Of a stretch of DNA of 64,000 nucleotides, positions 1-64,000 are shown in pieces (the stretch's first letter is position 1; each line of letters starts with the position of its first letter). The notes under the pieces were generated by a model. It had not been told where the DNA came from. It saw only the letters and a program-made list of their open reading frames with translations, and did not search any database. The stretch is from Marinosulfonomonas sp. (GTDB taxonomy: Bacteria; Pseudomonadota; Alphaproteobacteria; Rhodobacterales; Rhodobacteraceae): the NCBI GenBank assembly GCA_026984915.1, contig JALSRG010000113.1, positions 1 through 64,000 on the forward strand, written 5' to 3'. Both the position numbers and the translations under genes were made by a program.

Positions 1-26
1 TTGCGAAGGGGAGTGGCTTTGCCCGG

Positions 27-1301
27 TCACTTCAGTTTTGTAACGCCCAGCATTTTCATGACTGCGGCTTCATAAAACGGTTCAGACACACCTTTGCGAA
101 CCTTGCGAATGAAATACCATTCAAACATCAGCTTGGCCCAATGCACCCAGCGCCCCTTTGATGTCCAGTTGACATTTCTTGGCGGGTTTTGCGGCATCGC
201 CAGGAAGGCCGCGCCCCGGTCCCCGAAATCGGCAAGGCAAAGCGCATTCCATGTGGGCAGCGCCGTTGGTTCCTCTCCGTCAATGATTTTCGGGATGTTG
301 TGCGCTGTCGCGGTTACCATGCTTTCGATCATGAAGCCGGTTTTCGGAACACCCGTGGGCACAGGGGTGGCCACAGGCGGGGCGATGGCAATACAGACGC
401 CGATGGCAAACACATTTGGGAATGCCGGGTTGCGCTGGTGCTTGTCGACTATGACAAATCCGCGCGGATTGACCAACCCTTCGATCCCCATTAGCGCGGG
501 GATCCCACGAAAGGCCGGCAGCATCATGGAATACTTGAATTCCTTTTCATGTTTTTTAATCTCTTTGCCGTCTTCATCAACTTCGGTGATGAAGGCTTTG
601 CCGTCTTCAAATTTTTCGACTTTCGCATTCGTGATCCAGTCGATGTGGCGACCGCGCATGATGGATTCGAGCATGCCTTTCGTATCACCAACACCGCCCA
701 GACCCAGATGGCCGACAAACGGTTCAGAAGTGACAAAGGTCATCGGAACCTTGTGACGGATCTTGCGGCGGCGCAAATCCGTATCCATCACCATGGCATA
801 TTCATAAGCCGGACCAAAGCAGGATGCGCCCTGAACCGCCCCGACAACGATCGGCCCCGGGTCCTCACAGAACTTTTCCCATGCATCTGCCGAGCCTTCG
901 GCATGTTCGATGGAACAAACTGATTGTGTCAACCCGTCTGGGCCAAACCCCTTGATTTCGTCAAAGGCAAGTTCGGGCCCTGTCGCAATAACAATATAGT
1001 CGTAAGACACGGATTGACCGCTTTCCAGTTCCACCCTGTTTTCGGCGGGATGAAGCTTTTTTGCGCCGTCGCAGATAAATTTGATTCCGCGGCGTGACAT
1101 GACCGGCTCAAGCTCGACTATAATGTCCTTTTTCTTGCGCCAGCCGACACCGGCCCAAGGGTTTGATGGGGTAAACTGGAAATAGGGTTTGTCGGAAATC
1201 ACAGTGACTTCATGACTTTTGGTTAGCTTTTCACGCAATTCAAAGGCTTGAATGGCACCGCCTAGCCCAGCCCCTAAAACAACAACATGTGCCATTGGCA
1301 T
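27..1301 (-). CDS. Sulfide:quinone oxidoreductase-like FAD protein
   Basis: Flavoprotein of the SQR / NDH-2 superfamily, predicted to oxidise sulfide and pass electrons to the quinone pool at the inner membrane. It has an N-terminal Rossmann motif (VVLGAGLGG), a second nucleotide-binding region (VVGAVQGAS) and cysteines near residues 129, 161 and 303 (SVCSIEH, GASCFGP, IGVCIA). These fit the SQR cysteine set. The C-terminal half (TPVPTGVPKTG, LCLADFGDRGA, then a basic amphipathic tail) resembles SQR membrane-association regions. I start it at 1301 because AGGAGG lies just upstream; the in-frame ATG at 1295 has better spacing (9 nt) and is equally possible. A longer reading to 1355 has no ribosome site. 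The distant sox cluster in this window makes a sulfur role likely, but the substrate is inferred. Confidence 0.75.
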   Translation of the reverse strand: MPMAHVVVLGAGLGGAIQAFELREKLTKSHEVTVISDKPYFQFTPSNPWAGVGWRKKKDIIVELEPVMSRRGIKFICDGAKKLHPAENRVELESGQSVSYDYIVIATGPELAFDEIKGFGPDGLTQSVCSIEHAEGSADAWEKFCEDPGPIVVGAVQGASCFGPAYEYAMVMDTDLRRRKIRHKVPMTFVTSEPFVGHLGLGGVGDTKGMLESIMRGRHIDWITNAKVEKFEDGKAFITEVDEDGKEIKKHEKEFKYSMMLPAFRGIPALMGIEGLVNPRGFVIVDKHQRNPAFPNVFAIGVCIAIAPPVATPVPTGVPKTGFMIESMVTATAHNIPKIIDGEEPTALPTWNALCLADFGDRGAAFLAMPQNPPRNVNWTSKGRWVHWAKLMFEWYFIRKVRKGVSEPFYEAAVMKMLGVTKLK

Positions 1302-1366
1302 TCTCCTCCTGGTGTTTTCATATCCAATCCCCGCGTGGTTCTGGCCTGACAACAAAATCCATCAGA

Positions 1367-1372
1367 ATTATA
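1367..1372 (-). promoter_or_regulatory. Putative -10 element of the SQR-like gene
   Basis: TATAAT read on the minus strand, about 65 bases before the start codon, preceded by TG (extended -10 style). No good -35 is visible. It sits inside the 8-base palindrome ATTATAAT (1367-1374). The same 8-mer occurs at the soxS/soxV divergent promoter (52219-52226), which may reflect shared regulation or just two consensus -10 boxes. Confidence 0.4.
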
Positions 1373-1666
1373 ATCACAGGGAAGTCATATCGTTTCTGTC
1401 ATGCAGATGCGCTTTGATGAGTCTGCACCGATTTTGATAAAACTACTACTTTGAAATGGCGAATCAAGACAAATTCCATTTTATGCATATAACGATTTTC
1501 AAATTAACGCCTGAAATGCCGCGTAACTATATGTAAAATATCACGTTTTCATCCCTCAAACACATAAAGTTTTCGCATGCGCGACAAATGGCCTCTCTAA
1601 AAAGAAACAGGGAATACCGGTGACCGGGGCTTTTCTTTTCCGGTTTTGCCGATATAGTTGGCCGCG

Positions 1667-1756
1667 ATGACGAGATACACTCATATCACATTTGATGCAG
1701 TTGCGGCCAGCGGCCGGCTGCCCTTGGGTGCTATCCTACTCCTTAGCTGCCTCTGA
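1667..1756 (+). CDS. Candidate leuA leader peptide (29 aa)
   Basis: A short reading frame upstream of leuA ends ...Gly-Ala-Ile-Leu-Leu-Leu-Ser-Cys-Leu-stop. Codons ATC CTA CTC CTT (1733-1744) form an Ile-Leu-Leu-Leu run using three different Leu codons, with a further Leu codon before the stop. No Shine-Dalgarno precedes the ATG; a TATAGT hexamer at 1653-1658 would place transcription start almost on the ATG, so translation may be leaderless, or TTG at 1658 may start it. Leader-peptide attenuation of leuA is known in Alphaproteobacteria. The hairpins immediately downstream (1750-1802) fit that role. Assigned from position and codon content, not homology. Confidence 0.55.
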   Translation: MTRYTHITFDAVAASGRLPLGAILLLSCL

Positions 1757-1802
1757 GCGTGCTCGCTATGGCGCGACCGTTCAGAGGATGTGATGCGCGC
1801 CA
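1750..1802 (+). promoter_or_regulatory. Candidate leuA attenuator: two mutually exclusive hairpins
   Basis: Directly after the Leu codon run, 1750-1759 (CCTCTGAGCG) pairs with 1778-1787 (CGTTCAGAGG) in a 10-bp stem with one G-U pair. The loop holds 1769-1775 (TGGCGCG), which can pair instead with 1796-1802 (CGCGCCA). The two helices cannot form together. A ribosome stalled on the Leu codons would cover the 5' arm of the first helix, the usual attenuation logic. Neither helix is followed by a T run, so the effect could be on translation or Rho access rather than intrinsic termination. Confidence 0.5.
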
Positions 1803-1838
1803 CTATTCTCGCTAAGGACATATACGAAAGTTTCCAAA

Positions 1839-3401
1839 ATGACCGATACATCAACGCAAGACCGCGTAATCATCTTTGACACCACTTTGCGCGACGGCGA
1901 ACAATCCCCCGGCGCCACCATGACCCATGACGAAAAACTGGAAATCGCATCCCTGCTGGATGAGATGGGCGTGGACGTGATCGAGGCCGGTTTCCCGATA
2001 GCCTCCGAGGGGGATTTTGCCGCCGTGTCCGAGATTGCCAAAAACAGCAAGAATGCGGTGATCTGCGGGCTGGCCCGCGCCAAGACCGGCGATATCGACC
2101 GCTGCTGGGAAGCGGTGAAATTCGCTGCCCGCCCGCGCATCCACACCTTTATCGGCACATCCCCCCAGCACCGCGCCATTCCCAATCTGGATATGGACGA
2201 AATGGCCGATGTGATCCATCAGACCGTGACCCATGCCCGCAACCTGTGCGACAATATCCAGTGGTCGCCGATGGATGCCACCCGCACCGAGGACGATTAC
2301 CTGTGCCGCGTGGTGGAAATTGCCATCAAGGCCGGCGCGACCACCATCAATATTCCCGATACTGTCGGCTATACGGCACCTGCCGAAAGCGCCAAGATCA
2401 TCCGCATGTTGCTGGAGCGGGTGCCGGGCGCCGATGACATCATCTTTGCCACCCATTGCCATAACGATCTGGGGATGGCCACCGCCAACGCGCTGGCCGC
2501 TGTGGACGCGGGTGCGCGGCAGATCGAATGCACCATCAACGGGCTGGGTGAACGTGCCGGCAACACCGCACTGGAAGAGGTGGTGATGGCAATGCGCGTG
2601 CGTAATGACATCATGCCGTACCGGACCGGCATCGACACCACCAAGATCATGAACCTGTCGCGCATGGTCGCCACGGTGTCCGGTTTTCCCGTACAATACA
2701 ACAAGGCCATCGTCGGCAAGAACGCCTTTGCTCATGAAAGCGGCATCCATCAGGACGGGATGCTGAAATCGGCCGATACATTTGAAATCATGCGGCCCGA
2801 GGATGTGGGCCTGTCGGAAACCAATCTGGTGATGGGCAAACATTCCGGCCGCGCCGCGTTGCGGGCCAAGCTGGCCGATCTGGGCTATGATCTGGCCGAC
2901 AACCAGTTGAAGGACGTGTTCGTGCGTTTCAAGGCGCTGGCCGATCGCAAAAAGGAAATCTATGACGACGACCTGATCGCCCTGATGCGCGACACCACAT
3001 CGGATGCCGAACATGACACGATCCAGTTGAACCACCTGCGCGTGGTCTGCGGCACATCCGGCCCGCAGACGGCGGAAATGACGCTTGAAATCGAGGGCAA
3101 GGATTGCACCACCACAGCCACTGGTGACGGGCCTGTTGATGCGGCTTTCAACGCAGTGAAAGAGCTGTTTCCGCATGATGCCCGTCTGCAATTGTATCAG
3201 GTCCATGCGGTGACCGAAGGCACCGATGCACAGGCAACAGTCAGCGTGCGGATGGAGGAAAATGGCAAGATCGCCGTTGGCCAGTCGGCGGATACCGATA
3301 CGGTGGTTGCATCAGTCCGGGCCTATGTCAACGCGCTGAATCGCTTGCTGGTCAGACGCGAAAAAACCAAGCCGGAGGATAATGCGGGGCCTGTTTCGTA
3401 A
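1839..3401 (+). CDS. leuA: 2-isopropylmalate synthase
   Basis: Catalyses condensation of acetyl-CoA with 2-oxoisovalerate, the committed step of leucine synthesis. The 520-residue protein has the full two-part layout: an N-terminal TIM barrel with FDTTLRDGEQSPG (metal site and catalytic region), the HCHNDLGMA metal-binding motif and NGLGERAGN, then a C-terminal LeuA regulatory domain from about residue 390 that normally binds leucine. Length is typical. The ATG at 1839 is the first in frame and matches the family start (VIIFDTTLRDG begins about 10 residues in). The ribosome site is weak (GAAAG). Transcription is probably controlled by the leader and attenuator upstream. Confidence 0.97.
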   Translation: MTDTSTQDRVIIFDTTLRDGEQSPGATMTHDEKLEIASLLDEMGVDVIEAGFPIASEGDFAAVSEIAKNSKNAVICGLARAKTGDIDRCWEAVKFAARPRIHTFIGTSPQHRAIPNLDMDEMADVIHQTVTHARNLCDNIQWSPMDATRTEDDYLCRVVEIAIKAGATTINIPDTVGYTAPAESAKIIRMLLERVPGADDIIFATHCHNDLGMATANALAAVDAGARQIECTINGLGERAGNTALEEVVMAMRVRNDIMPYRTGIDTTKIMNLSRMVATVSGFPVQYNKAIVGKNAFAHESGIHQDGMLKSADTFEIMRPEDVGLSETNLVMGKHSGRAALRAKLADLGYDLADNQLKDVFVRFKALADRKKEIYDDDLIALMRDTTSDAEHDTIQLNHLRVVCGTSGPQTAEMTLEIEGKDCTTTATGDGPVDAAFNAVKELFPHDARLQLYQVHAVTEGTDAQATVSVRMEENGKIAVGQSADTDTVVASVRAYVNALNRLLVRREKTKPEDNAGPVS

Positions 3402-3575
3402 GGAAATTCAAGTTGGGCGCGGTAAATCTGAAATTGTAATAAACATGCAAAAATTGCCCTGATATTTGTCTGAAAATGCCAGAAATTTCAATAATCCAAT
3501 GTTTTTGCCATACCTTGCACTCGCAGGGCAGCCTCGCTTAGACGGAAATTGGCAAAAAGGTGCTGACCTTGGTGA

Positions 3576-4718
<1,143 letters not shown>

Positions 4719-4733
4719 GGCCGAACCGGCCTT

Positions 4734-5666
4734 GTGGAGCAGCCCTTGGCTAAGGAAAACGCATCATATCGCTATCTTCGCCCGGTCCGGCGCATCCTGG
4801 TCGGGCTTTTGGTTTTCCTGCTTATGGGGACCTTTCTGCTATGGCGCATCGACAGCCCGCGTGTTGAACGGTTTCGCACCCGCCTGATTGATCGCGTGGT
4901 GCCCGGTTTTGAGTGGGCAATGGCGCCACTGACAGGGGCGGCAAAAATGGTGGAAAGCTATCAGTCCTATCAGAAACTGTTTGAGCAGAATCAGGAATTG
5001 CGGCGCGAACTTCAGCAGATGAAATCCTGGAAAGAAGCGGCGCTGCAACTGGAGCAGAAAAATGCCAAGTTGCTGGATTTGAACAAAGTTCGCCTGGATC
5101 CGAAGCTGACCTATGTAACAGGTGTTGTTCTGGCTGATAGCGGCTCGCCGTTTCGCCAATCGGTTCTGGTGAATGTTGGCTCTCGCGATGGTATCAGGGA
5201 TGGTTGGGCGACGATGGATGGAATTGGCCTCGTCGGCAGAATTTCGGGGGTCGGAAACCGTACGGCGCGTGTTATTCTGCTGACTGATTCAAACAGCCGA
5301 ATTCCGGTAACAATACAACCATCGGGACAAAAAGCCGTTTTGGCAGGGGATAATTCAGCGGTGCCGCCCATTGAGTTTCTTGAAAAGCCGGAATTGGTCC
5401 GCCCTGGCGATAGTGTTGTTTCCTCGGGTGATGGCGGGGTGTTTCCTGCTGGTCTGCTGGTTGGGCGAATCGCCCAGGGGTCGGACCGGCGGTTAAGGGT
5501 TCGTCTTGCCGCCGATTACGAACGGCTGGAATATTTGCGCGTATTGCGATCCAAACCGGTGGAACTGCTGTCCGACCCCGGAAAACTGCTGATCCCGATT
5601 TCGCCGGTTGCGGAGGTTCCAGCAGAAGAGCCGGAGGGCGCAGCAAGCGCAGGGCAGGATGGTTGA
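4734..5666 (+). CDS. mreC: Rod-shape determining protein MreC
   Basis: Periplasmic scaffold of the elongasome that links MreB and MreD to PBP2 and RodA. It has a short cytoplasmic head, one membrane segment (about residues 21-42, ILVGLLVFLLMGTFLLW), a coiled coil (SYQSYQKLFEQNQELRRELQQ region) and the beta-barrel MreC domain (VLVNVGSRDGI ... GDSVVSSGDGGVFPAGLLVG). The start is GTG at 4734; TTG at 4746 is an alternative. It begins 15 bases after the mreB stop, and its last bases overlap the start of mreD. Confidence 0.95.
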   Translation: MEQPLAKENASYRYLRPVRRILVGLLVFLLMGTFLLWRIDSPRVERFRTRLIDRVVPGFEWAMAPLTGAAKMVESYQSYQKLFEQNQELRRELQQMKSWKEAALQLEQKNAKLLDLNKVRLDPKLTYVTGVVLADSGSPFRQSVLVNVGSRDGIRDGWATMDGIGLVGRISGVGNRTARVILLTDSNSRIPVTIQPSGQKAVLAGDNSAVPPIEFLEKPELVRPGDSVVSSGDGGVFPAGLLVGRIAQGSDRRLRVRLAADYERLEYLRVLRSKPVELLSDPGKLLIPISPVAEVPAEEPEGAASAGQDG

Positions 5667-6198
5667 TAGTGCGACCTTGCGAACCTGGTTGTACCGGATG
5701 GTTTATCTTGTCACCTGTTGTGTCATAATCTTCTTTCATCTCATTCCGTTGCAGACCATGTTTGGGCGGTGGCCCGCGCCTGATCTGATATCCTCGTTGA
5801 CTTTCGCCTGGATTTTGCGGCGCCCCGAGTATGTGCCGGTTCTGATGATTGCCGCAGTCATGTTTCTGGCCGATATGTTGCTCTTGCGCCCCCCCGGGCT
5901 GCAGGCGGCCTTTATTGTGATCGGGGCGGAATTTTTACGGCGAAGATGGCATTTGATGCGCGAACTTCCGTTCTGGATGGAGTGGGCTGTTGTCGCGGGG
6001 GTTCTGGTTGCTATCGTGATTGGGCAAAGACTGCTATTGACGATCGCAATGTTGGAACGGCCTTCCATGTCGTTAACTCTGCTACAATTGCTCGCAACGA
6101 TTCTCAGCTACCCTCTTGTCGTATTCGCAACACGTAATATCTTTGGAGTACAGAAATCCGCGCCAGGGGCCGTGGACGCTTTGGGACATCGCATATGA
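5659..6198 (+). CDS. mreD: Rod-shape determining membrane protein MreD
   Basis: Small integral membrane partner of MreC in the elongasome. About 179 residues with five or more hydrophobic segments (MVYLVTCCVIIFFHLIP, YVPVLMIAAVMFLADMLLL, WAVVAGVLVAIVIGQRLLL, and others) and the family motif PDLISSLTFAWILRRPEYVP. The ATG at 5659 follows AGGGCAGG and overlaps the mreC stop by 8 bases; an in-frame ATG at 5608 lies within mreC and is less likely. The stop overlaps the start of mrdA. Confidence 0.9.
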   Translation: MVDSATLRTWLYRMVYLVTCCVIIFFHLIPLQTMFGRWPAPDLISSLTFAWILRRPEYVPVLMIAAVMFLADMLLLRPPGLQAAFIVIGAEFLRRRWHLMRELPFWMEWAVVAGVLVAIVIGQRLLLTIAMLERPSMSLTLLQLLATILSYPLVVFATRNIFGVQKSAPGAVDALGHRI

Positions 6199-8138
6199 GA
6201 CGCGCCACAAAAGATACGGAGGAGAGCCAGCGCCGTATATCCCGGCGGGCACTTCTGCTTGGCGTATCGCAACTCGGTTTTGCCGGAGTTCTGGCTGCGC
6301 GCATGCGCTATCTGCAGGTTGACGAGGCAGATCAGTTCCGGCTTTTGGCAGATGAAAACCGTATAAATATTCGTCTGTTACCACCGGTTCGCGGCCTTAT
6401 TTATGACAGGAACGGCGTGCCGTTGGCGGTGAACGAGCAGAACTACCGGGTCACAATTGTAAAAGAAGATGCCGGGGATGTTGACGCCGTAATCGAGCGA
6501 TTGTCCAAACTGATATCCTTTGATCCGGAGGAGTTGGAAAAATCCCGAAAAGAGATTGACGAGCGCAGCCCCTTTGTTCCTGTAACCTTGGCAGACCGTC
6601 TGAGTTGGAAGCAGGTCGCCGAAGTTGCGGTGAACGCGCCGGCCTTGCCCGGAGTGACCCCGGAGGTCGGCCTGACCCGCTATTATCCCTGGGACACGGA
6701 TTTTGCCCATATCGTCGGTTATGTCGGACCCGTTTCCGACTATGATCTGAAACGCCTTGAAGATCCGGATCCGGTGCTTCAGATTCCGCGGTTTCAGATT
6801 GGCAAATCGGGCATCGAGGCCAAGCTGGAAAAATCCCTGCGCGGCAAGGCCGGTATCAAGCGTATCGAGGTCAATGCGATTGGCCGCGTCATCAGAGAGC
6901 TTGACCGGAAGGAAAGTACGCCTGGGGCCAACATTCAGGTGACAATCGACAGCGCCCTGCAGAATTATGTGCAAGAACGCCTGAAAGGCGAGAGCGCCGC
7001 CGCCGTGGTCATAGATACCCAAACCGGTGACTTGCTGGCAGTTGGCTCTTCGCCGGCCTTTGACCCCAATAAATTTGTGACAGGCATTTCAGTACCCGAT
7101 TACAAGGCGTTACTGGATAACGAGAGACGCCCGCTTGCAAACAAGGCCGTTCAGGGGACTTATCCGCCCGGCTCGACCTTCAAGATGGTTACGGCGCTGG
7201 CCGCCCTGGAGGCCGGGGTCGTCACCCCTGAAGAAACAGTTCTTTGCAAAGGCTTCATCGAAGTGGGGGGGCGGCGTTTTCACTGTTGGAAACGCGCCGG
7301 CCACGGCCAGATGGATTTGCACAATTCAATCCGCCAGTCATGCGACGTTTATTATTACGAAATGGCGCAGCGTGCCGGGATTGAAAAAATAACGGCCATG
7401 GCAAACCGGCTGGGGCTTGGCCAGCACTTTCCAATACCGATGTCTGCGGTTGCCGAGGGTCTGACGCCAACCAAAGATTGGAAACGCCGCAAAAAAGGTG
7501 CCGATTGGGTTATCGGCGATTCCCTGAATTCCGCCATTGGTCAGGGGTTCGTTCTGGCGTCTCCGCTGCAATTGGCGGTCATGAGCGCGCGCTTGGCAAG
7601 TGGTCGCTCGGTCACACCGCGGTTGATAAAATCAATGAACGGGCAGGAAACCCCTCTGGGTGCAGGAGAACCCTTGGGATTGAATGAAAACCACCTGCGC
7701 CAAATTCGCAAGGCAATGTTTGATGTTTCAAACAGCAAACGCGGCACAGCCTTCCGGGCGAGAATTGTTGAGGACGGGTTCCGCCTGGCCGGAAAGACGG
7801 GAACCAGCCAGGTTCGTAATATTACCAAGGCTGAACGGGCGCGCGGGGTGATTCGAAACCGCGATCTGCCATGGAAACGACGCGACCACGCGTTGTTTGT
7901 ATCCTTCGCTCCTTTCGACAATCCCAGAATCGCCGTGTCGGTTGTTGTGGAACATGGCGGCGGCGGGTCAACCGTTGCGGCGCCGATAGCACGTGATATC
8001 GTCCTGCGAACCCTTTATGGCAAGCTGCCGCCCTTGGAAGCCTATCCCAAGAAAGACAGATGGCGCATACGACAGGAGCAAGAAAAACTCAGTCTGCGTG
8101 ACCCGGCCAAGCCAAGCGAGGGCCAGGACCGCGCATGA
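6195..8138 (+). CDS. mrdA: Peptidoglycan transpeptidase PBP2
   Basis: Class B penicillin-binding protein that cross-links lateral-wall peptidoglycan together with RodA. It has one N-terminal membrane anchor (about residues 17-36), a pedestal domain (PPVRGLIYDRNGVPLA), and a transpeptidase domain with all three active-site motifs: SxxK at Ser327 (GSTFK), SxD-type at Ser382 (SCD) and KTG at Lys534 (GKTGTS). 647 residues is normal. ATG overlaps the mreD stop by 4 bases, and the stop overlaps rodA by 4 bases, indicating translational coupling. Confidence 0.97.
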   Translation: MRRATKDTEESQRRISRRALLLGVSQLGFAGVLAARMRYLQVDEADQFRLLADENRINIRLLPPVRGLIYDRNGVPLAVNEQNYRVTIVKEDAGDVDAVIERLSKLISFDPEELEKSRKEIDERSPFVPVTLADRLSWKQVAEVAVNAPALPGVTPEVGLTRYYPWDTDFAHIVGYVGPVSDYDLKRLEDPDPVLQIPRFQIGKSGIEAKLEKSLRGKAGIKRIEVNAIGRVIRELDRKESTPGANIQVTIDSALQNYVQERLKGESAAAVVIDTQTGDLLAVGSSPAFDPNKFVTGISVPDYKALLDNERRPLANKAVQGTYPPGSTFKMVTALAALEAGVVTPEETVLCKGFIEVGGRRFHCWKRAGHGQMDLHNSIRQSCDVYYYEMAQRAGIEKITAMANRLGLGQHFPIPMSAVAEGLTPTKDWKRRKKGADWVIGDSLNSAIGQGFVLASPLQLAVMSARLASGRSVTPRLIKSMNGQETPLGAGEPLGLNENHLRQIRKAMFDVSNSKRGTAFRARIVEDGFRLAGKTGTSQVRNITKAERARGVIRNRDLPWKRRDHALFVSFAPFDNPRIAVSVVVEHGGGGSTVAAPIARDIVLRTLYGKLPPLEAYPKKDRWRIRQEQEKLSLRDPAKPSEGQDRA

Positions 8139-9274
8139 GTTATCTTGAGTACACCGTCAAACATGTGCCCTCCGGGCTGCGCAAACTGCTGCATCTCAAC
8201 TGGGCCCTGGTTTTGTTGCTGACTGCGGTCAGCTGTGTCGGATTCCTGATGCTTTACGCGGTTGCGGGCGGGGCCTGGACACCATGGGTTGAGCCTCAGA
8301 TGATGCGGTTTGCCATGGGAATGGTGGTTATGCTGTTTGTGGCCATGGTGCCGATCTGGTTCTGGCGCAATATGGCGGGTGTTGCTTACGGGGTTTCCAT
8401 CCTTTTGCTTGTCGCTGTAGAGTACATGGGGGACGTGAATATGGGGGCCAGGCGCTGGATTGATTTGGGCTTCATTCGTCTTCAGCCATCGGAACTGGCG
8501 AAAATTACCATGGTCATGCTGTTGGCAGCTTACTATGATTGGCTTGATATTCGCAAGGTTTCCAAACCCTTATGGGTGATTGTGCCCTTGTTGATCATTC
8601 TTCTGCCAACGGCTCTGGTCTTGAAACAACCTGATCTGGGCACCGCAATTCTGTTGATTGCCGGTGGCGGGATCGTGATGTTTCTTGCCGGGGTCAGCCT
8701 GTACTATTTTGGCGCTGTACTGGCCTTGGGGGCCGGGTTGATAACAGCGGTTTTCAGGTCACGGGGAACCCCTTGGCAGTTATTGAAGGACTACCAGTTC
8801 AAACGCATAGACACGTTTCTCGATCCAAGCATTGACCCATTGGGGCAGGGGTATCATATTACCCAGTCGAAAATCGCTCTGGGCTCCGGTGGCTGGGGGG
8901 GGCGAGGCTTTATGCAAGGCACACAGACCCGGCTGAACTTTCTGCCCGAAAAACATACGGATTTCATTTTTACGACACTCGCCGAGGATTTCGGTTTTGT
9001 CGGCGGGATAACACTTCTTGGTCTTTACATGCTGATCCTCGGGTTTTGTTTTTATACTGCACTCAAGACAAAAGATCGTTTTGCATCGCTGACGACGCTT
9101 GGCATCGGCTCAACCTTTTTCCTGTTTTTTGCGGTCAACATGTCCATGGTCATGGGGCTTGCTCCGGTCGTGGGGGTGCCTTTGCCGCTGGTGTCATATG
9201 GCGGCTCGGCAATGCTGGTTCTGCTGGCAGCGTTCGGATTGGTGCAGAGTGCAAATGTGCACCGACCAAGGTAG
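8135..9274 (+). CDS. rodA: Peptidoglycan glycosyltransferase RodA
   Basis: SEDS-family polytopic membrane protein that polymerises lipid II during elongation, partner of PBP2. Around ten hydrophobic segments. Family motifs include MGARRWIDLGFIRLQPSELAKI, KQPDLGTA, and the signature GQGYHITQSKIALGSGG followed by LPEKHTDFIF (with the conserved Asp of the catalytic loop) and PLPLVSYGGSAM. 379 residues is typical. Last gene of the mre operon; the next gene starts 76 bases later and is functionally unrelated. No intrinsic terminator is visible in between. Confidence 0.97.
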   Translation: MSYLEYTVKHVPSGLRKLLHLNWALVLLLTAVSCVGFLMLYAVAGGAWTPWVEPQMMRFAMGMVVMLFVAMVPIWFWRNMAGVAYGVSILLLVAVEYMGDVNMGARRWIDLGFIRLQPSELAKITMVMLLAAYYDWLDIRKVSKPLWVIVPLLIILLPTALVLKQPDLGTAILLIAGGGIVMFLAGVSLYYFGAVLALGAGLITAVFRSRGTPWQLLKDYQFKRIDTFLDPSIDPLGQGYHITQSKIALGSGGWGGRGFMQGTQTRLNFLPEKHTDFIFTTLAEDFGFVGGITLLGLYMLILGFCFYTALKTKDRFASLTTLGIGSTFFLFFAVNMSMVMGLAPVVGVPLPLVSYGGSAMLVLLAAFGLVQSANVHRPR

Positions 9275-9350
9275 ATGCGGCCAAGACAAAGCCTGATTGT
9301 AATATCTGACCTTCGCGCATAGGGTTCTGTTCATATGAAAGGAGGGTCAG

Positions 9351-9761
9351 ATGTCGGTTTTTCACCTGGCGTTCAATGTCACGGATCTTGAAAAATCACG
9401 TGCTTTCTACCACGATATATTGGGATGTGCCGAAGGGCGAAGCACTGATACCTGGGTCGATTTCAATTTTTTCGGTCACCAGATTTCACTGCACCTGGGC
9501 AAGCCATTTCAAACCGAAAACTCGGGACAAGTAGCAGGCCATCTGGTGCCAATGCCGCATTTGGGGGTCGTGCTGCCCCTGGAAGAATGGCGCAGCCTTT
9601 CTGCAAGGTTGCAAGCCGCGGGCATCGATTTTGTGCTTGAGCCGAGCACCCGTTTTGCTGGTGAGGCTGGCGAGCAAAGCACCATGTTTTTCCGGGATCC
9701 TTCGGGAAACCCCATTGAAATAAAAGGCTTTGCCGACATGGCCCAAGTGTTTGAAAAATGA
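9351..9761 (+). CDS. VOC-superfamily (glyoxalase / dioxygenase-like) protein
   Basis: 136-residue protein of the vicinal oxygen chelate fold. It opens with [23 protein letters not shown] and closes with [16 protein letters not shown]. The first His (FHLAF), a central His and the last Glu (IEIKG) would be the metal ligands. An AGGAGG ribosome site precedes the ATG. Its stop overlaps the start of the next gene (ATGA), so the two are probably co-translated. Members of this family act as glyoxalases, dioxygenases or resistance proteins; nothing here fixes the substrate. Confidence 0.8.
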
Positions 9762-10690
9762 CCCGAATTTATTTTTCTGCGCGGCCGGAAAAATGGCTTG
9801 AATATCAATCCCCCCTGCGCTCGGCCCTGGGGGAAACGGGTATCTCTTTTCATCTGGCCCCCACCTTTGATGACCCTGAAAAGGTTGATTATATCGTGTA
9901 TGATCCGAAAGGTCCGCTGCGCGATTTCACACCATTCATCAATGCCAAGGCGGTCCTTGCTCTGTGGGCCGGTGTGGAAGGGATTGTCAACAATCCGACA
10001 TTGACCCAGCCGCTGGCGCGTATGGTTGACAGTGGCCTGTCGGAGGGGATGGCCGAGTGGGTGACCGGGCAGGTTTTGCGCCATCATTTGGGGTTGGATG
10101 AGCATATTTGCCGCACAACGCCGGAATGGCAGCCAAATGCCCCGCCGCTGGCCCGTGACCGAAAGGTGGCGATTCTCGGATTGGGGGCGTTGGGGCAAGC
10201 CTGTGCCAAAGCGTTGTCCGATCTGAATTTTGATGTCAGCGGTTGGAGCCGGAATCCCAAGAAACTCACTGGAATCAAATGTTATTCGGGCGACGCCGGA
10301 TTGCAGAAGGCATTGCGCGCTGCGGAAATTCTGGTGCTGCTCTTGCCGCTGACGCAACAAACGGAAAACGTGTTGGATTCCAAGCGGTTGGCACAGCTGC
10401 CCAAGGGGGCGGTAATCCTGAATCCGGGGCGCGGCGGGTTGATTGACGACGGGGCATTGCTGGCGGCGCTGGACAGTGGCCAGATCGGCCATGCGACGCT
10501 GGATGTTTTCCGGACAGAACCGCTGCCGACAGAGCATCCCTATTGGGCGCATCCCAAGGTCACGGTGACCCCGCATATCGCCTCGGAAACCCGCCCCGAG
10601 AGCGCCAGCCGGATGATCGCGGAGAATATCCGCCGGGGTGAAAACGGCGAGCCTTTTCTGAATCTGGTGGATCGCGGCGCCGGGTATTGA
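9758..10690 (+). CDS. D-2-hydroxyacid dehydrogenase, glyoxylate/hydroxypyruvate reductase A-like
   Basis: NAD(P)H-dependent reductase of 2-oxo acids, closest in style to GhrA. 310 residues. The coenzyme-binding motif is [17 protein letters not shown] (G-x-G-x-x-G), with the following basic SRNPK suggesting NADPH preference. Catalytic Arg/Glu/His regions are visible as [35 protein letters not shown] and VTPHIAS. Coupled to the VOC gene by a 4-base overlap. Reduction of glyoxylate or hydroxypyruvate is the family function; the actual substrate is not shown by sequence. Confidence 0.88.
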
Positions 10691-10760
10691 GCACAGATCC
10701 GGCACTGCAGGGTTGCACGGGATTCACCAGCTGACAGCGCAAAAGCGGCGTATGGATTTT

Positions 10761-10790
10761 ATACATATTCCATACATATTCCATACATAC
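10761..10790. repeat. 11-bp tandem repeat, about 2.7 copies
   Basis: ATACATATTCC occurs at 10761-10771 and 10772-10782, followed by a partial third copy ATACATA (10783-10789). It lies in the 126-base gap between two convergent genes. The unit length is one helical turn. No gene, terminator or known site explains it. Confidence 0.8.
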
Positions 10791-10816
10791 GCGGCCAAAG
10801 GCCCAGGCGATCTGTT

Positions 10817-11602
10817 TCAGCGCAGATTTGGCGGCTTTTCCGGGTCGCTGCCGGGCCGGACCGGTTTGATCGCACCGGCTTCGGGTTGCGGCAGATCAAA
10901 CCGAAGGCCAACGCGTGAAAGGGCTGCAATCAGCGGATCGGAAGCATGGAAGAAAGCGACATCGAATTTACCGCCATCCATTCCGGAAAAGGCAACTGCC
11001 TCATTCACCGCTTTGGCAAGGGCGGCTTCGGCGCCGGGGCGCGCATCGACAAAAACCAGAATATGACCCTGCTGCCCGTCTTTGTAGCGCACCCCGGCCA
11101 GCCAGGCGGATTTGGCAAGACCGGCGGCACTGGCGAGCTTTGCATCCAACCCCGAGAGAAGAGACGCGGGCAGGCCGGCCGGCGCTGAAAAGCTTTCAGC
11201 CCGGGCGCTGGTTTCGCCCGGTTCCACGGAAAGCGTTTCCGCCAGCCAGTCGATCGCATTCGGCGGGATCAGCCACGCGGAAGGGGCGACCTCGGGATTG
11301 AGGGCAATACCGATCTGCTGCTGTTTCAGCATTGCCACGAGCACCCGACCGGAAAGCGCAGCATAGGGGGCTGTGGCGCCGGTGAACTCTGCCAGCCGCT
11401 CTTGTCGATCAAAGGCAATGACATAGGGGCCGGTTTCGGTTTCGATCAGAACCGGATCCAGATTTTCCCCGCTGGGTTCCCGTGCCAGCAGCAGAAACAA
11501 TTCGCTGTCAGCCAGCCGCTCATGAAACCGCATGCGCGTTGTCGGGCTGTCTTTTGCCATCATCGCGGCATGTGCAATATCAAGCGCTGTCCGGTTCGTC
11601 AT
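10817..11602 (-). CDS. SseB-like protein
   Basis: About 261 residues. The N-terminal part (TALDIAHAAM ... RFHERLADSELFLLLARE, TGPYVIAFDRQERLAEFTG, YAALSGRVLVAML) matches the SseB N-terminal domain, and the C-terminal half (HILVFVDARPGAEAALAKAVNEAV) resembles SseB_C. The cellular role of such proteins in Alphaproteobacteria is not established. The start at 11602 places the ATG 23 bases inside the end of the upstream UDG-like gene, consistent with coupling; a longer in-frame reading to 11734 would lie entirely inside that gene. The C-terminal tail is Pro/Gly-rich. Confidence 0.75.
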   Translation of the reverse strand: MTNRTALDIAHAAMMAKDSPTTRMRFHERLADSELFLLLAREPSGENLDPVLIETETGPYVIAFDRQERLAEFTGATAPYAALSGRVLVAMLKQQQIGIALNPEVAPSAWLIPPNAIDWLAETLSVEPGETSARAESFSAPAGLPASLLSGLDAKLASAAGLAKSAWLAGVRYKDGQQGHILVFVDARPGAEAALAKAVNEAVAFSGMDGGKFDVAFFHASDPLIAALSRVGLRFDLPQPEAGAIKPVRPGSDPEKPPNLR

Positions 11603-12203
11603 CCTGCAATACCTCGGCCACCCTGGAACGCAGAACCGGCAGAAGCTCGGCGGTGAACCAGGGGTTTTTCCCGAGCCATGCAGTATTGCGCCACGACGGA
11701 TGAGGCAAGGGAATGATGCGTGGCAGATGATCACGCCAGTTCTGCACCGTTTTGGTCACCCCACCCCTGGCCATGGGGCCAAGGTGCCATTTTTGCGCGT
11801 ATCCGCCGACAAGGATTGTCAGGCGGACATCTTGCATATGTGACATCACCCTTTCGTGCCAGGTTTTTGCGCAGACAGGCGGCGGCGGCAGATCGGCGCC
11901 ACGTTCATTGTATCCGGGAAAGCAAAATGCCATCGGGATGATGGCGATCTGGTCTTTGTCATAAAAACAGTCGCGCCCGACCCCCAACCACGCGCGCAGC
12001 CGGTCGCCTGAAGGATCATCAAAAGGTATGCCGGACGAATGTACACGCGCCCCCGGTGCCTGGCCTGCGATCAGCAAACGCGCATTAGGGGAAAACCAGG
12101 CAACGGGCCGGGGTGTATGCGCGGTCTGCGTGGCGAGAAAACGATCAGCGCAAATTCGGCATGCGCGGATTTGTTCCACCAGTGAGGATGGCTGATCTGT
12201 CAT
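11580..12203 (-). CDS. Uracil-DNA glycosylase superfamily protein
   Basis: 207 residues, COG1573-like UDG fold. Motif 1 is LLIAGQAPGARVHSSGIPFDDPSGDRL, and motif 3 is IIPLPHPSWRN, in the position of the HPS motif of UDG families. A four-cysteine Fe-S pattern typical of family 4 enzymes is not clearly present: there is an N-terminal CRICAD pair and C residues near AFCFPG and PVCAKTW, so a cluster is possible but unproven. Probably acts in base-excision repair, though many such proteins are untested. It precedes and overlaps the SseB-like gene. Confidence 0.75.
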   Translation of the reverse strand: MTDQPSSLVEQIRACRICADRFLATQTAHTPRPVAWFSPNARLLIAGQAPGARVHSSGIPFDDPSGDRLRAWLGVGRDCFYDKDQIAIIPMAFCFPGYNERGADLPPPPVCAKTWHERVMSHMQDVRLTILVGGYAQKWHLGPMARGGVTKTVQNWRDHLPRIIPLPHPSWRNTAWLGKNPWFTAELLPVLRSRVAEVLQDDEPDSA

Positions 12204-12430
12204 CTGTCCTGTATAATCCTGCGGGCAGGCAGTTCCAAATGTGTATGCGAAACGCGTGGTTGGTAGCGAGCATCGGTTGATCTGCGATTCTTGTTTTGGA
12301 AGGTGCGGTTTCCCCGAATGTCATCTGTCATTTCTCCACTGGCAAAAGAATGCGGCCCAAATATTGGATGGTTGCTCCCTTGAAGAAGTTAAAGTATTCA
12401 GATCTGACATCAAAGGGGATCCTGCAGCTA

Positions 12431-13693
12431 ATGTACCGTGTATGGAATTTTGTCGCCAGTTATTCGCTGCTTTTGATCATCGGGGCCGTTCTTGCCATTT
12501 TCTGGGTCAATGCCGACCCGCACAGTTATCATGATCTGGTTGATCTGGTGCTGGTTGACGACACCTTTGTTGGCATACCCTACAGGGATGAAAACGGTAT
12601 TATCCACCGCACCCTGACGCTGCATTTTCTGGTCAATGATATACTCATGGCCTTCTTTTTTGCCATTGCGGCCAAGGAAGTCTGGGAGGCGGTGATCCTG
12701 AAGAATGGCGCGCTGCGCGGCAAAAAGGCGGCGACACCGCTGATTGCAACCCTGGGCGGGATGGTCGGGCCGGTTGCGGTTTATCTGGGCATGGCCGTTG
12801 CCATGGGGCCAGTCATCTATGCATCCGTTACCAATGGCTGGGCCATTCCCACGGCAACCGATATCGCGTTTTCCTATCTGGTGGGGCGTATCGTATTCGG
12901 GGCGGGGCACCCGGCGGTTCGGTTTCTGCTGTTGCTGGCTATCGCAGACGATGCGCTGGGGCTGCTGATCCTGGCGATTTTCTATCCGACAGGTGAACTG
13001 GCGCCGGTCTGGTTGCTGTTATCGCTTTTCGCGGCGGTCGCTGTATACCTGTTGTTCAATCTCGCACCTCGCCTGCTGGATGGCGACAACACGCTGCGCC
13101 CGGTTTCGAGCTGGGTTCGCAAGCATCTTTCGTTCTGGCCCTATCTTCTGGCCGGGGCAGTCAGTTGGTACGGGTTTCAGCAATCCGGCCTGCATCCGGC
13201 GCTTGGGTTGTTGCCGATCGTTCCGACGATTCCGCATGCCGACCGGGCCTTCGGGCTGTTTTCGGAGGCAGAGCAGTATTTGACAGATTTGCTGAACCAT
13301 ATCGAACACAAGCTTAAGCATTTTGTTGAAGTAATACTATTTTTCTTTGGATTGCTGAATGCCGGGGTAGAGTTTTCCGTCATTAGCGAACCCACATGGC
13401 TGGTACTGGGTGGCTTGCTGATCGGCAAGCCCCTGGGCATTGCGCTGTTTGGCTGGTTTGCCGCCTATGGCCTGAAACTGGGCCTGCCGGCGGGGATGCG
13501 CGGGCTTGATCTGGTGGTGGTCGGCTGCGTGGCGGCGATCGGCTTTACCGTGGCGCTGTTTGTGGCTTCTGTGGCCTTTGAGCCCGGCCCTATTCAGGAC
13601 GCGGCTAAAATGGGTGCCTTGATGAGCTTTGGCGCGGCGTTTGTTTCGATAATCGCAGGCAAGATATTGCGTGTGGAAAAGCAGAACGGATAG
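12431..13693 (+). CDS. nhaA: Na+/H+ antiporter NhaA
   Basis: Inner-membrane antiporter for sodium and pH homeostasis. About eleven hydrophobic segments. The paired ion-binding aspartates are in LLAIADDALGLLIL (Asp173-Asp174 from this start), and TATDIAFS matches the TM4 assembly with its conserved Asp. The start is uncertain: ATG 12431 begins just before the conserved N-terminal helix. ATG 12350 and TTG 12296 are in frame but add residues with no obvious family match. None has a strong ribosome site; AAAGGGG lies 12 bases before 12431. Confidence 0.9.
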   Translation: MYRVWNFVASYSLLLIIGAVLAIFWVNADPHSYHDLVDLVLVDDTFVGIPYRDENGIIHRTLTLHFLVNDILMAFFFAIAAKEVWEAVILKNGALRGKKAATPLIATLGGMVGPVAVYLGMAVAMGPVIYASVTNGWAIPTATDIAFSYLVGRIVFGAGHPAVRFLLLLAIADDALGLLILAIFYPTGELAPVWLLLSLFAAVAVYLLFNLAPRLLDGDNTLRPVSSWVRKHLSFWPYLLAGAVSWYGFQQSGLHPALGLLPIVPTIPHADRAFGLFSEAEQYLTDLLNHIEHKLKHFVEVILFFFGLLNAGVEFSVISEPTWLVLGGLLIGKPLGIALFGWFAAYGLKLGLPAGMRGLDLVVVGCVAAIGFTVALFVASVAFEPGPIQDAAKMGALMSFGAAFVSIIAGKILRVEKQNG

Positions 13694-13698
13694 TTGAA

Positions 13699-13717
13699 TT
13701 TCAGCCGATCGCTGAAA
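13699..13717 (+). terminator. Small hairpin after nhaA
   Basis: TTTCAGC pairs perfectly with GCTGAAA around a 5-base loop, 6 bases after the nhaA stop. Only a broken T-rich stretch follows (GGCTTTTT 9 bases on), so intrinsic termination would be weak. Confidence 0.4.
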
Positions 13718-13869
13718 ATAATGGCTTTTTGGGCGATTTCTGCAATGAACACTGTAAATTTTGCCGGCCCTCCGCCATACTAATGCCGAAAAGGCCCCTG
13801 ATAGAGGGGCTGTTAACCATATCCCGTTAAGGGTTGAAACGGCCACAGAGGCGCCGCCGGAGCAGAAAA

Positions 13870-14529
13870 GTGCTCGAGTTTTTGGATGTAAGCAAGTCCT
13901 TCTGGACGGGACTACAGCGCAAGGTGATCCTTGATCGGGTTTCCTTTCGCGTGGAATTGGGCAATTCCCTGGGCATACTCGCCCCGAACGGAACCGGAAA
14001 GACCACGCTGATCAACATGATGGCGGGGCTGGAGAAGCCGGACGAGGGGCGGATCATCAAAAGCTGCCGGGTCTCTTTTCCGCTGGGGTTCATGGGGGGG
14101 GTCATCGGCAAACATACCGGTATGGAAAACGCCCGCTTCATCGCCCAGCTTTACGGGCTGGATCCGGATTATGTCGAGGCATTTTCACGCTGGCTGTGCG
14201 GCATCGAGGAATATTTCGATATGCCGGTTGCAACCTACAGTTCGGGTATGAAGGCGCGGTTCAACTTTTCGCTCATGCTGGCGCTGGATTTTGATATCTA
14301 CCTGATTGATGAGGGGATGCCCTCGACCACGGATGTGGAATTCAATAGAAAGGCAGGACAGATACTGAGCGAAAGGTTGAACAAAACGACCGTGGTGATT
14401 GTTTCACACCAGGCCAGAACACTGGAAAAATTCTGCCGCTCTGCCGCAGTTCTTCGGGATGGAAAGCTGCATATGTTCAATACGCTGGAAGAGGCCAAGC
14501 GACTCTATGACTACGAAGCCCAAGGCTAA
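13870..14529 (+). CDS. kpsT: Capsular polysaccharide export ABC transporter, ATP-binding protein (KpsT-like)
   Basis: ATPase that powers export of group 2-type capsular polysaccharide through the inner membrane. Walker A ILAPNGTGKTTL, signature-region VATYSSGMKARFNFSLMLAL, Walker B IYLIDEGM, switch His in VVIVSHQ. I start it at GTG 13870 because GGAG lies 8 bases upstream and this gives 219 residues, the usual KpsT size; a TTG at 13834 would add a basic 12-residue tail. The stop lies 23 bases inside kpsE. No permease gene (kpsM) lies next to it: the upstream neighbour is nhaA. Confidence 0.9.
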   Translation: MLEFLDVSKSFWTGLQRKVILDRVSFRVELGNSLGILAPNGTGKTTLINMMAGLEKPDEGRIIKSCRVSFPLGFMGGVIGKHTGMENARFIAQLYGLDPDYVEAFSRWLCGIEEYFDMPVATYSSGMKARFNFSLMLALDFDIYLIDEGMPSTTDVEFNRKAGQILSERLNKTTVVIVSHQARTLEKFCRSAAVLRDGKLHMFNTLEEAKRLYDYEAQG

Positions 14530-16057
14530 GAAATACAGAATCCGGCGACAAGGCGCGGAAGCTGTCGCGGCGGCGGCCTCGCAAGACGTGCCCGCAAGCG
14601 GCGCGGTGTCTGCCAAGGAAAGCGAAGCCTCGGTCGCGGAAGCGATAGCACAGATCCGCAAGGAAGGATTGACCGGCCGGCAACTGAGGATGGCCCGACG
14701 CATCGCCCGCAAACAGGGACTGGCCCCGACATCCGATTTTGACGCCGTGCGGCTGCTGCGCTTGCAGGGCATAGATCCGTTTCAGCGTTCCAGCATGCTG
14801 GAACTGGTTGTCCCGGCAAACCAGCAACCCCAGCCCGGAAGCATCCAACTGCCGCAAACGATCCCCGTGCCGGGGAGCAATCTGCCATCGACCGAATTGG
14901 GCAATGCAGCGCAGCGCGCAAAGGAAATCCTGCAGATACAACGTGATATTGTCAGGCGCCGACGGCGCAAACAGTTGCTGCTATTGGCCCGGCTGGCGGT
15001 GTTCGTGTTCCTGCCCACCTTTTTTGCCGGCTATTACTATTATTTCATTGCAACACCGATGTATGCCACGAAATCCGAATTTGTCATCCAGAAAGCGGAT
15101 TCGCCCATGGGCGGGGTCGGCGGCATGTTTGCCGGCACACAGTTTGCAACATCGCAGGATTCGATAACGGTTCAGGGGTATCTGCAATCGCGTGGCGCGA
15201 TGCTGCGGCTGGACAAGGACCACGGTTTCAAGGAGCATTTCAGCCAGGACTGGATTGATCCGATCCAGGCCCTGCCCAAGGATGCGACCAACGAAGCGGC
15301 TTACAGACTGTACAAGCAACATGTGAAAATCGGCTTTGATCCGACGGAGGGCACGATCAAAATGGAGGTCAGCGCGGCTGACCCAAAGGTGAGCGTGGAA
15401 TTTTCAGAAGCGCTGATATCCTATGCCGAGGAACGGGTGGATCAACTGACAAAGCGGCTGCGTGAAAACCAGATGGAGGACGCGCGCCAAAGCTATGTGG
15501 AGGCGGCCGCGGCCGTGCGCAAGGCACAGGAGGACCTGATCAAGGTGCAGGAAAGCTCTCAGGTCATCAGCGGGGATGTTGAGGTCGGGCTGCTGACCAA
15601 CCGCATTTCGGCGCTGGAACTTCAACTGACGCAGGACGAACTGTCGCTGCAGGAAATGCTGGCCAATGCCCGGCCGAACCCTGCGAAAGTTGAACCGTTG
15701 CAGCGTAAAATCGCCTTTCTGAAAAGCAAGATACAGAGTTTCAGAGACCAGTTGACCGAAAGCACCGCCGACGGGAAATCAATTGCCAGCAAAAGCAGCG
15801 AAATTGCTTTGGCCCAGGCGGAACTGGAAACACGGAACCTGATGATGCAGGCTGCATTGCAGCAGTTGGAAACGGCCCGTCTGGAGGCCAACAAGCAGGT
15901 GCGGTATCTGTCGGTTTCCGTGCAACCCATAGCTTTGGACGAGCCTACCTATCCGCGTAAATTTGAAAACACTCTGTTGGCATTTCTGGTGTTCGCCGGA
16001 ATCTATCTGATGGCGTCACTGACCGCCTCGATCCTGAGGGAGCAGGTTTCATCTTAG
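14507..16057 (+). CDS. kpsE: Capsule polysaccharide export inner-membrane protein (KpsE / Wzz-type polysaccharide co-polymerase)
   Basis: 516 residues. A long basic, Ala-rich cytoplasmic head (about 150 residues, longer than in E. coli KpsE) is followed by a membrane segment (LLARLAVFVFLPTFFAGYYYY), a Wzz-like periplasmic start (ATPMYATKSEFVIQKADS), a long coiled-coil region (SYVEAAAAVRKAQEDLIKVQE ... LELQLTQDELSLQEML) and a C-terminal membrane segment (LLAFLVFAGIYLMASLT). This is the KpsE layout, linking the ABC exporter to the periplasmic and outer-membrane channel. ATG 14507 overlaps the end of kpsT by 23 bases. The head may carry extra protein contacts. Confidence 0.85.
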   Translation: MTTKPKAKKYRIRRQGAEAVAAAASQDVPASGAVSAKESEASVAEAIAQIRKEGLTGRQLRMARRIARKQGLAPTSDFDAVRLLRLQGIDPFQRSSMLELVVPANQQPQPGSIQLPQTIPVPGSNLPSTELGNAAQRAKEILQIQRDIVRRRRRKQLLLLARLAVFVFLPTFFAGYYYYFIATPMYATKSEFVIQKADSPMGGVGGMFAGTQFATSQDSITVQGYLQSRGAMLRLDKDHGFKEHFSQDWIDPIQALPKDATNEAAYRLYKQHVKIGFDPTEGTIKMEVSAADPKVSVEFSEALISYAEERVDQLTKRLRENQMEDARQSYVEAAAAVRKAQEDLIKVQESSQVISGDVEVGLLTNRISALELQLTQDELSLQEMLANARPNPAKVEPLQRKIAFLKSKIQSFRDQLTESTADGKSIASKSSEIALAQAELETRNLMMQAALQQLETARLEANKQVRYLSVSVQPIALDEPTYPRKFENTLLAFLVFAGIYLMASLTASILREQVSS

Positions 16058-16205
16058 GACGTAAACCAAAAAGACCGGAATGTTTGTATGATGCACGAGG
16101 CACCAATGTATTCATATCGGGCCGAGCATGGCTGATGTGGGGATTTGACAGGCGCCCCGGATATTGCCAATACGCCTGTGACCAACATTGAGAAAGCGAT
16201 TTACC

Positions 16206-17702
16206 GTGACAAAACCCTTGCCGACCGTCCAGCAGAACACCTGGAATTTTCTGCGTGATCCGATGATAGCCCCGACGGGGTTTCGCGAATACGACGCGCG
16301 CTGGAAATACCCCGATGAAATCAACCTGCCGGGGATAACCGCCCTGGGGCTGGGGCTGGGAACACAGATGTACCGGCGCGCAATCCGGCCGGAAATCTGC
16401 GTGGCCAATGATTACCGGGATTATTCACTGTCGATCAAGAATGCGCTGATCGTTGGCCTGATGCAGGCCGGTATACAGGTGAAAGACATCGGCCCGGCGC
16501 TGTCCCCCATGGCCTATTTCGCTCAGTTCCATCTGGATGTGCCTGCCGTTGCCATGGTGACCGCCAGCCATAACCCCAATGGTTGGACCGGTGTCAAGAT
16601 GGGCTTTGACCGGCCTCTGACGCACGGCCCGGACGAGATGAACGAGTTGCGCGATATTGTCTTGCAGGGTGAGGGCAGGGCGCGCGCCGGCGGGGCTTAT
16701 GAGTTTGTTGATGGCGTTAAAGAGGCCTATCTCGATGATCTGGTCGGTGATTTCCGCATGAAACGGCCTCTGCGTGTCGTCTGCGCCACCGGCAATGGCA
16801 CGGCTTCGGCCTTTGCGCCAGAACTGTTTGCGCGTATGGGCGTCGAAGTCGTCCCCCTGCACAACCGGCTTGATTACACCTTCCCCCATTACAACCCGAA
16901 CCCGGAAGCCATGGAAATGTTGCATGATATGTCACGGGCGGTCACGCAATCCGGCGCCGATTTCGCGTTGGGTTTTGATGGCGATGGCGACCGCTGCGGT
17001 GTGGTCGACAACGAAGGTGAAGAGATTTTCGCCGACAAGATGGGTGTGATCATGGCGCGCGACTGGGCGCGTATTTATCCGGGGTCAACCTTTGTTGCCG
17101 ATGTGAAATCAACCGGCCTGTTTGCCTCGGACCCCGAGTTGCAGGCGCATGATATCAAGGCGGATTACTGGAAGACCGGCCATAGCCATATGAAACGACG
17201 CGTGCGCGATATTGGCGCCCTGGCCGGGTTTGAAAAATCTGGCCATTATTTTCTGGCCGCCCCCATTGGTCGTGGATATGACTGCGGCATGCGGGTGGCG
17301 GTGGAAATCTGCAAACTGATGGATCGCAACCCGGATTTGTCGATGGCCGATTTGCGCCGGGCCTTGCCGAAAACCTGGTCGACTCCGACCATGTCACCCT
17401 ATTGCGCTGACGAAGAAAAATACGACGTGCTGGCGCGTATTGTCAAACGGCTCGAAGCGCATTTTGCGCAAGGCGGGGGCCTGGCAGGGCGTGAGATCAG
17501 GCAGATCGTGACGGTCAATGGTGCGCGGGTGATCCTTGACAACGGCGGCTGGGGGCTGGTTCGGGCATCCAGCAATACACCCAATCTGGTTGTCGTCTGC
17601 GAAAGCCCGGAAAGCGAAGACGAGTTGCGGGCTATCTTCAGCGATATTGACGGCTTTGTTCATGCCGAGCCCTCGGTTGGCGACTACGATCAGACATTCT
17701 GA
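16206..17702 (+). CDS. Phosphomannomutase / phosphoglucomutase
   Basis: Alpha-D-phosphohexomutase family enzyme, interconverting hexose 6- and 1-phosphates to supply nucleotide-sugar synthesis. Four-domain layout with the phosphoserine loop TASHNPNGWTGVK, the metal-binding loop DGDGDRCGVVD, the sugar-binding motif near GFEKSGHYF (ESGE-like position altered to EKSGH) and a C-terminal phosphate-binding domain. GTG at 16206 (MTKPLP...) is chosen because GAGAAAG precedes it; TTG at 16188 is an alternative. It follows the capsule genes by 148 bases and probably feeds the same polysaccharide. Confidence 0.9.
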   Translation: MTKPLPTVQQNTWNFLRDPMIAPTGFREYDARWKYPDEINLPGITALGLGLGTQMYRRAIRPEICVANDYRDYSLSIKNALIVGLMQAGIQVKDIGPALSPMAYFAQFHLDVPAVAMVTASHNPNGWTGVKMGFDRPLTHGPDEMNELRDIVLQGEGRARAGGAYEFVDGVKEAYLDDLVGDFRMKRPLRVVCATGNGTASAFAPELFARMGVEVVPLHNRLDYTFPHYNPNPEAMEMLHDMSRAVTQSGADFALGFDGDGDRCGVVDNEGEEIFADKMGVIMARDWARIYPGSTFVADVKSTGLFASDPELQAHDIKADYWKTGHSHMKRRVRDIGALAGFEKSGHYFLAAPIGRGYDCGMRVAVEICKLMDRNPDLSMADLRRALPKTWSTPTMSPYCADEEKYDVLARIVKRLEAHFAQGGGLAGREIRQIVTVNGARVILDNGGWGLVRASSNTPNLVVVCESPESEDELRAIFSDIDGFVHAEPSVGDYDQTF

Positions 17703-17909
17703 GGCTGGAAGGGTTTGCCCGAAGAAGGCAGCATTGATGCTTGCTGGCGCAGGCCCTGCCGGGCGGGTAAGTTGCCCTCCCCCTGTCGCGATCCTGTATT
17801 GCTGGCCTCTTTTTGTCCGCGCGGATGGCAAAGCATCCGTTCAACCTTCATTTTTCCTGATTCAGGGCTTGAACCGGCGGCGCGTCCATCGTAATTAGCG
17901 CCTCACAGT
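17703..17909. other. Short gap between phosphomannomutase and tRNA-Gln
   Basis: Contains GC-rich inverted stretches (around GCAGGCCCTGC) that could fold, but no T run and no credible gene. It should carry the tRNA promoter; none is clear enough to call. Confidence 0.5.
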
Positions 17910-17984
17910 TGGGGTGTAGCCAAGTGGTAAGGCATCGGTTTTTGGTATCGTGTATCGTAGGTTCGAATCCTACCACCCCAGCCA
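17910..17984 (+). tRNA. tRNA-Gln (anticodon TTG)
   Basis: 75 bases with encoded CCA. Acceptor arms TGGGGTG and CACCCCA pair over 7 bp. The D arm is GCCAAGTGGTAAGGC, the anticodon loop TTTTGGT gives TTG, and the T arm GTAGG-TTCGAAT-CCTAC is intact. The outermost anticodon-stem pair is a T-T mismatch. Debris of insertion sequences begins about 150 bases downstream, as expected for a tRNA used as an integration site. Confidence 0.95.
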
Positions 17985-18128
17985 CACATTCCCGCGTTTT
18001 CTGGTGTTGAGGAGCCGCTGCGCGAGTGTGGCGTGGTTTCGGGCGCATGCGGCGCGGGGTTTTCGGAAGAGACGCGACCCTGAGCGCCGCTGGTCTTGTC
18101 ACGGTTACGTTCCGGTCTCTCAACTCAT

Positions 18129-18326
18129 TTAAGCGGCCTTTCGTTCGAAGGCCAAGGGGCTTTTTCCGCCTAGCGATGAGTGCCGCCGCCGTGGATTGCA
18201 GAAACCGTTGATGTATTGGAGTATTGCCCCTTCCGCCTGTCGTCTGGTTTCCCATCGGTTGCGCCATATCAGCTCTGCCTTGAGAGATTTGAAGAACGTC
18301 TCGATCAGCCGACCATCATGATGGTG
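18129..18326 (-). pseudogene. IS3-family transposase (OrfB) C-terminal remnant
   Basis: Reading minus from 18326 gives about 65 residues ending at TAA (18129-18131) with the IS3 OrfB signature: GRLIETFFKSLKAELIW, RRQAEGAILQYINGF, NPRRRHSSLGGKSPLAFE. This covers the last catalytic Glu region (the E of DDE) and the C-terminus only. No upstream catalytic Asp residues, OrfA or terminal inverted repeats remain. It is a decayed fragment and cannot be mobile. Confidence 0.88.
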
Positions 18327-18368
18327 CTTTACCAGGTGATGATAGCCGCGTGGTGAGGGGCAGGGCGG

Positions 18369-18551
18369 TCAGCCGCTCGGATCCGATGCTGCCGGGGTTT
18401 GGTGTGCGCCCTCATATGGCGGGTTCTTCTGCGAGCTTTGCTTGTATATGGACATTAGTTTTTTTGTGCGCTGCTTGCTTTGAGCAAAGCGGTAGGATGT
18501 GTTTTCGGCCTCGATGATCGAGCAATGACGGGCGAGGCGATCCAGCAACAA
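18369..18551 (-). pseudogene. IS21-family helper ATPase (IstB) C-terminal remnant
   Basis: The minus strand encodes LLLDRLARHCSIIEAENTSYRF, which matches the conserved IstB C-terminal motif (LLDRL-x-HH/HC ... SYRF/SYRL). The Walker motifs expected upstream are absent, and the frame is not maintained beyond about 18560. It lies beside the IS3 fragment, so at least two different elements decayed here. Confidence 0.65.
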
Positions 18552-18787
18552 GAGTTACAGAACCGCAGGTTGCAGTACCTTGGAGACTGGCTGTGGAATG
18601 GCTCTGGACATGGCCAGCCGATCCACCCAAAATGCCCTCGGCAGGCATCGCAGAAAGCGCAAAACCGAAGCAAGCTGCAGGTATTCAAGGCCGCGCCCTA
18701 GCAGAAGGGGATGGAAGGTTGCAAATTTCCATAAAGGAAAACGAAGAGGTTCCTTCTATTTGATGGCGTTGCACGAGAGGTATTGAA

Positions 18788-19498
18788 ATGATCAGGAAAA
18801 AACGGGAAAAGTTCAACCCTTCCCGGGTCTGGCTTGATCGTGAAATTGCAGATTTCGGCAAGCAATTGCCTCCGGGAGGGAGAGTCCTCGACGCCGGTGC
18901 GGGCGATCAGAGATACCGTTGTCACTTTCAGCACATGGATTATGAGGCCGCCGATTTCGAGAAGGTCGACAAGCCCTATGCGCAGAGCACCTATGTTTGT
19001 GATCTAGCAGATATTCCGGTGGAAAATGAACGTTTCGACGGCATCATTTTTTCGCAGGTCATGGAGCATCTGCCATATCCGGCGAAGACGCTTTCGGAAT
19101 TGCACAGGGTTCTGAAACCGGGAGGGAAGCTGTTTTATAGCGCACCCTTATTTTATGAAGAACATGAGAAACCTTATGATTTCTACAGATACACGCAATT
19201 TTCCATAAATCTTTTGTTCAAGGATGCCGGCTTCAGTATAGAGCGGCTTGACTGGCTCGAAGGTTATATGGGCACGCTGAATTACCAATTGCGGCGAATG
19301 GCCAGACATCTTCCCTTCCGGCCTTCTCAGATAGGAGGAGGGCCAATGGCATGGGCTACGGTTACGGCTTTCATTCCGCTCAAGATCAGTGCCATCATAG
19401 CTGCATACGGAGCAGGGCGCTGTGATATTCGCACGCGCTATAAGGGTAGCGGTTTTCCAATAAACTACGTGGCGATCGTGAAGAAGCCGCAAGATTGA
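18788..19498 (+). CDS. SAM-dependent methyltransferase (class I)
   Basis: 236 residues with SAM-binding motif I VLDAGAGDQRYR, an acidic post-I region (YEAADFEKVD), motif II-like FDGIIFSQVMEHLP and motif III LKPGGKLFYSAP. This is the Methyltransf_11 layout. The C-terminal part (SIERLDWLEGYMGTLNYQLRRMAR) is typical of methyltransferases in polysaccharide clusters. GAGAGG precedes the ATG. It stands alone on the plus strand, convergent with a minus-strand glycan gene set. Substrate unknown; glycan or lipid-linked sugar methylation is inferred from neighbours. Confidence 0.8.
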   Translation: MIRKKREKFNPSRVWLDREIADFGKQLPPGGRVLDAGAGDQRYRCHFQHMDYEAADFEKVDKPYAQSTYVCDLADIPVENERFDGIIFSQVMEHLPYPAKTLSELHRVLKPGGKLFYSAPLFYEEHEKPYDFYRYTQFSINLLFKDAGFSIERLDWLEGYMGTLNYQLRRMARHLPFRPSQIGGGPMAWATVTAFIPLKISAIIAAYGAGRCDIRTRYKGSGFPINYVAIVKKPQD

Positions 19499-19574
19499 CC
19501 GGCTTGAGCGGCCTGAAACCGTGTCGATGGTATTCCTGCCATCGCTGCTAGGCCCAAGGCTGGCATCATTGGCG

Positions 19575-20228
19575 TCAGCTTTTGGTCCGGCGAAGGCGTT
19601 TATTCAAACTTTTTTTCATTGTCAGCCTTTTTGCGAAAACTTCGCCGGCAATCACTTCCTTCCAACTGACTTCCTGTCTCCCCTCGCGCATCTTGCGCAG
19701 AATGACCAAGGTTCCCGTGTGGGTAATTTTTTCGTAATTCGGATTTTGCTTCAGGAAACGCTCGGTTGCCCAGATGACTCCGGGAAAATCGGGCTTGTAA
19801 TCGTGCAGGCATACAAGGCCGCCGGGAGAGAGCATCCGTGTCCAGCGAAGATCCTTCATCACATAGTTGGCACCGTGGTGGCCATCTATGAAGATAAAAT
19901 CGAATTTTTCCCTGTCCCGCAGGGCCTTTCTGCACAGATCCCAGCTACGCCCCTCACGGATATCGATATCAGCTGGGTCAATTCCGGCATCTCGTAGGTT
20001 TTTCTCAACTGCGGCGCGTTGGTTGGGGAAATATTCAAATGTGTCCACCACCACGAAGGGCGGGCGTGGCTCATCGTAGCCCGTCATCAGTTCGCGCAAC
20101 GTACCGCCTGCGGCTGTGCCTATTTCGAGATGTTTGCCCCGCAGAGGAACTGAAAATATGCTTTCCTTCAGGGCTTTCAACTCTTCTTCGGACACTTCGG
20201 GGGCGAGGGTAAGGGCGGATGGGCGCAT
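19575..20228 (-). CDS. Class I SAM-dependent methyltransferase (Methyltransf_24 type)
   Basis: About 217 residues. Motif I is KHLEIGTAAGGTLRELM, then FVVVDTFEYF (acidic loop), FDFIFIDGHHGANYVMKDLRW and LSPGGLVCLHDY; this FIDG-H pattern is typical of O-methyltransferases in sugar or polysaccharide loci. ATG 20228 follows GAAAGAG; a GTG five codons upstream (20243) is an alternative. The C-terminus is very basic (KKSLNKRLRRTKS). Last gene of a four-gene minus-strand set; it begins 54 bases after the pyruvyl transferase gene. Confidence 0.78.
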   Translation of the reverse strand: MRPSALTLAPEVSEEELKALKESIFSVPLRGKHLEIGTAAGGTLRELMTGYDEPRPPFVVVDTFEYFPNQRAAVEKNLRDAGIDPADIDIREGRSWDLCRKALRDREKFDFIFIDGHHGANYVMKDLRWTRMLSPGGLVCLHDYKPDFPGVIWATERFLKQNPNYEKITHTGTLVILRKMREGRQEVSWKEVIAGEVFAKRLTMKKSLNKRLRRTKS

Positions 20229-20282
20229 ATTTGTCTCTTTCACTTTTGCGGCTTGAGAAGCCTCCGAATTGGGGCGCCGGGG

Positions 20283-21362
20283 TCAGCCTTGGGCAAGGCT
20301 TTCAAGAAACCTTTCCATTACGGGCCAAGTTTTCTGTGCATTGCCCCTTACATTTTCGAAATCGAAGTCCAGATGGTGGGCCAGTTGCCCGGGTTCCAGC
20401 ATCGGAAAGCCAAGATATTCGGAAAAGCCCAGGCTTCTGTCATCAACATAGGTGAGGAATGACCACTTGTTTTGACTGAGAAAAAGCAAATGAGCATGCA
20501 GTCGGCTGCCAACGTGCAGACCGATCGAGCCATAGAAACGGATGCATTCTTCAGCTGTTCCGGGGGAAACAAGGCGGAAGCCCAGACGGCGGGCCCTCGC
20601 ATGCAGAATGGCGATATCACCCAGCCAACTGGGAGGAAGGGTTTTCCGCACGGCCGGGCCGATCCCCTTGCGCAGTTTTCGGAAATCCTGATGCAGTACG
20701 AGGAATTTTTCGGCTGTTGGAAACTGGCGAGCCACATCCTCAAGGGTGCGGATCTCGCGCTCAAGAAAGTCATCCCTTTCGGTAACCGTAACAGCAACAC
20801 GCTCGGCGTTTTTCGCAAAATGTCTGCCTTCAAGGAGGGGGCGGTCATAACTCACAGGGCAACCGGTCATCAGGAATTTGTCCTTTAGATCGGGAAAGGC
20901 AGCCTCAAGCAACGCAACGGTGCGGGGGCAACGCCATGATGAGTATTCTATGTGTTCATGGATTTCCTGGATGATTTCACGTGTCGGTATGTTGAAGCCC
21001 CTATTTTTCTTCTTAAGGCCATCCAAACCGATGCCAAAGGGAATGAACCGCAGCTTGAGGCGGCGGATTTCATCGGCAGTCAGCCCGGGCCAGGGCGCAA
21101 AATCATCGGAAAGCTGGTTGGCCCCGCCCAGAACGACCCCCCGCGCTGCACGGAGCTTTTCCACAACCGCCGGTGAAGGAGGGAGGCGGGGGCTGAAAAC
21201 ATGATCGGCAGGGAATTTTCCGATATGCCTTTCAATGGCGTGAAATATGAAGCCGTCACCAAGATTGACCCGTTTGCGCCGCATCTCTCTGGGCACCAGA
21301 TACGGGGTGAGGATCGCCAGATCATTGGCTGCGGTGACGAAGGCTTGCCTCGCGGTTGTCAT
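20283..21362 (-). CDS. Polysaccharide pyruvyl transferase family protein
   Basis: 359 residues of the PF04230 type, which adds ketal pyruvate to sugars of exported polysaccharides. An early KRVNLGDGFIFHAI resembles the N-GD motif, GVVLGGANQLSDDF is a glycine-rich loop, and GLHVGSRLHAHLLFLSQ is the conserved C-terminal signature with its Arg-His pair. I choose ATG 21362, which overlaps the stop of the upstream methyltransferase (ATGA); in-frame ATGs at 21374 and 21407 are possible. Part of the overlapping minus-strand glycan operon. Confidence 0.8.
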   Translation of the reverse strand: MTTARQAFVTAANDLAILTPYLVPREMRRKRVNLGDGFIFHAIERHIGKFPADHVFSPRLPPSPAVVEKLRAARGVVLGGANQLSDDFAPWPGLTADEIRRLKLRFIPFGIGLDGLKKKNRGFNIPTREIIQEIHEHIEYSSWRCPRTVALLEAAFPDLKDKFLMTGCPVSYDRPLLEGRHFAKNAERVAVTVTERDDFLEREIRTLEDVARQFPTAEKFLVLHQDFRKLRKGIGPAVRKTLPPSWLGDIAILHARARRLGFRLVSPGTAEECIRFYGSIGLHVGSRLHAHLLFLSQNKWSFLTYVDDRSLGFSEYLGFPMLEPGQLAHHLDFDFENVRGNAQKTWPVMERFLESLAQG

Positions 21363-21928
21363 TGACAAGCCCATATCACTGTTCTCTGGTTGGAGGTGGG
21401 ACGGCACTCTCGAATTACAAAGCTGGCTTCTTCAAGGCATGCCGTGAAATCACTTTCGCTCATCAACGTTTTCCAGCCCAGCTTCCGCTTTGATCTCCGC
21501 GGGTTTTTGCGAAAGTCGCTTACCGAGTGGCTGACAATGAGATACCGGCAATCCTGCCGCAGAGATCGCAATGCGCCGGGAACATCGGCCACATATTCAA
21601 GCACACCAAGCAGAACGGCCACATCGAACCGCGCGCCTAGCGGCTGACGGGATATGTCAAATTTGGCAACCTCAGGTGATTGGGGCAGAAGGTCGAAACC
21701 ATGGTAGGAAACTGCCGGGACCAGGGTCCTTATTTCTTCCCGCAATTTCTGATCCCCGCAGCCAATATCGGCGATTTTCAATTCTGCCTTTCCGGCATCC
21801 GGCAGGGCGGCAATCATTTCGGCCGCAATTCGGGCACGGTCCTTCCACATCTCGTGATCCTGCTCGTGAAGGTTGAACCGGTTGGAAACCGGCTTGCCCC
21901 GCTGGATGATCCTGTGCAGCCAGCTCAA
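21359..21928 (-). CDS. SAM-dependent methyltransferase
   Basis: About 189 residues. Motif I is LKIADIGCGDQKLREEI, then YHGFDLLPQ, FDVAVLLGVLEYVADVPGAL and CRYLIVSHSV. The best start is TTG 21928: it overlaps the upstream stop (TTGA) and has AAGGA 8 bases before it. A longer in-frame reading to 22048 lies inside the upstream gene and is basic and unstructured, so it is unlikely. Probably modifies a glycan or its lipid carrier, inferred from the flanking glycosyltransferase and pyruvyl transferase. Confidence 0.75.
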   Translation of the reverse strand: MSWLHRIIQRGKPVSNRFNLHEQDHEMWKDRARIAAEMIAALPDAGKAELKIADIGCGDQKLREEIRTLVPAVSYHGFDLLPQSPEVAKFDISRQPLGARFDVAVLLGVLEYVADVPGALRSLRQDCRYLIVSHSVSDFRKNPRRSKRKLGWKTLMSESDFTACLEEASFVIRECRPTSNQRTVIWACQ

Positions 21929-22827
21929 TTGTGTGTTCCTTGTTCGCTTTCGAGTTTTCTTTTTGTCTTCATGCGCCTGTTGTCGGCCTTGACGGTGCGC
22001 TTGACCCGCTTGCGCCTTGCTTCGAGCGCCAGAGCCTCCAGAAGCCATGCTCCCCGCCCCTTTTGTGGCGCGATAAACCCGGGCTTGACGCGGCTTTCCC
22101 AGAAGAAAGGCATATAGAGCCTGTACTCTCCCTTGAAGTGGTAGAGGGTAATCGACCTCAGATCTTGGCTAAGGGTAGGGCGCTTGGTGGTGGGGGTGAA
22201 ATTGTAGCGGCTTGAATCCAGCAGCAGGATACGGACCCCTTCGGCATCAACCACCCGGCCGATATTTTCTGCCACATCGATCCCCTGCAGGATTTCGGCA
22301 AGAGCATACTGATCGCCATACCATTCCCGCCAAGGGGTGAGGGCTTCCTCCTCCATGATTGAAAGGAGCCTTGAGAAAAATGCCCGAGATGCTTCAGGGC
22401 GCTTGGAATTGGCCAGTATCAGCCCGCCGTTGACCGGCATCTGGCTGTTTGATCTCACCGTCAGGGCGATATCAAAATCCTGCTCGAAAAGATCAGATAG
22501 TGGCGAGATCAGCAGCATGTCGGTATCGGCAAACACGACCGGGCGATCAAAAGGCCTCTGCTGCAAGAAATCTGCCTGGCGGCGTGTGCGCTCCAGCATG
22601 AAATTCTGTTGATCTACGGGGCGGCGATCTATCACGGTATCGCCATGGGCAGATGGCAAGGGCGTTTCGGGGTCGGTGAGAATTACAAATTCCGGCTGTT
22701 TTTCAACGGCCTTAACCGATGCGCGCAACATTTCGAACTGCGCATCCCCCGGCAAGGCTTCCCACACGGGCCATGCCGGCGTATCGCGAACAGGAACGCA
22801 GAAAAATGTTGCGAAACACGTTTTCAA
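21925..22827 (-). CDS. Putative glycosyltransferase with DxD motif (nucleotide-diphospho-sugar transferase-like)
   Basis: 300 residues. The core VVFADTDMLLISPLSDLF contains a DxD metal and nucleotide-sugar motif, followed by VRSNSQMPVNGGLILANS, as in GT-A enzymes of the PF03407 type. The C-terminal 30 residues are very basic, suggesting membrane or nucleic-acid contact. The start is TTG at 22827, preceded by GAGG. First gene of a minus-strand set of four with stop/start overlaps; a sigma70-type promoter lies 70-100 bases upstream. The sugar transferred is unknown. Confidence 0.7.
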   Translation of the reverse strand: MKTCFATFFCVPVRDTPAWPVWEALPGDAQFEMLRASVKAVEKQPEFVILTDPETPLPSAHGDTVIDRRPVDQQNFMLERTRRQADFLQQRPFDRPVVFADTDMLLISPLSDLFEQDFDIALTVRSNSQMPVNGGLILANSKRPEASRAFFSRLLSIMEEEALTPWREWYGDQYALAEILQGIDVAENIGRVVDAEGVRILLLDSSRYNFTPTTKRPTLSQDLRSITLYHFKGEYRLYMPFFWESRVKPGFIAPQKGRGAWLLEALALEARRKRVKRTVKADNRRMKTKRKLESEQGTHN

Positions 22828-22898
22828 CTGTGGCCTCTTTCTTGTCTGTGGTGCAGATTTTCAGATCGCCTGGCGTTCTGTTTTATAAAGTGGCTATG

Positions 22899-22926
22899 TG
22901 TATAATGAAGATTTTGCATAGTGCAA
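22899..22926 (-). promoter_or_regulatory. Candidate sigma70 promoter of the glycan gene set
   Basis: Minus strand: -35 TTGCAC (22921-22926), 16-base spacer, -10 TATACA (22899-22904). The expected transcription start is about 65 bases before the TTG start of the glycosyltransferase gene. Confidence 0.5.
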
Positions 22927-23252
22927 GTTGCAGATATGGGGCTGTCAACGGCAGAGAAAAGGCTGGGTTCTGCCGTAAATTTCTCCGCCTGTTTTCCTCT
23001 GTGCTGAATTCTGCCATAAGCTTTCGAAAAATTCTTTGGGCAGAAGATCATAAATAATGATCAGCTTCAAAGGCAGTGACCTGCCCCCCGAAAGACGTAA
23101 TCCTGTACGCGGTGTTTTTCTATGGCCTTGAACTCGGCGGAATGGTTCTTTCGCTTTGTCATATCGGATCGTCTATCTCATCAGATGATCCACCTTAACA
23201 ACTGGTCCGAAATCCCGCGACCACCTCTCACCTCTCCTCTTTAGAACCTGAA
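22927..23252. other. Non-coding junction between glycan island and ABC operon
   Basis: Beyond the promoter, this stretch holds the IS6 remnant at 23057-23126 and otherwise no coding frame I can support. No intrinsic terminator for the ABC operon is visible. Confidence 0.6.
23057..23126 (+). pseudogene. IS6-family transposase N-terminal remnant
   Basis: The plus strand from ATG 23057 reads MISFKGSDLPPE, and after a frame change from 23094 reads DVILYAVFFYG. Together these match the start of IS6-family transposases (MISFKG...DVIL-AV-FY-RY). The match stops near 23126. Only the first 20-25 residues survive, with a frameshift, so it is dead. It marks the right edge of the glycan island. Confidence 0.65.
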
Positions 23253-24326
23253 TCAGTTTAGCAATATAGACAAGTATTCCGGCTTGAGGACGACCCACAT
23301 TTTTTCTGTGCCGATTTCGTCGGCACGGATACTATCCAGCGTGATAGTCAAAGATTGGCCCTTACTTGATCTAGCCTCAAAGGTGGTCGAACTACCTTTG
23401 AAAATTCGCTGGTCGATATTCAACTCAAATGCCAGAGAAGACTCGGGTTTGTTGCTATAACAAGTAATATTCTCGGGGCGGATTACAGCGCCAACTTTCT
23501 GGCCTGGTGTTGGAGAACCTTTCCGACAATCGCCCCGCAGTTCAGTGCCAAACCAATCTAGAACCACTTGCTTTCCGTCGATGCCTTTTACGCCGCATTC
23601 AAGCATATTTGTCTCGCCGATAAATTCAGCAACAAATCGGCTTTCCGGATGACTATACAAATCCTTGGGTGATCCGGCTTGCTCAATCCGGCCTTTGTTC
23701 ATAACCAGCACTCTATCTGACATTGTCAGAGCTTCTTCTTGGTCATGGGTCACAAAAATAAAGGTCTTTCCGGTGCGTTTCTGAATTGATTTCAGTTCAA
23801 TCTGAACCTGTTTGCGCAGCTTGGCGTCAAGCGCCCCAAGCGGTTCGTCCAGTAGCAGTACACTTGGATCTGGGGCCAAAGCACGTGCCAGGGCCACACG
23901 TTGCCGTTGACCACCTGAAAGTTCTTCCGGCTTGCGGTCTTTGAAGCCAGTCAACTGCATGAACTCCAAAAGTTCATCCACACGCGCTTCAGTTTCGGCC
24001 TTGGTCTTTCCCTTCAGTTCTAACCCAAAGGCAATATTGCGGCCACAGGTCATATGGGGGAAAAGTGCATAGTCTTGGAAAACCATATTCACGTTTCTGC
24101 GGTTGGGTGGAATATTCGTGACATCATCATCCCCCAAAAACACCTGTCCAGTTGTTGGGGTTTCGAAACCGCCCAATATCCTGAGTGTCGTCGATTTTCC
24201 GCATCCGGATGGGCCAAGAAGTGTCACAAAATCGCCGGGCTGAATCGTCAGGTTTATCTTCTCAACCGCAACGAAAGAGCCGTACTTCTTTGATATGTCA
24301 ACAAGGCTGACGGTGGCATTTTTCAT
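23253..24326 (-). CDS. Spermidine/putrescine-type ABC transporter ATP-binding protein (PotA-like)
   Basis: 357 residues. Walker A LLGPSGCGKSTTLRIL, Q-loop VFQDYALFPHMT, signature LSGGQRQRVALARAL, Walker B SVLLLDEPLGALD, switch His VTHDQEEAL, plus a C-terminal TOBE domain (GAVIRPENI). AAAGGA precedes the ATG. It energises the permeases encoded just upstream. Last gene of the operon; the family transports polyamines or related cationic compounds. The opine dehydrogenase at the head of this operon suggests an opine or amino-acid-derived substrate instead. Confidence 0.93.
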   Translation of the reverse strand: MKNATVSLVDISKKYGSFVAVEKINLTIQPGDFVTLLGPSGCGKSTTLRILGGFETPTTGQVFLGDDDVTNIPPNRRNVNMVFQDYALFPHMTCGRNIAFGLELKGKTKAETEARVDELLEFMQLTGFKDRKPEELSGGQRQRVALARALAPDPSVLLLDEPLGALDAKLRKQVQIELKSIQKRTGKTFIFVTHDQEEALTMSDRVLVMNKGRIEQAGSPKDLYSHPESRFVAEFIGETNMLECGVKGIDGKQVVLDWFGTELRGDCRKGSPTPGQKVGAVIRPENITCYSNKPESSLAFELNIDQRIFKGSSTTFEARSSKGQSLTITLDSIRADEIGTEKMWVVLKPEYLSILLN

Positions 24327-24340
24327 TTTGGGTTATTCCT

Positions 24341-25114
24341 TTATTTCCGCCGCATGAGGCGTTCGGCTGCCAAGCCCATCACCGCGGTAATCACGAGGAC
24401 AACAGATGATATTGCATTAATCTCTGGCGACATACCGGTTCTGAGTTGTGAGAAGATGTAGACTGGTAACGTTGGTTCATACCCACCCAAAAAGAAAGAT
24501 CGAACGAAGTCATCGAAACTCGTGAGCATACAAAAGATTCCTGCACCGACCAAGGCTGGCGTCAGGTAAGGTAATGTAATTCTAAAAAACGAGATTACAT
24601 TGTCCGCGCCCAGATCTTGCGCTGCTTCAACATGGCTCATGGGTTGCGAGTTTAGCCGAGCCATGCCAACCAGTGTCACAAATGGTACATTGTGAACTGT
24701 GTGGCCCAGTATCACGGCCGTCATTCCCGGCTCAATTCCTAGTGTTTGCGAATAGATCCGCAGAGCAATGGCTGAAATGATGCCGGGCAGAACCGCGGGT
24801 AAAGTGATCAGCGCAAAGACGATTATCTTGCCCTTGAATTTGGCCTGGCTCAGTAACATGGCCGCCCAGGTCCCAATTATTATTGCTAACACTGTCGACG
24901 AAATTGCAATGGTGAACGAGTAGGCAAAAACCGACATTAGTTCGAGGTCCTGGATAACAACCTTGTACCAATGCAGTGTCAAAGATTTTATCGGGAAGCC
25001 GATGAACTTGGAGTCTTTGAAGCCCATTAAGACCATCAGTGACAAAGGAATGAATAGATACAGCACGAAGGCCCAGTAGACCATTTGCATGATAAGGCGG
25101 GTATGGCGGGTCAC
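24341..25114 (-). CDS. ABC transporter permease (PotC-like)
   Basis: 257 residues with six hydrophobic segments and the ATPase-contact EAA loop (HVEAAQDLGADNVISFFRITLPYLTPAL). I start it at GTG 25114, which shares one base with the stop of the preceding permease gene and has AAGGA about 8 bases upstream. A longer in-frame reading to 25219 lies inside that gene. Pairs with the PotB-like subunit to form the membrane channel. Confidence 0.9.
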   Translation of the reverse strand: MTRHTRLIMQMVYWAFVLYLFIPLSLMVLMGFKDSKFIGFPIKSLTLHWYKVVIQDLELMSVFAYSFTIAISSTVLAIIIGTWAAMLLSQAKFKGKIIVFALITLPAVLPGIISAIALRIYSQTLGIEPGMTAVILGHTVHNVPFVTLVGMARLNSQPMSHVEAAQDLGADNVISFFRITLPYLTPALVGAGIFCMLTSFDDFVRSFFLGGYEPTLPVYIFSQLRTGMSPEINAISSVVLVITAVMGLAAERLMRRK

Positions 25115-26070
25115 TAGAGATATCCTTTCCCGCGGCGCCCCATAATTTTGAGGAATACTGCTGCAAGTGTCAGTGTTGTGATCAACATGATGCTCGAGAA
25201 GGCCGCCCCGGTAGGCCACCGATCAGCGGCAACGTTGAAGGTGTTGGCTATAGATTCTGCGAACATGGTGCTGCTCGGCCCCCCCAAGATAACAGGCGTT
25301 GCATAGAAACCAGTCGCGATCAGAAAGACCAGAACACAACCTGAGGCTATCCCGTCTTTGGACAGGGGAAGTGTTATCCGCCAAAAGCGTCTCCAGGGGC
25401 CAGCGCCAAGGTCGGCGGCAGCCTCATTCATATTCGTCGGTATTTTTTCCAGCGCTGAATAGAGAGGCAAAAGCATATAGAGGGAAACAAGGTACACGAT
25501 GCCGATGCCTAGTGAAAAACTGGTATACATAAATGGGATTGGCCGGTCGATTATACCAAGGAATTTCAGGGCGATATTGATTGCACCATTATTCCCTAAT
25601 AGAATCATGATCGCATAGGTACGAATAATTTCGCCCACCCAGAACGGAATCAACACAAGCAACAAGAACAGCATCTGCCGGCTCTTTGGAACATGGCGGG
25701 CCAGGAAGTAGGCAACCGGATAAACAAGGACCAATGTGGCAAAGGTCAATATACCTGAAAAAATCAGGGTTCGGAAAAATGGGATATAGTATACCGGTGT
25801 GACAAAAAACTCTCGCCAAGCCGCAATTGTGTAAGTGGCTTCTCGGCCTTTACTTAGCGGATATGCGTCATAAAAACTTATATCCAGCATCTTGAAGAGC
25901 GGCCCCAGATTGGCGACTATTGCCCAGATGATCGGTACCGCTGCCAGCAAAACGAGGCGGCGTTTTTTGGTTCCTAGAAGCGAAGCAGAAACGGATTGGT
26001 AGACTTTGCTTGTAGCAAGCCAACTCCAAAAGCTTCTGGAGCCGGTTGAATATTCTTCTTGGGGAGGCAT
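25114..26070 (-). CDS. ABC transporter permease (PotB-like)
   Basis: 318 residues. A hydrophilic N-terminus of about 35 residues precedes six membrane segments (LVLLAAVPIIWAIVANLG first), and the EAA loop NMNEAAADLGAGPWRRFWRITLPLSKDGI. The 70-base gap to the substrate-binding gene upstream and the 1-base overlap downstream indicate one transcript. Confidence 0.9.
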   Translation of the reverse strand: MPPQEEYSTGSRSFWSWLATSKVYQSVSASLLGTKKRRLVLLAAVPIIWAIVANLGPLFKMLDISFYDAYPLSKGREATYTIAAWREFFVTPVYYIPFFRTLIFSGILTFATLVLVYPVAYFLARHVPKSRQMLFLLLVLIPFWVGEIIRTYAIMILLGNNGAINIALKFLGIIDRPIPFMYTSFSLGIGIVYLVSLYMLLPLYSALEKIPTNMNEAAADLGAGPWRRFWRITLPLSKDGIASGCVLVFLIATGFYATPVILGGPSSTMFAESIANTFNVAADRWPTGAAFSSIMLITTLTLAAVFLKIMGRRGKGYL

Positions 26071-26139
26071 CGAAACTTCCAGTCTGATCAGGGCCTGTAC
26101 AGGACCGGGTTTCCCCGGTCCCGTAAATTATTCAGCAGA

Positions 26140-27240
26140 TTAGGCTGCTTTGATTTCTTCGACGGCTGGGTCAACAAGATCGTATTTAAGCTTATTGTTG
26201 TCAGCACGGAAGAATTGCAGGGCATCCAACTCTTCCTGAGTGAACGAAGCTGCTGCCTTTTCAATATCTGACAGGAATTCCGCAGACCCTTCAAATGTCG
26301 AAATAAAGCCCGATGCTTTAGTCATGTTGGCACCAATTTCCGGATGTGCCAAAAGGGCGTCCAGAAGAATGTAAGCATTATCCGCATTTGGACCATTGTT
26401 CACAACGTTGTAGTTATAAACAAAACCATAGGATCCTTCTTTCGGAATCGTCATTGCAGCCGGAAAACCATCCATGATCAGTTTGGATACAGGTCCCGAC
26501 CAGGCATGGCCAACAACAATATCCTGGTTGATCAGCATCTGCTGGAACTCAGCGCCAGCGTCATAGTACTTGCGCACCCGAGGTTTCCTCTCAATCAGGA
26601 AAGCTTTGGCTGCTGCAACTGCTTCAGCAGCTTTCGCTTCATCATAGCCGATCATGTTGCCGTCATAACCCAGGTACAGCATTACAATCGACATTATGTC
26701 TTGGAGAATATAGGCGGTTTGACCGGCATATTTTTCACCAAACAGAATGTCCCAGCTGCGGGCTTCCTCAGGCGTAACGATGTCTGTATTATAGGCCATT
26801 ACCTCAGCGCCAGCCAAGATTGGTACGCCCCATTTCTTGCCGTCGACGATGGTCCAATCAGCTTCGGAATATACTTTGTTGACGCGAGACCAATTCGACA
26901 AACGGCCAATGTCCAATGGTGCGATCAGTTCGGAATCGATAAACTGGCGGAAACGGTGGCCCGCGATAGTCACGATATCTGCAGTTGGCTGGCCAGCTTC
27001 GGCAGCCAGCAGGTTGAATTCCTTGCCTTGATCATCAACCAACCGCTCGCGGATTTGAATGCCTGTATCCTTTTGAAACTCTTCCTTGAAGGAATCAGGC
27101 AGGAAGTTCGCGTAGGTCCAAACATTGACCGTCCCGGATGCCGCATAGGCTGGCGAAAAGATTGCCGGGGCTGCCAGCGCAGTTGTTGCCGCAACACCGG
27201 TTTTCAGGATCTGTCGTCTTGATATTTTTGAGTTTAGCAT
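26140..27240 (-). CDS. ABC transporter periplasmic substrate-binding protein (PotD-like)
   Basis: 366 residues. Tat-type signal peptide: ISRRQILKTG, then a hydrophobic stretch ending in AYA before mature SGTVNVWTYANF. The PotD fold is seen in VNVWTYANFLPDSF and later GVPILAGAEVMAYNTDIV. GGAGG 5 bases before the ATG at 27240 fixes the start; an upstream ATG at 27267 is less likely. The ligand is not defined; polyamine family by fold, opine-like by context. Confidence 0.88.
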   Translation of the reverse strand: MLNSKISRRQILKTGVAATTALAAPAIFSPAYAASGTVNVWTYANFLPDSFKEEFQKDTGIQIRERLVDDQGKEFNLLAAEAGQPTADIVTIAGHRFRQFIDSELIAPLDIGRLSNWSRVNKVYSEADWTIVDGKKWGVPILAGAEVMAYNTDIVTPEEARSWDILFGEKYAGQTAYILQDIMSIVMLYLGYDGNMIGYDEAKAAEAVAAAKAFLIERKPRVRKYYDAGAEFQQMLINQDIVVGHAWSGPVSKLIMDGFPAAMTIPKEGSYGFVYNYNVVNNGPNADNAYILLDALLAHPEIGANMTKASGFISTFEGSAEFLSDIEKAAASFTQEELDALQFFRADNNKLKYDLVDPAVEEIKAA

Positions 27241-27338
27241 AGTTTCCTCCATGTTGTAGTGGTTCATAAATTGCTCTTGGTTGTCGATCTGCCAGTTAAT
27301 TGTGGATTTGGTTCTTTGACCTGCCAGCTTGATCGGGA

Positions 27339-28403
27339 TTATCCTCCTATTAGTTTCAACAAACTCGAATCTGAATCTACAGTTGTTTTCAGCTCGTTCA
27401 TAAGCTCATTCATCGCAATGAAGTCACGTCCAATCAATGCGCTGAAAATATCGACACCGGCTTGATGAAGTGGAACCGGAACTCCTGAAACCTTACCAAG
27501 CCAAATCGTCGGCACCAGACCATATGGTACATCCTCAAGGATGTAACGTGTTTCCAGAGTGGTGGGACCGCACCCCCGCATGCCCTTTTCAAGCATCGCC
27601 TTACTCATTTCGGCCACTGATCCTGACGGCACTCCAAATGATCGGCTGAAATGTTCAAAAATATTCCGGGTTCGCACATTCAGAGCACTGGCAACCGTCA
27701 GACGTTCCTGGTCAAGTTTCTCCAGCAAACGCCCTACAGCGGGTGTTATATTCTCGGCCTGTATCCAAGTCTCCCCTTTCTCAATTCGGGTCAGATTGCA
27801 CAAGGCAATTCCCAAGTGGTTTTGTGGATTTAGATTGCCAAGGGCGACGGCCAAAATACCGTCGCACAAGGTGAACCGGTCCCCGAATAACCGGCGACAG
27901 ATGTCTAGCCCCTGTGCTTTCTTTTTGTCCGGAAGAACCGCCATTTCAATATTGGTCCGAATAGTCCCGATCTCGATTTTTGAAGGCGATGCCTTTCGAC
28001 CACTTAGGATTGTCGTACTGAGTGCAACAATCATTGGCTCAACATTGACGGTTTCCAGCTTCGACTGGAGGTATTGCGCGGCAAATGGCACATGCGATGA
28101 AATGATTACGCAATGCGCGCTGCGAAGGAATGGAGAGAGTTGCTCAACTACATTCTTGAATCCATATGCCGGGACAGCGATAACAATGATATCGCATTGG
28201 CGAACCAGTTCTTTGGCAGAATCGACCAACGACGGAATAAATTCATATTCAACGGCCCCGGTCGAAACAACTCGTGCATCAGGATCAGCCTGATGCTGTA
28301 GCGACCTGTTTGGCGACCAAAGCAAGACATTCTCGCCATTGCCGGACAGAAGCGCCGCCAGACCCAGACCGATCGGCCCGGTCCCTATGATTCCAATATT
28401 CAT
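27339..28403 (-). CDS. NAD/NADP octopine/nopaline dehydrogenase family protein
   Basis: 354 residues. N-terminal Rossmann motif IGIIGTGPIGLGLAALL, then a central NAD-domain pattern (CDIIVIAVPAYGFKNVV), NPQNHLGIALCNLTRIEKG (the region with the catalytic His of opine dehydrogenases) and a helical C-terminal domain (MLEKGMRGCGPTTLETRYILEDVPYGLVP). The family joins or splits amino acids and 2-oxo acids through a secondary amine. First gene of the operon with the ABC transporter, so a catabolic role (uptake, then oxidative cleavage) is inferred. Ribosome site weak. Confidence 0.82.
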   Translation of the reverse strand: MNIGIIGTGPIGLGLAALLSGNGENVLLWSPNRSLQHQADPDARVVSTGAVEYEFIPSLVDSAKELVRQCDIIVIAVPAYGFKNVVEQLSPFLRSAHCVIISSHVPFAAQYLQSKLETVNVEPMIVALSTTILSGRKASPSKIEIGTIRTNIEMAVLPDKKKAQGLDICRRLFGDRFTLCDGILAVALGNLNPQNHLGIALCNLTRIEKGETWIQAENITPAVGRLLEKLDQERLTVASALNVRTRNIFEHFSRSFGVPSGSVAEMSKAMLEKGMRGCGPTTLETRYILEDVPYGLVPTIWLGKVSGVPVPLHQAGVDIFSALIGRDFIAMNELMNELKTTVDSDSSLLKLIGG

Positions 28404-28510
28404 ATCATTTTCAATTCAGGAAGCGAGCAGCAGTGGAGGATGAAGTTCATTCCAAGTGTCTTTATGACCTCTATTGAGAGAAGCTGTTTATCAAGAATGA
28501 TTTCGCGCCG

Positions 28511-28553
28511 TGACATGTTAGAAACACTAGCTTAGCGTAAATTAACATGTCAA
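28511..28553 (-). promoter_or_regulatory. Operon promoter with paired palindromic operators
   Basis: TGACATGTTA (28511-28520) and TAACATGTCA (28543-28552) are exact inverted copies, and each contains the palindrome ACATGT. Their centres are 32 bases apart, about three helical turns. On the minus strand a perfect -35 TTGACA (28548-28553) overlaps the upstream copy; the -10 candidate TAGTGT (28524-28529) is 18 bases on. The other copy covers the expected transcription start. This is the layout of a repressor that blocks the promoter from two sites. No regulator gene lies nearby. Confidence 0.65.
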
Positions 28554-29130
28554 GCATTGTGAGGTCGTGTCGTGAGTTTTGGGAAGCTTGAAGCTGGCGT
28601 ACTCTTCGGGTGAATTTCAACCGCCAATAATGACGGTTTGAACCATCATGGGGTTTTCATCATGACAGAGAATGCAGCAATATTGGCGTGTCAAAGCATA
28701 TGCAGGATGAGTTGGCGAAAGATAATTGAGATATGATTCAGGCTAGGTAGGCGTCGCCAAGCTTAAGGCGCTTACCAACAAAAGTGGCCGTGATATAGGC
28801 GGAGGCCGATTGCTTGAAACAGGTTGAAGATAAACGCTGTATCTTCACATCCTTGCCACACAACAACCAAAAGCAGAGGCTGATTTTCAATTGACGATGC
28901 CGCCAGCAAGCTGACCCATATAGCCGTCTGTAATTTTGGCAAGCCGGGCCGCGGCGTCAGAGAATGGGTTGTCACCCGCAACCAATTCGCGTTTCTAAAC
29001 CCGGACGGTTCAATAGATGACCCGCTGTAAGCGAATGGGCCAAGCCCCATACACAGAATTTCGGACACCTCCCAAACCCCCGAGGCGGTTCAGTCTGGCG
29101 TGCCTGCCTTGTTTCAAAGGGATTGGCCCC
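28554..29130. other. Long stretch without a supportable gene
   Basis: About 580 bases. Short frames occur on both strands (minus 28772-29068; plus from 29017), but none has a recognisable product or a good start. The plus-strand segment around 28650-28730 resembles the leader and first codons of a transposase gene (ATGACAGAGAATGCA...) but soon meets stops. It is probably decayed mobile DNA, as near 18 kb and 23 kb; I cannot name the element. Confidence 0.45.
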
Positions 29131-29553
29131 TCAACATGTTGTATGTCTTGCACGGGCGCCGCGTTCAATTGCGGCGGCATGAAGACGATCAATATCGAAT
29201 TCATAGCGGATTTCTTCGAGGAGGCGTAATTCCGGACCTTTGAGTGTGCCGTCTGCTGCGGCAACGTCACACGCGAGCGCATAGGCGGTTTCATAGAGTT
29301 TTTCAGGAAGGTTTTCACGCAGAAGCCCAAACAATGCATCCAGGCCATCCTCCTCTTCCAGAAGGTCAAAAACAGTCCGGCTGATCTGGGCAATTCGATC
29401 CTGGTCATAATTGGCGAAAACCGGCAGATGATTCATGATCCGCTGAATGGTCACCAGTTCGGAAGTGCGTACGACTTCGTCTGAAGCCGAAACAGCAATC
29501 ATCAGGGCAACAAGGCTGTCCTGTGGAGTCATTGCGTGAGGGATTTGGCTCAT
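29131..29553 (-). CDS. TerB-family protein
   Basis: 140 residues matching the TerB fold: TPQDSLVALMIAVSASDEVVRTSELVTIQRI (first acidic metal-site helix) and ALACDVAAADGTLKGPELRLLEEIRYEFDID (second). The name comes from tellurite resistance operons, but single TerB proteins elsewhere have no settled function. ATG 29553 follows AAAGGA at good spacing; a longer in-frame reading to 29703 is not supported. Divergent from lysS, with 120 bases between starts. Confidence 0.8.
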   Translation of the reverse strand: MSQIPHAMTPQDSLVALMIAVSASDEVVRTSELVTIQRIMNHLPVFANYDQDRIAQISRTVFDLLEEEDGLDALFGLLRENLPEKLYETAYALACDVAAADGTLKGPELRLLEEIRYEFDIDRLHAAAIERGARARHTTC

Positions 29554-29673
29554 TTCGCATCCTTTCGGGATCATTCGAGTTGAAGGACAGAATATTGACG
29601 CGACCGGGCAGGAGCAATAGGAGACAGACCTGCCGTGGAAATGAATCTGCTGTATTGGCGAAAGTGTACGAAC

Positions 29674-31251
29674 ATGTCTGATCTGCAAGAAGTAGCGATG
29701 CAATCCAAAGCCTGGCCTTTCGAAGAGGCCCGCCGGGTGCTGAAAAGGGTCGAGCAGAACCCACCCGAGAAGGGCTATGTTCTGTTTCAGACAGGCTATG
29801 GGCCAAGCGGTTTACCTCATATCGGAACCTTTGGCGAGGTTGCCCGTACCTCCATGGTTCGCCATGCCTTTGAAGCGATCAGCGATTTTCCAACCAGGCT
29901 TTTGGCTTTTTCTGACGATTTGGACGGGTTGCGCAAAGTGCCGGGAAACCTTCCGAACCAGAAGATGCTTGAGGAGGATCTGAACCTCCCGCTCAGCCGT
30001 GTGCGTGATCCGTTTGGCACTTATGAAAGCTTTGCGGCCCATAATAACGCAAGGCTTTGCGCTTTTCTGGACAGCTTTGGATTTGACTACGAATTTGCCT
30101 CTTCAACCGAATATTACACGACTGGCAGATTTGATGATATGCTTTTGATAGCACTCGAACGCTTTGATAAGATTATGGAAATCATGTTACCCACATTGGG
30201 TAAGGACCGGCAGGCAACCTATAGTCCGTTCTTGCCCATTTCGCCTAAAACCGGGCATGTATTGCAGGTGCCAACTTTGGAGCGCAACGTCTCTGAGGGA
30301 ACCATCGTCTATCAGGAACCAGATGGGGAAAAAGTGAAAATACCGGTCACTGGCGGCCATGTAAAACTGCAATGGAAACCCGATTGGGCCATGCGTTGGG
30401 CTGCGCTGGGGGTGGACTATGAAATGTCAGGTAAAGACCTGATCGACAGTGTCACCCAATCAGGAAAAATTTGCCGGGCGCTCGGAAAGCGCCCCCCGGA
30501 ATGCCTGTCATATGAGCTTTTCAACGATGAACTTGGGCAGAAAATTTCGAAATCAAAGGGCAATGGCCTGACGATGGAAGAGTGGCTGCGTTATGCCCCT
30601 CCTGAATCGCTGAGTTATTTCATGTATCTGAAGCCGAAAACCGCCAAACGGCTGTATTTTGATGTCATACCGAAGGCGGTGGATGAGTATCACCAGCAAT
30701 TGCGCGCTTATCCAAAGCAGGATTTGAAAGCCCGGTTGAACAATCCTGTTTGGCATATTCACAATGGGTGCCCTCCTGAAAGCAAGCTGGTTGTTCCCTT
30801 TTCCATGCTGTTGAACCTGGCCAGCGTTTCCGGGGCGCACAACAAAAGTACCTTGTGGGGATTCTTGCGTCGTTACGCACCGGATGCCAGCCCGGAAACC
30901 CACCCGGATTTGGATGCGGCTGCCGGCTATGCCGTCAAATATTACGAAGATTTTGTAAAACCGGCAAAAACCTTTCGATTGCCGAACGAAAAAGAGCGCT
31001 GCGCTATGAGGGATTTGCAAGCCCGGCTGCAGGATTGGGATGGGGCTCCGGATGCGGACGCGCTGCAGTCTCTGGTTTTTGCTGTCGGTAAAGAGCATGA
31101 ATTTGAACCGCTGCGTGATTGGTTCAAGGCGCTTTACGAGGTCCTCCTTGGCGCGTCTCAGGGGCCGCGGTTCGGCGGATTTATCGCGCTTTACGGGGTA
31201 AAGGAAACGATAGACCTGATAGAAAAAGCGCTGGCAGGTGAGTTGGTATAG
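29674..31251 (+). CDS. lysS: Lysyl-tRNA synthetase, class I
   Basis: Charges tRNA-Lys. This is the class I (archaeal-type) enzyme, common in Alphaproteobacteria instead of the usual class II form. The HIGH motif appears as [13 protein letters not shown] and the KMSKS motif as KISKSKGNG. The C-terminal alpha-helical anticodon-binding part ends [19 protein letters not shown]. 525 residues from ATG 29674; ATG 29698 also fits the family, and ATG 29635 is a longer option. No strong ribosome site for any. Confidence 0.93.
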
Positions 31252-31252
31252 A

Positions 31253-31282
31253 CCGGGATCAGACAACAGGTTCTGTCCCCGG
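31253..31282 (+). terminator. Possible hairpin terminator after lysS
   Basis: CCGGGATCAGA can pair with TCTGTCCCCGG with one bulge, directly after the lysS stop, followed only by GTTTC. Weak as an intrinsic terminator. Confidence 0.35.
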
Positions 31283-31483
31283 GTTTCAAGCATCCCTGCA
31301 ACGGGCATCGTCACGCATGTGCAAGCAAACCTTAATCGCTTGCTGATAGCTCTCTCTTATCTGAAGCGCGAGTTCAGATCCCTTCTGATAAACTGAAAAT
31401 CGAGCAAGCTTTGGCGGCCTTGGGTCCCTGGCTTGGCGGTGGGATCTGACACGCTTCGCAAGGATGGGAAAAGGGGTTTAGGG

Positions 31484-33775
31484 ATGAACAAGGCTATCAC
31501 GGATGGGTTGGTACTGATGCCGCCTGAGTTTTCTGCCGGGCTGAATGTATGGTCCAGTCAGGACGGAACACCGGGATCAGACACCTATGCGAGCAACGCC
31601 AATGCGGCCTTTGTTCCGGCGGATCAGGATTTTGGTGGTTGTCTGGAGATTGTAAAAACGCAATCGGTACAAAAACTGCGCTGGATGGGGGAAACCCCGA
31701 TTTTACCGGGTTGCTATCTGATGATTACTGCCAGGATCAAGGCAGTTAGCGGCAACTTGCCGGATGTCCGGATTGCCGGCTGGGCCGGTGGTGCGGGGGG
31801 GGTACATGTTGCCGGGGTGCCGGAAACCGGACCAAGCGTATCGCTGAGCAGTTATGGCGAGGTTGTAACTGTACGCGCCATTGTTGGCACCGGAACCCGG
31901 ACCGGCGTTGACATGCCTTGGGGAACCCAGGCCCTTTATGGCCATTTCGGCCTGGATTTGACGGGTGCCAATGGCGGGGTCGTGCGCATTGACGACATCC
32001 AGATAGAAGATGCGACCAGTGTCTTTCATCGCAAGATGATGGATTGGGTCGACGTGAAAGACTTTGGCGCGATCGGTGATGGCGTAACGGATGACAGTGC
32101 AGCCTTTGAGGCGGCAGATACAGCGGCAAACGGCCGAGAGGTATTGGTGTCGGATGGTGTTTTCTTTCTGGGAGACCATGTGACGTTCGAAAACAGCGTT
32201 CGGTTCCAGGGAACGGTTGTGATGCCGAATGACAAACGGTTGGTTCTTACCCGAAATTTTGATTTAGACAGCTATATCAAAGCCTTCGGGGATGAAAAAC
32301 TGGCTTTTGGCAAGGCCTTTCAAACGCTGCTGAATTTTTCGGATCATGACGCACTTGATCTTTGTGGCCGCAGAATAAATCTGGATGGGCCGATTGATAT
32401 GCAGGCCGTGGTGAACAACAAAACAGCTTTTGAAGTCCGGCGGACCATTCGCAACGGTCAGTTCGAAGTGAGCGCCAGCACAAATTGGGATACGATAACG
32501 GTTACTTCGCAGGCGACGTATTCATCGGGGGCGCCCTTGACCCTATCAAATGTCGTCAATGTTGCGAATATCCCGGTTGGCTCATTGGTCACGGGAAACG
32601 GCGTGGGACGAGAGGTTTATGTGCGCGAGAGGAACGTCGGTGCAGGGACATTGACGCTGAGCCGCGAGTTGTATGGAGCAGTTGGCACGCAGGTTTTTAC
32701 ATTTGAGCGGTTCAAGTATGTCCTGGACTTCAGCGGTTTTGTCAAACTGAGTAAATTGGCCATTGATAATGTTGAAATTCAGTGCAACGGAGAGGCAAGT
32801 GGGATTCTGTTGCCTCCTGACGGGCGATTGATGCATGTGCGGGATTGTTTTATCACCAAACCGAAAGACCGCGGGATTACATCGCATGGTGGTGGATGTC
32901 AGGGCATGTCGATTGATCGGTGCCGGTTTCTCTCGAACGAACAAAGCATGCGCGCGCAAGATCGCAAATCGGTGGCTTTTAACGTCAATCAGAATGATAT
33001 CAAGCTGCGCGATAATATGGCTGCCAAATTTGCACATTTCGGGATTATTGGCGGCACGGGAAATGTCATAACCGGCAACCACTGGTTCCAAGGGGATGGC
33101 GAGACGGACGGATTGCGGACTGCAGGGCTTGTTTTTACGGCAAAAAATCTCGAGTCAACGCTGACCGGTAACTATATTGACAACAGCTTTATCGAACTGA
33201 CGAACGAACACGATTCCTCTCCCGACTTTGGAGTGGAGCTGTCTTTTGGCGGATTGACCATAACGGGCAATATTTTCGTGGTCAGTAATGTTGCGGACTG
33301 GTTTAGCTGGATTGTGATCAAACCCTATGGTTCCGGGCATTTCCTGCACGGGTTGACCATTTCGGGTAACACGTTCCGTTCCCTGAACGGGTCCGTCGTA
33401 AGAGCCGAGAGTGTCGACACGACTTTTGCCGATCTGAATTACTTGCGGTTGCGCAACGTGGTGGTCCAGGGCAATACCTTTAACGGGGTGACGGATGCCT
33501 TTCAGAATCCGGTTTCGCTTGAATATACCCAAGGCTCTGACAGCCAGACCTGGACTGTGGACTTTTCACGCTACCTTCCGTTTGGCGGTTATGCGCGCAA
33601 GATTTCAGGCGTGGTGGCAAAAGGCGAGATTACTTCGGGTGCGACGGGAAGGGTGAGTTCAATGCCCTTCACCACGCCGATGATCGGGGCGAACAAGAAC
33701 CAGATACGTTTGACATGGGATCAGGCCTGTCGCGGCGAGGTGATGGTAACTGCACGGGCTGATAACCCGGTTTAA
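31484..33775 (+). CDS. Right-handed beta-helix (pectate-lyase superfamily) protein, possible phage/GTA-type spike
   Basis: 763 residues, no signal peptide. An N-terminal jelly-roll-like region (about 1-190: LRWMGETPILPGCYLMITARIKAVSG ... GGVVRIDDIQIED) is followed by DVKDFGAIGDGVTDDSAAFEAA, the entry motif of the pectate-lyase/GH28-related beta-helix, then repeated strand-turn units (ITGNIF, ISGNTFRSL, VVQGNTFNGV). AAGGGG precedes ATG 31484. Lack of a signal and the spike-like layout suggest a virion or gene transfer agent adhesin rather than a secreted lyase; this is inference. Monocistronic, closed by a strong terminator. Confidence 0.7.
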   Translation: MNKAITDGLVLMPPEFSAGLNVWSSQDGTPGSDTYASNANAAFVPADQDFGGCLEIVKTQSVQKLRWMGETPILPGCYLMITARIKAVSGNLPDVRIAGWAGGAGGVHVAGVPETGPSVSLSSYGEVVTVRAIVGTGTRTGVDMPWGTQALYGHFGLDLTGANGGVVRIDDIQIEDATSVFHRKMMDWVDVKDFGAIGDGVTDDSAAFEAADTAANGREVLVSDGVFFLGDHVTFENSVRFQGTVVMPNDKRLVLTRNFDLDSYIKAFGDEKLAFGKAFQTLLNFSDHDALDLCGRRINLDGPIDMQAVVNNKTAFEVRRTIRNGQFEVSASTNWDTITVTSQATYSSGAPLTLSNVVNVANIPVGSLVTGNGVGREVYVRERNVGAGTLTLSRELYGAVGTQVFTFERFKYVLDFSGFVKLSKLAIDNVEIQCNGEASGILLPPDGRLMHVRDCFITKPKDRGITSHGGGCQGMSIDRCRFLSNEQSMRAQDRKSVAFNVNQNDIKLRDNMAAKFAHFGIIGGTGNVITGNHWFQGDGETDGLRTAGLVFTAKNLESTLTGNYIDNSFIELTNEHDSSPDFGVELSFGGLTITGNIFVVSNVADWFSWIVIKPYGSGHFLHGLTISGNTFRSLNGSVVRAESVDTTFADLNYLRLRNVVVQGNTFNGVTDAFQNPVSLEYTQGSDSQTWTVDFSRYLPFGGYARKISGVVAKGEITSGATGRVSSMPFTTPMIGANKNQIRLTWDQACRGEVMVTARADNPV

Positions 33776-33802
33776 GGAGGCTCAACACCGTTTGATCCAG
33801 TT

Positions 33803-33836
33803 GGAAAGAGGCGCCTGCTGCGTCTCTTTCCTTTTT
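33803..33836 (+). terminator. Strong intrinsic terminator
   Basis: GGAAAGAGGCGC (33803-33814) pairs with GCGTCTCTTTCC (33820-33831), a 12-bp stem with one G-U pair and a 5-base loop, followed at once by TTTTT. It lies 27 bases after the beta-helix gene. Confidence 0.92.
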
Positions 33837-33942
33837 GATTGATGATCATCGGGTAAATTTCAGGTCTTTCAGATTGCGAAGCTTGACGCCGCGCCTTGTG
33901 TAGCGCAGCCTAGGCGAAAGAGATTATCGGGGAGGACCTGAA

Positions 33943-34545
33943 ATGCGGATTTTGACTGGCTTGTCGGGCGTATTTACACTGATGTTTTCATTTTCAGTTT
34001 TAGCCGAAAACAAACCTGTCAATATACGTCCTGATGTCATGTCGGTTACCGTGCAGACAGAAACCGGCCCGGTCGAGATCCGCCGCATTCAGGATAACGA
34101 GAATCAGATTACCGGCGCTTGGGCTCGTACCTCTCGTCCTTGTCCGAATTTCTGCATTCAGCCATTTCGTCCGGCAGAAGGTGTGACAACGGTCGGAGAG
34201 CTTGAGGTGATGGAAACACTTGAGGATCCTGATGCCGTTCTGGTGGATAGCCGGGTACGCAAATGGTACAAGGATGGCACCATCCCCGGTGCCCACCACA
34301 TCCCCTATACAGAGATTGCCGACCGTTTGGACGAATTGGGCTGTGAACCGGATTTTGACGGTTGGGTTTGTGACAATGCCAAGCCGGTGACGCTTTTTTG
34401 TAATGGCCCCTGGTGTGGCCAGTCTCCTACAGCCATACGTGCAATGATAAATGCAGGTTACCCCGCAGAAAGAATATCTTACTACCGGGGTGGCATGCAG
34501 GTTTGGAGAATGCTTGGCCTGACGGTGGTCAAACCGAAAGACTGA
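33943..34545 (+). CDS. Exported rhodanese-like protein
   Basis: 200 residues. Signal peptide of about 21 residues (LTGLSGVFTLMFSFSVLA). A pre-domain contains RPCPNFCIQPF (a C-x3-C pair). The rhodanese domain follows: VLVDSRVRKWYKDGTIPGAHHIPY, then active-site loop LFCNGPWCGQS with Cys153 as the likely persulfide cysteine and a second Cys158. GGAGG precedes the ATG. Periplasmic sulfur transfer or redox activity is inferred; the sox genes lie 16 kb away. The two extra cysteine pairs could form disulfides. Confidence 0.82.
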   Translation: MRILTGLSGVFTLMFSFSVLAENKPVNIRPDVMSVTVQTETGPVEIRRIQDNENQITGAWARTSRPCPNFCIQPFRPAEGVTTVGELEVMETLEDPDAVLVDSRVRKWYKDGTIPGAHHIPYTEIADRLDELGCEPDFDGWVCDNAKPVTLFCNGPWCGQSPTAIRAMINAGYPAERISYYRGGMQVWRMLGLTVVKPKD

Positions 34546-34580
34546 GGCATGCATATGAGGCGAAGTGTGGAGGACCAAAG

Positions 34581-34901
34581 ATGCCGGAAATAACAAGTGA
34601 CAAATCGATTCAGACAGTGATTACCACCTTTGATGTGACGCCGGGTACCTGTGGTGATTTGCAAGAGGCTCTGCAGGATGCATATGCTCAGGTCATTTGC
34701 AAGCAGCATGGGTTTATTGGCGGAGCCATACATGTGAATGATGCGGAGACCCGCATTTGCAGCTATTCCCAATGGCGCAAGCGCGAGGATTTCCAAGCCA
34801 TGCTCCGCACGCCTGAGATGCGGCGGCGCAATCGCAAGATAAATGAGCTTTGCAAAGGCTTTGCCCCTGTCATGTATGACGTGGTGGATACATATGAATA
34901 A
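34581..34901 (+). CDS. Small ABM (antibiotic biosynthesis monooxygenase-like) protein
   Basis: 106 residues with a dimeric alpha/beta-barrel pattern (QTVITTFDVTPGTCGDLQEAL ... GFIGGAIHVNDAETRICSYSQWRKREDFQAML). GGAGG lies 9 bases before ATG 34581, ruling out the longer in-frame reading that begins within the rhodanese gene. It follows that gene by 35 bases and is likely co-transcribed. Family members range from monooxygenases to haem-degrading or simple stress proteins; function unknown. Confidence 0.72.
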   Translation: MPEITSDKSIQTVITTFDVTPGTCGDLQEALQDAYAQVICKQHGFIGGAIHVNDAETRICSYSQWRKREDFQAMLRTPEMRRRNRKINELCKGFAPVMYDVVDTYE

Positions 34902-34916
34902 AAGCTGAGGCGTGCC

Positions 34917-35291
34917 TTATTCCGGATAACGCTCCCGGCATGCGGCTATCTCTCTCGCCATTTTTCTTCGGGTGTCGCTCAACTGCCGCTTCAGTGTGGA
35001 TAATTTGTGCCGTTCTTCGGCAACATTGATGGCAACCGGTGTTTCGATGGTGCGAAACTCGGTTTCCAGGCAGGCATAGGGCTTTTTATCCTTGTCATAG
35101 CAAATGCGGGCAACTTTATAAGGTTGCTCCTGCTTATGGATCGCATAACCCCGGTCGATGTTTCCTTCTACCACCGAGATTCGGGCTTGCAGTTTTCGAT
35201 AATCCGCAGATGCCCGATGAATGCATTGTTCCTGCGGGGTGCCGCAAGCGGTCAATAGCGTGAGGGCGGCGAGGGCGAGATGCTTTCTCAT
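34917..35291 (-). CDS. Small lipoprotein of unknown function
   Basis: 124 residues. Lipoprotein signal with lipobox LTAC (cysteine at residue 16). The mature part is hydrophilic, with four further cysteines (EQCIHRA, ARICYD, YACLET, AACRER) that could form two disulfides, and a charged helical C-terminal half (VAEERHKLSTLKRQLSDTRRKM) likely to form a coiled coil. I do not recognise a family. Convergent with the ABM gene, separated by 15 bases. Confidence 0.7.
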   Translation of the reverse strand: MRKHLALAALTLLTACGTPQEQCIHRASADYRKLQARISVVEGNIDRGYAIHKQEQPYKVARICYDKDKKPYACLETEFRTIETPVAINVAEERHKLSTLKRQLSDTRRKMAREIAACRERYPE

Positions 35292-35405
35292 GTTTTGCTT
35301 TTTCTTTTGGCAATTCTGTCAAACAGATTCTGAAGGAACGACAAGGCGAAGTCAAACAATGGAGTTCTCCGGCTCCTCCATCCGGTCTGGGGCCGGTTTC
35401 ACATT

Positions 35406-37580
35406 CTAAAAGACAGTCTTTTTCTGCACTTTGCCCTTTTTTACCCAGGTGCCGGCCCGACCGGCCTGAGAGCGGCCGGCGGATTGGTGCGCCTGCTTAA
35501 CGGCAGCTTCAACTGCGGACTGGCGCGCCAGCGGATCGTCTGTAATGGCCAGTTCCACGGCTTCCAGCCGGTGAATTTCATCGCGCAGCCGTGCGGCTTC
35601 TTCAAACTCCAGATTCTCTGCCGCTTTCAGCATTTCCGCCTTTAACCCTTCAAGGTGCGCCTGAAGATTCGCGCCCATGAGGGGTTTGTCCACTTGAGCA
35701 GTGACACGGGCCATGTCCACATCACCCTCGTAAAGGCCGGACAGGACATCATCGACATTTTTCCGGATCGTTTCAGGGGTGATCCCATGCATTTTGTTAT
35801 AATTCATCTGACGCTCGCGCCGACGGTTGGTTTCGGCGAGCGCGCGCTCCATGCTCCCGGTGATCTTGTCGGCATACATGATTACCCGGCCTTCGGAATT
35901 ACGTGCGGCCCGCCCGATCGTCTGAATGAGTGATGTTTCCGAGCGCAGGAAGCCCTCTTTATCCGCATCCAGTATCGCGACAAGCCCGCATTCCGGTATG
36001 TCGAGACCTTCACGCAACAGGTTAATGCCCACAAGCACATCAAAAGCACCCAGGCGCAGGTCACGCAGGATTTCGATACGTTCCAGCGTGTCGATGTCGC
36101 TGTGCATATATCGCACGCGAATGCCCTGTTCGTGCATGTATTCGGTCAAATCCTCGGCCATGCGTTTGGTGAGGGTGGTCACCAGCGTGCGAAACCCTTT
36201 GGCGGCCACCTTGCGCACTTCATCCAGGAGGTTGTCGACCTGCATTTCCACAGGGCGGATTTCAACCTCCGGGTCCAACAGGCCAGTCGGGCGGATAACC
36301 TGCTCAACGAAGACGCCACCGGATTGTTCCAGCTCCCATTTGGAAGGGGTGGCCGAGACAAAGACTGTTTGCGGGCGCATGGCGTCCCATTCCTCAAATT
36401 TCAGCGGGCGGTTGTCCATGCAGCTGGGAAGGCGGAAGCCATGTTCCGAAAGGGTGAATTTGCGGCGGTAATCGCCTTTGTACATGCCGCCGATCTGAGG
36501 CACGGAAACATGGGATTCATCTGCAAAAACAATGGCATTGTCGGGAATGTATTCAAATAGGGTAGGCGGTGGCTCTCCCGGTGCGCGACCCGTCAGATAG
36601 CGGGAATAGTTCTCGATACCATTGCAGTATCCGGCCGCCTCCAGCATTTCCAGATCAAAGCGTGTGCGTTGCTCCAGCCGTTGTGCTTCCAGAAGTTTTC
36701 CCTCTTTTTCAAACTGTTGCAGGCGGATGGTCAGTTCTTGTTTTATGTTCTTTATAGCCTGCAGCAGCGTCGGACGCGGTGTAACGTAATGCGAATTTGC
36801 GTAAACGCGGGTTTGCTCCAGCGTTGCGGTCCGCTCGCCAGTCAGGGTATCAAACTCGGTGATTTTTTCCAGTTCCTCGCCGAAAAAAGACAAACGCCAG
36901 CCCCGGTCTTCAAGGTGACTGGGCCAGATTTCAAGACTGTCGCCACGTACCCGGAAAGTGCCGCGGGCAAAGGCATTGTCGTTGCGTTGATATTGCTGCG
37001 CCACAAGGCCGGACATGATTTCGCGCTGATCATATTCCTGCCCAACAACCAGATCCTGGGTCATCTCGGTGTATGTTTCCGGCGAGCCAATGCCGTAAAT
37101 GCAACTGACAGATGCCACGATAATCACGTCATCGCGCTCTAACAGGGCGCGTGTCGCAGAGTGACGCATGCGGTCAATCTGTTCGTTGATCTGCGATTCC
37201 TTTTCGATGAATGTATCGGATCGAGGCACATAGGCCTCCGGCTGGTAGTAATCGTAGAAACTGACAAAATACTCGACCGCGTTTTCCGGGAAAAAGCCCT
37301 TCATCTCACCATACAGTTGCGCTGCCAGAGTTTTGTTGGGCGCAAGAATAATCGCCGGGCGCTGTGTTTCTTCTATCACCTTGGCCATGGTAAAGGTTTT
37401 CCCGGTGCCCGTTGCCCCCAGCAGAACCTGATTCTGTTCGCCCTGGCGAATGGCGCCGACCAATTCGGAAATTGCCGTGGGTTGGTCCCCGGCCGGACTG
37501 AAATGAGAGTGCAGAATGAATCTGCGGCCACCTTCCAGTTTCTTTCGGGGGCGCGCTGGTGTCTGGGTCAGGCCGGTCAT
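35406..37580 (-). CDS. uvrB: UvrABC excinuclease subunit B
   Basis: Damage-verifying helicase-like subunit of nucleotide excision repair. 724 residues. Walker [17 protein letters not shown], beta-hairpin region [17 protein letters not shown]-type box FADESHVS, helicase motifs [14 protein letters not shown] and [19 protein letters not shown], and a C-terminal UVR domain ([28 protein letters not shown]) that binds UvrC. The start at 37580 follows AAAGGA; a longer reading to 37631 lacks support. It extends past the UVR domain by about 60 basic residues. Confidence 0.97.
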
Positions 37581-37985
37581 GATGATTCCTTTGCTTGCCC
37601 ATAGATTTGATCTGTTTTTGTTCTTCTTCAACCCCGGAGCGGATGAGAATAAAATTACTGTGCATTAACAAAATGTTAGTGGATTTATTACTTTGGGATT
37701 AAAACTTAAGAGAGAATTATATGAAAAATATTACAACCTGACGGTGTTTTTTTGTTGCTATGTGTAAGCATTAATCATAGTTTGATCAGGCAAGCAGCAG
37801 AAAAGGTTACCGGTCAGGCGCACCACCCACCCCACCCCTCGCTCCCTCGCGTAAGATCGGTAACCACTTCTCCCCCACATCCAAAACAGTTTTAACGGCC
37901 CTTTTTGATGTGCGTATCGCAGAATGCCGTCTTGCACTCCTTTGGTGTTTTTAGGATAACAGGTCAGCAAACCAAGGAGTCAGCT
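37581..37985. other. AT-rich divergent region between uvrB and the NDUFS4-like gene
   Basis: About 400 bases with no credible gene. The left half (37640-37760) is strongly AT-rich and should carry the uvrB promoter. I looked for the alphaproteobacterial LexA box (GTTC-N7-GTTC) and found none. No terminator is seen. Confidence 0.6.
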
Positions 37986-38297
37986 ATGCGTGCCCGCATT
38001 TACCAACCGGCCAGAAACGCGATGCAGTCCGGAATGGCGAAAACCAGATCCTGGGTGTTGGAGTTTGTTCCGGAAACGCCGCAGGCACTGGATCCGCTCA
38101 TGGGGTGGACCAGCACGCGGGATACGCAAAGTCAGGTCAGGTTGCGGTTTGACAACAAGGATGAGGCTCTGGAATACGCCGAGGACCACGGGATTCACGC
38201 CGTTATCCTGAAACCTGAACCACGCAAGCCCAATATTCGCCCTGGGGGCTATGGCGACAATTTCGCCACAAACCGCCGCGTGGTCTGGACACACTGA
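37986..38297 (+). CDS. NADH dehydrogenase accessory subunit, NDUFS4-like (ETC complex I subunit)
   Basis: 103 residues matching PF04800: [58 protein letters not shown] and the basic C-terminal [12 protein letters not shown]. In alphaproteobacteria this is the homologue of the mitochondrial 18-kDa subunit that stabilises complex I. AAGGAG precedes ATG 37986. It stands alone, followed by tRNA-Arg. The family is a marker of Alphaproteobacteria. Confidence 0.9.
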
Positions 38298-38353
38298 AAG
38301 CTTGCTTTGAATGCTTGCTTTCCGGTGCAACCTCGCGCAAAAGCAGCGACAGT

Positions 38354-38430
<77 letters not shown>

Positions 38431-38445
38431 AAAGGTTTGCCGGTT

Positions 38446-38769
38446 TCAGATAAACCGGAAAACAAATACAGCCCAGGCGATGGCAATCAAACTCGGCCAC
38501 CATATAGGAGTGCCAAAGGCCCAAAGCCATGCCAGATAGATATAGGCGCTTCCCAGCAGCGAGATGAACAGCCGGTCACCGCGGGTTGTATCCAGCCCAA
38601 GAATGCCATGTCGGGGGTCGCCTCCGGGGCGGAAGTATTCCCAGACCCCCATACTGGCGATTGAGGCTGCGATGAACAGGAAAAACGCAATGGTGGCGCG
38701 GGTCCAGGCCATCCATGTGCCGAGCGGCTCGGTCCACCATTCCGGGCTGAAGAGAGCAGGATCAGGCAT
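38446..38769 (-). CDS. glpU: DUF2160 small membrane protein of the glycerol ABC transporter
   Basis: 107 residues with three hydrophobic segments (ATIAFFLFIAASIASMGVW, LFISLLGSAYIYLAWLWAF, SLIAIAWAVFVFRF) and the family motif RGDRLFISLLGSAYIYLAW. It is encoded with glycerol ABC transporters in Alphaproteobacteria (glpSTPQUV of Rhizobium). GAGGAG precedes the ATG. Last gene of the operon, 11 bases after glpQ. Its role in transport is not known. Confidence 0.85.
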   Translation of the reverse strand: MPDPALFSPEWWTEPLGTWMAWTRATIAFFLFIAASIASMGVWEYFRPGGDPRHGILGLDTTRGDRLFISLLGSAYIYLAWLWAFGTPIWWPSLIAIAWAVFVFRFI

Positions 38770-38780
38770 GTTATGTCTCC

Positions 38781-39584
38781 TCAGACGCGGCCCAGGGCAA
38801 AACCCTTGGCGATATAGTTGCGGACGAAATAGATGACGATGGCACCCGGGATGATGGTCAGCGTTCCCGCAGCCGCCAGCAGCCCGAGTTCATACCCCGA
38901 GCTTGAGGCGGTTTTGGTCATCGTCGCGGCAATCGGTTTGGCGGCAACGGCTGTCAGGGTCTTGGCGAGCAGCAATTCGACCCATGAGAACATGAAACAG
39001 AAAAACGCGGCCACGCCGATTCCGGCCTTGATGGTGGGGATGAAAATGCGCGTGAAAAACCGCCAGAAGGAATAGCCGTCAATATAGGCGGTTTCATCCA
39101 GTTGCTTGGGAACCCCGGACATGAAGCCCTCAAGTATCCAGACCGCCAGCGGTACGTTGAACAATGTATGGGCCAGGGCAACCGCGAGGTAGGTATCAAA
39201 CAGCCCGATGGCGGAATAAAGCTGAAAGAAGGGCAGGGCGAACACGGCCGCAGGGGCCATGCGATTGGTCAGCAGCCAGAAGAAAAGATGCTTGTCCCCC
39301 AAAAACCGGTAACGCGAAAATGCGTAGGCTGCGGGAAGGGCGGCAGAAACGGAAATGACCGTATTCAGTGTCACATAGCTGATCGAGTTTACATAGCCCA
39401 TATACCAACTGGGATCGGTGAATATCGTGCGGTAATTGGCCAAAGTTGGATTTTGTGGCCAAAGAGTGAATGCGCCCAGGATTTCATTTGTTGTCTTGAA
39501 CGACATGGATACGAGCCAATAGATCGGCAGCATCAGAAACAGGATATAGAAGGTGGGCACCAGCCAGCGCATGCGTATCATCAT
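38781..39584 (-). CDS. glpQ: Glycerol ABC transporter permease
   Basis: 267 residues, six membrane segments, MalG-like. The EAA loop is PKQLDETAYIDGYSFWRFFTRIFIPTIKAGI. ATG overlaps the glpP stop (ATGA), so the two permeases are translationally coupled. Forms the channel with GlpP. Assignment to glycerol rests on gene order with DUF2160, GlpV and the divergent glpR-glpD. Confidence 0.88.
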   Translation of the reverse strand: MMIRMRWLVPTFYILFLMLPIYWLVSMSFKTTNEILGAFTLWPQNPTLANYRTIFTDPSWYMGYVNSISYVTLNTVISVSAALPAAYAFSRYRFLGDKHLFFWLLTNRMAPAAVFALPFFQLYSAIGLFDTYLAVALAHTLFNVPLAVWILEGFMSGVPKQLDETAYIDGYSFWRFFTRIFIPTIKAGIGVAAFFCFMFSWVELLLAKTLTAVAAKPIAATMTKTASSSGYELGLLAAAGTLTIIPGAIVIYFVRNYIAKGFALGRV

Positions 39585-40444
39585 TGATCCTCGTTACGTG
39601 TCATGACGGTGTAGAAAATCCAGCTCAGCAGCAGGATGATCAGGAAATAGATCAGCGACATGGCGGCGGCCGGTCCCAGATCAAATTGCCCCAAGGCGAT
39701 TTTAACCAGGTCGATCGAAAGCAATGTGGTCGAGTTTCCCGGCCCGCCACCTGTCAGAACCACGGGTTCGGTATAAATGTTGAAACTGTCCATGAAGCGC
39801 AGAAGAATGGCAATTGTCAGAACCCGCTTCATTTTCGGAAGCTGGATATAGCGAAACACTGCCCAGCGGCTTGCGCCATCGATCTTGGCCGCCTGATAAT
39901 AGGCATCGGGAATTGAAACCAGCCCGGCATAGGCCAATAGCACCACCAGAGAAGTCCAATGCCAGACATCCATCAGGATCAGGGTAAACCAGGCATCTCC
40001 GACCTGACGCGTGTAATTATAATCAAATCCCCAATCATTCAGCATCTTGCCCATCAATCCGATGTTGGGCAATGCAAAGATGTTCCACATGGCGCCAACA
40101 ACATTCCAGGGGATCAGCAATGGCATGGCCATCAGCACGAGACAGACAGACACCCAGAAACCCTTTCGCGGCATGGCAAGCGCAATCATGACCCCCAGGG
40201 GAACCTCGATTGCCAGAATGGACCCGGTGAATATCAATTGCCTTTGCAAGGATGCATGGAACCTCTCCGAGCGCAGGATTTCCTGAAACCAGGTCAGCCC
40301 TGACCAGAAAAACTGGTTGTTTCCAAAGGTTTCCTGTACAGAATAATTGACAACCGTCATCAGGGGCACGATGGCATTGAACGCCACCAGCACCAGAACG
40401 GGTATCACAAAAAACCAGGCCTTCTGGTTCAGGGTTTTGTTCAT
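39581..40444 (-). CDS. glpP: Glycerol ABC transporter permease
   Basis: 287 residues, MalF-like permease with six membrane segments. EAA loop: PDAYYQAAKIDGASRWAVFRYIQLPKMKRVL. It starts 2 bases after the glpT stop. Partner of GlpQ. Confidence 0.88.
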   Translation of the reverse strand: MNKTLNQKAWFFVIPVLVLVAFNAIVPLMTVVNYSVQETFGNNQFFWSGLTWFQEILRSERFHASLQRQLIFTGSILAIEVPLGVMIALAMPRKGFWVSVCLVLMAMPLLIPWNVVGAMWNIFALPNIGLMGKMLNDWGFDYNYTRQVGDAWFTLILMDVWHWTSLVVLLAYAGLVSIPDAYYQAAKIDGASRWAVFRYIQLPKMKRVLTIAILLRFMDSFNIYTEPVVLTGGGPGNSTTLLSIDLVKIALGQFDLGPAAAMSLIYFLIILLLSWIFYTVMTRNEDQ

Positions 40445-40446
40445 GG

Positions 40447-41523
40447 TCAGTCCTTCCCTCCGGTCAGCCAGCCATTACGGTAAAGGCGTGTCCAGTTCGG
40501 ATCAAAATCCAGCACGACCCCGTCGGCAGGGATTTCCTGATCCTCCGGGACAAGCAGTTTCAGCGAATGCCCGAGGCATGTGACCTCGGCAATCCGGAAA
40601 CGCCCGGCATCGGCAACACTGTTGACTGTCGCCGGCACGCCAATATCCGCGATCTTCAGGAATTCGGGCCGAATGCCGATTTCAAACGTTCCTTTCGGAT
40701 TTCCCTGCGGCACATCGTTTTGTGTGCGGAAGATGACACCGTCGACAACCACATGGCCATTTTCCACCGAACAGGGAATAACGTTCATCCCCGGGGATCC
40801 GATGAAATGGCCGACAAATGTATGCTGCGGGTTTTCAAACAACTCTTCGGGGGTGCCGGTTTGCACAACCTCGCCCATGTTCATGACCACAACAGTATCA
40901 GCGAAAGTAAGCGCTTCGGTCTGGTCATGGGTTACGTATATCATGGTTTTGGGGACGCGGTGGTGCAGTTCCTTCAGCTTTGAGCGCAACTGAAATTTCA
41001 GATGCGGGTCGATCACGGTCAGCGGTTCGTCAAACAGGATGGCGTTCACGTCTTCGCGCACCAACCCCCGGCCGAGGGAGATTTTCTGCTTGCCATCGGC
41101 CGTCAGACCGGAGGCGCGGGTATTCAACATGTCGGTCAAGTCCGTCATTCCTGCAATTTGCTCTACGCGCGGCCGGACCTTGGATTCCGCAACGCCACGG
41201 TTGCGTAACGGAAACGCCAGATTATCAAACACGGTCATGGTGTCGTAGACGACAGGAAACTGAAAAACCTGTGCGATGTGCCGCTTTTCCGGCGGCAGGT
41301 CGGTAACGTCATCTGTGCCAAACAAAACCTTGCCGTGTGAAGGCTTCAGCAGGCCGGAAATTATGTTCAGCAAGGTGGTCTTGCCACAACCGGACGGCCC
41401 CAGCAGCGCATAGGCCCCGCCGTCCTGCCACTCCAGATTCAATTCTTTCAAGGCCCAGTCGTCTGGGGAAACCGGATCAGGCAAATAGCTGTGTTTCAGT
41501 TTGGAGAGCGTGATTTTTGCCAT
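40447..41523 (-). CDS. glpT: Glycerol ABC transporter ATP-binding protein
   Basis: 358 residues. Walker A LLGPSGCGKTTLLNII, Walker B AILFDEPLTVID, switch VTHDQTEAL. The signature is GLTADGKQKISLGRGL, a clear departure from LSGGQ, as seen in one of the two ATPases of this transporter class. C-terminal TOBE-type domain. The true start is ATG 41523 (MAKITLSKLKHSYL); a longer in-frame reading to 41892 lies inside glpS and is spurious. Not to be confused with the E. coli G3P antiporter of the same name. Confidence 0.88.
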   Translation of the reverse strand: MAKITLSKLKHSYLPDPVSPDDWALKELNLEWQDGGAYALLGPSGCGKTTLLNIISGLLKPSHGKVLFGTDDVTDLPPEKRHIAQVFQFPVVYDTMTVFDNLAFPLRNRGVAESKVRPRVEQIAGMTDLTDMLNTRASGLTADGKQKISLGRGLVREDVNAILFDEPLTVIDPHLKFQLRSKLKELHHRVPKTMIYVTHDQTEALTFADTVVVMNMGEVVQTGTPEELFENPQHTFVGHFIGSPGMNVIPCSVENGHVVVDGVIFRTQNDVPQGNPKGTFEIGIRPEFLKIADIGVPATVNSVADAGRFRIAEVTCLGHSLKLLVPEDQEIPADGVVLDFDPNWTRLYRNGWLTGGKD

Positions 41524-41524
41524 A

Positions 41525-42619
41525 TCAATTGCCCTCTTTTGTGCGGCCGTAGCCGACTGTAGGGGCGGCGGAAAGCTTTCCGTCCGGGCTGAAATAGAAG
41601 GCGTGCGCCATATCAGCGTAAAGCACGGCGGCAGCACCGGTTTCAAACGGGTGTACCCCATGCACCAGAGAAACCCACTGGTTGCCATAGGATTCAAAAT
41701 GAATGATGCTTTCAGAACCGGCGAGTTCGGCCACTTTGATGGTGCTTTCCACCGGCACCCAATCAGCCTGTACCTGCACCGGAGAAACATGATGCGGCCG
41801 CAGCCCGAGGGTGTATTTCCCATCAGACAATATCGCAGGTGCCGGCCAGCTGAGCGTTTCGGTAAGCCGGCAGACTCCGTTTGAAATTTCAACCGTTGCC
41901 AAGTTCATCGGCGGTTCGGAAAAAACGCGTGCCGTATTCAGGTCAACCGGTTCTCGATAGACCCGCTCGGTGGGGCCAAAATCAGTAATCCTGCCTTCGT
42001 GCAGGGTTGCGGTGGCCCCGCCCAGCAACAGGGCTTCGGTTGGTTCCGTCGTGGCATAGACAACCACGCAGTCTCTTTCAGCGAACAAACGCGGCAGTTC
42101 TTCGCGCAATTCTTCGCGCAGCTTGAAATCCAGGTTTGCAAGTGGTTCATCAAGCAAAATCAGATCGCTGTCCTTCACCAGTGCGCGCGCCATGGCACAC
42201 CGCTGTTGCTGGCCGCCGGACAGCTCGTCCGGGCGCCGATCCAGCATCTGGCTGATCCGCAGCAATTCGGAAATGTGGGTTACACGCTTTCGGATTTCGT
42301 CTTCGGGCAGACGCGCCACACGCAAAGGCGATGCTATGTTTTCGTACACATCGAAATTCGGATAATTGATGAATTGTTGATAGACCATGGACACGTTACG
42401 CTTTTGCACCGCTTCACCGGTTACATCCCTGCCATTGAACCAGATCTGACCGCTGGTAGGTTTTTCCAGCCCCGCCATCAGCGTCATCAATGTCGTCTTG
42501 CCGGATAGTGTCGTGCCGAGCAGGATGTTGAACTGCCCCGGTTCCAACAAAAGATCGGTCGGGTAAATATGAACCTCGGGGCCAATGGCTTTGCCGACTT
42601 GTCTGAGTTCAAGTGTCAT
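41525..42619 (-). CDS. glpS: Glycerol ABC transporter ATP-binding protein
   Basis: 364 residues. The Walker A position is LLGTTLSGKTTLMTLM, altered from the GxxGxGK(S/T) consensus (T-T-L replaces G-C-G). Q-loop VYQQFINYPNFDVYEN, canonical signature LSGGQQQRCAMARAL, Walker B LILLDEPLANLD. The switch-His position reads YATTEPTEALLL, so the usual His is replaced. Paired with GlpT, whose signature is degenerate but whose switch His is intact, this predicts one good and one poor ATP site in the dimer. Confidence 0.88.
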   Translation of the reverse strand: MTLELRQVGKAIGPEVHIYPTDLLLEPGQFNILLGTTLSGKTTLMTLMAGLEKPTSGQIWFNGRDVTGEAVQKRNVSMVYQQFINYPNFDVYENIASPLRVARLPEDEIRKRVTHISELLRISQMLDRRPDELSGGQQQRCAMARALVKDSDLILLDEPLANLDFKLREELREELPRLFAERDCVVVYATTEPTEALLLGGATATLHEGRITDFGPTERVYREPVDLNTARVFSEPPMNLATVEISNGVCRLTETLSWPAPAILSDGKYTLGLRPHHVSPVQVQADWVPVESTIKVAELAGSESIIHFESYGNQWVSLVHGVHPFETGAAAVLYADMAHAFYFSPDGKLSAAPTVGYGRTKEGN

Positions 42620-42723
42620 GGAATGTCTTCGACCCTTTGGGTATATTTGTAATATGCGCGCAAATCCGGCGCATTTTGAGCAGCAGCCCGGTTGTTGGCG
42701 GGCTGCTGCAGGTTTTGGAAAGC

Positions 42724-44460
42724 CTACTGCTGCCAGCGTGCAATCAGATCCTCATAGGCAATGGTTTGCCCCTGAGGTTTCTCGTTGGCCAGTTTTGGCT
42801 TGGGGGCCCCGGGTTGCGACAGCCAGAATTCGGGATCTTTTTCCTCGTTCAGGCGCGGTCCGCAACCGCCATAGGTTCCGGCAGCCTCGTCAGCCCGCTG
42901 CATCCGGCCCATGACCTGATCCATTTGTTCGGCCAGACGGTCCATGGCCTGCTGTGGGGTGAAAGCACCGGAATTCACGTCGCCGATATTCTGCCACCAC
43001 AACTGAGCCAGCTTTGGATAATCCGGGACATTGATGCCGGTCGGAGTCCATAGAACACGATCAGGAGAGCGGTAGAACTCGATCAGGCCGCCCAGTTTCG
43101 GAGCGCGGTCCGTGAAGCTCTGGTCGTTCACCGTGGACTTGCGGATAAAAGTCAGACCAACCTGGCTTTTCTTGACATCCACTGTCTTGGAAACCACAAA
43201 CTGGGCATAGAGCCAGGCTGCCTTGCGCCGGTCAACTGGCGTTGACTTGAACAGGGTCCATGACCCGGCATCCTGATAGCCCAGCTTCTGACCTTCTTCC
43301 CAATACGGGCCATGTGGGCTGGGGGCCATGCGCCACAGCGGCATGCCATTGTCGTCCACCGTATTGTTGCCTTCAGATTTTGGCTTGACCATGTCGGCGG
43401 TAAAGGCTGTGTACCAGAAGATCTGCTGCGCCACGTTGCCTTGGCTAAGGGCGGGCAATGATTGATAGAAATCATAGTCGGCGGCACCTGGGGGCGCATA
43501 TTTGCGCAGCCATTCATCCCACTTGCGAATGGCATAGACCGCAGCCGGGCCATTGGCCGCGCCGCCGCGCGAAACAGAAGCACCTGCCGGGTTGCACGAG
43601 CCTTCCTCCATGCGAATGCCCCATTCGTCCACCGGGCGGCCATTGGGCAGGCCCTTGTCGCCCTCGCCGGCCATCGACAGCCAGGCATCCGTCATCCGCC
43701 AGCCAAGATCAGGGGCGCGTTTGCCGTAATCCATATGGCCATAAACACGAACGCCATCGATTTCCTTGACATCCTCGCTGAAGAATTCGGCGATGTCCTC
43801 ATAGGCAGACCAGTTCACCGGGACGCCCAGATCATAACCGTATTTTGCCTTGAATTGTTCCTGGAAATCCGGGCGATCAAACCAGTCCTTGCGGAACCAG
43901 TACAGGTTGGCAAATTGTTGATCAGGCAGTTGCCAGATCTTGCCATCCGGACCGGTTGTAAAGGAAATCCCCATGAAATCCTCGACGTCCAGCATCGGAT
44001 CGGTCACGTCTTTGCCCTCACCGGCCATCCAGTCGGTCAGGTTGACGGCAAGTTGCAGGCGCGAGTGTGTGCCGATCAGATCGCTGTCGTTGATATAGGC
44101 ATCATAAAGGTTCCGCCCGGTCTGCATTTGGGTCTGCACCGCCTGAACCACTTCACCTTCCCCCAGGAGTTGGTGATTGACTTTGATACCGGTGATTTCA
44201 AAGAATGCCTTGGCCAGAACCTTGCTTTCGTAGCCATGCGTCGGAATGGTTTCCGACAGCACATTGATTTCCATCCCGGCATAGGGCTTGGCCGCATCAA
44301 TGAACCATTGCATTTCTTTCATTTGGTCTTCTTTGGACAGGCTGGAGGGCTGAAATTCGTCCTCTACCCATTTTTTTGCTTCTTCCATCCCGGCCCATGC
44401 CGGGAATGTGTAAGCACTTAACGCCAGCGCTGCGGCCGACGCCAGAAACAGTTTTTTCAT
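42724..44460 (-). CDS. glpV: Glycerol ABC transporter substrate-binding protein
   Basis: 578 residues, large for a sugar-binding protein but normal for this family. Sec signal peptide MKKLFLASAAALALSAYTFPAWA. The mature part has the extracellular solute-binding fold (MEINVLSETIPTHGYESKVLAKAF ... LPALSQGNVAQQIFWYTAF). First gene of the minus-strand uptake operon, with 104 bases before glpS. Divergent from glpR; the 149-base region between carries the repeat array at 44539-44604. Confidence 0.88.
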   Translation of the reverse strand: MKKLFLASAAALALSAYTFPAWAGMEEAKKWVEDEFQPSSLSKEDQMKEMQWFIDAAKPYAGMEINVLSETIPTHGYESKVLAKAFFEITGIKVNHQLLGEGEVVQAVQTQMQTGRNLYDAYINDSDLIGTHSRLQLAVNLTDWMAGEGKDVTDPMLDVEDFMGISFTTGPDGKIWQLPDQQFANLYWFRKDWFDRPDFQEQFKAKYGYDLGVPVNWSAYEDIAEFFSEDVKEIDGVRVYGHMDYGKRAPDLGWRMTDAWLSMAGEGDKGLPNGRPVDEWGIRMEEGSCNPAGASVSRGGAANGPAAVYAIRKWDEWLRKYAPPGAADYDFYQSLPALSQGNVAQQIFWYTAFTADMVKPKSEGNNTVDDNGMPLWRMAPSPHGPYWEEGQKLGYQDAGSWTLFKSTPVDRRKAAWLYAQFVVSKTVDVKKSQVGLTFIRKSTVNDQSFTDRAPKLGGLIEFYRSPDRVLWTPTGINVPDYPKLAQLWWQNIGDVNSGAFTPQQAMDRLAEQMDQVMGRMQRADEAAGTYGGCGPRLNEEKDPEFWLSQPGAPKPKLANEKPQGQTIAYEDLIARWQQ

Positions 44461-44538
44461 CTATCTTTCTCCTCCCAGATGCGGTTGCCGAGCGACGATT
44501 CATTTTGTCGCAGGCCCCGCTGATTCCAAGAAGAATAT

Positions 44539-44604
44539 GAAAAAAAATGAAAAGCAAGCTTGAAGATTCAGAAAAAAACGAAATAAACCGAATGGAAGCG
44601 AAAA
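44539..44604. promoter_or_regulatory. Phased CGAA/TGAA repeat array, candidate GlpR operator
   Basis: CGAA(A/T) occurs at 44579, 44589 and 44599, exactly 10 bases apart, just before the glpR GTG start. Upstream TGAAA occurs at 44538 and 44548, again 10 apart, with CAGAAA at 44569. Direct repeats of a GAAA/TTTC core at 10-base steps are typical of DeoR-family operators. The whole divergent region is A-rich on the plus strand, so some matches may be chance. Confidence 0.55.
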
Positions 44605-44609
44605 ACTAG

Positions 44610-45410
44610 GTGAGAAACTTGACGTTACTGCCCCCCCGCCAGATTGACATTCTTGAAATCGCGCGACGTGAAGGCCGGGTGGACGTGGAAGGGCTTGCAT
44701 CACTATTTGAGGTGACTCCCCAGACAATTCGTAAGGATCTCAACGAGCTATGCGAATTGGAAAAACTGCACCGTGTACATGGCGGGGCCGTTTTCCCGTC
44801 CAATACCGTCAATCTTGCCTGGCAGTCCCGGCGTGGGCTTGCCTCTGAGGCGAAGCTTCGAATCGCGCGTGCGACATCTGAAATCATTCCGGATGGCTCG
44901 TCACTTATTCTGAATATCGGGACGACGACCGAGGCTGTCGCATTGGAATTGATGCGCCACCGGCATCTGATGGTGGTAACCAACAACCTGAAAATTGCGG
45001 CGATTCTCTCGGAAGCGCCGGGTATTGATGTGGCTATTTCCGGTGGAATGGTCCGAAAGGGAGATGGCGGGCTTTTAGGCGCCGCAGCCGTGGATTTTGT
45101 GCGCCAATTCAAGGTTGATTACGCGATCATCGGTGCATCTGCCATTGATGAGTCCGGGACACTGTTGGATTTCGACTATAGAGAAGTTCAGGTTTCCAAG
45201 GCCATCCTGCAACAGGCGCGTCAGACAATCCTGGTGGCGGATTCCATGAAATTTGAGCGTCGGGCACCGGTGCGGATAGCTGCGCTGGGCGAGATAGATA
45301 TTTTCGTTACCAACGAACGGCCGCCTGATCCAATTTGTGACCTTTGCCGTGAATCAAAGGTGCGACTGGTTATTGCCGGCGCATCGGAAACAGAAAGCAT
45401 CCTACCATGA
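44610..45410 (+). CDS. glpR: DeoR-family transcriptional regulator, GlpR-like
   Basis: 266 residues. N-terminal winged helix (RQIDILEIARREGRVDVEGLASLFEVTPQTIRKDL NEL), then a DeoR sugar-phosphate sensor domain (LILNIGTTTEAVALEL, VDYAIIGASAIDESGTLLDFD, TILVADSMKFERRAPVRIA). GTG start. Probably represses glp genes and is relieved by glycerol 3-phosphate, as for E. coli GlpR. The stop overlaps the glpD start (ATGA). Confidence 0.92.
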   Translation: MRNLTLLPPRQIDILEIARREGRVDVEGLASLFEVTPQTIRKDLNELCELEKLHRVHGGAVFPSNTVNLAWQSRRGLASEAKLRIARATSEIIPDGSSLILNIGTTTEAVALELMRHRHLMVVTNNLKIAAILSEAPGIDVAISGGMVRKGDGGLLGAAAVDFVRQFKVDYAIIGASAIDESGTLLDFDYREVQVSKAILQQARQTILVADSMKFERRAPVRIAALGEIDIFVTNERPPDPICDLCRESKVRLVIAGASETESILP

Positions 45411-46921
45411 CGAAAACACAGGCTGAAGACCTCCCGCATTATGATATCTTTATTCTGGGTGGCGGAATAAACGGGGCCGGTATTGCGCGCGATGCCGTCG
45501 GGCGGGGATACACGGTGTGTTTGTGCGAAGCCGGTGATTTTGCCGGTGGAACGTCTTCTGCGTCAACAAAGCTGATCCATGGCGGATTGCGTTATCTTGA
45601 GTATTACGAGTTTCGTCTGGTCCGCGAGGCGCTGAAAGAGCGCGAGGTTCTGTGGCGTATGGCACCGCATATCATCCATGCCTTGCGGTTTGTTCTGCCG
45701 TATCACAAGGGATTGCGTCCGGCATGGATGCTTCGGCTCGGGCTTTTCATGTATGACCATCTTGGCGGGCGCAAGCTGCTGCCGGCCACAACAACGGTGA
45801 ACCTTGCAACCGGTCCATTGGGCAAGCCGCTGAAACCGCTTTTCACGAAGGGGTTCGAATATTCCGATTGTTGGGTCGAAGACGCGCGGCTTGTTGTTCT
45901 CAACCTGATTGATGCGCAAGAGAAAGGTGCGGATATCCGCGCCCGCACACGCGTACTCAAAGCCCGCAGAAACGGGGACAAAGGCTGGCTGATCGAGACA
46001 GAGAACGCCTTTGGACAGCGCGAAACTGTCAGTGCAGCGATGATTGTCAATGCGACTGGGCCCTGGGTGGATCTGGTGCTTCAGCAGGTTTTTGGCCAGA
46101 ATGACGCCAGGCATGTTCGCCTGGTCAGGGGCAGCCACATCGTTGTGCCCCGGAAATATGATCATGACCGGGCCTATATTTTTCAGAACAGTGATGGCCG
46201 GATCATTTTTTCCATTCCCTACGAGGAGGATTTCACCCTGATTGGCACAACAGATGTCGATCAGGGAAGTGAACTGGGCAAACCCGAAATTTCCCGGGAG
46301 GAGATCGAGTATCTGTGCGATGCTGCCAGTGAGTATTTCAGTGATCCGGTTCGCCCCGAGGATATTGTATGGACCTATTCCGGGGTGCGCCCCTTATATG
46401 ACGATGGGGCAAGCAAGGCGCAGGAGGCCACGCGCGACTATGTTCTGAAAACCGATGGGGCAGAGAACGAGCCGGCTTTGCTGAATATCTTTGGGGGAAA
46501 GATAACCACCTATCGGCGGCTGGCCGAGTCCGCCATGGAGAAGATAGCGCAATCCATCGGCCGGAAAGGCAAGGAATGGACTGCAAACAGCACCTTGCCC
46601 GGCGGAGATTTCGCCGTGCCGGAGTTTGATACGGTTGTTCGGAATTTTCACCGCGAGTTTCCTTTCGTGCCACAGGATGTGATGCGCCGGTTTGTACGTC
46701 TGTATGGAACCCGCACGGGGATGATTCTTCAGGATGTGATAAAGATCGAAGATCTCGGGCGTGATTTCGGGGCAGGGATGTACGAGGCGGAAATCCGCTA
46801 TCTGGTTGCCCATGAATGGGCCCGTGAAGCAACAGATGTATTGTACAGACGCACCAAGCGCGGGTTGCACATGAGCGAAGATCAAAGGGCGGACGTGGCG
46901 GCCTTCATGAAAACATTATGA
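45407..46921 (+). CDS. glpD: Glycerol-3-phosphate dehydrogenase, FAD-dependent
   Basis: 504 residues. Membrane-associated enzyme oxidising glycerol 3-phosphate to dihydroxyacetone phosphate with quinone reduction. FAD motif IFILGGGINGAGIARDAVGRG, ATKLIHGGLRYLEYYEF-type signature (SSASTKLIHGGLRYLE), IGTTDVD, SGVRPLYDD and the C-terminal DAO_C domain (RLYGTRTGMIL ... EIRYLVAHEWAREATDVLYRRTKRGL). Translationally coupled to glpR. No glycerol kinase gene lies in the window. Confidence 0.96.
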   Translation: MTKTQAEDLPHYDIFILGGGINGAGIARDAVGRGYTVCLCEAGDFAGGTSSASTKLIHGGLRYLEYYEFRLVREALKEREVLWRMAPHIIHALRFVLPYHKGLRPAWMLRLGLFMYDHLGGRKLLPATTTVNLATGPLGKPLKPLFTKGFEYSDCWVEDARLVVLNLIDAQEKGADIRARTRVLKARRNGDKGWLIETENAFGQRETVSAAMIVNATGPWVDLVLQQVFGQNDARHVRLVRGSHIVVPRKYDHDRAYIFQNSDGRIIFSIPYEEDFTLIGTTDVDQGSELGKPEISREEIEYLCDAASEYFSDPVRPEDIVWTYSGVRPLYDDGASKAQEATRDYVLKTDGAENEPALLNIFGGKITTYRRLAESAMEKIAQSIGRKGKEWTANSTLPGGDFAVPEFDTVVRNFHREFPFVPQDVMRRFVRLYGTRTGMILQDVIKIEDLGRDFGAGMYEAEIRYLVAHEWAREATDVLYRRTKRGLHMSEDQRADVAAFMKTL

Positions 46922-46923
46922 AT

Positions 46924-48063
46924 TCAGGCAAACAGGCCGGGGAAATCTGGCGAGAAGTCTGGAAACAGCTTGTCGAGCGAGTTGGCATGCATGTGTCTGG
47001 TCATGATTTCGGCCAACACGTGCCGGTAGTCGGTGGTGATGGCAAGATCGGCCCCATCGTCCAGCGCGTCGTTTTTCAGCCCCGGCCATTGACCCAGCAT
47101 TTGCCCGCCTCTGATGTTGCCGCCCAGAACCATCATGGCGTTGCCATGCCCGTGATCCGTTCCCCCGGATCGGTTGGCGCGCAAGCGGCGGCCAAATTCG
47201 CTCATCATCACCAGGGTTGTCCGGTCGCGCAGGTTGCCAAGGTCGCGCCAGAAAGCCATGACAGCGCTTGAAAGATCCCTTGTTTGGCGTGCAAAATCGT
47301 CGGTTTGGTCAAAATGTGTATCCCATCCGCCAAAATCCACGGTTGCAACCCGCAATCCCAGGTCAAGCTTGATGGCCTGCGCCAGTGTCATCAGTGATCG
47401 GGCCAGTTCGTTATCTTCCGGATAGGCAATATCTGGCGTATATTGGTCAAGCTCATCGGTTTCCTTGTTCCAAAGCCGGCTTTCCAGGGCTTCACTCAGG
47501 GATATCAGTTTTTCAACCGGGGCTCCCAGAACCGGATGGTTGCCAAAACCGGTTCGAAGCCGCTGGCGCAGCAGGGGCGATACGTCATACCCCGCAGCCA
47601 GGATAAGCTGTTCCATTTCCTCGGCGACAGCAACATTGGCGGCGCCGGCTATGCTTTCCGGTGCTGCGCTGCCCACCGCCAGTGCCGGCAAAATCCCCTC
47701 GGGGTCATTCATGTCCAGCCAGCGCCCCAACCAGCCGCCAGACGCGCCCGCTTTGGCGGCGCGCTCCATCCGGTCTTCGGCGTCAAAATGGCTGCGCGTT
47801 CCATCCACCAGGCCGGTTGCATGGATCACTGCCAGTTCGTTGGCATCGTAAAGTTCTGACAGTTCCCGGGCCTGCGCATGAAAGCGAAAATCGACATCCG
47901 CCGCCGGGTTGTTCAGGCTGTGGCCAGAATCATCGCCGTCACGCAGAACACGCAAACGCGGTGGGCGGGCCGCGATATAGTCGCTGTCACCACTTGGGGC
48001 AATCAGGTTCAGCCCATCTGCGCCGCCGCGCAAAAACAAAACAACAAGGATTGGATCAGCCAT
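46924..48063 (-). CDS. DUF1501 family protein
   Basis: 379 residues. VVLFLRGGADGLNLIAP, FRFHAQARELSELYDANELAVIHATG, SHFDAEDRMERAA and MMSEFGRRLRANRSGGTDHGHGNAMMVLGG are the family hallmarks; the last block resembles the metal-binding end of alkaline phosphatase/sulfatase-fold enzymes. No clear export signal from this start. It follows the DUF1800 gene by 12 bases and ends 2 bases from the convergent glpD, with no terminator between. The pair is widely conserved; no biochemical function is established. Confidence 0.85.
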   Translation of the reverse strand: MADPILVVLFLRGGADGLNLIAPSGDSDYIAARPPRLRVLRDGDDSGHSLNNPAADVDFRFHAQARELSELYDANELAVIHATGLVDGTRSHFDAEDRMERAAKAGASGGWLGRWLDMNDPEGILPALAVGSAAPESIAGAANVAVAEEMEQLILAAGYDVSPLLRQRLRTGFGNHPVLGAPVEKLISLSEALESRLWNKETDELDQYTPDIAYPEDNELARSLMTLAQAIKLDLGLRVATVDFGGWDTHFDQTDDFARQTRDLSSAVMAFWRDLGNLRDRTTLVMMSEFGRRLRANRSGGTDHGHGNAMMVLGGNIRGGQMLGQWPGLKNDALDDGADLAITTDYRHVLAEIMTRHMHANSLDKLFPDFSPDFPGLFA

Positions 48064-48075
48064 GATGCCCCCTTC

Positions 48076-49734
48076 CTAGCGAAACAAAAATTCGGGGGTG
48101 AGGGAAAGCGCCGCAACCATGGCTTCGTTTATCCATTCCACCGAGTCCGGATCCGGGTCGATTTCCTCGTCCGGATCGATATCGTAAAGATCGAAAAGGG
48201 CTTGCATGTCAGGCGCCGGCAATCCGAACCTGTCCCCCCAGTAATGCGCAAGATCCTGATAGACGGTGACAGTTTCGGGCAGGCGGCGCAAAACCGGGTC
48301 GCTTGCGTCCATCCATTCCGCATGGGCGCCCAAGGCAAGCGAAACCGTACCACTTATCGCATGCGTGTTCGCCCAGTCGCGGGTCCTGTCCGAATGACCC
48401 GTCGGAGGCCGAACCTGATGCTGGGTCCAGCCGGCACGTGCAAGTTCCCAATAGATGGCATCGGATCGTGGTGAAACCTGTGCCTCGGTGGCGCGGAACA
48501 GGGCAGCTACGAATTCGAAGGGGCGCCGCAGTTTTCCGGCAGGTGTGGCCGTATATTCGCTGTGCAGGACAATGGCACGGATGGTTTGGGCAATCTGGTC
48601 CTCGGCATCCCTGGCATCGTGAAACACTTTGGCGATGGCCCCCAGATAGGTTGAAGACGGCGCCTCAACCCCGAGTGCACGCAACAGTTTCCCCGAAACG
48701 AAATGGGCGGTTCCGGGATGCGCCGCGAGAATGTCCAGAACGGTTTCGCCATCTTTCAACGGGGCGCTGTTGGCTGGCAGTTCGCGCCCCAGAACGCGCT
48801 TCTGATAGGGGTCATGCCAGCTTTCGAAATAGGCGAACCGTCCGGTCTCCGGTGCATAGGTGTTCTCATCCAACTCGCGCCCGTCGCCAATGCTCCAGCC
48901 GGTCAGGGCGCGTGCGACTTCGTAGACGTCCTGCTCGATATAGCCTTCTGCCAGGCCTGCCTTCACCCCGGGGACATCCTTCCAGTTCTGGTATTTGTCG
49001 TTGAAATAATTCTCTGCCCCGAGTGTATGCAGTTCCATCAGTTCGCGGGCATAGTTTTCATTGGCGGGGCTGGCGCGGGATTCGTCATTGTTCAGATAGG
49101 CAAGCATCGAAGGGCTTTTTGCGACATGTCCCAGCAAACGGCGAAAATTGCCAAAGGCGTTTTCACGCATGCCCCTGTCATATTCCGGGAAGAATACCGC
49201 AGTCAGTTCGCTTTTCAGGGCATTGACACTGAAATGTTCGTGCCAGAAAGCTGTCATGACCTCGCGCAGTTGTGCAGTGGCATGGACAGCGCGGACAAGC
49301 GAGGCGGCAATCACTTCATTGGCCGGGCGTTCGCGTTCGCTAAAGGCGATCGGCTTGTCAAAATCCAGCAGATACAGCAGGTCGGCCGGATCCTTGTCGA
49401 GCAGGCTGATCGGCCGGTGTTCGGACAGGGCGGGCCAGGTCTCTCCATCTTCGGTGCGGCCCGCCTCGTACTCGATCAGCAATCTGGTGGATCTTATCCG
49501 GTCTTCCAGGGCCGGGTCTCTGGCGGGAAGGGAAAGCTGCGTGTTCAGCCAGTTCTCCAGCCCTGCTTCCCTGAACTCCGATCGTGATTGCCTGGTGGCA
49601 CCATAGGTGAGGCGGTTCAGAAAAAATGTGGCCTCATCTTCTGGCGGTGTTTCGGCCTTGACGGATTGTCTGGTGGCAATTGAAGCCAGGGCAAAACCAA
49701 CTAACCCCTTGTGAAACTCGCGACGCGTCAGCAT
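48076..49734 (-). CDS. DUF1800 family protein
   Basis: 552 residues. Tat-like leader (LTRREFHKGLVGFALASIA), so probably exported folded. Hallmarks: FLNRLTYGATRQSRSEF, VMTAFWHEHFSVNA, ANENYARELMELHTLG, VYEVARALTGWSI, HPGTAHFVSGKLLRALG. Encoded upstream of and probably with the DUF1501 protein. The conserved His/Glu/Arg blocks suggest an enzyme, but none is proven. Confidence 0.85.
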   Translation of the reverse strand: MLTRREFHKGLVGFALASIATRQSVKAETPPEDEATFFLNRLTYGATRQSRSEFREAGLENWLNTQLSLPARDPALEDRIRSTRLLIEYEAGRTEDGETWPALSEHRPISLLDKDPADLLYLLDFDKPIAFSERERPANEVIAASLVRAVHATAQLREVMTAFWHEHFSVNALKSELTAVFFPEYDRGMRENAFGNFRRLLGHVAKSPSMLAYLNNDESRASPANENYARELMELHTLGAENYFNDKYQNWKDVPGVKAGLAEGYIEQDVYEVARALTGWSIGDGRELDENTYAPETGRFAYFESWHDPYQKRVLGRELPANSAPLKDGETVLDILAAHPGTAHFVSGKLLRALGVEAPSSTYLGAIAKVFHDARDAEDQIAQTIRAIVLHSEYTATPAGKLRRPFEFVAALFRATEAQVSPRSDAIYWELARAGWTQHQVRPPTGHSDRTRDWANTHAISGTVSLALGAHAEWMDASDPVLRRLPETVTVYQDLAHYWGDRFGLPAPDMQALFDLYDIDPDEEIDPDPDSVEWINEAMVAALSLTPEFLFR

Positions 49735-49833
49735 GTAATCTGTACCGAACCTGTTGAAACCACGGTAATGTTAGTCCTCCGTGTACGGCTCTGGCAAGCC
49801 GGATAGATTTGTTATGGCAAGGAACCGCCAGAT

Positions 49834-50880
49834 TCATTCCGGTTCAAAACCATGTATCAGCTGACGCAATCCCATCAGCGCCCCGGCAGCCATCGCGGCC
49901 AGCGAAACCGGAGCCGACCAGGCGAGGGTTGAGAACCCGGAAACACCCTGACCTATGGTGCAGCCCATCGCCACGACTCCGCCGATGCCCATCAGCGCAG
50001 CACCGGTCACCTGCCGGCCAAGTTCGCGCGGATCTTCACAGGCTTCCCACTGAAAATCATGCCGGATGGCTGAACCGATGAACGCCCCCAGCATGACCCC
50101 AAGAACGGATCCGACCGAAAACTCCAGCCCGCCGGCCGATGATGTCATGAGATAGAGCAGGGTGCGCCCGAGCGGGGCAACAAATGTGTGGCCTTGCACT
50201 ACCGTCTCGCCAAAGCTTATTTCCCGCAGGTAACTGGTTCCCCAAAAGGCGGAAACAACCGACAGGCCGATCATGACAGCCCAGAAAATCCGGCTGGGCT
50301 GGGCCCGAAGCCGGGCATCTGCCAGCCCCCAAAGAATGAAAACTGTCGAGATGGACAGTGCAACCACCATGGGGCTGAGCGGTGTCATCGAGGCAAGATC
50401 ATAGGCAATACCGCTGGCCCCGTCTGCGTTTTCAACCGGAAAAAGCTTTAGACGTATTCCGGAAAGTGGCCCGTTCAAGGTGATGAATCCGAAAATGGCC
50501 ATGACAACGAGCAGAACCAGCGCCCGCAGGTCTCCGCCACCAAAGCGCGTCAGGGCGCTATAGCCGCAGTTCCCCGCCAGGGCCATTCCATAGCCAAAGA
50601 CAAGCCCACCAAATATGCTGGCAATCGGGTTCCATTTGATCTGGTGGTAGATTGTTTCGGCTAGGTCAAGACGCCCTGTCGAGACCAGCATGTGCACGCC
50701 GGCAATGGCGACCCCGAGTACAATGCCCCACATGCGCAAGCGGCTCTGATCCTGGCCATATACGGCTGATTCAAGTGCGCCCAATGTACAAAAATGCGCC
50801 AGCCGGCCAGCCAGACCCAGGACAACGCCACCAAAAAGGCCTAGCAAAGCTGCTGCGGCACCATACGGCAGGGTTTCCAT
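49834..50880 (-). CDS. soxT: YeeE/YedE-family permease, SoxT-like
   Basis: 348 residues with nine or ten hydrophobic segments and duplicated halves. Conserved cysteine motifs sit in LAHFCTLGALESAV, MALAGNCGYSALTRFG and VAMGCTIGQGVSG. YeeE/YedE proteins move thiosulfate or related sulfur species, and homologues called SoxT lie in sox clusters of other Alphaproteobacteria. It follows soxR by 33 bases in the same direction. Direction and exact substrate are inferred. Confidence 0.8.
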   Translation of the reverse strand: METLPYGAAAALLGLFGGVVLGLAGRLAHFCTLGALESAVYGQDQSRLRMWGIVLGVAIAGVHMLVSTGRLDLAETIYHQIKWNPIASIFGGLVFGYGMALAGNCGYSALTRFGGGDLRALVLLVVMAIFGFITLNGPLSGIRLKLFPVENADGASGIAYDLASMTPLSPMVVALSISTVFILWGLADARLRAQPSRIFWAVMIGLSVVSAFWGTSYLREISFGETVVQGHTFVAPLGRTLLYLMTSSAGGLEFSVGSVLGVMLGAFIGSAIRHDFQWEACEDPRELGRQVTGAALMGIGGVVAMGCTIGQGVSGFSTLAWSAPVSLAAMAAGALMGLRQLIHGFEPE

Positions 50881-50913
50881 CTGATCCTCCTGGCCAGGCC
50901 AGGAGCCTGGTTC

Positions 50914-51297
50914 TTATTCCTGTTTCGCGTCCTGGGTGGGGGCGCAGAACATTTCATAGAGCAATTCAATTGTTTGCCGGGCTTTGCCGCTGGCCAAGGA
51001 ATAGTAAATGGTTTTTCCCTCGCGTCTATAGGAAACCAGTCCTTCCAGACGCAACCGCGCCAGTTGCTGGCTGACCGATGCCTGTCGGGCAGACAATAAA
51101 TGCTCCAACTCCGTTACAGTTTTCTCTCCGGAACTGAGATGGCACAATATCATCAAACGGCCTTCGTGTCCCAGTGCTTTCAGGAATGACGAAGCTTCTT
51201 GCGCGTGGCCGCCCATATTGTCAGTGTCTACGCTTCCACGGTCTTTGGCAATGCTTGGGGATATCAGGTTCCCCAGCCCTTTCATGATTGCATCCAT
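50914..51297 (-). CDS. soxR: ArsR-family sulfur-responsive repressor (SoxR / SqrR type)
   Basis: 127 residues. Winged helix with FLKALGHEGRLMILCHLSSGEKTVTELEHLLSARQASVSQQLARLRLEGLVSYRREGK. Cys52 (ILCHL) and Cys118 (MFCAP) are 66 residues apart, the same spacing as the Cys41/Cys107 pair of Rhodobacter SqrR that forms a polysulfide bridge. No metal-site cysteine box in the DNA-binding helix. AGAGGA precedes ATG 51297; the longer in-frame reading to 51708 runs through the next gene. Likely represses sox and is released by thiosulfate-derived persulfide. Confidence 0.88.
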   Translation of the reverse strand: MDAIMKGLGNLISPSIAKDRGSVDTDNMGGHAQEASSFLKALGHEGRLMILCHLSSGEKTVTELEHLLSARQASVSQQLARLRLEGLVSYRREGKTIYYSLASGKARQTIELLYEMFCAPTQDAKQE

Positions 51298-51313
51298 ATC
51301 AGCGTCCTCTTTC

Positions 51314-51808
51314 CTAAAACCCGATTTCGTCTTCAATTGCGTCGATTCCGGCACGTGCGCAGGCATCGTCAAATTCCGGTTGTGGTGCTCCTGAAACCCC
51401 GATTCCACCAACCACACTGCCGGCACTTTCGATCGGCACCCCGCCACCCAATGCAAGTGGCATTGAAAGATCGCGGATGGCTGAGGCCGGCGTGCCCGGT
51501 TGTGTTGCATCGGCCAGCGCCAGTGTCGGCTGGCGAAAGCTGACGGCGGTCCAGGCCTTGCGAAAGGCCGTTTCCGGCACATTGTTCCCGGCCAGTTGGT
51601 CGCGGATAAAAACCTGTGGCAGCCCGAACCGGTCAACAACACTGACACCGACCTGATAGCCTTGCGCCCGGCAGTTCTCCATGGCCGCGACTGCGGCACG
51701 CAATGCAATTTCAGGTTTCAAAACTTTGAACGTCACAAAAGGATCATCTTGTGCAATGGCCGGCGCGGCCATGAGAATTGCGGCAAGAAAGGCAGGCAAG
51801 CGCTTCAT
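51314..51808 (-). CDS. Periplasmic GlcG/HbpS-family haem-binding-like protein
   Basis: About 164 residues. Sec signal MKRLPAFLAAILMAAPAIAQ. The mature part is PF03928: ALRAAVAAMENCRAQGYQVGVSVVDRFG, ETAFRKAWTAVSFRQPT, LPLALGGGVPIESAGSVVGGIGVSGA. HbpS from Streptomyces binds haem and senses redox; GlcG is a relative. ATG 51808 overlaps the soxS stop (ATGA), and it is followed after 16 bases by soxR, so it belongs to the soxS-soxR-soxT transcript. One mature cysteine (ENCRA). Role in sulfur oxidation unknown. Confidence 0.8.
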   Translation of the reverse strand: MKRLPAFLAAILMAAPAIAQDDPFVTFKVLKPEIALRAAVAAMENCRAQGYQVGVSVVDRFGLPQVFIRDQLAGNNVPETAFRKAWTAVSFRQPTLALADATQPGTPASAIRDLSMPLALGGGVPIESAGSVVGGIGVSGAPQPEFDDACARAGIDAIEDEIGF

Positions 51809-52191
51809 GCTCCGGGATCCCTGCGTTTTTCGGCGGGAAGTTTCTGGATCATGCTGTCCAGCATCCACCAGAACATTTCGTCTCCGCCATAGCCCTCAAT
51901 GCGGGCGATCTCTGTATTGCCGTCAAGCAGAACGAAGGTCGGCGACAATGTCGGGCGCGAGGTCAGTTGCAGTTCTTTTGGCAAATGCCCGTCCATATCC
52001 AGTATCGACAGCGGGGCGATGCGCCCCTCTGTTGTCTTGGGATAGATCGGCTTGATTTCGGCTTTCCATTTCTGGCAATAGAAACAACCATGACGGTCGA
52101 ACATGATCAGCCGCACGTCCGCGACCGATGAGGTTGCCATCAGAAAAAGTCCTGCCAGACCAACCAGCAGCGACTTGGCAAAAAGAGTCAT
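51805..52191 (-). CDS. soxS: Periplasmic thioredoxin-like SoxS
   Basis: 128 residues. Signal sequence (LFAKSLLVGLAGLFLMATSSVA) then VRLIMFDRHGCFYCQKWKAEI with redox pair CFYC, and RPTLSPTFVLLDG (cis-Pro region TLSPTF). In Paracoccus SoxS reactivates SoxYZ and helps full sox activity. AAGGGG precedes ATG 52191. First gene of the divergent soxS-hbpS-soxR-soxT operon. Confidence 0.87.
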   Translation of the reverse strand: MTLFAKSLLVGLAGLFLMATSSVADVRLIMFDRHGCFYCQKWKAEIKPIYPKTTEGRIAPLSILDMDGHLPKELQLTSRPTLSPTFVLLDGNTEIARIEGYGGDEMFWWMLDSMIQKLPAEKRRDPGA

Positions 52192-52207
52192 TGACCCGCC
52201 CCTTTCT

Positions 52208-52247
52208 AACATATCAATATTATAATGTGTTTTGACTGGTGTCGCAA
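52208..52247. promoter_or_regulatory. soxS / soxV divergent promoter and candidate SoxR operator
   Basis: For soxS (minus): -35 TTGCGA (52242-52247), 17-base spacer, -10 TATAAT (52219-52224). TATAAT also reads on the plus strand (52221-52226) toward soxV but without a good -35. The -10 region is embedded in an imperfect 24-base palindrome, 52208-52231, with arms AACA...TGTT and centre around ATTATAAT. Position and symmetry suit an ArsR-family repressor controlling both directions. Confidence 0.6.
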
Positions 52248-52277
52248 GCTTTGCTGAATGCGACCAAGGGAGGGCGA

Positions 52278-53015
52278 ATGTTCGATATAACCTATGGCGG
52301 TGCGGCGCTGGCTGGCCTGCTGGCCTTTTTTACCCCCTGCATTCTGCCAATGGTACCGTTTTATCTCAGCTATATGGCCGGAATATCCATGGCAGAACTG
52401 CAAGGTGAGGACCGCATCGCTCCAGGTGCGCAGCGCCGGCTCGTGATTTCGGCTTTTTTGTTCGCGCTGGGCGTCACCACCATTTTCACGCTGATGGGTA
52501 TGGGGGCAACCGCGCTGGGCCAGGGATTTCGCGAATGGATCCCTGTACTCAAATATGTAGCGGCCGGGCTGATCCTTCTGTTCGGGTTGCATTTTCTGGG
52601 GGTGTTGCGAATTCCCCTGCTGATGCGCGAGGCCAGAATTGAAAGCCGACGCGACCCGTCTACGGCCTTTGGGGCGTATGCCATGGGGCTTGCCTTTGGA
52701 TTTGGCTGGACGGCCTGTGTCGGCCCGGCACTGGCGACGATCATGATGATGGCAAGCGTCAAGGATACCCTGTGGCAGGGTGGCTCCCTGTTGCTGGTCT
52801 TTGGCCTGGCCATGACCGCGCCTTTCGTTGCCGCGGCCTTTTTTGCAAAACCGTTCCTTCGCTGGGTAAGACAAAATCGCAAATACATGGGGCTGGTCGA
52901 AAAGGGGATGGGGATAATGCTGATCGTCTTTGCAGTACTGATCGCAACAAATTCGATGGGATACATTGCAAATGCAATGATTCGCTGGTTCCCGTCTTTT
53001 TCGACACTGGGGTGA
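52278..53015 (+). CDS. soxV: CcdA-like thiol:disulfide electron transporter SoxV
   Basis: 245 residues, six membrane segments. Two membrane cysteines in LAFFTPCILPMVPFY and GWTACVGPALATIM form the redox pair of the CcdA/DsbD family. SoxV carries reductant from cytoplasmic thioredoxin to periplasmic SoxW, which keeps SoxYZ active. AGGGAGG precedes ATG 52278, excluding the earlier in-frame ATG at 52239. Confidence 0.92.
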   Translation: MFDITYGGAALAGLLAFFTPCILPMVPFYLSYMAGISMAELQGEDRIAPGAQRRLVISAFLFALGVTTIFTLMGMGATALGQGFREWIPVLKYVAAGLILLFGLHFLGVLRIPLLMREARIESRRDPSTAFGAYAMGLAFGFGWTACVGPALATIMMMASVKDTLWQGGSLLLVFGLAMTAPFVAAAFFAKPFLRWVRQNRKYMGLVEKGMGIMLIVFAVLIATNSMGYIANAMIRWFPSFSTLG

Positions 53016-53041
53016 TGATTTCCCGGAAAATGGAGGACACG

Positions 53042-53605
53042 ATGCGTAGAATTTTACCACTGTTTGCGGCTATTCTGATGATGGCCACACAGGCCCCGGC
53101 GGTTGAGTTGGGGGAAGACGGGCTGCACAAACCGGAATGGTTGCACACAACCTTCAAGGACATGCGCGAAGACCTAGCCGAAGCAGAGTCACAAGGCAAA
53201 CGGCTGCTGATCATGTATGAGCAGCGCGGATGCATCTACTGCACCAAGATGCACGAAGAAATTTTCCCCGACCCCGAAATAGATGCGCTGCTGAAAGACC
53301 GGTATTTCGTGGTTCAGATGAATTTGTTCGGTGACGAGGAAGTCACTGATTTTGACGGAACAACTCTGCCTGAAAAGGATATGGCGGTGCGTTGGGGTGT
53401 CTTGTTCACACCGACGCTCATGTTCATGCCGGACAGAATGCCCGAAGGCGGCAAAGCCTCGGAGGCGGCCGTTGTCACCATGCCCGGGGCTTTTGGAAAA
53501 TTCACAACCAAGGCCCTGCTGACCTGGGTGTTGGACAAGGGCTATGAGGGTGACGAGCATTTTCAGAAATATCTGGCCCGGATTGTTGCGGCCGAAAAAG
53601 GCTGA
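53042..53605 (+). CDS. soxW: Periplasmic thioredoxin SoxW
   Basis: 187 residues. Signal peptide RRILPLFAAILMMATQAPA. Thioredoxin-like domain with LLIMYEQRGCIYCTKMHEE (pair CIYC) and VLFTPTLMFMP (cis-Pro). Receives electrons from SoxV. GGAGG is 5 bases before ATG 53042. The coding frame of soxV ends 27 bases upstream, so they are likely one transcript. Confidence 0.9.
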   Translation: MRRILPLFAAILMMATQAPAVELGEDGLHKPEWLHTTFKDMREDLAEAESQGKRLLIMYEQRGCIYCTKMHEEIFPDPEIDALLKDRYFVVQMNLFGDEEVTDFDGTTLPEKDMAVRWGVLFTPTLMFMPDRMPEGGKASEAAVVTMPGAFGKFTTKALLTWVLDKGYEGDEHFQKYLARIVAAEKG

Positions 53606-53663
53606 TGAAACAGTTTGCCGGGTAATAAATGGAAAGTTACATTCACAAAATGATATTTATTGT

Positions 53664-53681
53664 TGCATCTATATGTATGCA
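53664..53681. promoter_or_regulatory. Palindrome upstream of soxX, candidate repressor site
   Basis: TGCATCTATATGTATGCA is symmetric at 14 of 18 positions (TGCAT/ATGCA arms, AT-rich centre). It lies in the AT-rich 124-base gap between soxW and soxX, where a second sox promoter would be expected. No clear -35/-10 pair was found. Confidence 0.45.
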
Positions 53682-53729
53682 TCGACTAGGCTTGATTCCG
53701 GAGGACTGAATCATATGGGAGGAAACGCA

Positions 53730-54200
53730 ATGAAGCGAGCTATGCTAGGCATGGCCATGATAGTCGCAGGCTCAATTGCAGCCAGTGCGGCAGAGATTGC
53801 ACCAGAAAAAGTCGAATTCAAAGACGGTGCGGTCGAAGTGTCCTTAACCGGTGTGGCGGGCGATCCTGCTGCCGGACGCAAGGTGATTGGCACGAAAAAA
53901 CTTGGCAACTGTGTTGCCTGTCACCAGATCACGGAGATGAGCGACGTTCCCTTCCATGGGGAAATCGGCCCGTCTTTGGACGGTGTTGGAAGTCGTTACT
54001 CCGAGGCTGAACTGCGCGGTATCATTGTTGATGCCAAGCACACCTTCGAAGATACGATCATGCCGTCATTCTACAAGACCGGCCCGTATATCCGGCCCGG
54101 TAAAGCATTCACGGGCAAAGCACCTGACGGGCCTCTTCCGCCGCTATTGACGGCGCAGCAGGTCGAAGATGTTGTCGCCTATCTGATGACGCAGAAATAA
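53730..54200 (+). CDS. soxX: Sulfur oxidation c-type cytochrome SoxX
   Basis: 156 residues. Signal peptide (KRAMLGMAMIVAGSIAASAA). One haem c site Cys61-x-x-Cys64-His65 (CVACH). The axial Met is probably in DTIMPSFYKTG. With SoxA it forms SoxXA, which oxidatively couples thiosulfate to the SoxY cysteine. GGGAGG precedes the ATG. Confidence 0.95.
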   Translation: MKRAMLGMAMIVAGSIAASAAEIAPEKVEFKDGAVEVSLTGVAGDPAAGRKVIGTKKLGNCVACHQITEMSDVPFHGEIGPSLDGVGSRYSEAELRGIIVDAKHTFEDTIMPSFYKTGPYIRPGKAFTGKAPDGPLPPLLTAQQVEDVVAYLMTQK

Positions 54201-54239
54201 TCCCCCACAGGGTTTCCGATAGATAACAGGAGAAAATGT

Positions 54240-54665
54240 ATGGAACTGACGAGACGCAATGCACTGGCCATGGGTGCCGGCGCGTTCGCGGCCACGCTTC
54301 TGCCGCTTGAAGCTTTTGCGACGCCCGAAGCGACGCAAGAGGCGATTGCCGCGTTTACAGGTGGTGCGGACATCGGCGAAGGCGGCATTACGCTGACGGC
54401 CCCTGAAATTGCGGAAAACGGGAATACCGTCCCGATTTCGGTGGATGCCCCCGGTGCAGTTGAAATCGTTGTGATGGCTGAGAAAAACCCCGACCCGGCT
54501 GTTGTCACGTTCAAATTCGGTCCGATGTCTGGCGCCCAGGCGGCATCTACCCGGATCCGTTTGGCGGGAACGCAGGACATTATCGCGGTTGCCAAAATGG
54601 CGGATGGCAGTTTTGTCAAAACGTCCAGCACCGTAAAAGTAACAATCGGCGGCTGCGGCGGCTAA
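54240..54665 (+). CDS. soxY: Sulfur carrier SoxY
   Basis: 141 residues. Tat signal (LTRRNALAMGAGAFAATLLP) and the substrate-carrying C-terminal arm ending Gly-Gly-Cys139-Gly-Gly, where intermediates are covalently held. AGGAG precedes the ATG. Exported as a complex with SoxZ, which has no signal of its own. 20 bases before soxZ. Confidence 0.97.
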   Translation: MELTRRNALAMGAGAFAATLLPLEAFATPEATQEAIAAFTGGADIGEGGITLTAPEIAENGNTVPISVDAPGAVEIVVMAEKNPDPAVVTFKFGPMSGAQAASTRIRLAGTQDIIAVAKMADGSFVKTSSTVKVTIGGCGG

Positions 54666-54684
54666 TTCAAAGGAGACAGGAAAA

Positions 54685-55014
54685 ATGGCATCTGGTGTTA
54701 AACCCCGCGTCAAAGTTCCAAAGAAAGCTAAGGCCGGCGATACAATTACGATCAAAACCCTGATCAGCCACAAAATGCATTCAGGGCGCCGCAAAGATAA
54801 ATCCGGAAATCTTATTCCGCGTGATATCATCAACCGCTTCACCTGCGAGTTCAACGGCGAAAGTGTTCTGGAAGTTCTTCTGGAGCCTTCCGTTTCAACA
54901 AACCCGTATTTCGAGTTTGACGCAAAAGTTCCGGAATCCGGCGAGTTCAAATTCACTTGGTACGACGATGACGGGTCGGTTTATGAAACCGCCAAGAAAA
55001 TCGAAGTTGCCTGA
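54685..55014 (+). CDS. soxZ: SoxY partner SoxZ
   Basis: 109 residues, no signal peptide. All-beta protein with family motifs VKVPKKAKAGDTITIKTLISHKMHSG, PRDIINRFTCEFNG and FKFTWYDDDGS. Carried across the membrane with SoxY through Tat. AAAGGAG precedes the ATG. Confidence 0.97.
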   Translation: MASGVKPRVKVPKKAKAGDTITIKTLISHKMHSGRRKDKSGNLIPRDIINRFTCEFNGESVLEVLLEPSVSTNPYFEFDAKVPESGEFKFTWYDDDGSVYETAKKIEVA

Positions 55015-55044
55015 GGGTGGAGCTCGCAGAATAGGGAGGATAAA

Positions 55045-55917
55045 ATGAAAAACAGATCGCTGAAAGGCGCATTTGGTTTGGCAACCGTAACGGTTTTGGC
55101 ATTTGGAGCCGTTTCAGCTATGGCTGAGACGCCTCCGAAAAAGGCAGAGCTTGTTGTCAATGAAGACACAAAACTGGTAACCGAAACAACGCCGAAAGAA
55201 GGCATATCCAATCTGGAAAAAGCCTATGATGGCTGGCGCTTTCGCTCTTCTGAAACCCAGGCGGTTCAGGCGGACGATTTTGACAATCCCGGAATGATTT
55301 TTGTCGATCAGGCTCTGGACCAGTGGAACGCGGTAGACGGGACAGAAGGAAAATCCTGTGCCTCATGCCACGGAACACCGGAAGAGAGCATGAAAGGCGT
55401 TCGGGCATCCTATCCGAAATGGGATGATTCCATGGGCAAGGTTGCCACGATCGAAATGGAAATCAACAACTGCCGGACAAATCGCATGGGGGCCGAGGCC
55501 TGGAAATACACCGGTGGCAAAATGACCGCGATGAATGCCTTGATCACATTGCAGTCTCGTGGAATGCCGGTTGATGTTGCGATTGATGGCAAGGCCAAGC
55601 CAACCTGGGAACATGGCAAGGAAATGTATTACACCCGCACAGGCCAGTTGGAACTGTCCTGCGCAAGCTGCCATGAACAGCACTATGGTGATCGCATCCG
55701 TGCTGAAATTCTCAGTCAGGGCCAGATCAACGGGTTCCCGGCCTATCGTCTGAAGAACGGCAAGCTGAACAGCATTCATGCCCGTTTCAAAGGCTGCGTC
55801 CGTGATACCAGGGCAGAGACATACAAGCCTGGGAGCGATGATTTCGTTGCGCTCGAGCTTTATGTTGCCTCACGCGGTAACGGCCTGTCCGTGACCGGAC
55901 CTTCGGTGCGGAACTAA
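55045..55917 (+). CDS. soxA: L-cysteine S-thiosulfotransferase subunit SoxA, dihaem type
   Basis: 290 residues. Signal peptide to AMA. Two haem motifs CASCH (Cys105 and Cys206) make this the dihaem form. The catalytic, haem-ligating cysteine is in FKGCVRDTRAE at Cys251. With SoxX it attaches thiosulfate to SoxY. GGGAGG precedes the ATG. A perfect stem-loop follows the stop. Confidence 0.97.
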   Translation: MKNRSLKGAFGLATVTVLAFGAVSAMAETPPKKAELVVNEDTKLVTETTPKEGISNLEKAYDGWRFRSSETQAVQADDFDNPGMIFVDQALDQWNAVDGTEGKSCASCHGTPEESMKGVRASYPKWDDSMGKVATIEMEINNCRTNRMGAEAWKYTGGKMTAMNALITLQSRGMPVDVAIDGKAKPTWEHGKEMYYTRTGQLELSCASCHEQHYGDRIRAEILSQGQINGFPAYRLKNGKLNSIHARFKGCVRDTRAETYKPGSDDFVALELYVASRGNGLSVTGPSVRN

Positions 55918-55924
55918 ACCTCTT

Positions 55925-55951
55925 GCTCTGCCCCTCTTGGTGGGGCAGAGC
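55925..55951 (+). terminator. Perfect 10-bp hairpin between soxA and soxB
   Basis: GCTCTGCCCC pairs with GGGGCAGAGC around a 7-base loop, 8 bases after soxA. The T run comes only after 8 more bases (ATTCTTTTG), so it may act as a partial terminator or as a 3'-end stabiliser giving more soxXYZA than soxBCD. Confidence 0.6.
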
Positions 55952-56053
55952 GCATCATTCTTTTGTCCATTTATCAGAAGTTATGCACCACGGATGGGCT
56001 GTTGTTGTCTCTCCGGCAGATGGTGTCACCGAAACGAACCAGGAGAGTGAACT

Positions 56054-57751
56054 ATGATTTCGCGCCGTGATTTTTTGCAGGCAACGGTTGCCGCTTCGGC
56101 CATATATGGGGTGTCCGGTGTGGGCAATTGGGCCCGTTTGGCTGCCCAACAGGCCTTGACCCAGGATCAATTGCTGAATTTTGATACCTTCGGCAATGTG
56201 ACCCTTATCCATGTTACAGACATCCACGGGCAGTTGAAGCCGACCTATTTTCGCGAACCGGAAATCAACCTTGGTGTTGGCCAGGTAAAAGGCAAACCAC
56301 CGCATGTGACCGGTGAAGATTTCCTGAAAATGTTTGATCTGAAACCCGGAACGCCGGAAGCCTACGCTCTGACATATGTCGATTTTGTTTCGCTCGCCAA
56401 AACCTATGGCAGAATGGGCGGGCTGGATCGTGTCGCGACCGTGATCAATTCCATTCGTGCCGATCGCCCCGACGCATTGCTGCTGGATGGCGGCGATACC
56501 TGGCATGGCTCTTACACCTGCCTCAAGACCGATGCGCAGGATATGGTCAACGTGATGAACAAACTGAAACCCGATGCCATGACCTTCCACTGGGAATTCA
56601 CGCTGGGTTCGGACCGGGTTCGCGAAATCGTCGAGGGTCTGCCGTTCGCCGCCATGGGGCAGAATATTTTTGACAATGAGTGGAATGAACCTTCGGAAGA
56701 TTTCGTAGATTATGAAATCTTTGAGCGGGGCGGTGTCAAGATTGCCGTTATCGGTCAGGCCTTCCCCTATATGCCAATTGCCAACCCCGGCTGGATGTTT
56801 CCGGAGTATTCCTTTGGCATTCACGATGAGCGGATGCAGGAAATGGTTGATGAGGTGCGCGGGGCGGGTGCAGACCTTGTTGTCTGCCTCAGCCACAACG
56901 GTTTTGATGTGGACCGCAAGATGGCCAGCAAAGTCACGGGGATCGACATTATCCTGACCGGCCACACCCATGATGCGCTGCCCGAGCCGGTCATGGTTGG
57001 CGATACGATGCTGATAGCATCAGGGTCTAACGGCAAGTTTGTAACACGTCTTGATCTGGACGTGCGCGATGGCCGCATGATGGGCTTCCGGCACAAGCTG
57101 ATCCCGGTCTTCTCGGATGTCATCGAGGCGGACAAAGACGTTGCAGCCGCAATTGATGCCGAACGCGCGCCCTATGAGGCGGAAATGGCCGAAGTTCTGG
57201 GCCATACCGACAGCCTGATCTACCGTCGTGGTAATTTCAACGGTACGTGGGATGATCTGATATGCAACGCCCTGATTGAAGAGCGCGAGGCCGATATTGC
57301 CCTTAGCCCAGGGTTTCGTTGGGGGCCGAGCCTGATTCCCGGAGATCCGATCACCCGCGAAGACCTGTATAATGCGACCTCGATGACCTATCCGAATGCC
57401 TATCGCTCGGAAATGACCGGCGAAACAATCAAGGTCATTCTCGAAGATGTGGCAGACAATCTTTTCAACCCCGATCCCTATTACCAGCAAGGGGGTGACA
57501 TGGTGCGTGTGGGTGGCATGGGCTACCATATTGATGTCAGCAAACCACAGGGGTCACGGCTGAGTAACATGACCCTGTTGAAAACCGGAGAAGCCATTGA
57601 TCCGGCTAAGAAATATGTCGTGTCCGGCTGGGCTTCGGTCCGTGAGGGCACCGAGGGCCCGCCAATCTTTGAGGTGGTTGAAAACTATATCAAACGTGTT
57701 GGTACCGTCCATGTTGACCCCAACAAATCAGTCAAAGTAAGCGGCGCCTGA
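56054..57751 (+). CDS. soxB: Sulfate thiohydrolase SoxB
   Basis: 565 residues, dimanganese hydrolase of the 5'-nucleotidase superfamily that removes sulfate from SoxY-bound intermediates. Tat signal ISRRDFLQATVAA. Metal-site motifs: VTDIHGQLKP, LLDGGDTWHGS, TFHWEFTLG, VVCLSHNGFDVD and IILTGHTHDALPEP. C-terminal substrate domain (NATSMTYPNAYRSEMTG). CAGGAGAG precedes the ATG. Confidence 0.97.
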   Translation: MISRRDFLQATVAASAIYGVSGVGNWARLAAQQALTQDQLLNFDTFGNVTLIHVTDIHGQLKPTYFREPEINLGVGQVKGKPPHVTGEDFLKMFDLKPGTPEAYALTYVDFVSLAKTYGRMGGLDRVATVINSIRADRPDALLLDGGDTWHGSYTCLKTDAQDMVNVMNKLKPDAMTFHWEFTLGSDRVREIVEGLPFAAMGQNIFDNEWNEPSEDFVDYEIFERGGVKIAVIGQAFPYMPIANPGWMFPEYSFGIHDERMQEMVDEVRGAGADLVVCLSHNGFDVDRKMASKVTGIDIILTGHTHDALPEPVMVGDTMLIASGSNGKFVTRLDLDVRDGRMMGFRHKLIPVFSDVIEADKDVAAAIDAERAPYEAEMAEVLGHTDSLIYRRGNFNGTWDDLICNALIEEREADIALSPGFRWGPSLIPGDPITREDLYNATSMTYPNAYRSEMTGETIKVILEDVADNLFNPDPYYQQGGDMVRVGGMGYHIDVSKPQGSRLSNMTLLKTGEAIDPAKKYVVSGWASVREGTEGPPIFEVVENYIKRVGTVHVDPNKSVKVSGA

Positions 57752-57830
57752 GTGATGCGTCAAGACGCGCATGGACATATTCAGGTTTCCTAATGTAACC
57801 AAAGCCAACTTCGAAAAGGAGGAGGAGGCA

Positions 57831-59099
57831 ATGACCAAGAATTCAGGAGCAGGGGCGACACGCCGTGGATTTCTGAAGGCCGGCCTGGCTGCAGGTGGAG
57901 CGCTGGCAGCGGGCAGAACCGCATCAGCGGCAACCAGTGATCCGGCGATTACCGAAATACAGCCGTGGAACAGTGAATCCGGCGACCCGGTGGATTTTGC
58001 CCCTTACGGCAAGCCCTCGGAATATGAGAGCGAGGCCATACGGCGTTCGGTTCCCTGGCTGACGGCTGATCCGATCTCCTCGATCAACTTTACGCCTTTG
58101 CATAAACTGGACGGCACGATCACACCAAACGGTTTGTGCTTTGAGCGCCACCATGCCGGGGCGGCCCATGTGGACCCGTCCAAACACCGCCTGATGATCA
58201 ACGGGCTGGTCGACAAGCCTCTTGTTTTCACCATGGAAGATCTGATGCGGTTCCCGCGTGAGAACTACATCTACTTTCTGGAGTGTGCGGCCAATTCCGG
58301 CATGGAATGGCGTGGTGCCCAGTTGAATGGTTGCCAGTTCACCCACGGAATGATCCATAACGTCATGTACACGGGCGTTCCGCTGCGTCTGTTGCTTGAA
58401 GAGGCCGGCGTGAAAACGAACGGCAAATGGCTGCTGGCCGAAGGGGCTGATGCCAGTGCGATGACACGCTCGATCCCGATTGAAAAAGCAATGGATGACT
58501 GCCTGGTTGCCTTCAAGATGAATGGCGAGGCCCTGCGGGTTGAGCAAGGCTACCCCCTGCGCCTGGTGGTTCCCGGCTGGGAAGGCAATATGTGGATCAA
58601 ATGGCTGCGCCGCTTTGAGGTGGGGGATCAGCCATGGCAACAGCGCGAAGAAACCAGTAAATATACGGACTTGCTGGAAGACGGAAAGGCGCGGCGCTTT
58701 ACCTGGGTCATGGATGCCAAATCGGTGATCACCAGCCCCAGCCCACAGGCGCCGATCACGCATGGCAAAGGTCCGACCATTGTGACCGGCATTGCCTGGT
58801 CCGGCCGGGGTACGGTTCCGCGTGTGGATGTGACCATTGACGGCGGCAAGAACTGGTACAAGGCCCGTATGGCCGGCCCCAGCATGGATAAGGCCATGCA
58901 CCGCTTTTATTTCGAGTTCGATTGGGATGGCCGCCCGCTCTTGCTGCAAAGCCGGGCCCATGACAGTACCGGATATGTACAGCCGACCAAGGATGAGTTG
59001 CGCAAATTCCGGGGGGTGAACTCGATCTATCACAATAATGGTATCCAGACCTGGTATGTGAATGAAAAAGGAGAGGCTGAAAATGTCGAAATTTCTTAA
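57831..59099 (+). CDS. soxC: Sulfane dehydrogenase molybdenum subunit SoxC
   Basis: 422 residues, sulfite oxidase family. Tat signal (TRRGFLKAGLAAGGALAAG). The molybdenum-binding Cys152 is in FLECAANSGMEW. C-terminal Mo-cofactor dimerisation domain (ITSPSPQAPITHGKGPTIVTGIAWSGRGTVPRVDVTIDGG). Oxidises SoxY-bound sulfane sulfur with SoxD, so no sulfur globules are expected. AGGAGGAGG precedes ATG 57831. It overlaps soxD by 17 bases. Confidence 0.96.
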   Translation: MTKNSGAGATRRGFLKAGLAAGGALAAGRTASAATSDPAITEIQPWNSESGDPVDFAPYGKPSEYESEAIRRSVPWLTADPISSINFTPLHKLDGTITPNGLCFERHHAGAAHVDPSKHRLMINGLVDKPLVFTMEDLMRFPRENYIYFLECAANSGMEWRGAQLNGCQFTHGMIHNVMYTGVPLRLLLEEAGVKTNGKWLLAEGADASAMTRSIPIEKAMDDCLVAFKMNGEALRVEQGYPLRLVVPGWEGNMWIKWLRRFEVGDQPWQQREETSKYTDLLEDGKARRFTWVMDAKSVITSPSPQAPITHGKGPTIVTGIAWSGRGTVPRVDVTIDGGKNWYKARMAGPSMDKAMHRFYFEFDWDGRPLLLQSRAHDSTGYVQPTKDELRKFRGVNSIYHNNGIQTWYVNEKGEAENVEIS

Positions 59100-60165
59100 G
59101 ACAACAGTCGCGGCTTCTCTGGCGTCCGCGTTCTTTTCCAGCGCCGTTCTGGCCGAACCTCTGGGGTTGGGCCGGCAGGCAACCGATGAGGAAGTGGCCG
59201 CCTGGAACATTGATATCCGCCCCGATGGGCAAGGGCTTCCGGTTGGCCGCGGAAATGTGGCGGACGGTGAGGAAATCTTTGCCGAGAACTGCGCTATCTG
59301 CCACGGCGATTTCGGCGAAGGTGTTGATCGTTGGCCGGTGCTGTCCGGCGGGCAGGGCTCGCTTACAGATGCCCGGCCGGTGAAAACCATCGGGTCATAT
59401 TGGCCATATCTTTCAACGGTTTATGACTATATTCACCGGGCGATGCCTTTTGGAAACGCACGTTCTCTGTCCGATGATGAAATCTATGCCATCGTGGCCT
59501 ATCTTCTCTACGTGAACGATATGGTTGATGATGACTTTGAGCTCAGCAACGAGAATTTCACATCTATCAAAATGCCGAATGAGCCGAATTTCTTCATGGA
59601 TGATCGGGACACGACAGAAGTTCCGGCATTTTCACATGATGTTTGCATGGAAAACTGCAAGCCGGAAGTGGAGATCACCAAAAGGGCAGCGATTGTTGAT
59701 GTGACACCGGAAGAGACAGCGGCAAAGGCCGCCGCACAAGATGCCAAAGCCGAAGAGAGTGCGCCGGCCGCCGCTGATGGCCAGACCACAACCGAAGCAG
59801 CGGCAGAACCGGCCGCAACCGAACAGGCAACAGATGCTCCGGACCCGGAACTGATTGCCAAGGGTGAAAAGGTTTTCAAGAAGTGCAAGGCCTGTCACCA
59901 GATCGGCGAGGGGGCATCAAACAGAACCGGGCCTATCCTGACCGGTGTTGTCGGCCGGCCCGCGGCCTCGGTTGAGGGTTTCAAATACTCAAAGGGCATG
60001 AAGGAAATGGCCGGTGAAGGGCTGATATGGGATGAGGCCAATCTTGATCAGTTTCTCACCAAGCCCAAGGCCTTTGTAAAGAAAACCAAAATGGGTTTTG
60101 CCGGCTTGAAGAAGGAAGGCGATCGTGCGGCGATCATTGCCTACCTGAAGTCGGTTGCGCCATAA
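59083..60165 (+). CDS. soxD: Sulfane dehydrogenase dihaem cytochrome SoxD
   Basis: 360 residues. Signal peptide to VLA. Two cytochrome c domains: first haem CAICH at Cys70, second CKACH at Cys268, joined by a low-complexity Ala/Glu/Thr linker (about residues 205-260, KAAAQDAKAEESAPAAADG region). Two more cysteines lie between the domains (DVCMENCKPEVE). ATG 59083 follows AAAGGAGAGG. Takes electrons from SoxC. Followed by a strong terminator. Confidence 0.95.
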   Translation: MSKFLKTTVAASLASAFFSSAVLAEPLGLGRQATDEEVAAWNIDIRPDGQGLPVGRGNVADGEEIFAENCAICHGDFGEGVDRWPVLSGGQGSLTDARPVKTIGSYWPYLSTVYDYIHRAMPFGNARSLSDDEIYAIVAYLLYVNDMVDDDFELSNENFTSIKMPNEPNFFMDDRDTTEVPAFSHDVCMENCKPEVEITKRAAIVDVTPEETAAKAAAQDAKAEESAPAAADGQTTTEAAAEPAATEQATDAPDPELIAKGEKVFKKCKACHQIGEGASNRTGPILTGVVGRPAASVEGFKYSKGMKEMAGEGLIWDEANLDQFLTKPKAFVKKTKMGFAGLKKEGDRAAIIAYLKSVAP

Positions 60166-60189
60166 GGTTGCGCAGATACAGGCAAGCCG

Positions 60190-60230
60190 GAAAACCCGTC
60201 GCTTTGAAAAAGGCGGCGGGTTTTCGTTTT
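60190..60230 (+). terminator. Intrinsic terminator of the sox operon
   Basis: GAAAACCCGTCGC (60190-60202) pairs with GCGGCGGGTTTTC (60213-60225), 13 bp with one T-G, 10-base loop, then GTTTT. It marks the end of soxVWXYZABCD; soxE, F, G and H are absent. Confidence 0.9.
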
Positions 60231-60251
60231 ATATCGCTTTGGTGAAATCGC

Positions 60252-60596
60252 CTAACTGCGCCCACCGCAAAACATGGTGTAAACCAGATCAATCATTTTC
60301 CGCGCTTTTGGATCTGACAGGGCATAATACATGGTTTTGCCTTCACGACGGCAGGTCACCAGCCCCTCGTTTCTCAGCCGTGAAAGCTGTTGGCTGACGG
60401 CGGCCTGACGCGAAGACAATAGTTGCTCCAGTTCTGTCACGGAGCGTTCCCGCGAACAGAGGTAACAAAGGATCATCAAACGCCCCTCATGGCTCAGGGC
60501 TTTCATGAAATTGGAGGCGGTTTCTGCCTGCCCCACCATTGTGTCCGCATCTACCGGTTCCGGGTAGTTTTCACTGATCTTTTCAACCGAGGCCAT
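60252..60596 (-). CDS. Second ArsR-family SoxR/SqrR-like repressor
   Basis: 114 residues from ATG 60596 (GTG 60599 has better spacing from AAGGA; ATG 60608 and 60719 are longer options). Winged helix FMKALSHEGRLMILCYLCSRERSVTELEQLLSSRQAAVSQQLSRLRNEGLV, very like soxR at 51 kb. Cys44 and Cys110 (TMFCGG) are again 66 apart. Two extra cysteines (Cys47, Cys82) distinguish it. It lies convergent to soxD, behind an MFS gene in the same direction. Likely senses sulfide/persulfide; target genes unknown. Confidence 0.86.
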   Translation of the reverse strand: MASVEKISENYPEPVDADTMVGQAETASNFMKALSHEGRLMILCYLCSRERSVTELEQLLSSRQAAVSQQLSRLRNEGLVTCRREGKTMYYALSDPKARKMIDLVYTMFCGGRS

Positions 60597-60715
60597 CACT
60601 CTTGGCATCCTTTTTTCGCGCGCATGCAGTTCGTCGGGCTTTTCTAACAAAATTTCTAACTGATTGCGAGAGCGTCGCAATTTCGTGATCTGCCGCGATT
60701 TTTCCGCCCAGAAAT

Positions 60716-61927
60716 TCACAAGCCCTGACGCGAGGGAGACGTCGCGCGAAAGACGATCAGACAGACGGCCATCAACAGCATCGACAGTAAAAACGGCGCG
60801 CCCGGTAAATAGACAGGTGCCTCTGACCCGCTGAAAAATGCGAAGGTTTGCGTCATGAGAAGGGGGGAAAGGATCATGCCGACCGAACTGACACTGGACA
60901 ACAGCCCCTGCAACTCACCCTGCTGGTTGTCGGCAACGCGGCGCGACATTATGCCTTGCAATGCTGGTGTTGCAATGCCGCCCAGGGCCGCAAAAGGTGT
61001 AAAGGCCAGAATAATCCAGCCGTTGGGGATGAGGGCGATCAGAAAGAAGGCGATAATGCTCAGTGTGAACCCGAGCCTGACAGTTCGTTCCTCGCCCAGA
61101 CGGGGCAGTATTGCACGGATAAGCCCTCCCTGAACCAGGGCTACAGAGACACCGAACAATGCCAGGGAATAGCCGACCATAGCCGGGGACCAATCAAATT
61201 TTTCCCGGGTGAAATAGGCCCATACCGCCGGATAAACGAAAAAGGCGATCTGGTTCAGAAACACCACGACCAACAAGGTCCGCAATCCGGATAACCGGCC
61301 GATTTGCCGCAGCGCCCCCAAGGGATTGGCCCGCCGCCATTCAAAGGGGCGCTGCAGATCTTTTCGCAGGCTTTCCGGCAGAACAAGGACACCAAAGAAA
61401 AAATTTGCCAGAGCAAGGGCCGCCGCCCCGACAAAGGGCGCACGCGGGCCAAAGGCGGCCAACAGCCCGCCCAGAACCGGCCCCAGGACAAATCCGACAC
61501 CAAAGGCAGCACTTACAAGGCCAAAATTCTTGGCCTTTTCTCCGGGTTTTGAGACATCCGCGATAAAGGCCGTGGCGGTAGATTGTGTCGCGGATGAAAT
61601 TCCGCCGAAAATGCGCCCGGCAAGCAATAGCCAGACCGTTCCGGCAAGTGCCATCACCAGATAATCCAGCGCCATGGTGAACATCGAGATCAGCAGCACC
61701 GGCCGGCGGCCAAACCTGTCGGACAGATTACCGACAACCGGCGAGAAGAGAAACTGCATCACCGCAAAGGACGTGGCCAGAACGCCCCCCCACATGGCTG
61801 CATGTGCCAGATCAGAGCCGGTGACATCCCGGATAAGGTCCGGCATCACCGGCATGATGATGCCAATGCCCATCGCATCAATCACCAAGGTGATGATGAT
61901 GAATATCAGGGGCAGGCGGTCGGGCAT
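60716..61927 (-). CDS. MFS efflux transporter, TetA-like
   Basis: 403 residues with twelve hydrophobic segments. Motif A GNLSDRFGRRPVLLIS between TM2 and TM3; VIDAMGIGIIMPVMPDLI in TM1 and AFGVGFVLGPVLGG (motif C of drug:H+ antiporters) in TM5 are characteristic of the TCR/Tet subgroup. ATG 61927 has AGGAT upstream; the longer reading to 61960 is unlikely. Substrate unknown; it may or may not be under the repressor encoded downstream. Confidence 0.87.
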   Translation of the reverse strand: MPDRLPLIFIIITLVIDAMGIGIIMPVMPDLIRDVTGSDLAHAAMWGGVLATSFAVMQFLFSPVVGNLSDRFGRRPVLLISMFTMALDYLVMALAGTVWLLLAGRIFGGISSATQSTATAFIADVSKPGEKAKNFGLVSAAFGVGFVLGPVLGGLLAAFGPRAPFVGAAALALANFFFGVLVLPESLRKDLQRPFEWRRANPLGALRQIGRLSGLRTLLVVVFLNQIAFFVYPAVWAYFTREKFDWSPAMVGYSLALFGVSVALVQGGLIRAILPRLGEERTVRLGFTLSIIAFFLIALIPNGWIILAFTPFAALGGIATPALQGIMSRRVADNQQGELQGLLSSVSSVGMILSPLLMTQTFAFFSGSEAPVYLPGAPFLLSMLLMAVCLIVFRATSPSRQGL

Positions 61928-61982
61928 GAAGGGATCCTGTGCGCGGTGAGTCCACGACACTTAGAAAGCTGAACTGAATAGT

Positions 61983-63311
61983 TCAAATAGTTTTTGCGGT
62001 GCGGGCAAAGTTTTCCGCGTTCTCAGGGGCGCGGCCCAATTGCAGTTCGGGCGAAAAAACTGCGGTCAGATCCAATTCCGGCCAACGTGCTTTTGCCAAT
62101 TGCCGCAACGGATGCGCTTCCAGTTTAGCCTGCCTGCAAAGCTCTTTCACCGCTTTCTGGGCGTCCGGCCGCGGCATTACCCGGCTCAGTGAAAAACTGA
62201 GTGATTCCGCATAAATCTGATCTGTCCCGTCATTCAGGTGCGCAGCCATCCTGTCAGGGTTGGGCCGCAACGCAGGGCTGATCTCCTGCGCGGCCGAGAG
62301 GGCGCGGGCGCAGCACATGCAGATCTGCGGCAGATTCAGCCACTCAAGCATCCAGGCCGCCCCGTCGCGTTGTTCCCGGTGTAGAACCGCCCCATGCATG
62401 GCCCCGTTCAGCGCAAGGATATGCCGTGACAGCGTGACCAGCAAAGACGGCAAGACAGGGTTGCTTTTTTGCGGCATGGTTGAGGAACCACCGCCTGTTT
62501 CCAGCGTGACTTCACCGATCTGGCTGTGGGTCAACAGCAACAGATCCTCACCCATCTTGCCCAGGCTGCATGTCAGGTTTGTCATCCAGCCGGACAGCTC
62601 GGCCAATGTGTCGCGCTGACTGTGCCAACTGCCGTCTGCCTTCTCCAGCCCCAGAGCGCGGGCCAGTTGCTCGGTCAGTTCCGGCCCTTTGTCGCCAATG
62701 ACGGAAAGCGTTCCGGCTGCCCCGGACAGGCTGATCTGCAACAGGCGCGGCTTCAGTTCCAGCAGGCGCAACCGATGGCGCAGCAGGGGCTGGCCCCAAC
62801 TTGTAACCACCGCCCCGAATGTGGTGGGCGTGGCGGTCTGCCCCCAGGTGCGGGCCGGCATGACCAGATGCGCGTGTCTTCCGGCAAGCAGGCCAAGGGC
62901 GCGGATCAATGCAACAAGGCGCGCGTCCAGAATGGTCAGAACCTGACGCAGGCGCAAAACCAGACCGGTGTCCATAATGTCCTGTGACGTGGCCCCCCAG
63001 TGGACAAACTGGGCATGTTCCGGGGCGTCCATGGCCTTGCGAAAGGCCTGCACCAGCGCCGGAACCGGAACGGCCGATCGCCCGGTTTCGGTGGCAAGCC
63101 CGCCCGGGTCGATCTGCAATTCAAGGCTGGCGCGGTGGATGAATTCGCCGCTTTCTTCAGGAATGATCCCCAGCTTGCCCTGGGTCTTGGCCAGTGCCCC
63201 TTCCACCAGCAGCATGGCGCGCACCTCTGCGCTGTCACTGAACAGCTTTCCGACTTCGGCATCATGCAGAAGATGGCGGTAGATTTCACTGTCGAACGGC
63301 GAGGCCGGCAT
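61983..63311 (-). CDS. pcaB: 3-carboxy-cis,cis-muconate cycloisomerase-like lyase
   Basis: 442 residues of the fumarase/aspartase superfamily. Signature GGSSTMPQKSNPVLPSLLV, with QFVHWGATSQDIMDTG and PARTWGQTATPTTFG as the other two conserved blocks. The order matches PcaB, which lactonises carboxymuconate in the protocatechuate branch of the beta-ketoadipate pathway. It starts 1 base after the stop of the BKACE-type gene. Other pca genes would be expected just beyond the window. Confidence 0.87.
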   Translation of the reverse strand: MPASPFDSEIYRHLLHDAEVGKLFSDSAEVRAMLLVEGALAKTQGKLGIIPEESGEFIHRASLELQIDPGGLATETGRSAVPVPALVQAFRKAMDAPEHAQFVHWGATSQDIMDTGLVLRLRQVLTILDARLVALIRALGLLAGRHAHLVMPARTWGQTATPTTFGAVVTSWGQPLLRHRLRLLELKPRLLQISLSGAAGTLSVIGDKGPELTEQLARALGLEKADGSWHSQRDTLAELSGWMTNLTCSLGKMGEDLLLLTHSQIGEVTLETGGGSSTMPQKSNPVLPSLLVTLSRHILALNGAMHGAVLHREQRDGAAWMLEWLNLPQICMCCARALSAAQEISPALRPNPDRMAAHLNDGTDQIYAESLSFSLSRVMPRPDAQKAVKELCRQAKLEAHPLRQLAKARWPELDLTAVFSPELQLGRAPENAENFARTAKTI

Positions 63312-63312
63312 G

Positions 63313-64000
63313 TCAGTTTCTCCTCAGGCCCAGAATTTCGCGCGCCTGCAACGGAGTCGCAACCGGCCGGTTGTATTTGTCGCACAGATCAACCGCGCGT
63401 TTGACAAGGGCGGCATTGGATGGGGCAAGGGTTTTGCGATCTATCCGCATGTTGTCCTCCAGACCTGTGCGCGTGTGGCCGCCGGCCGCAATGGACCATT
63501 CGTTTACAACGATCTGCCCCGGGCCGACACCCGCGCCGCACCATTGGGCGTCAGGGGCAAGCCGTGCCAGTGTTCTGACATAGAAATCAAACACCTGCCT
63601 GTCCACCGGCATCGCGTTTTTCACACCCATGACGAACTGTACATAAAGCGGCGCATTCAGCCGCCCGTCTGTAGCCATCTTGACAGCCTGAAAAATATGG
63701 CTGAGGTCAAAGGCCTCTATTTCCGGCTTTATGTCGTATTTTTGCATTTCAGCCGCCAGCCAATCCACCAGATCGGGCGGATTTTCGTATACCCGGGTCG
63801 GAAAATTGTTGGACCCGACCGAGAGAGAGGCCATGTCCGGCCGCAGGCTCAGCATTCCACCACGCGCCTTGCCGGCACCCGAACGCCCGCCGGTGGACAA
63901 TTGTATGATCATACCGGGGCAGTGTGTTTCGATCGCCGCCTTGAGGCGGGCGAAACGCTCGGGATCGGATGTCGGTGTCCCATCATCTTCGCGCACGTGG
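63313..64000 (-). CDS. Beta-keto acid cleavage enzyme (BKACE / DUF849), partial
   Basis: The gene runs off the right edge of the window, so its N-terminus is missing. About 227 residues visible, from VREDDGTPTSDPERFARL through MLSLRPDMASLSVGSNNFP, EAFDLSHIFQAVKM and GHTRTGLEDNMRIDR to the C-terminus. The family condenses a beta-keto acid with acetyl-CoA and cleaves it to acetoacetate and a CoA ester, using a zinc site. Located in front of pcaB, so 3-oxoadipate or a related keto acid is the likely substrate (inference). Confidence 0.85.
   Translation of the reverse strand, partial: HVREDDGTPTSDPERFARLKAAIETHCPGMIIQLSTGGRSGAGKARGGMLSLRPDMASLSVGSNNFPTRVYENPPDLVDWLAAEMQKYDIKPEIEAFDLSHIFQAVKMATDGRLNAPLYVQFVMGVKNAMPVDRQVFDFYVRTLARLAPDAQWCGAGVGPGQIVVNEWSIAAGGHTRTGLEDNMRIDRKTLAPSNAALVKRAVDLCDKYNRPVATPLQAREILGLRRN

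Follow-up and report, generated by a model that had tools for sequence, protein, structure and literature searches.

The window, the whole 64,000-nucleotide stretch analysed here, carries on its minus strand a five-gene operon that opens with a gene for an octopine/nopaline-type dehydrogenase (ODH) and continues with genes for an extracellular solute-binding protein (SBP), two ABC permeases and an ABC ATPase (Table 1). All five genes are open in the window's genome, and the set probably serves the import and processing of an opine-like compound. The GC content of the operon is 48.8%, against 54.5% for the window. Upstream of the ODH gene lie two 10-bp sites that are exact reverse complements of each other; in plus-strand order, TGACATGTTA occupies 28511-28520 and TAACATGTCA 28543-28552. 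The original prediction, made from the letters of the DNA, had described such an inverted pair with 32 bases from centre to centre, and the coordinates bear out both the pair and the distance. It had also placed one half-site over a perfect -35 element, which is correct: on the minus strand, TTGACA begins one base upstream of half-site 1 and runs into it. The further claim, that the other half-site covers the transcription start, fits a start predicted near 28517, inside half-site 2, because the best -10 element is the TAGTGT at 28529-28524. This -10 is weak, and the promoter at 28553-28524 is absent from the list returned by a generic promoter scan of the window.

Table 1. Coordinates in the window of the operator pair, its promoter and the downstream operon.
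Feature	Coordinates	Strand	Remarks
Operator half-site 1 (TGACATGTTA read on minus strand)	28543..28552	-	Overlaps -35; 9/10 identical to G648 ODH site
Operator half-site 2 (TAACATGTCA read on minus strand)	28511..28520	-	Over inferred transcription start
-35 element TTGACA	28548..28553	-	Same TTGACA in all three operators compared
Possible -10 TAGTGT	28524..28529	-	18-bp spacer; weak, 3/6 consensus match
Octopine/nopaline-type dehydrogenase (ODH), operon's first gene	27339..28403	-	PF02317, 8.9e-34
Extracellular solute-binding protein, spermidine/putrescine-like	26140..27267	-	
ABC permease 1	25114..26070	-	
ABC permease 2	24341..25219	-	
ABC ATPase	23253..24326	-	

Taken from the window alone, the pair is only modestly significant, since two copies of TNACATGTNA (0.48 expected) are reached in 9 of 100 shuffles. 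Inverted repeats of 10 bp lying 10-60 bp apart are not rare, with 7 in the window vs a mean of 4.9 in 100 shuffles, and the single one with near-palindromic halves compares with 0.07 expected (any in 7 of 100 shuffles). The wider counts were obtained from the draft genome (3.16 Mb, 127 contigs, 96.6% complete). The genome-wide scan that the original prediction proposed as a check finds TGACATGTTA at the two window sites and nowhere else, and the pair is unique in the draft; the many random copies in coding DNA that it had named as a counterargument are seen neither for the 10-mer nor for the pair. The looser TNACATGTNA has 13 sites in this genome vs 7 for a reversed control, and the eight matches viewed among these 13 are all solitary. 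Of 394 genomes of the family, 2 have a pair with an 18-26 bp gap; the reversed control pattern occurs at five places in one genome.

One scan of the species-genome collection found a single close relative, L034 of G648, a Hyphomicrobiales MAG from a different order. G648 has the same five-gene operon (ODH 60%, SBP 82%, permeases 78% and ATPase 78% identical), and its ODH leader contains TGACATGTCA at 282 and again at 314, exactly 32 bp apart. Its genome holds 15 TNACATGTNA sites vs 7 for the reversed control, four of which form two 32-bp pairs on one 19-kb contig (contig 5). The second pair, at 9237-9278 of contig 5, sits between a divergent class-V aminotransferase gene and a gene for a GntR/FCD regulator, 27 bp upstream of the latter. 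In ungapped comparison with the G648 ODH leader, the window sequence is identical at 9/10 and 9/10 positions of the half-sites, 10/22 of the spacer, 11/60 of the 60 bp upstream and 6/27 of the 27 bp downstream; with the G648 GntR leader, the figures are 9/10 and 10/10, 7/22, 22/60 and 6/27. Half-site 2 of the window thus matches the two second half-sites of G648 at 9/10 and 10/10. Since identity in the spacer and flanks falls far below that in the half-sites, only the half-sites and the distance between them are conserved. TTGACA overlaps site 1 in all three operators (window ODH, G648 ODH and G648 GntR), and the G648 ODH promoter has TACTGT as the -10 counterpart at a spacing equal to that of the window promoter. 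Among the 61 genomes searched around G648, the pair is found in G648 itself only. The proposal of an operator pair spaced to present two dimers on one DNA face is in keeping with the recurrence of the 32-bp spacing at both the ODH operon and the GntR/FCD gene, and, judged from these sequences, the window pair very probably acts as a genuine on/off switch.

By reading, the ORFs listed for contig 5 (at least 100 aa, or 150 aa in one listing) include no repressor-type gene other than the GntR gene. Its product (L087:9306-10199) combines a GntR HTH domain (PF00392) with an FCD domain (PF07729), so that in the relative a gene of this architecture has a like operator of its own. The protein runs some 70-80 residues past the FCD domain, and the next gene, which is URO-D/MtaA-like, begins before this one ends. 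Because the same sites with the same 32-bp spacing precede both the operon and the GntR gene of G648, the window pair would most likely be the double operator of an FCD-type GntR repressor that is predicted to be autoregulated in G648.

Against this reading, the core AC-AT-GT, found in 6/6 half-sites compared, departs from the GT-N-AC order of the GntR operator consensus NyGT-Nx-ACNy, for which the same paper names exceptions, BioR and NanR among them (PMC4494728, in excerpt). We therefore describe the sites as working like GntR operators and not as consensus GntR boxes. For comparison we used Atu1419 of Agrobacterium fabrum, a member of the GntR superfamily (FCD/VanR group) with a known structure; its Arg45 recognizes the G of GT (PMC7797058, in excerpt). 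When the G648 regulator is aligned with Atu1419, Ser44-Arg45-Thr46 is replaced by Gly-Lys-Ala, with Lys at the position of the conserved Arg. The G-K-A helix would go with the AC-AT-GT core, where GT-N-AC is usual.

Homologues of the G648 regulator agree in part with such a match. Eighteen were compared (30-42% identity), eight from the 26 plasmid records and ten from elsewhere; not included were H42 and H46, which look like near-duplicates judging by their organism and score, nor H47, H52 and 14 further plasmid records. A GKAP helix is common to 3/18. With at most one mismatch, TRACATGTYA lies upstream of 2/3 GKAP homologues vs 0/15 of those without GKAP; with at most two, the numbers are 3/3 and 8/15, and these counts are small and post hoc. 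Only the stricter cut separates the two groups, because 8/15 non-GKAP homologues have a site at two mismatches. Pairs 20-36 bp apart, with two mismatches allowed, precede 3/18 homologues (L112, 22 bp; L117, 24 bp; L125, 34 bp), against 0.09 expected from single-base shuffles of all 19 leaders including that of G648, a comparison that is likewise post hoc and small in numbers. ACATGT occurs upstream of 5/18, where it is not the commonest palindromic hexamer. A further reading, possible but not favored, is that FCD/GntR repressors with a GKA helix form a subclass that reads the reversed-order palindrome AC-AT-GT in pairs set in helical phase (22 or 32 bp), and that the window pair came in together with the operon, leaving the regulator behind.

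The cognate regulator had been said not to be encoded nearby, and this holds, as none was seen adjoining the operon. No such regulator was found in the window's assembly either, which counts against the GntR reading: the G-K-A recognition helix is present in 0/14 GntR HTH matches of this draft genome (96.6% complete). A GntR gene on contig C6, the best match to the G648 regulator, was rejected as the cognate regulator because of its 33% identity and its standard SRTP helix. The interval between the ODH gene and TerB (28404-29130), about 0.7 kb with no convincing gene and frequent stops in most frames, is possibly decayed sequence. A search there for a regulator remnant gave no significant match to the G648 GntR or its neighbours (best E 0.03, with the ATPase query; 0.074 with the GntR query). 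Of the class-V aminotransferase found alongside the ODH/ABC operon in relatives, this genome has only a broken remnant, on contig C70 (locus L107:9052-9396), with pieces 33-51% identical within a 140-aa frame; it also has more distant members of the family. Since the regulator was not found and its aminotransferase partner is only a remnant, the window operator may be an orphan; alternatively, the regulator gene may fall within the ~3% of the genome that is missing. ODH is absent from 3/3 other genomes of the genus, and this, the remnant and the lower GC of the operon are in line with transfer of the operon and with a regulator that has been lost or is unassembled.

The same observations bear on a first alternative, namely, that the operator is vestigial: the operon would have entered this genome together with its operators, and the regulator and part of the pathway would have been lost, leaving the operon unregulated or constitutive. 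The remnant aminotransferase, the lack of a GKA-type helix among the GntR matches, the ODH-less genus mates and the GC difference all speak for it. However, there is exact symmetry between the half-sites, both of them intact, every one of the five operon genes is open, and at 96.6% completeness in 127 contigs the regulator gene may simply be missing from the assembly. We consider a vestigial operator possible but would not expect it, and it is compatible with the pair having originated as a GntR double operator.

A second, unlikely alternative is that the binder is a MarR-type repressor, as TTGA-CATG-TCAA resembles the TTAA-N4-TTAA given for HpaR sites (PMC7180172, in excerpt). In G082 (L056:1501-1544), two copies of TAACATGTTA with a 34-bp spacing immediately precede an HpaR-family gene (TIGR02337, 132.6 bits, which exceeds the cut-off). 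By eye, this gene is divergent from apparent homoprotocatechuate-pathway genes. The G082 pair in front of an HpaR-type gene, together with the TTAA-N4-TTAA sites, makes a MarR protein an alternative to be taken seriously. However, the G082 spacing is 34 bp vs 32 bp, the ORF listings for the 19-kb G648 contig showed a GntR gene behind the pair and no MarR gene, and the combination of TTAA-N4-TTAA with an adjacent MarR gene was not found, the site reading TTGA-CATG-TYA. Finally, a chance inverted repeat, for which the frequency of such repeats in the window and the shuffles with at least two copies of TNACATGTNA might be cited, is highly improbable given like sites, equally 32 bp apart, in front of the homologous operon in a MAG from another order, a third pair at a regulator gene, and spacers and flanks far less conserved than the half-sites.

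More distant relatives of the ODH, 39-48% identical and found in 25 other genomes of the family or order, retain the five-gene order in 15 of the 20 whose neighbours were retrieved; in these same 15, the ODH gene looks internal, with other genes upstream. The pair is absent within about 1.5 kb of ODH in all 25 and, at an 18-26 bp gap, from all 25 genome-wide. With the pair absent and ODH internal-looking, these relatives are unusable for footprinting. The leaders upstream of ODH in L036, L038, L041 and L044 have another palindrome, of the AACGGAAT...ATCCGTT type, which in these same-family leaders suggests a different regulator. Beside the plasmid ODH relatives (6 of 280 records, one unannotated), some have a LysR or XRE neighbour and others none, and the regulator there differs between lineages.

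If the window pair is a GntR/FCD double operator, one dimer would sit on each 10-bp near-palindrome, TGACATGTYA. Because the two sites lie three helical turns apart on the same face, two dimers or one tetramer could hold both. The bound repressor would cover the -35 element and the transcription start and thereby keep RNA polymerase off. It would be released by a ligand, probably the compound that the transporter imports or one derived from it. In G648, the GntR protein would repress its own gene through the like pair and bring the opine-dehydrogenase/ABC operon under the same control. What we infer from sequence comparison is the binding itself, repression as opposed to activation, the ligand and the choice between dimers and a tetramer. 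To the original prediction, the analysis adds the likely regulator family, a second operator at the gene of that regulator, and the finding that this genome apparently lacks it. An unassigned promoter repeat thereby becomes a testable regulator-operator pair, a regulator is proposed for a conserved opine-dehydrogenase/ABC gene set, and a non-canonical specificity is predicted for an FCD/GntR subclass whose recognition helix is altered correspondingly. If the operator is truly orphaned, it would be a naturally occurring example of a transferred operon in which the control sites have outlasted the controller. Our literature search found no paper that links opine dehydrogenase to GntR and an ABC transporter operon, and none of the papers listed as containing TGACATGTCA looks, from the excerpts available, to concern a bacterial operator.

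Known systems, as described in the available excerpts, resemble the predicted one in different respects. HpaR, of the MarR family, has short palindromes with a 4-bp centre and two sites at an operon promoter, as in the window, but its sites are TTAA-N4-TTAA, lie about 180 bp apart and are bound by another protein family (PMC7180172). DgoR, a FadR-type GntR protein of E. coli, represses through two inverted repeats that overlap the promoter, a likeness by description alone. Atu1419 (PMC7797058) differs from the window and G648 in its palindrome, ATGTATACAT, which has the GT-N-AC order where they have AC-AT-GT, and in its spacing, the two sites being 190 bp apart and looped vs 32 bp. It is nevertheless like the predicted system in having an FCD domain, in binding as a dimer to each 10-bp palindrome, with one tetramer able to hold two, and, like the window pair, in having sites that overlap promoter elements, its own promoter included.
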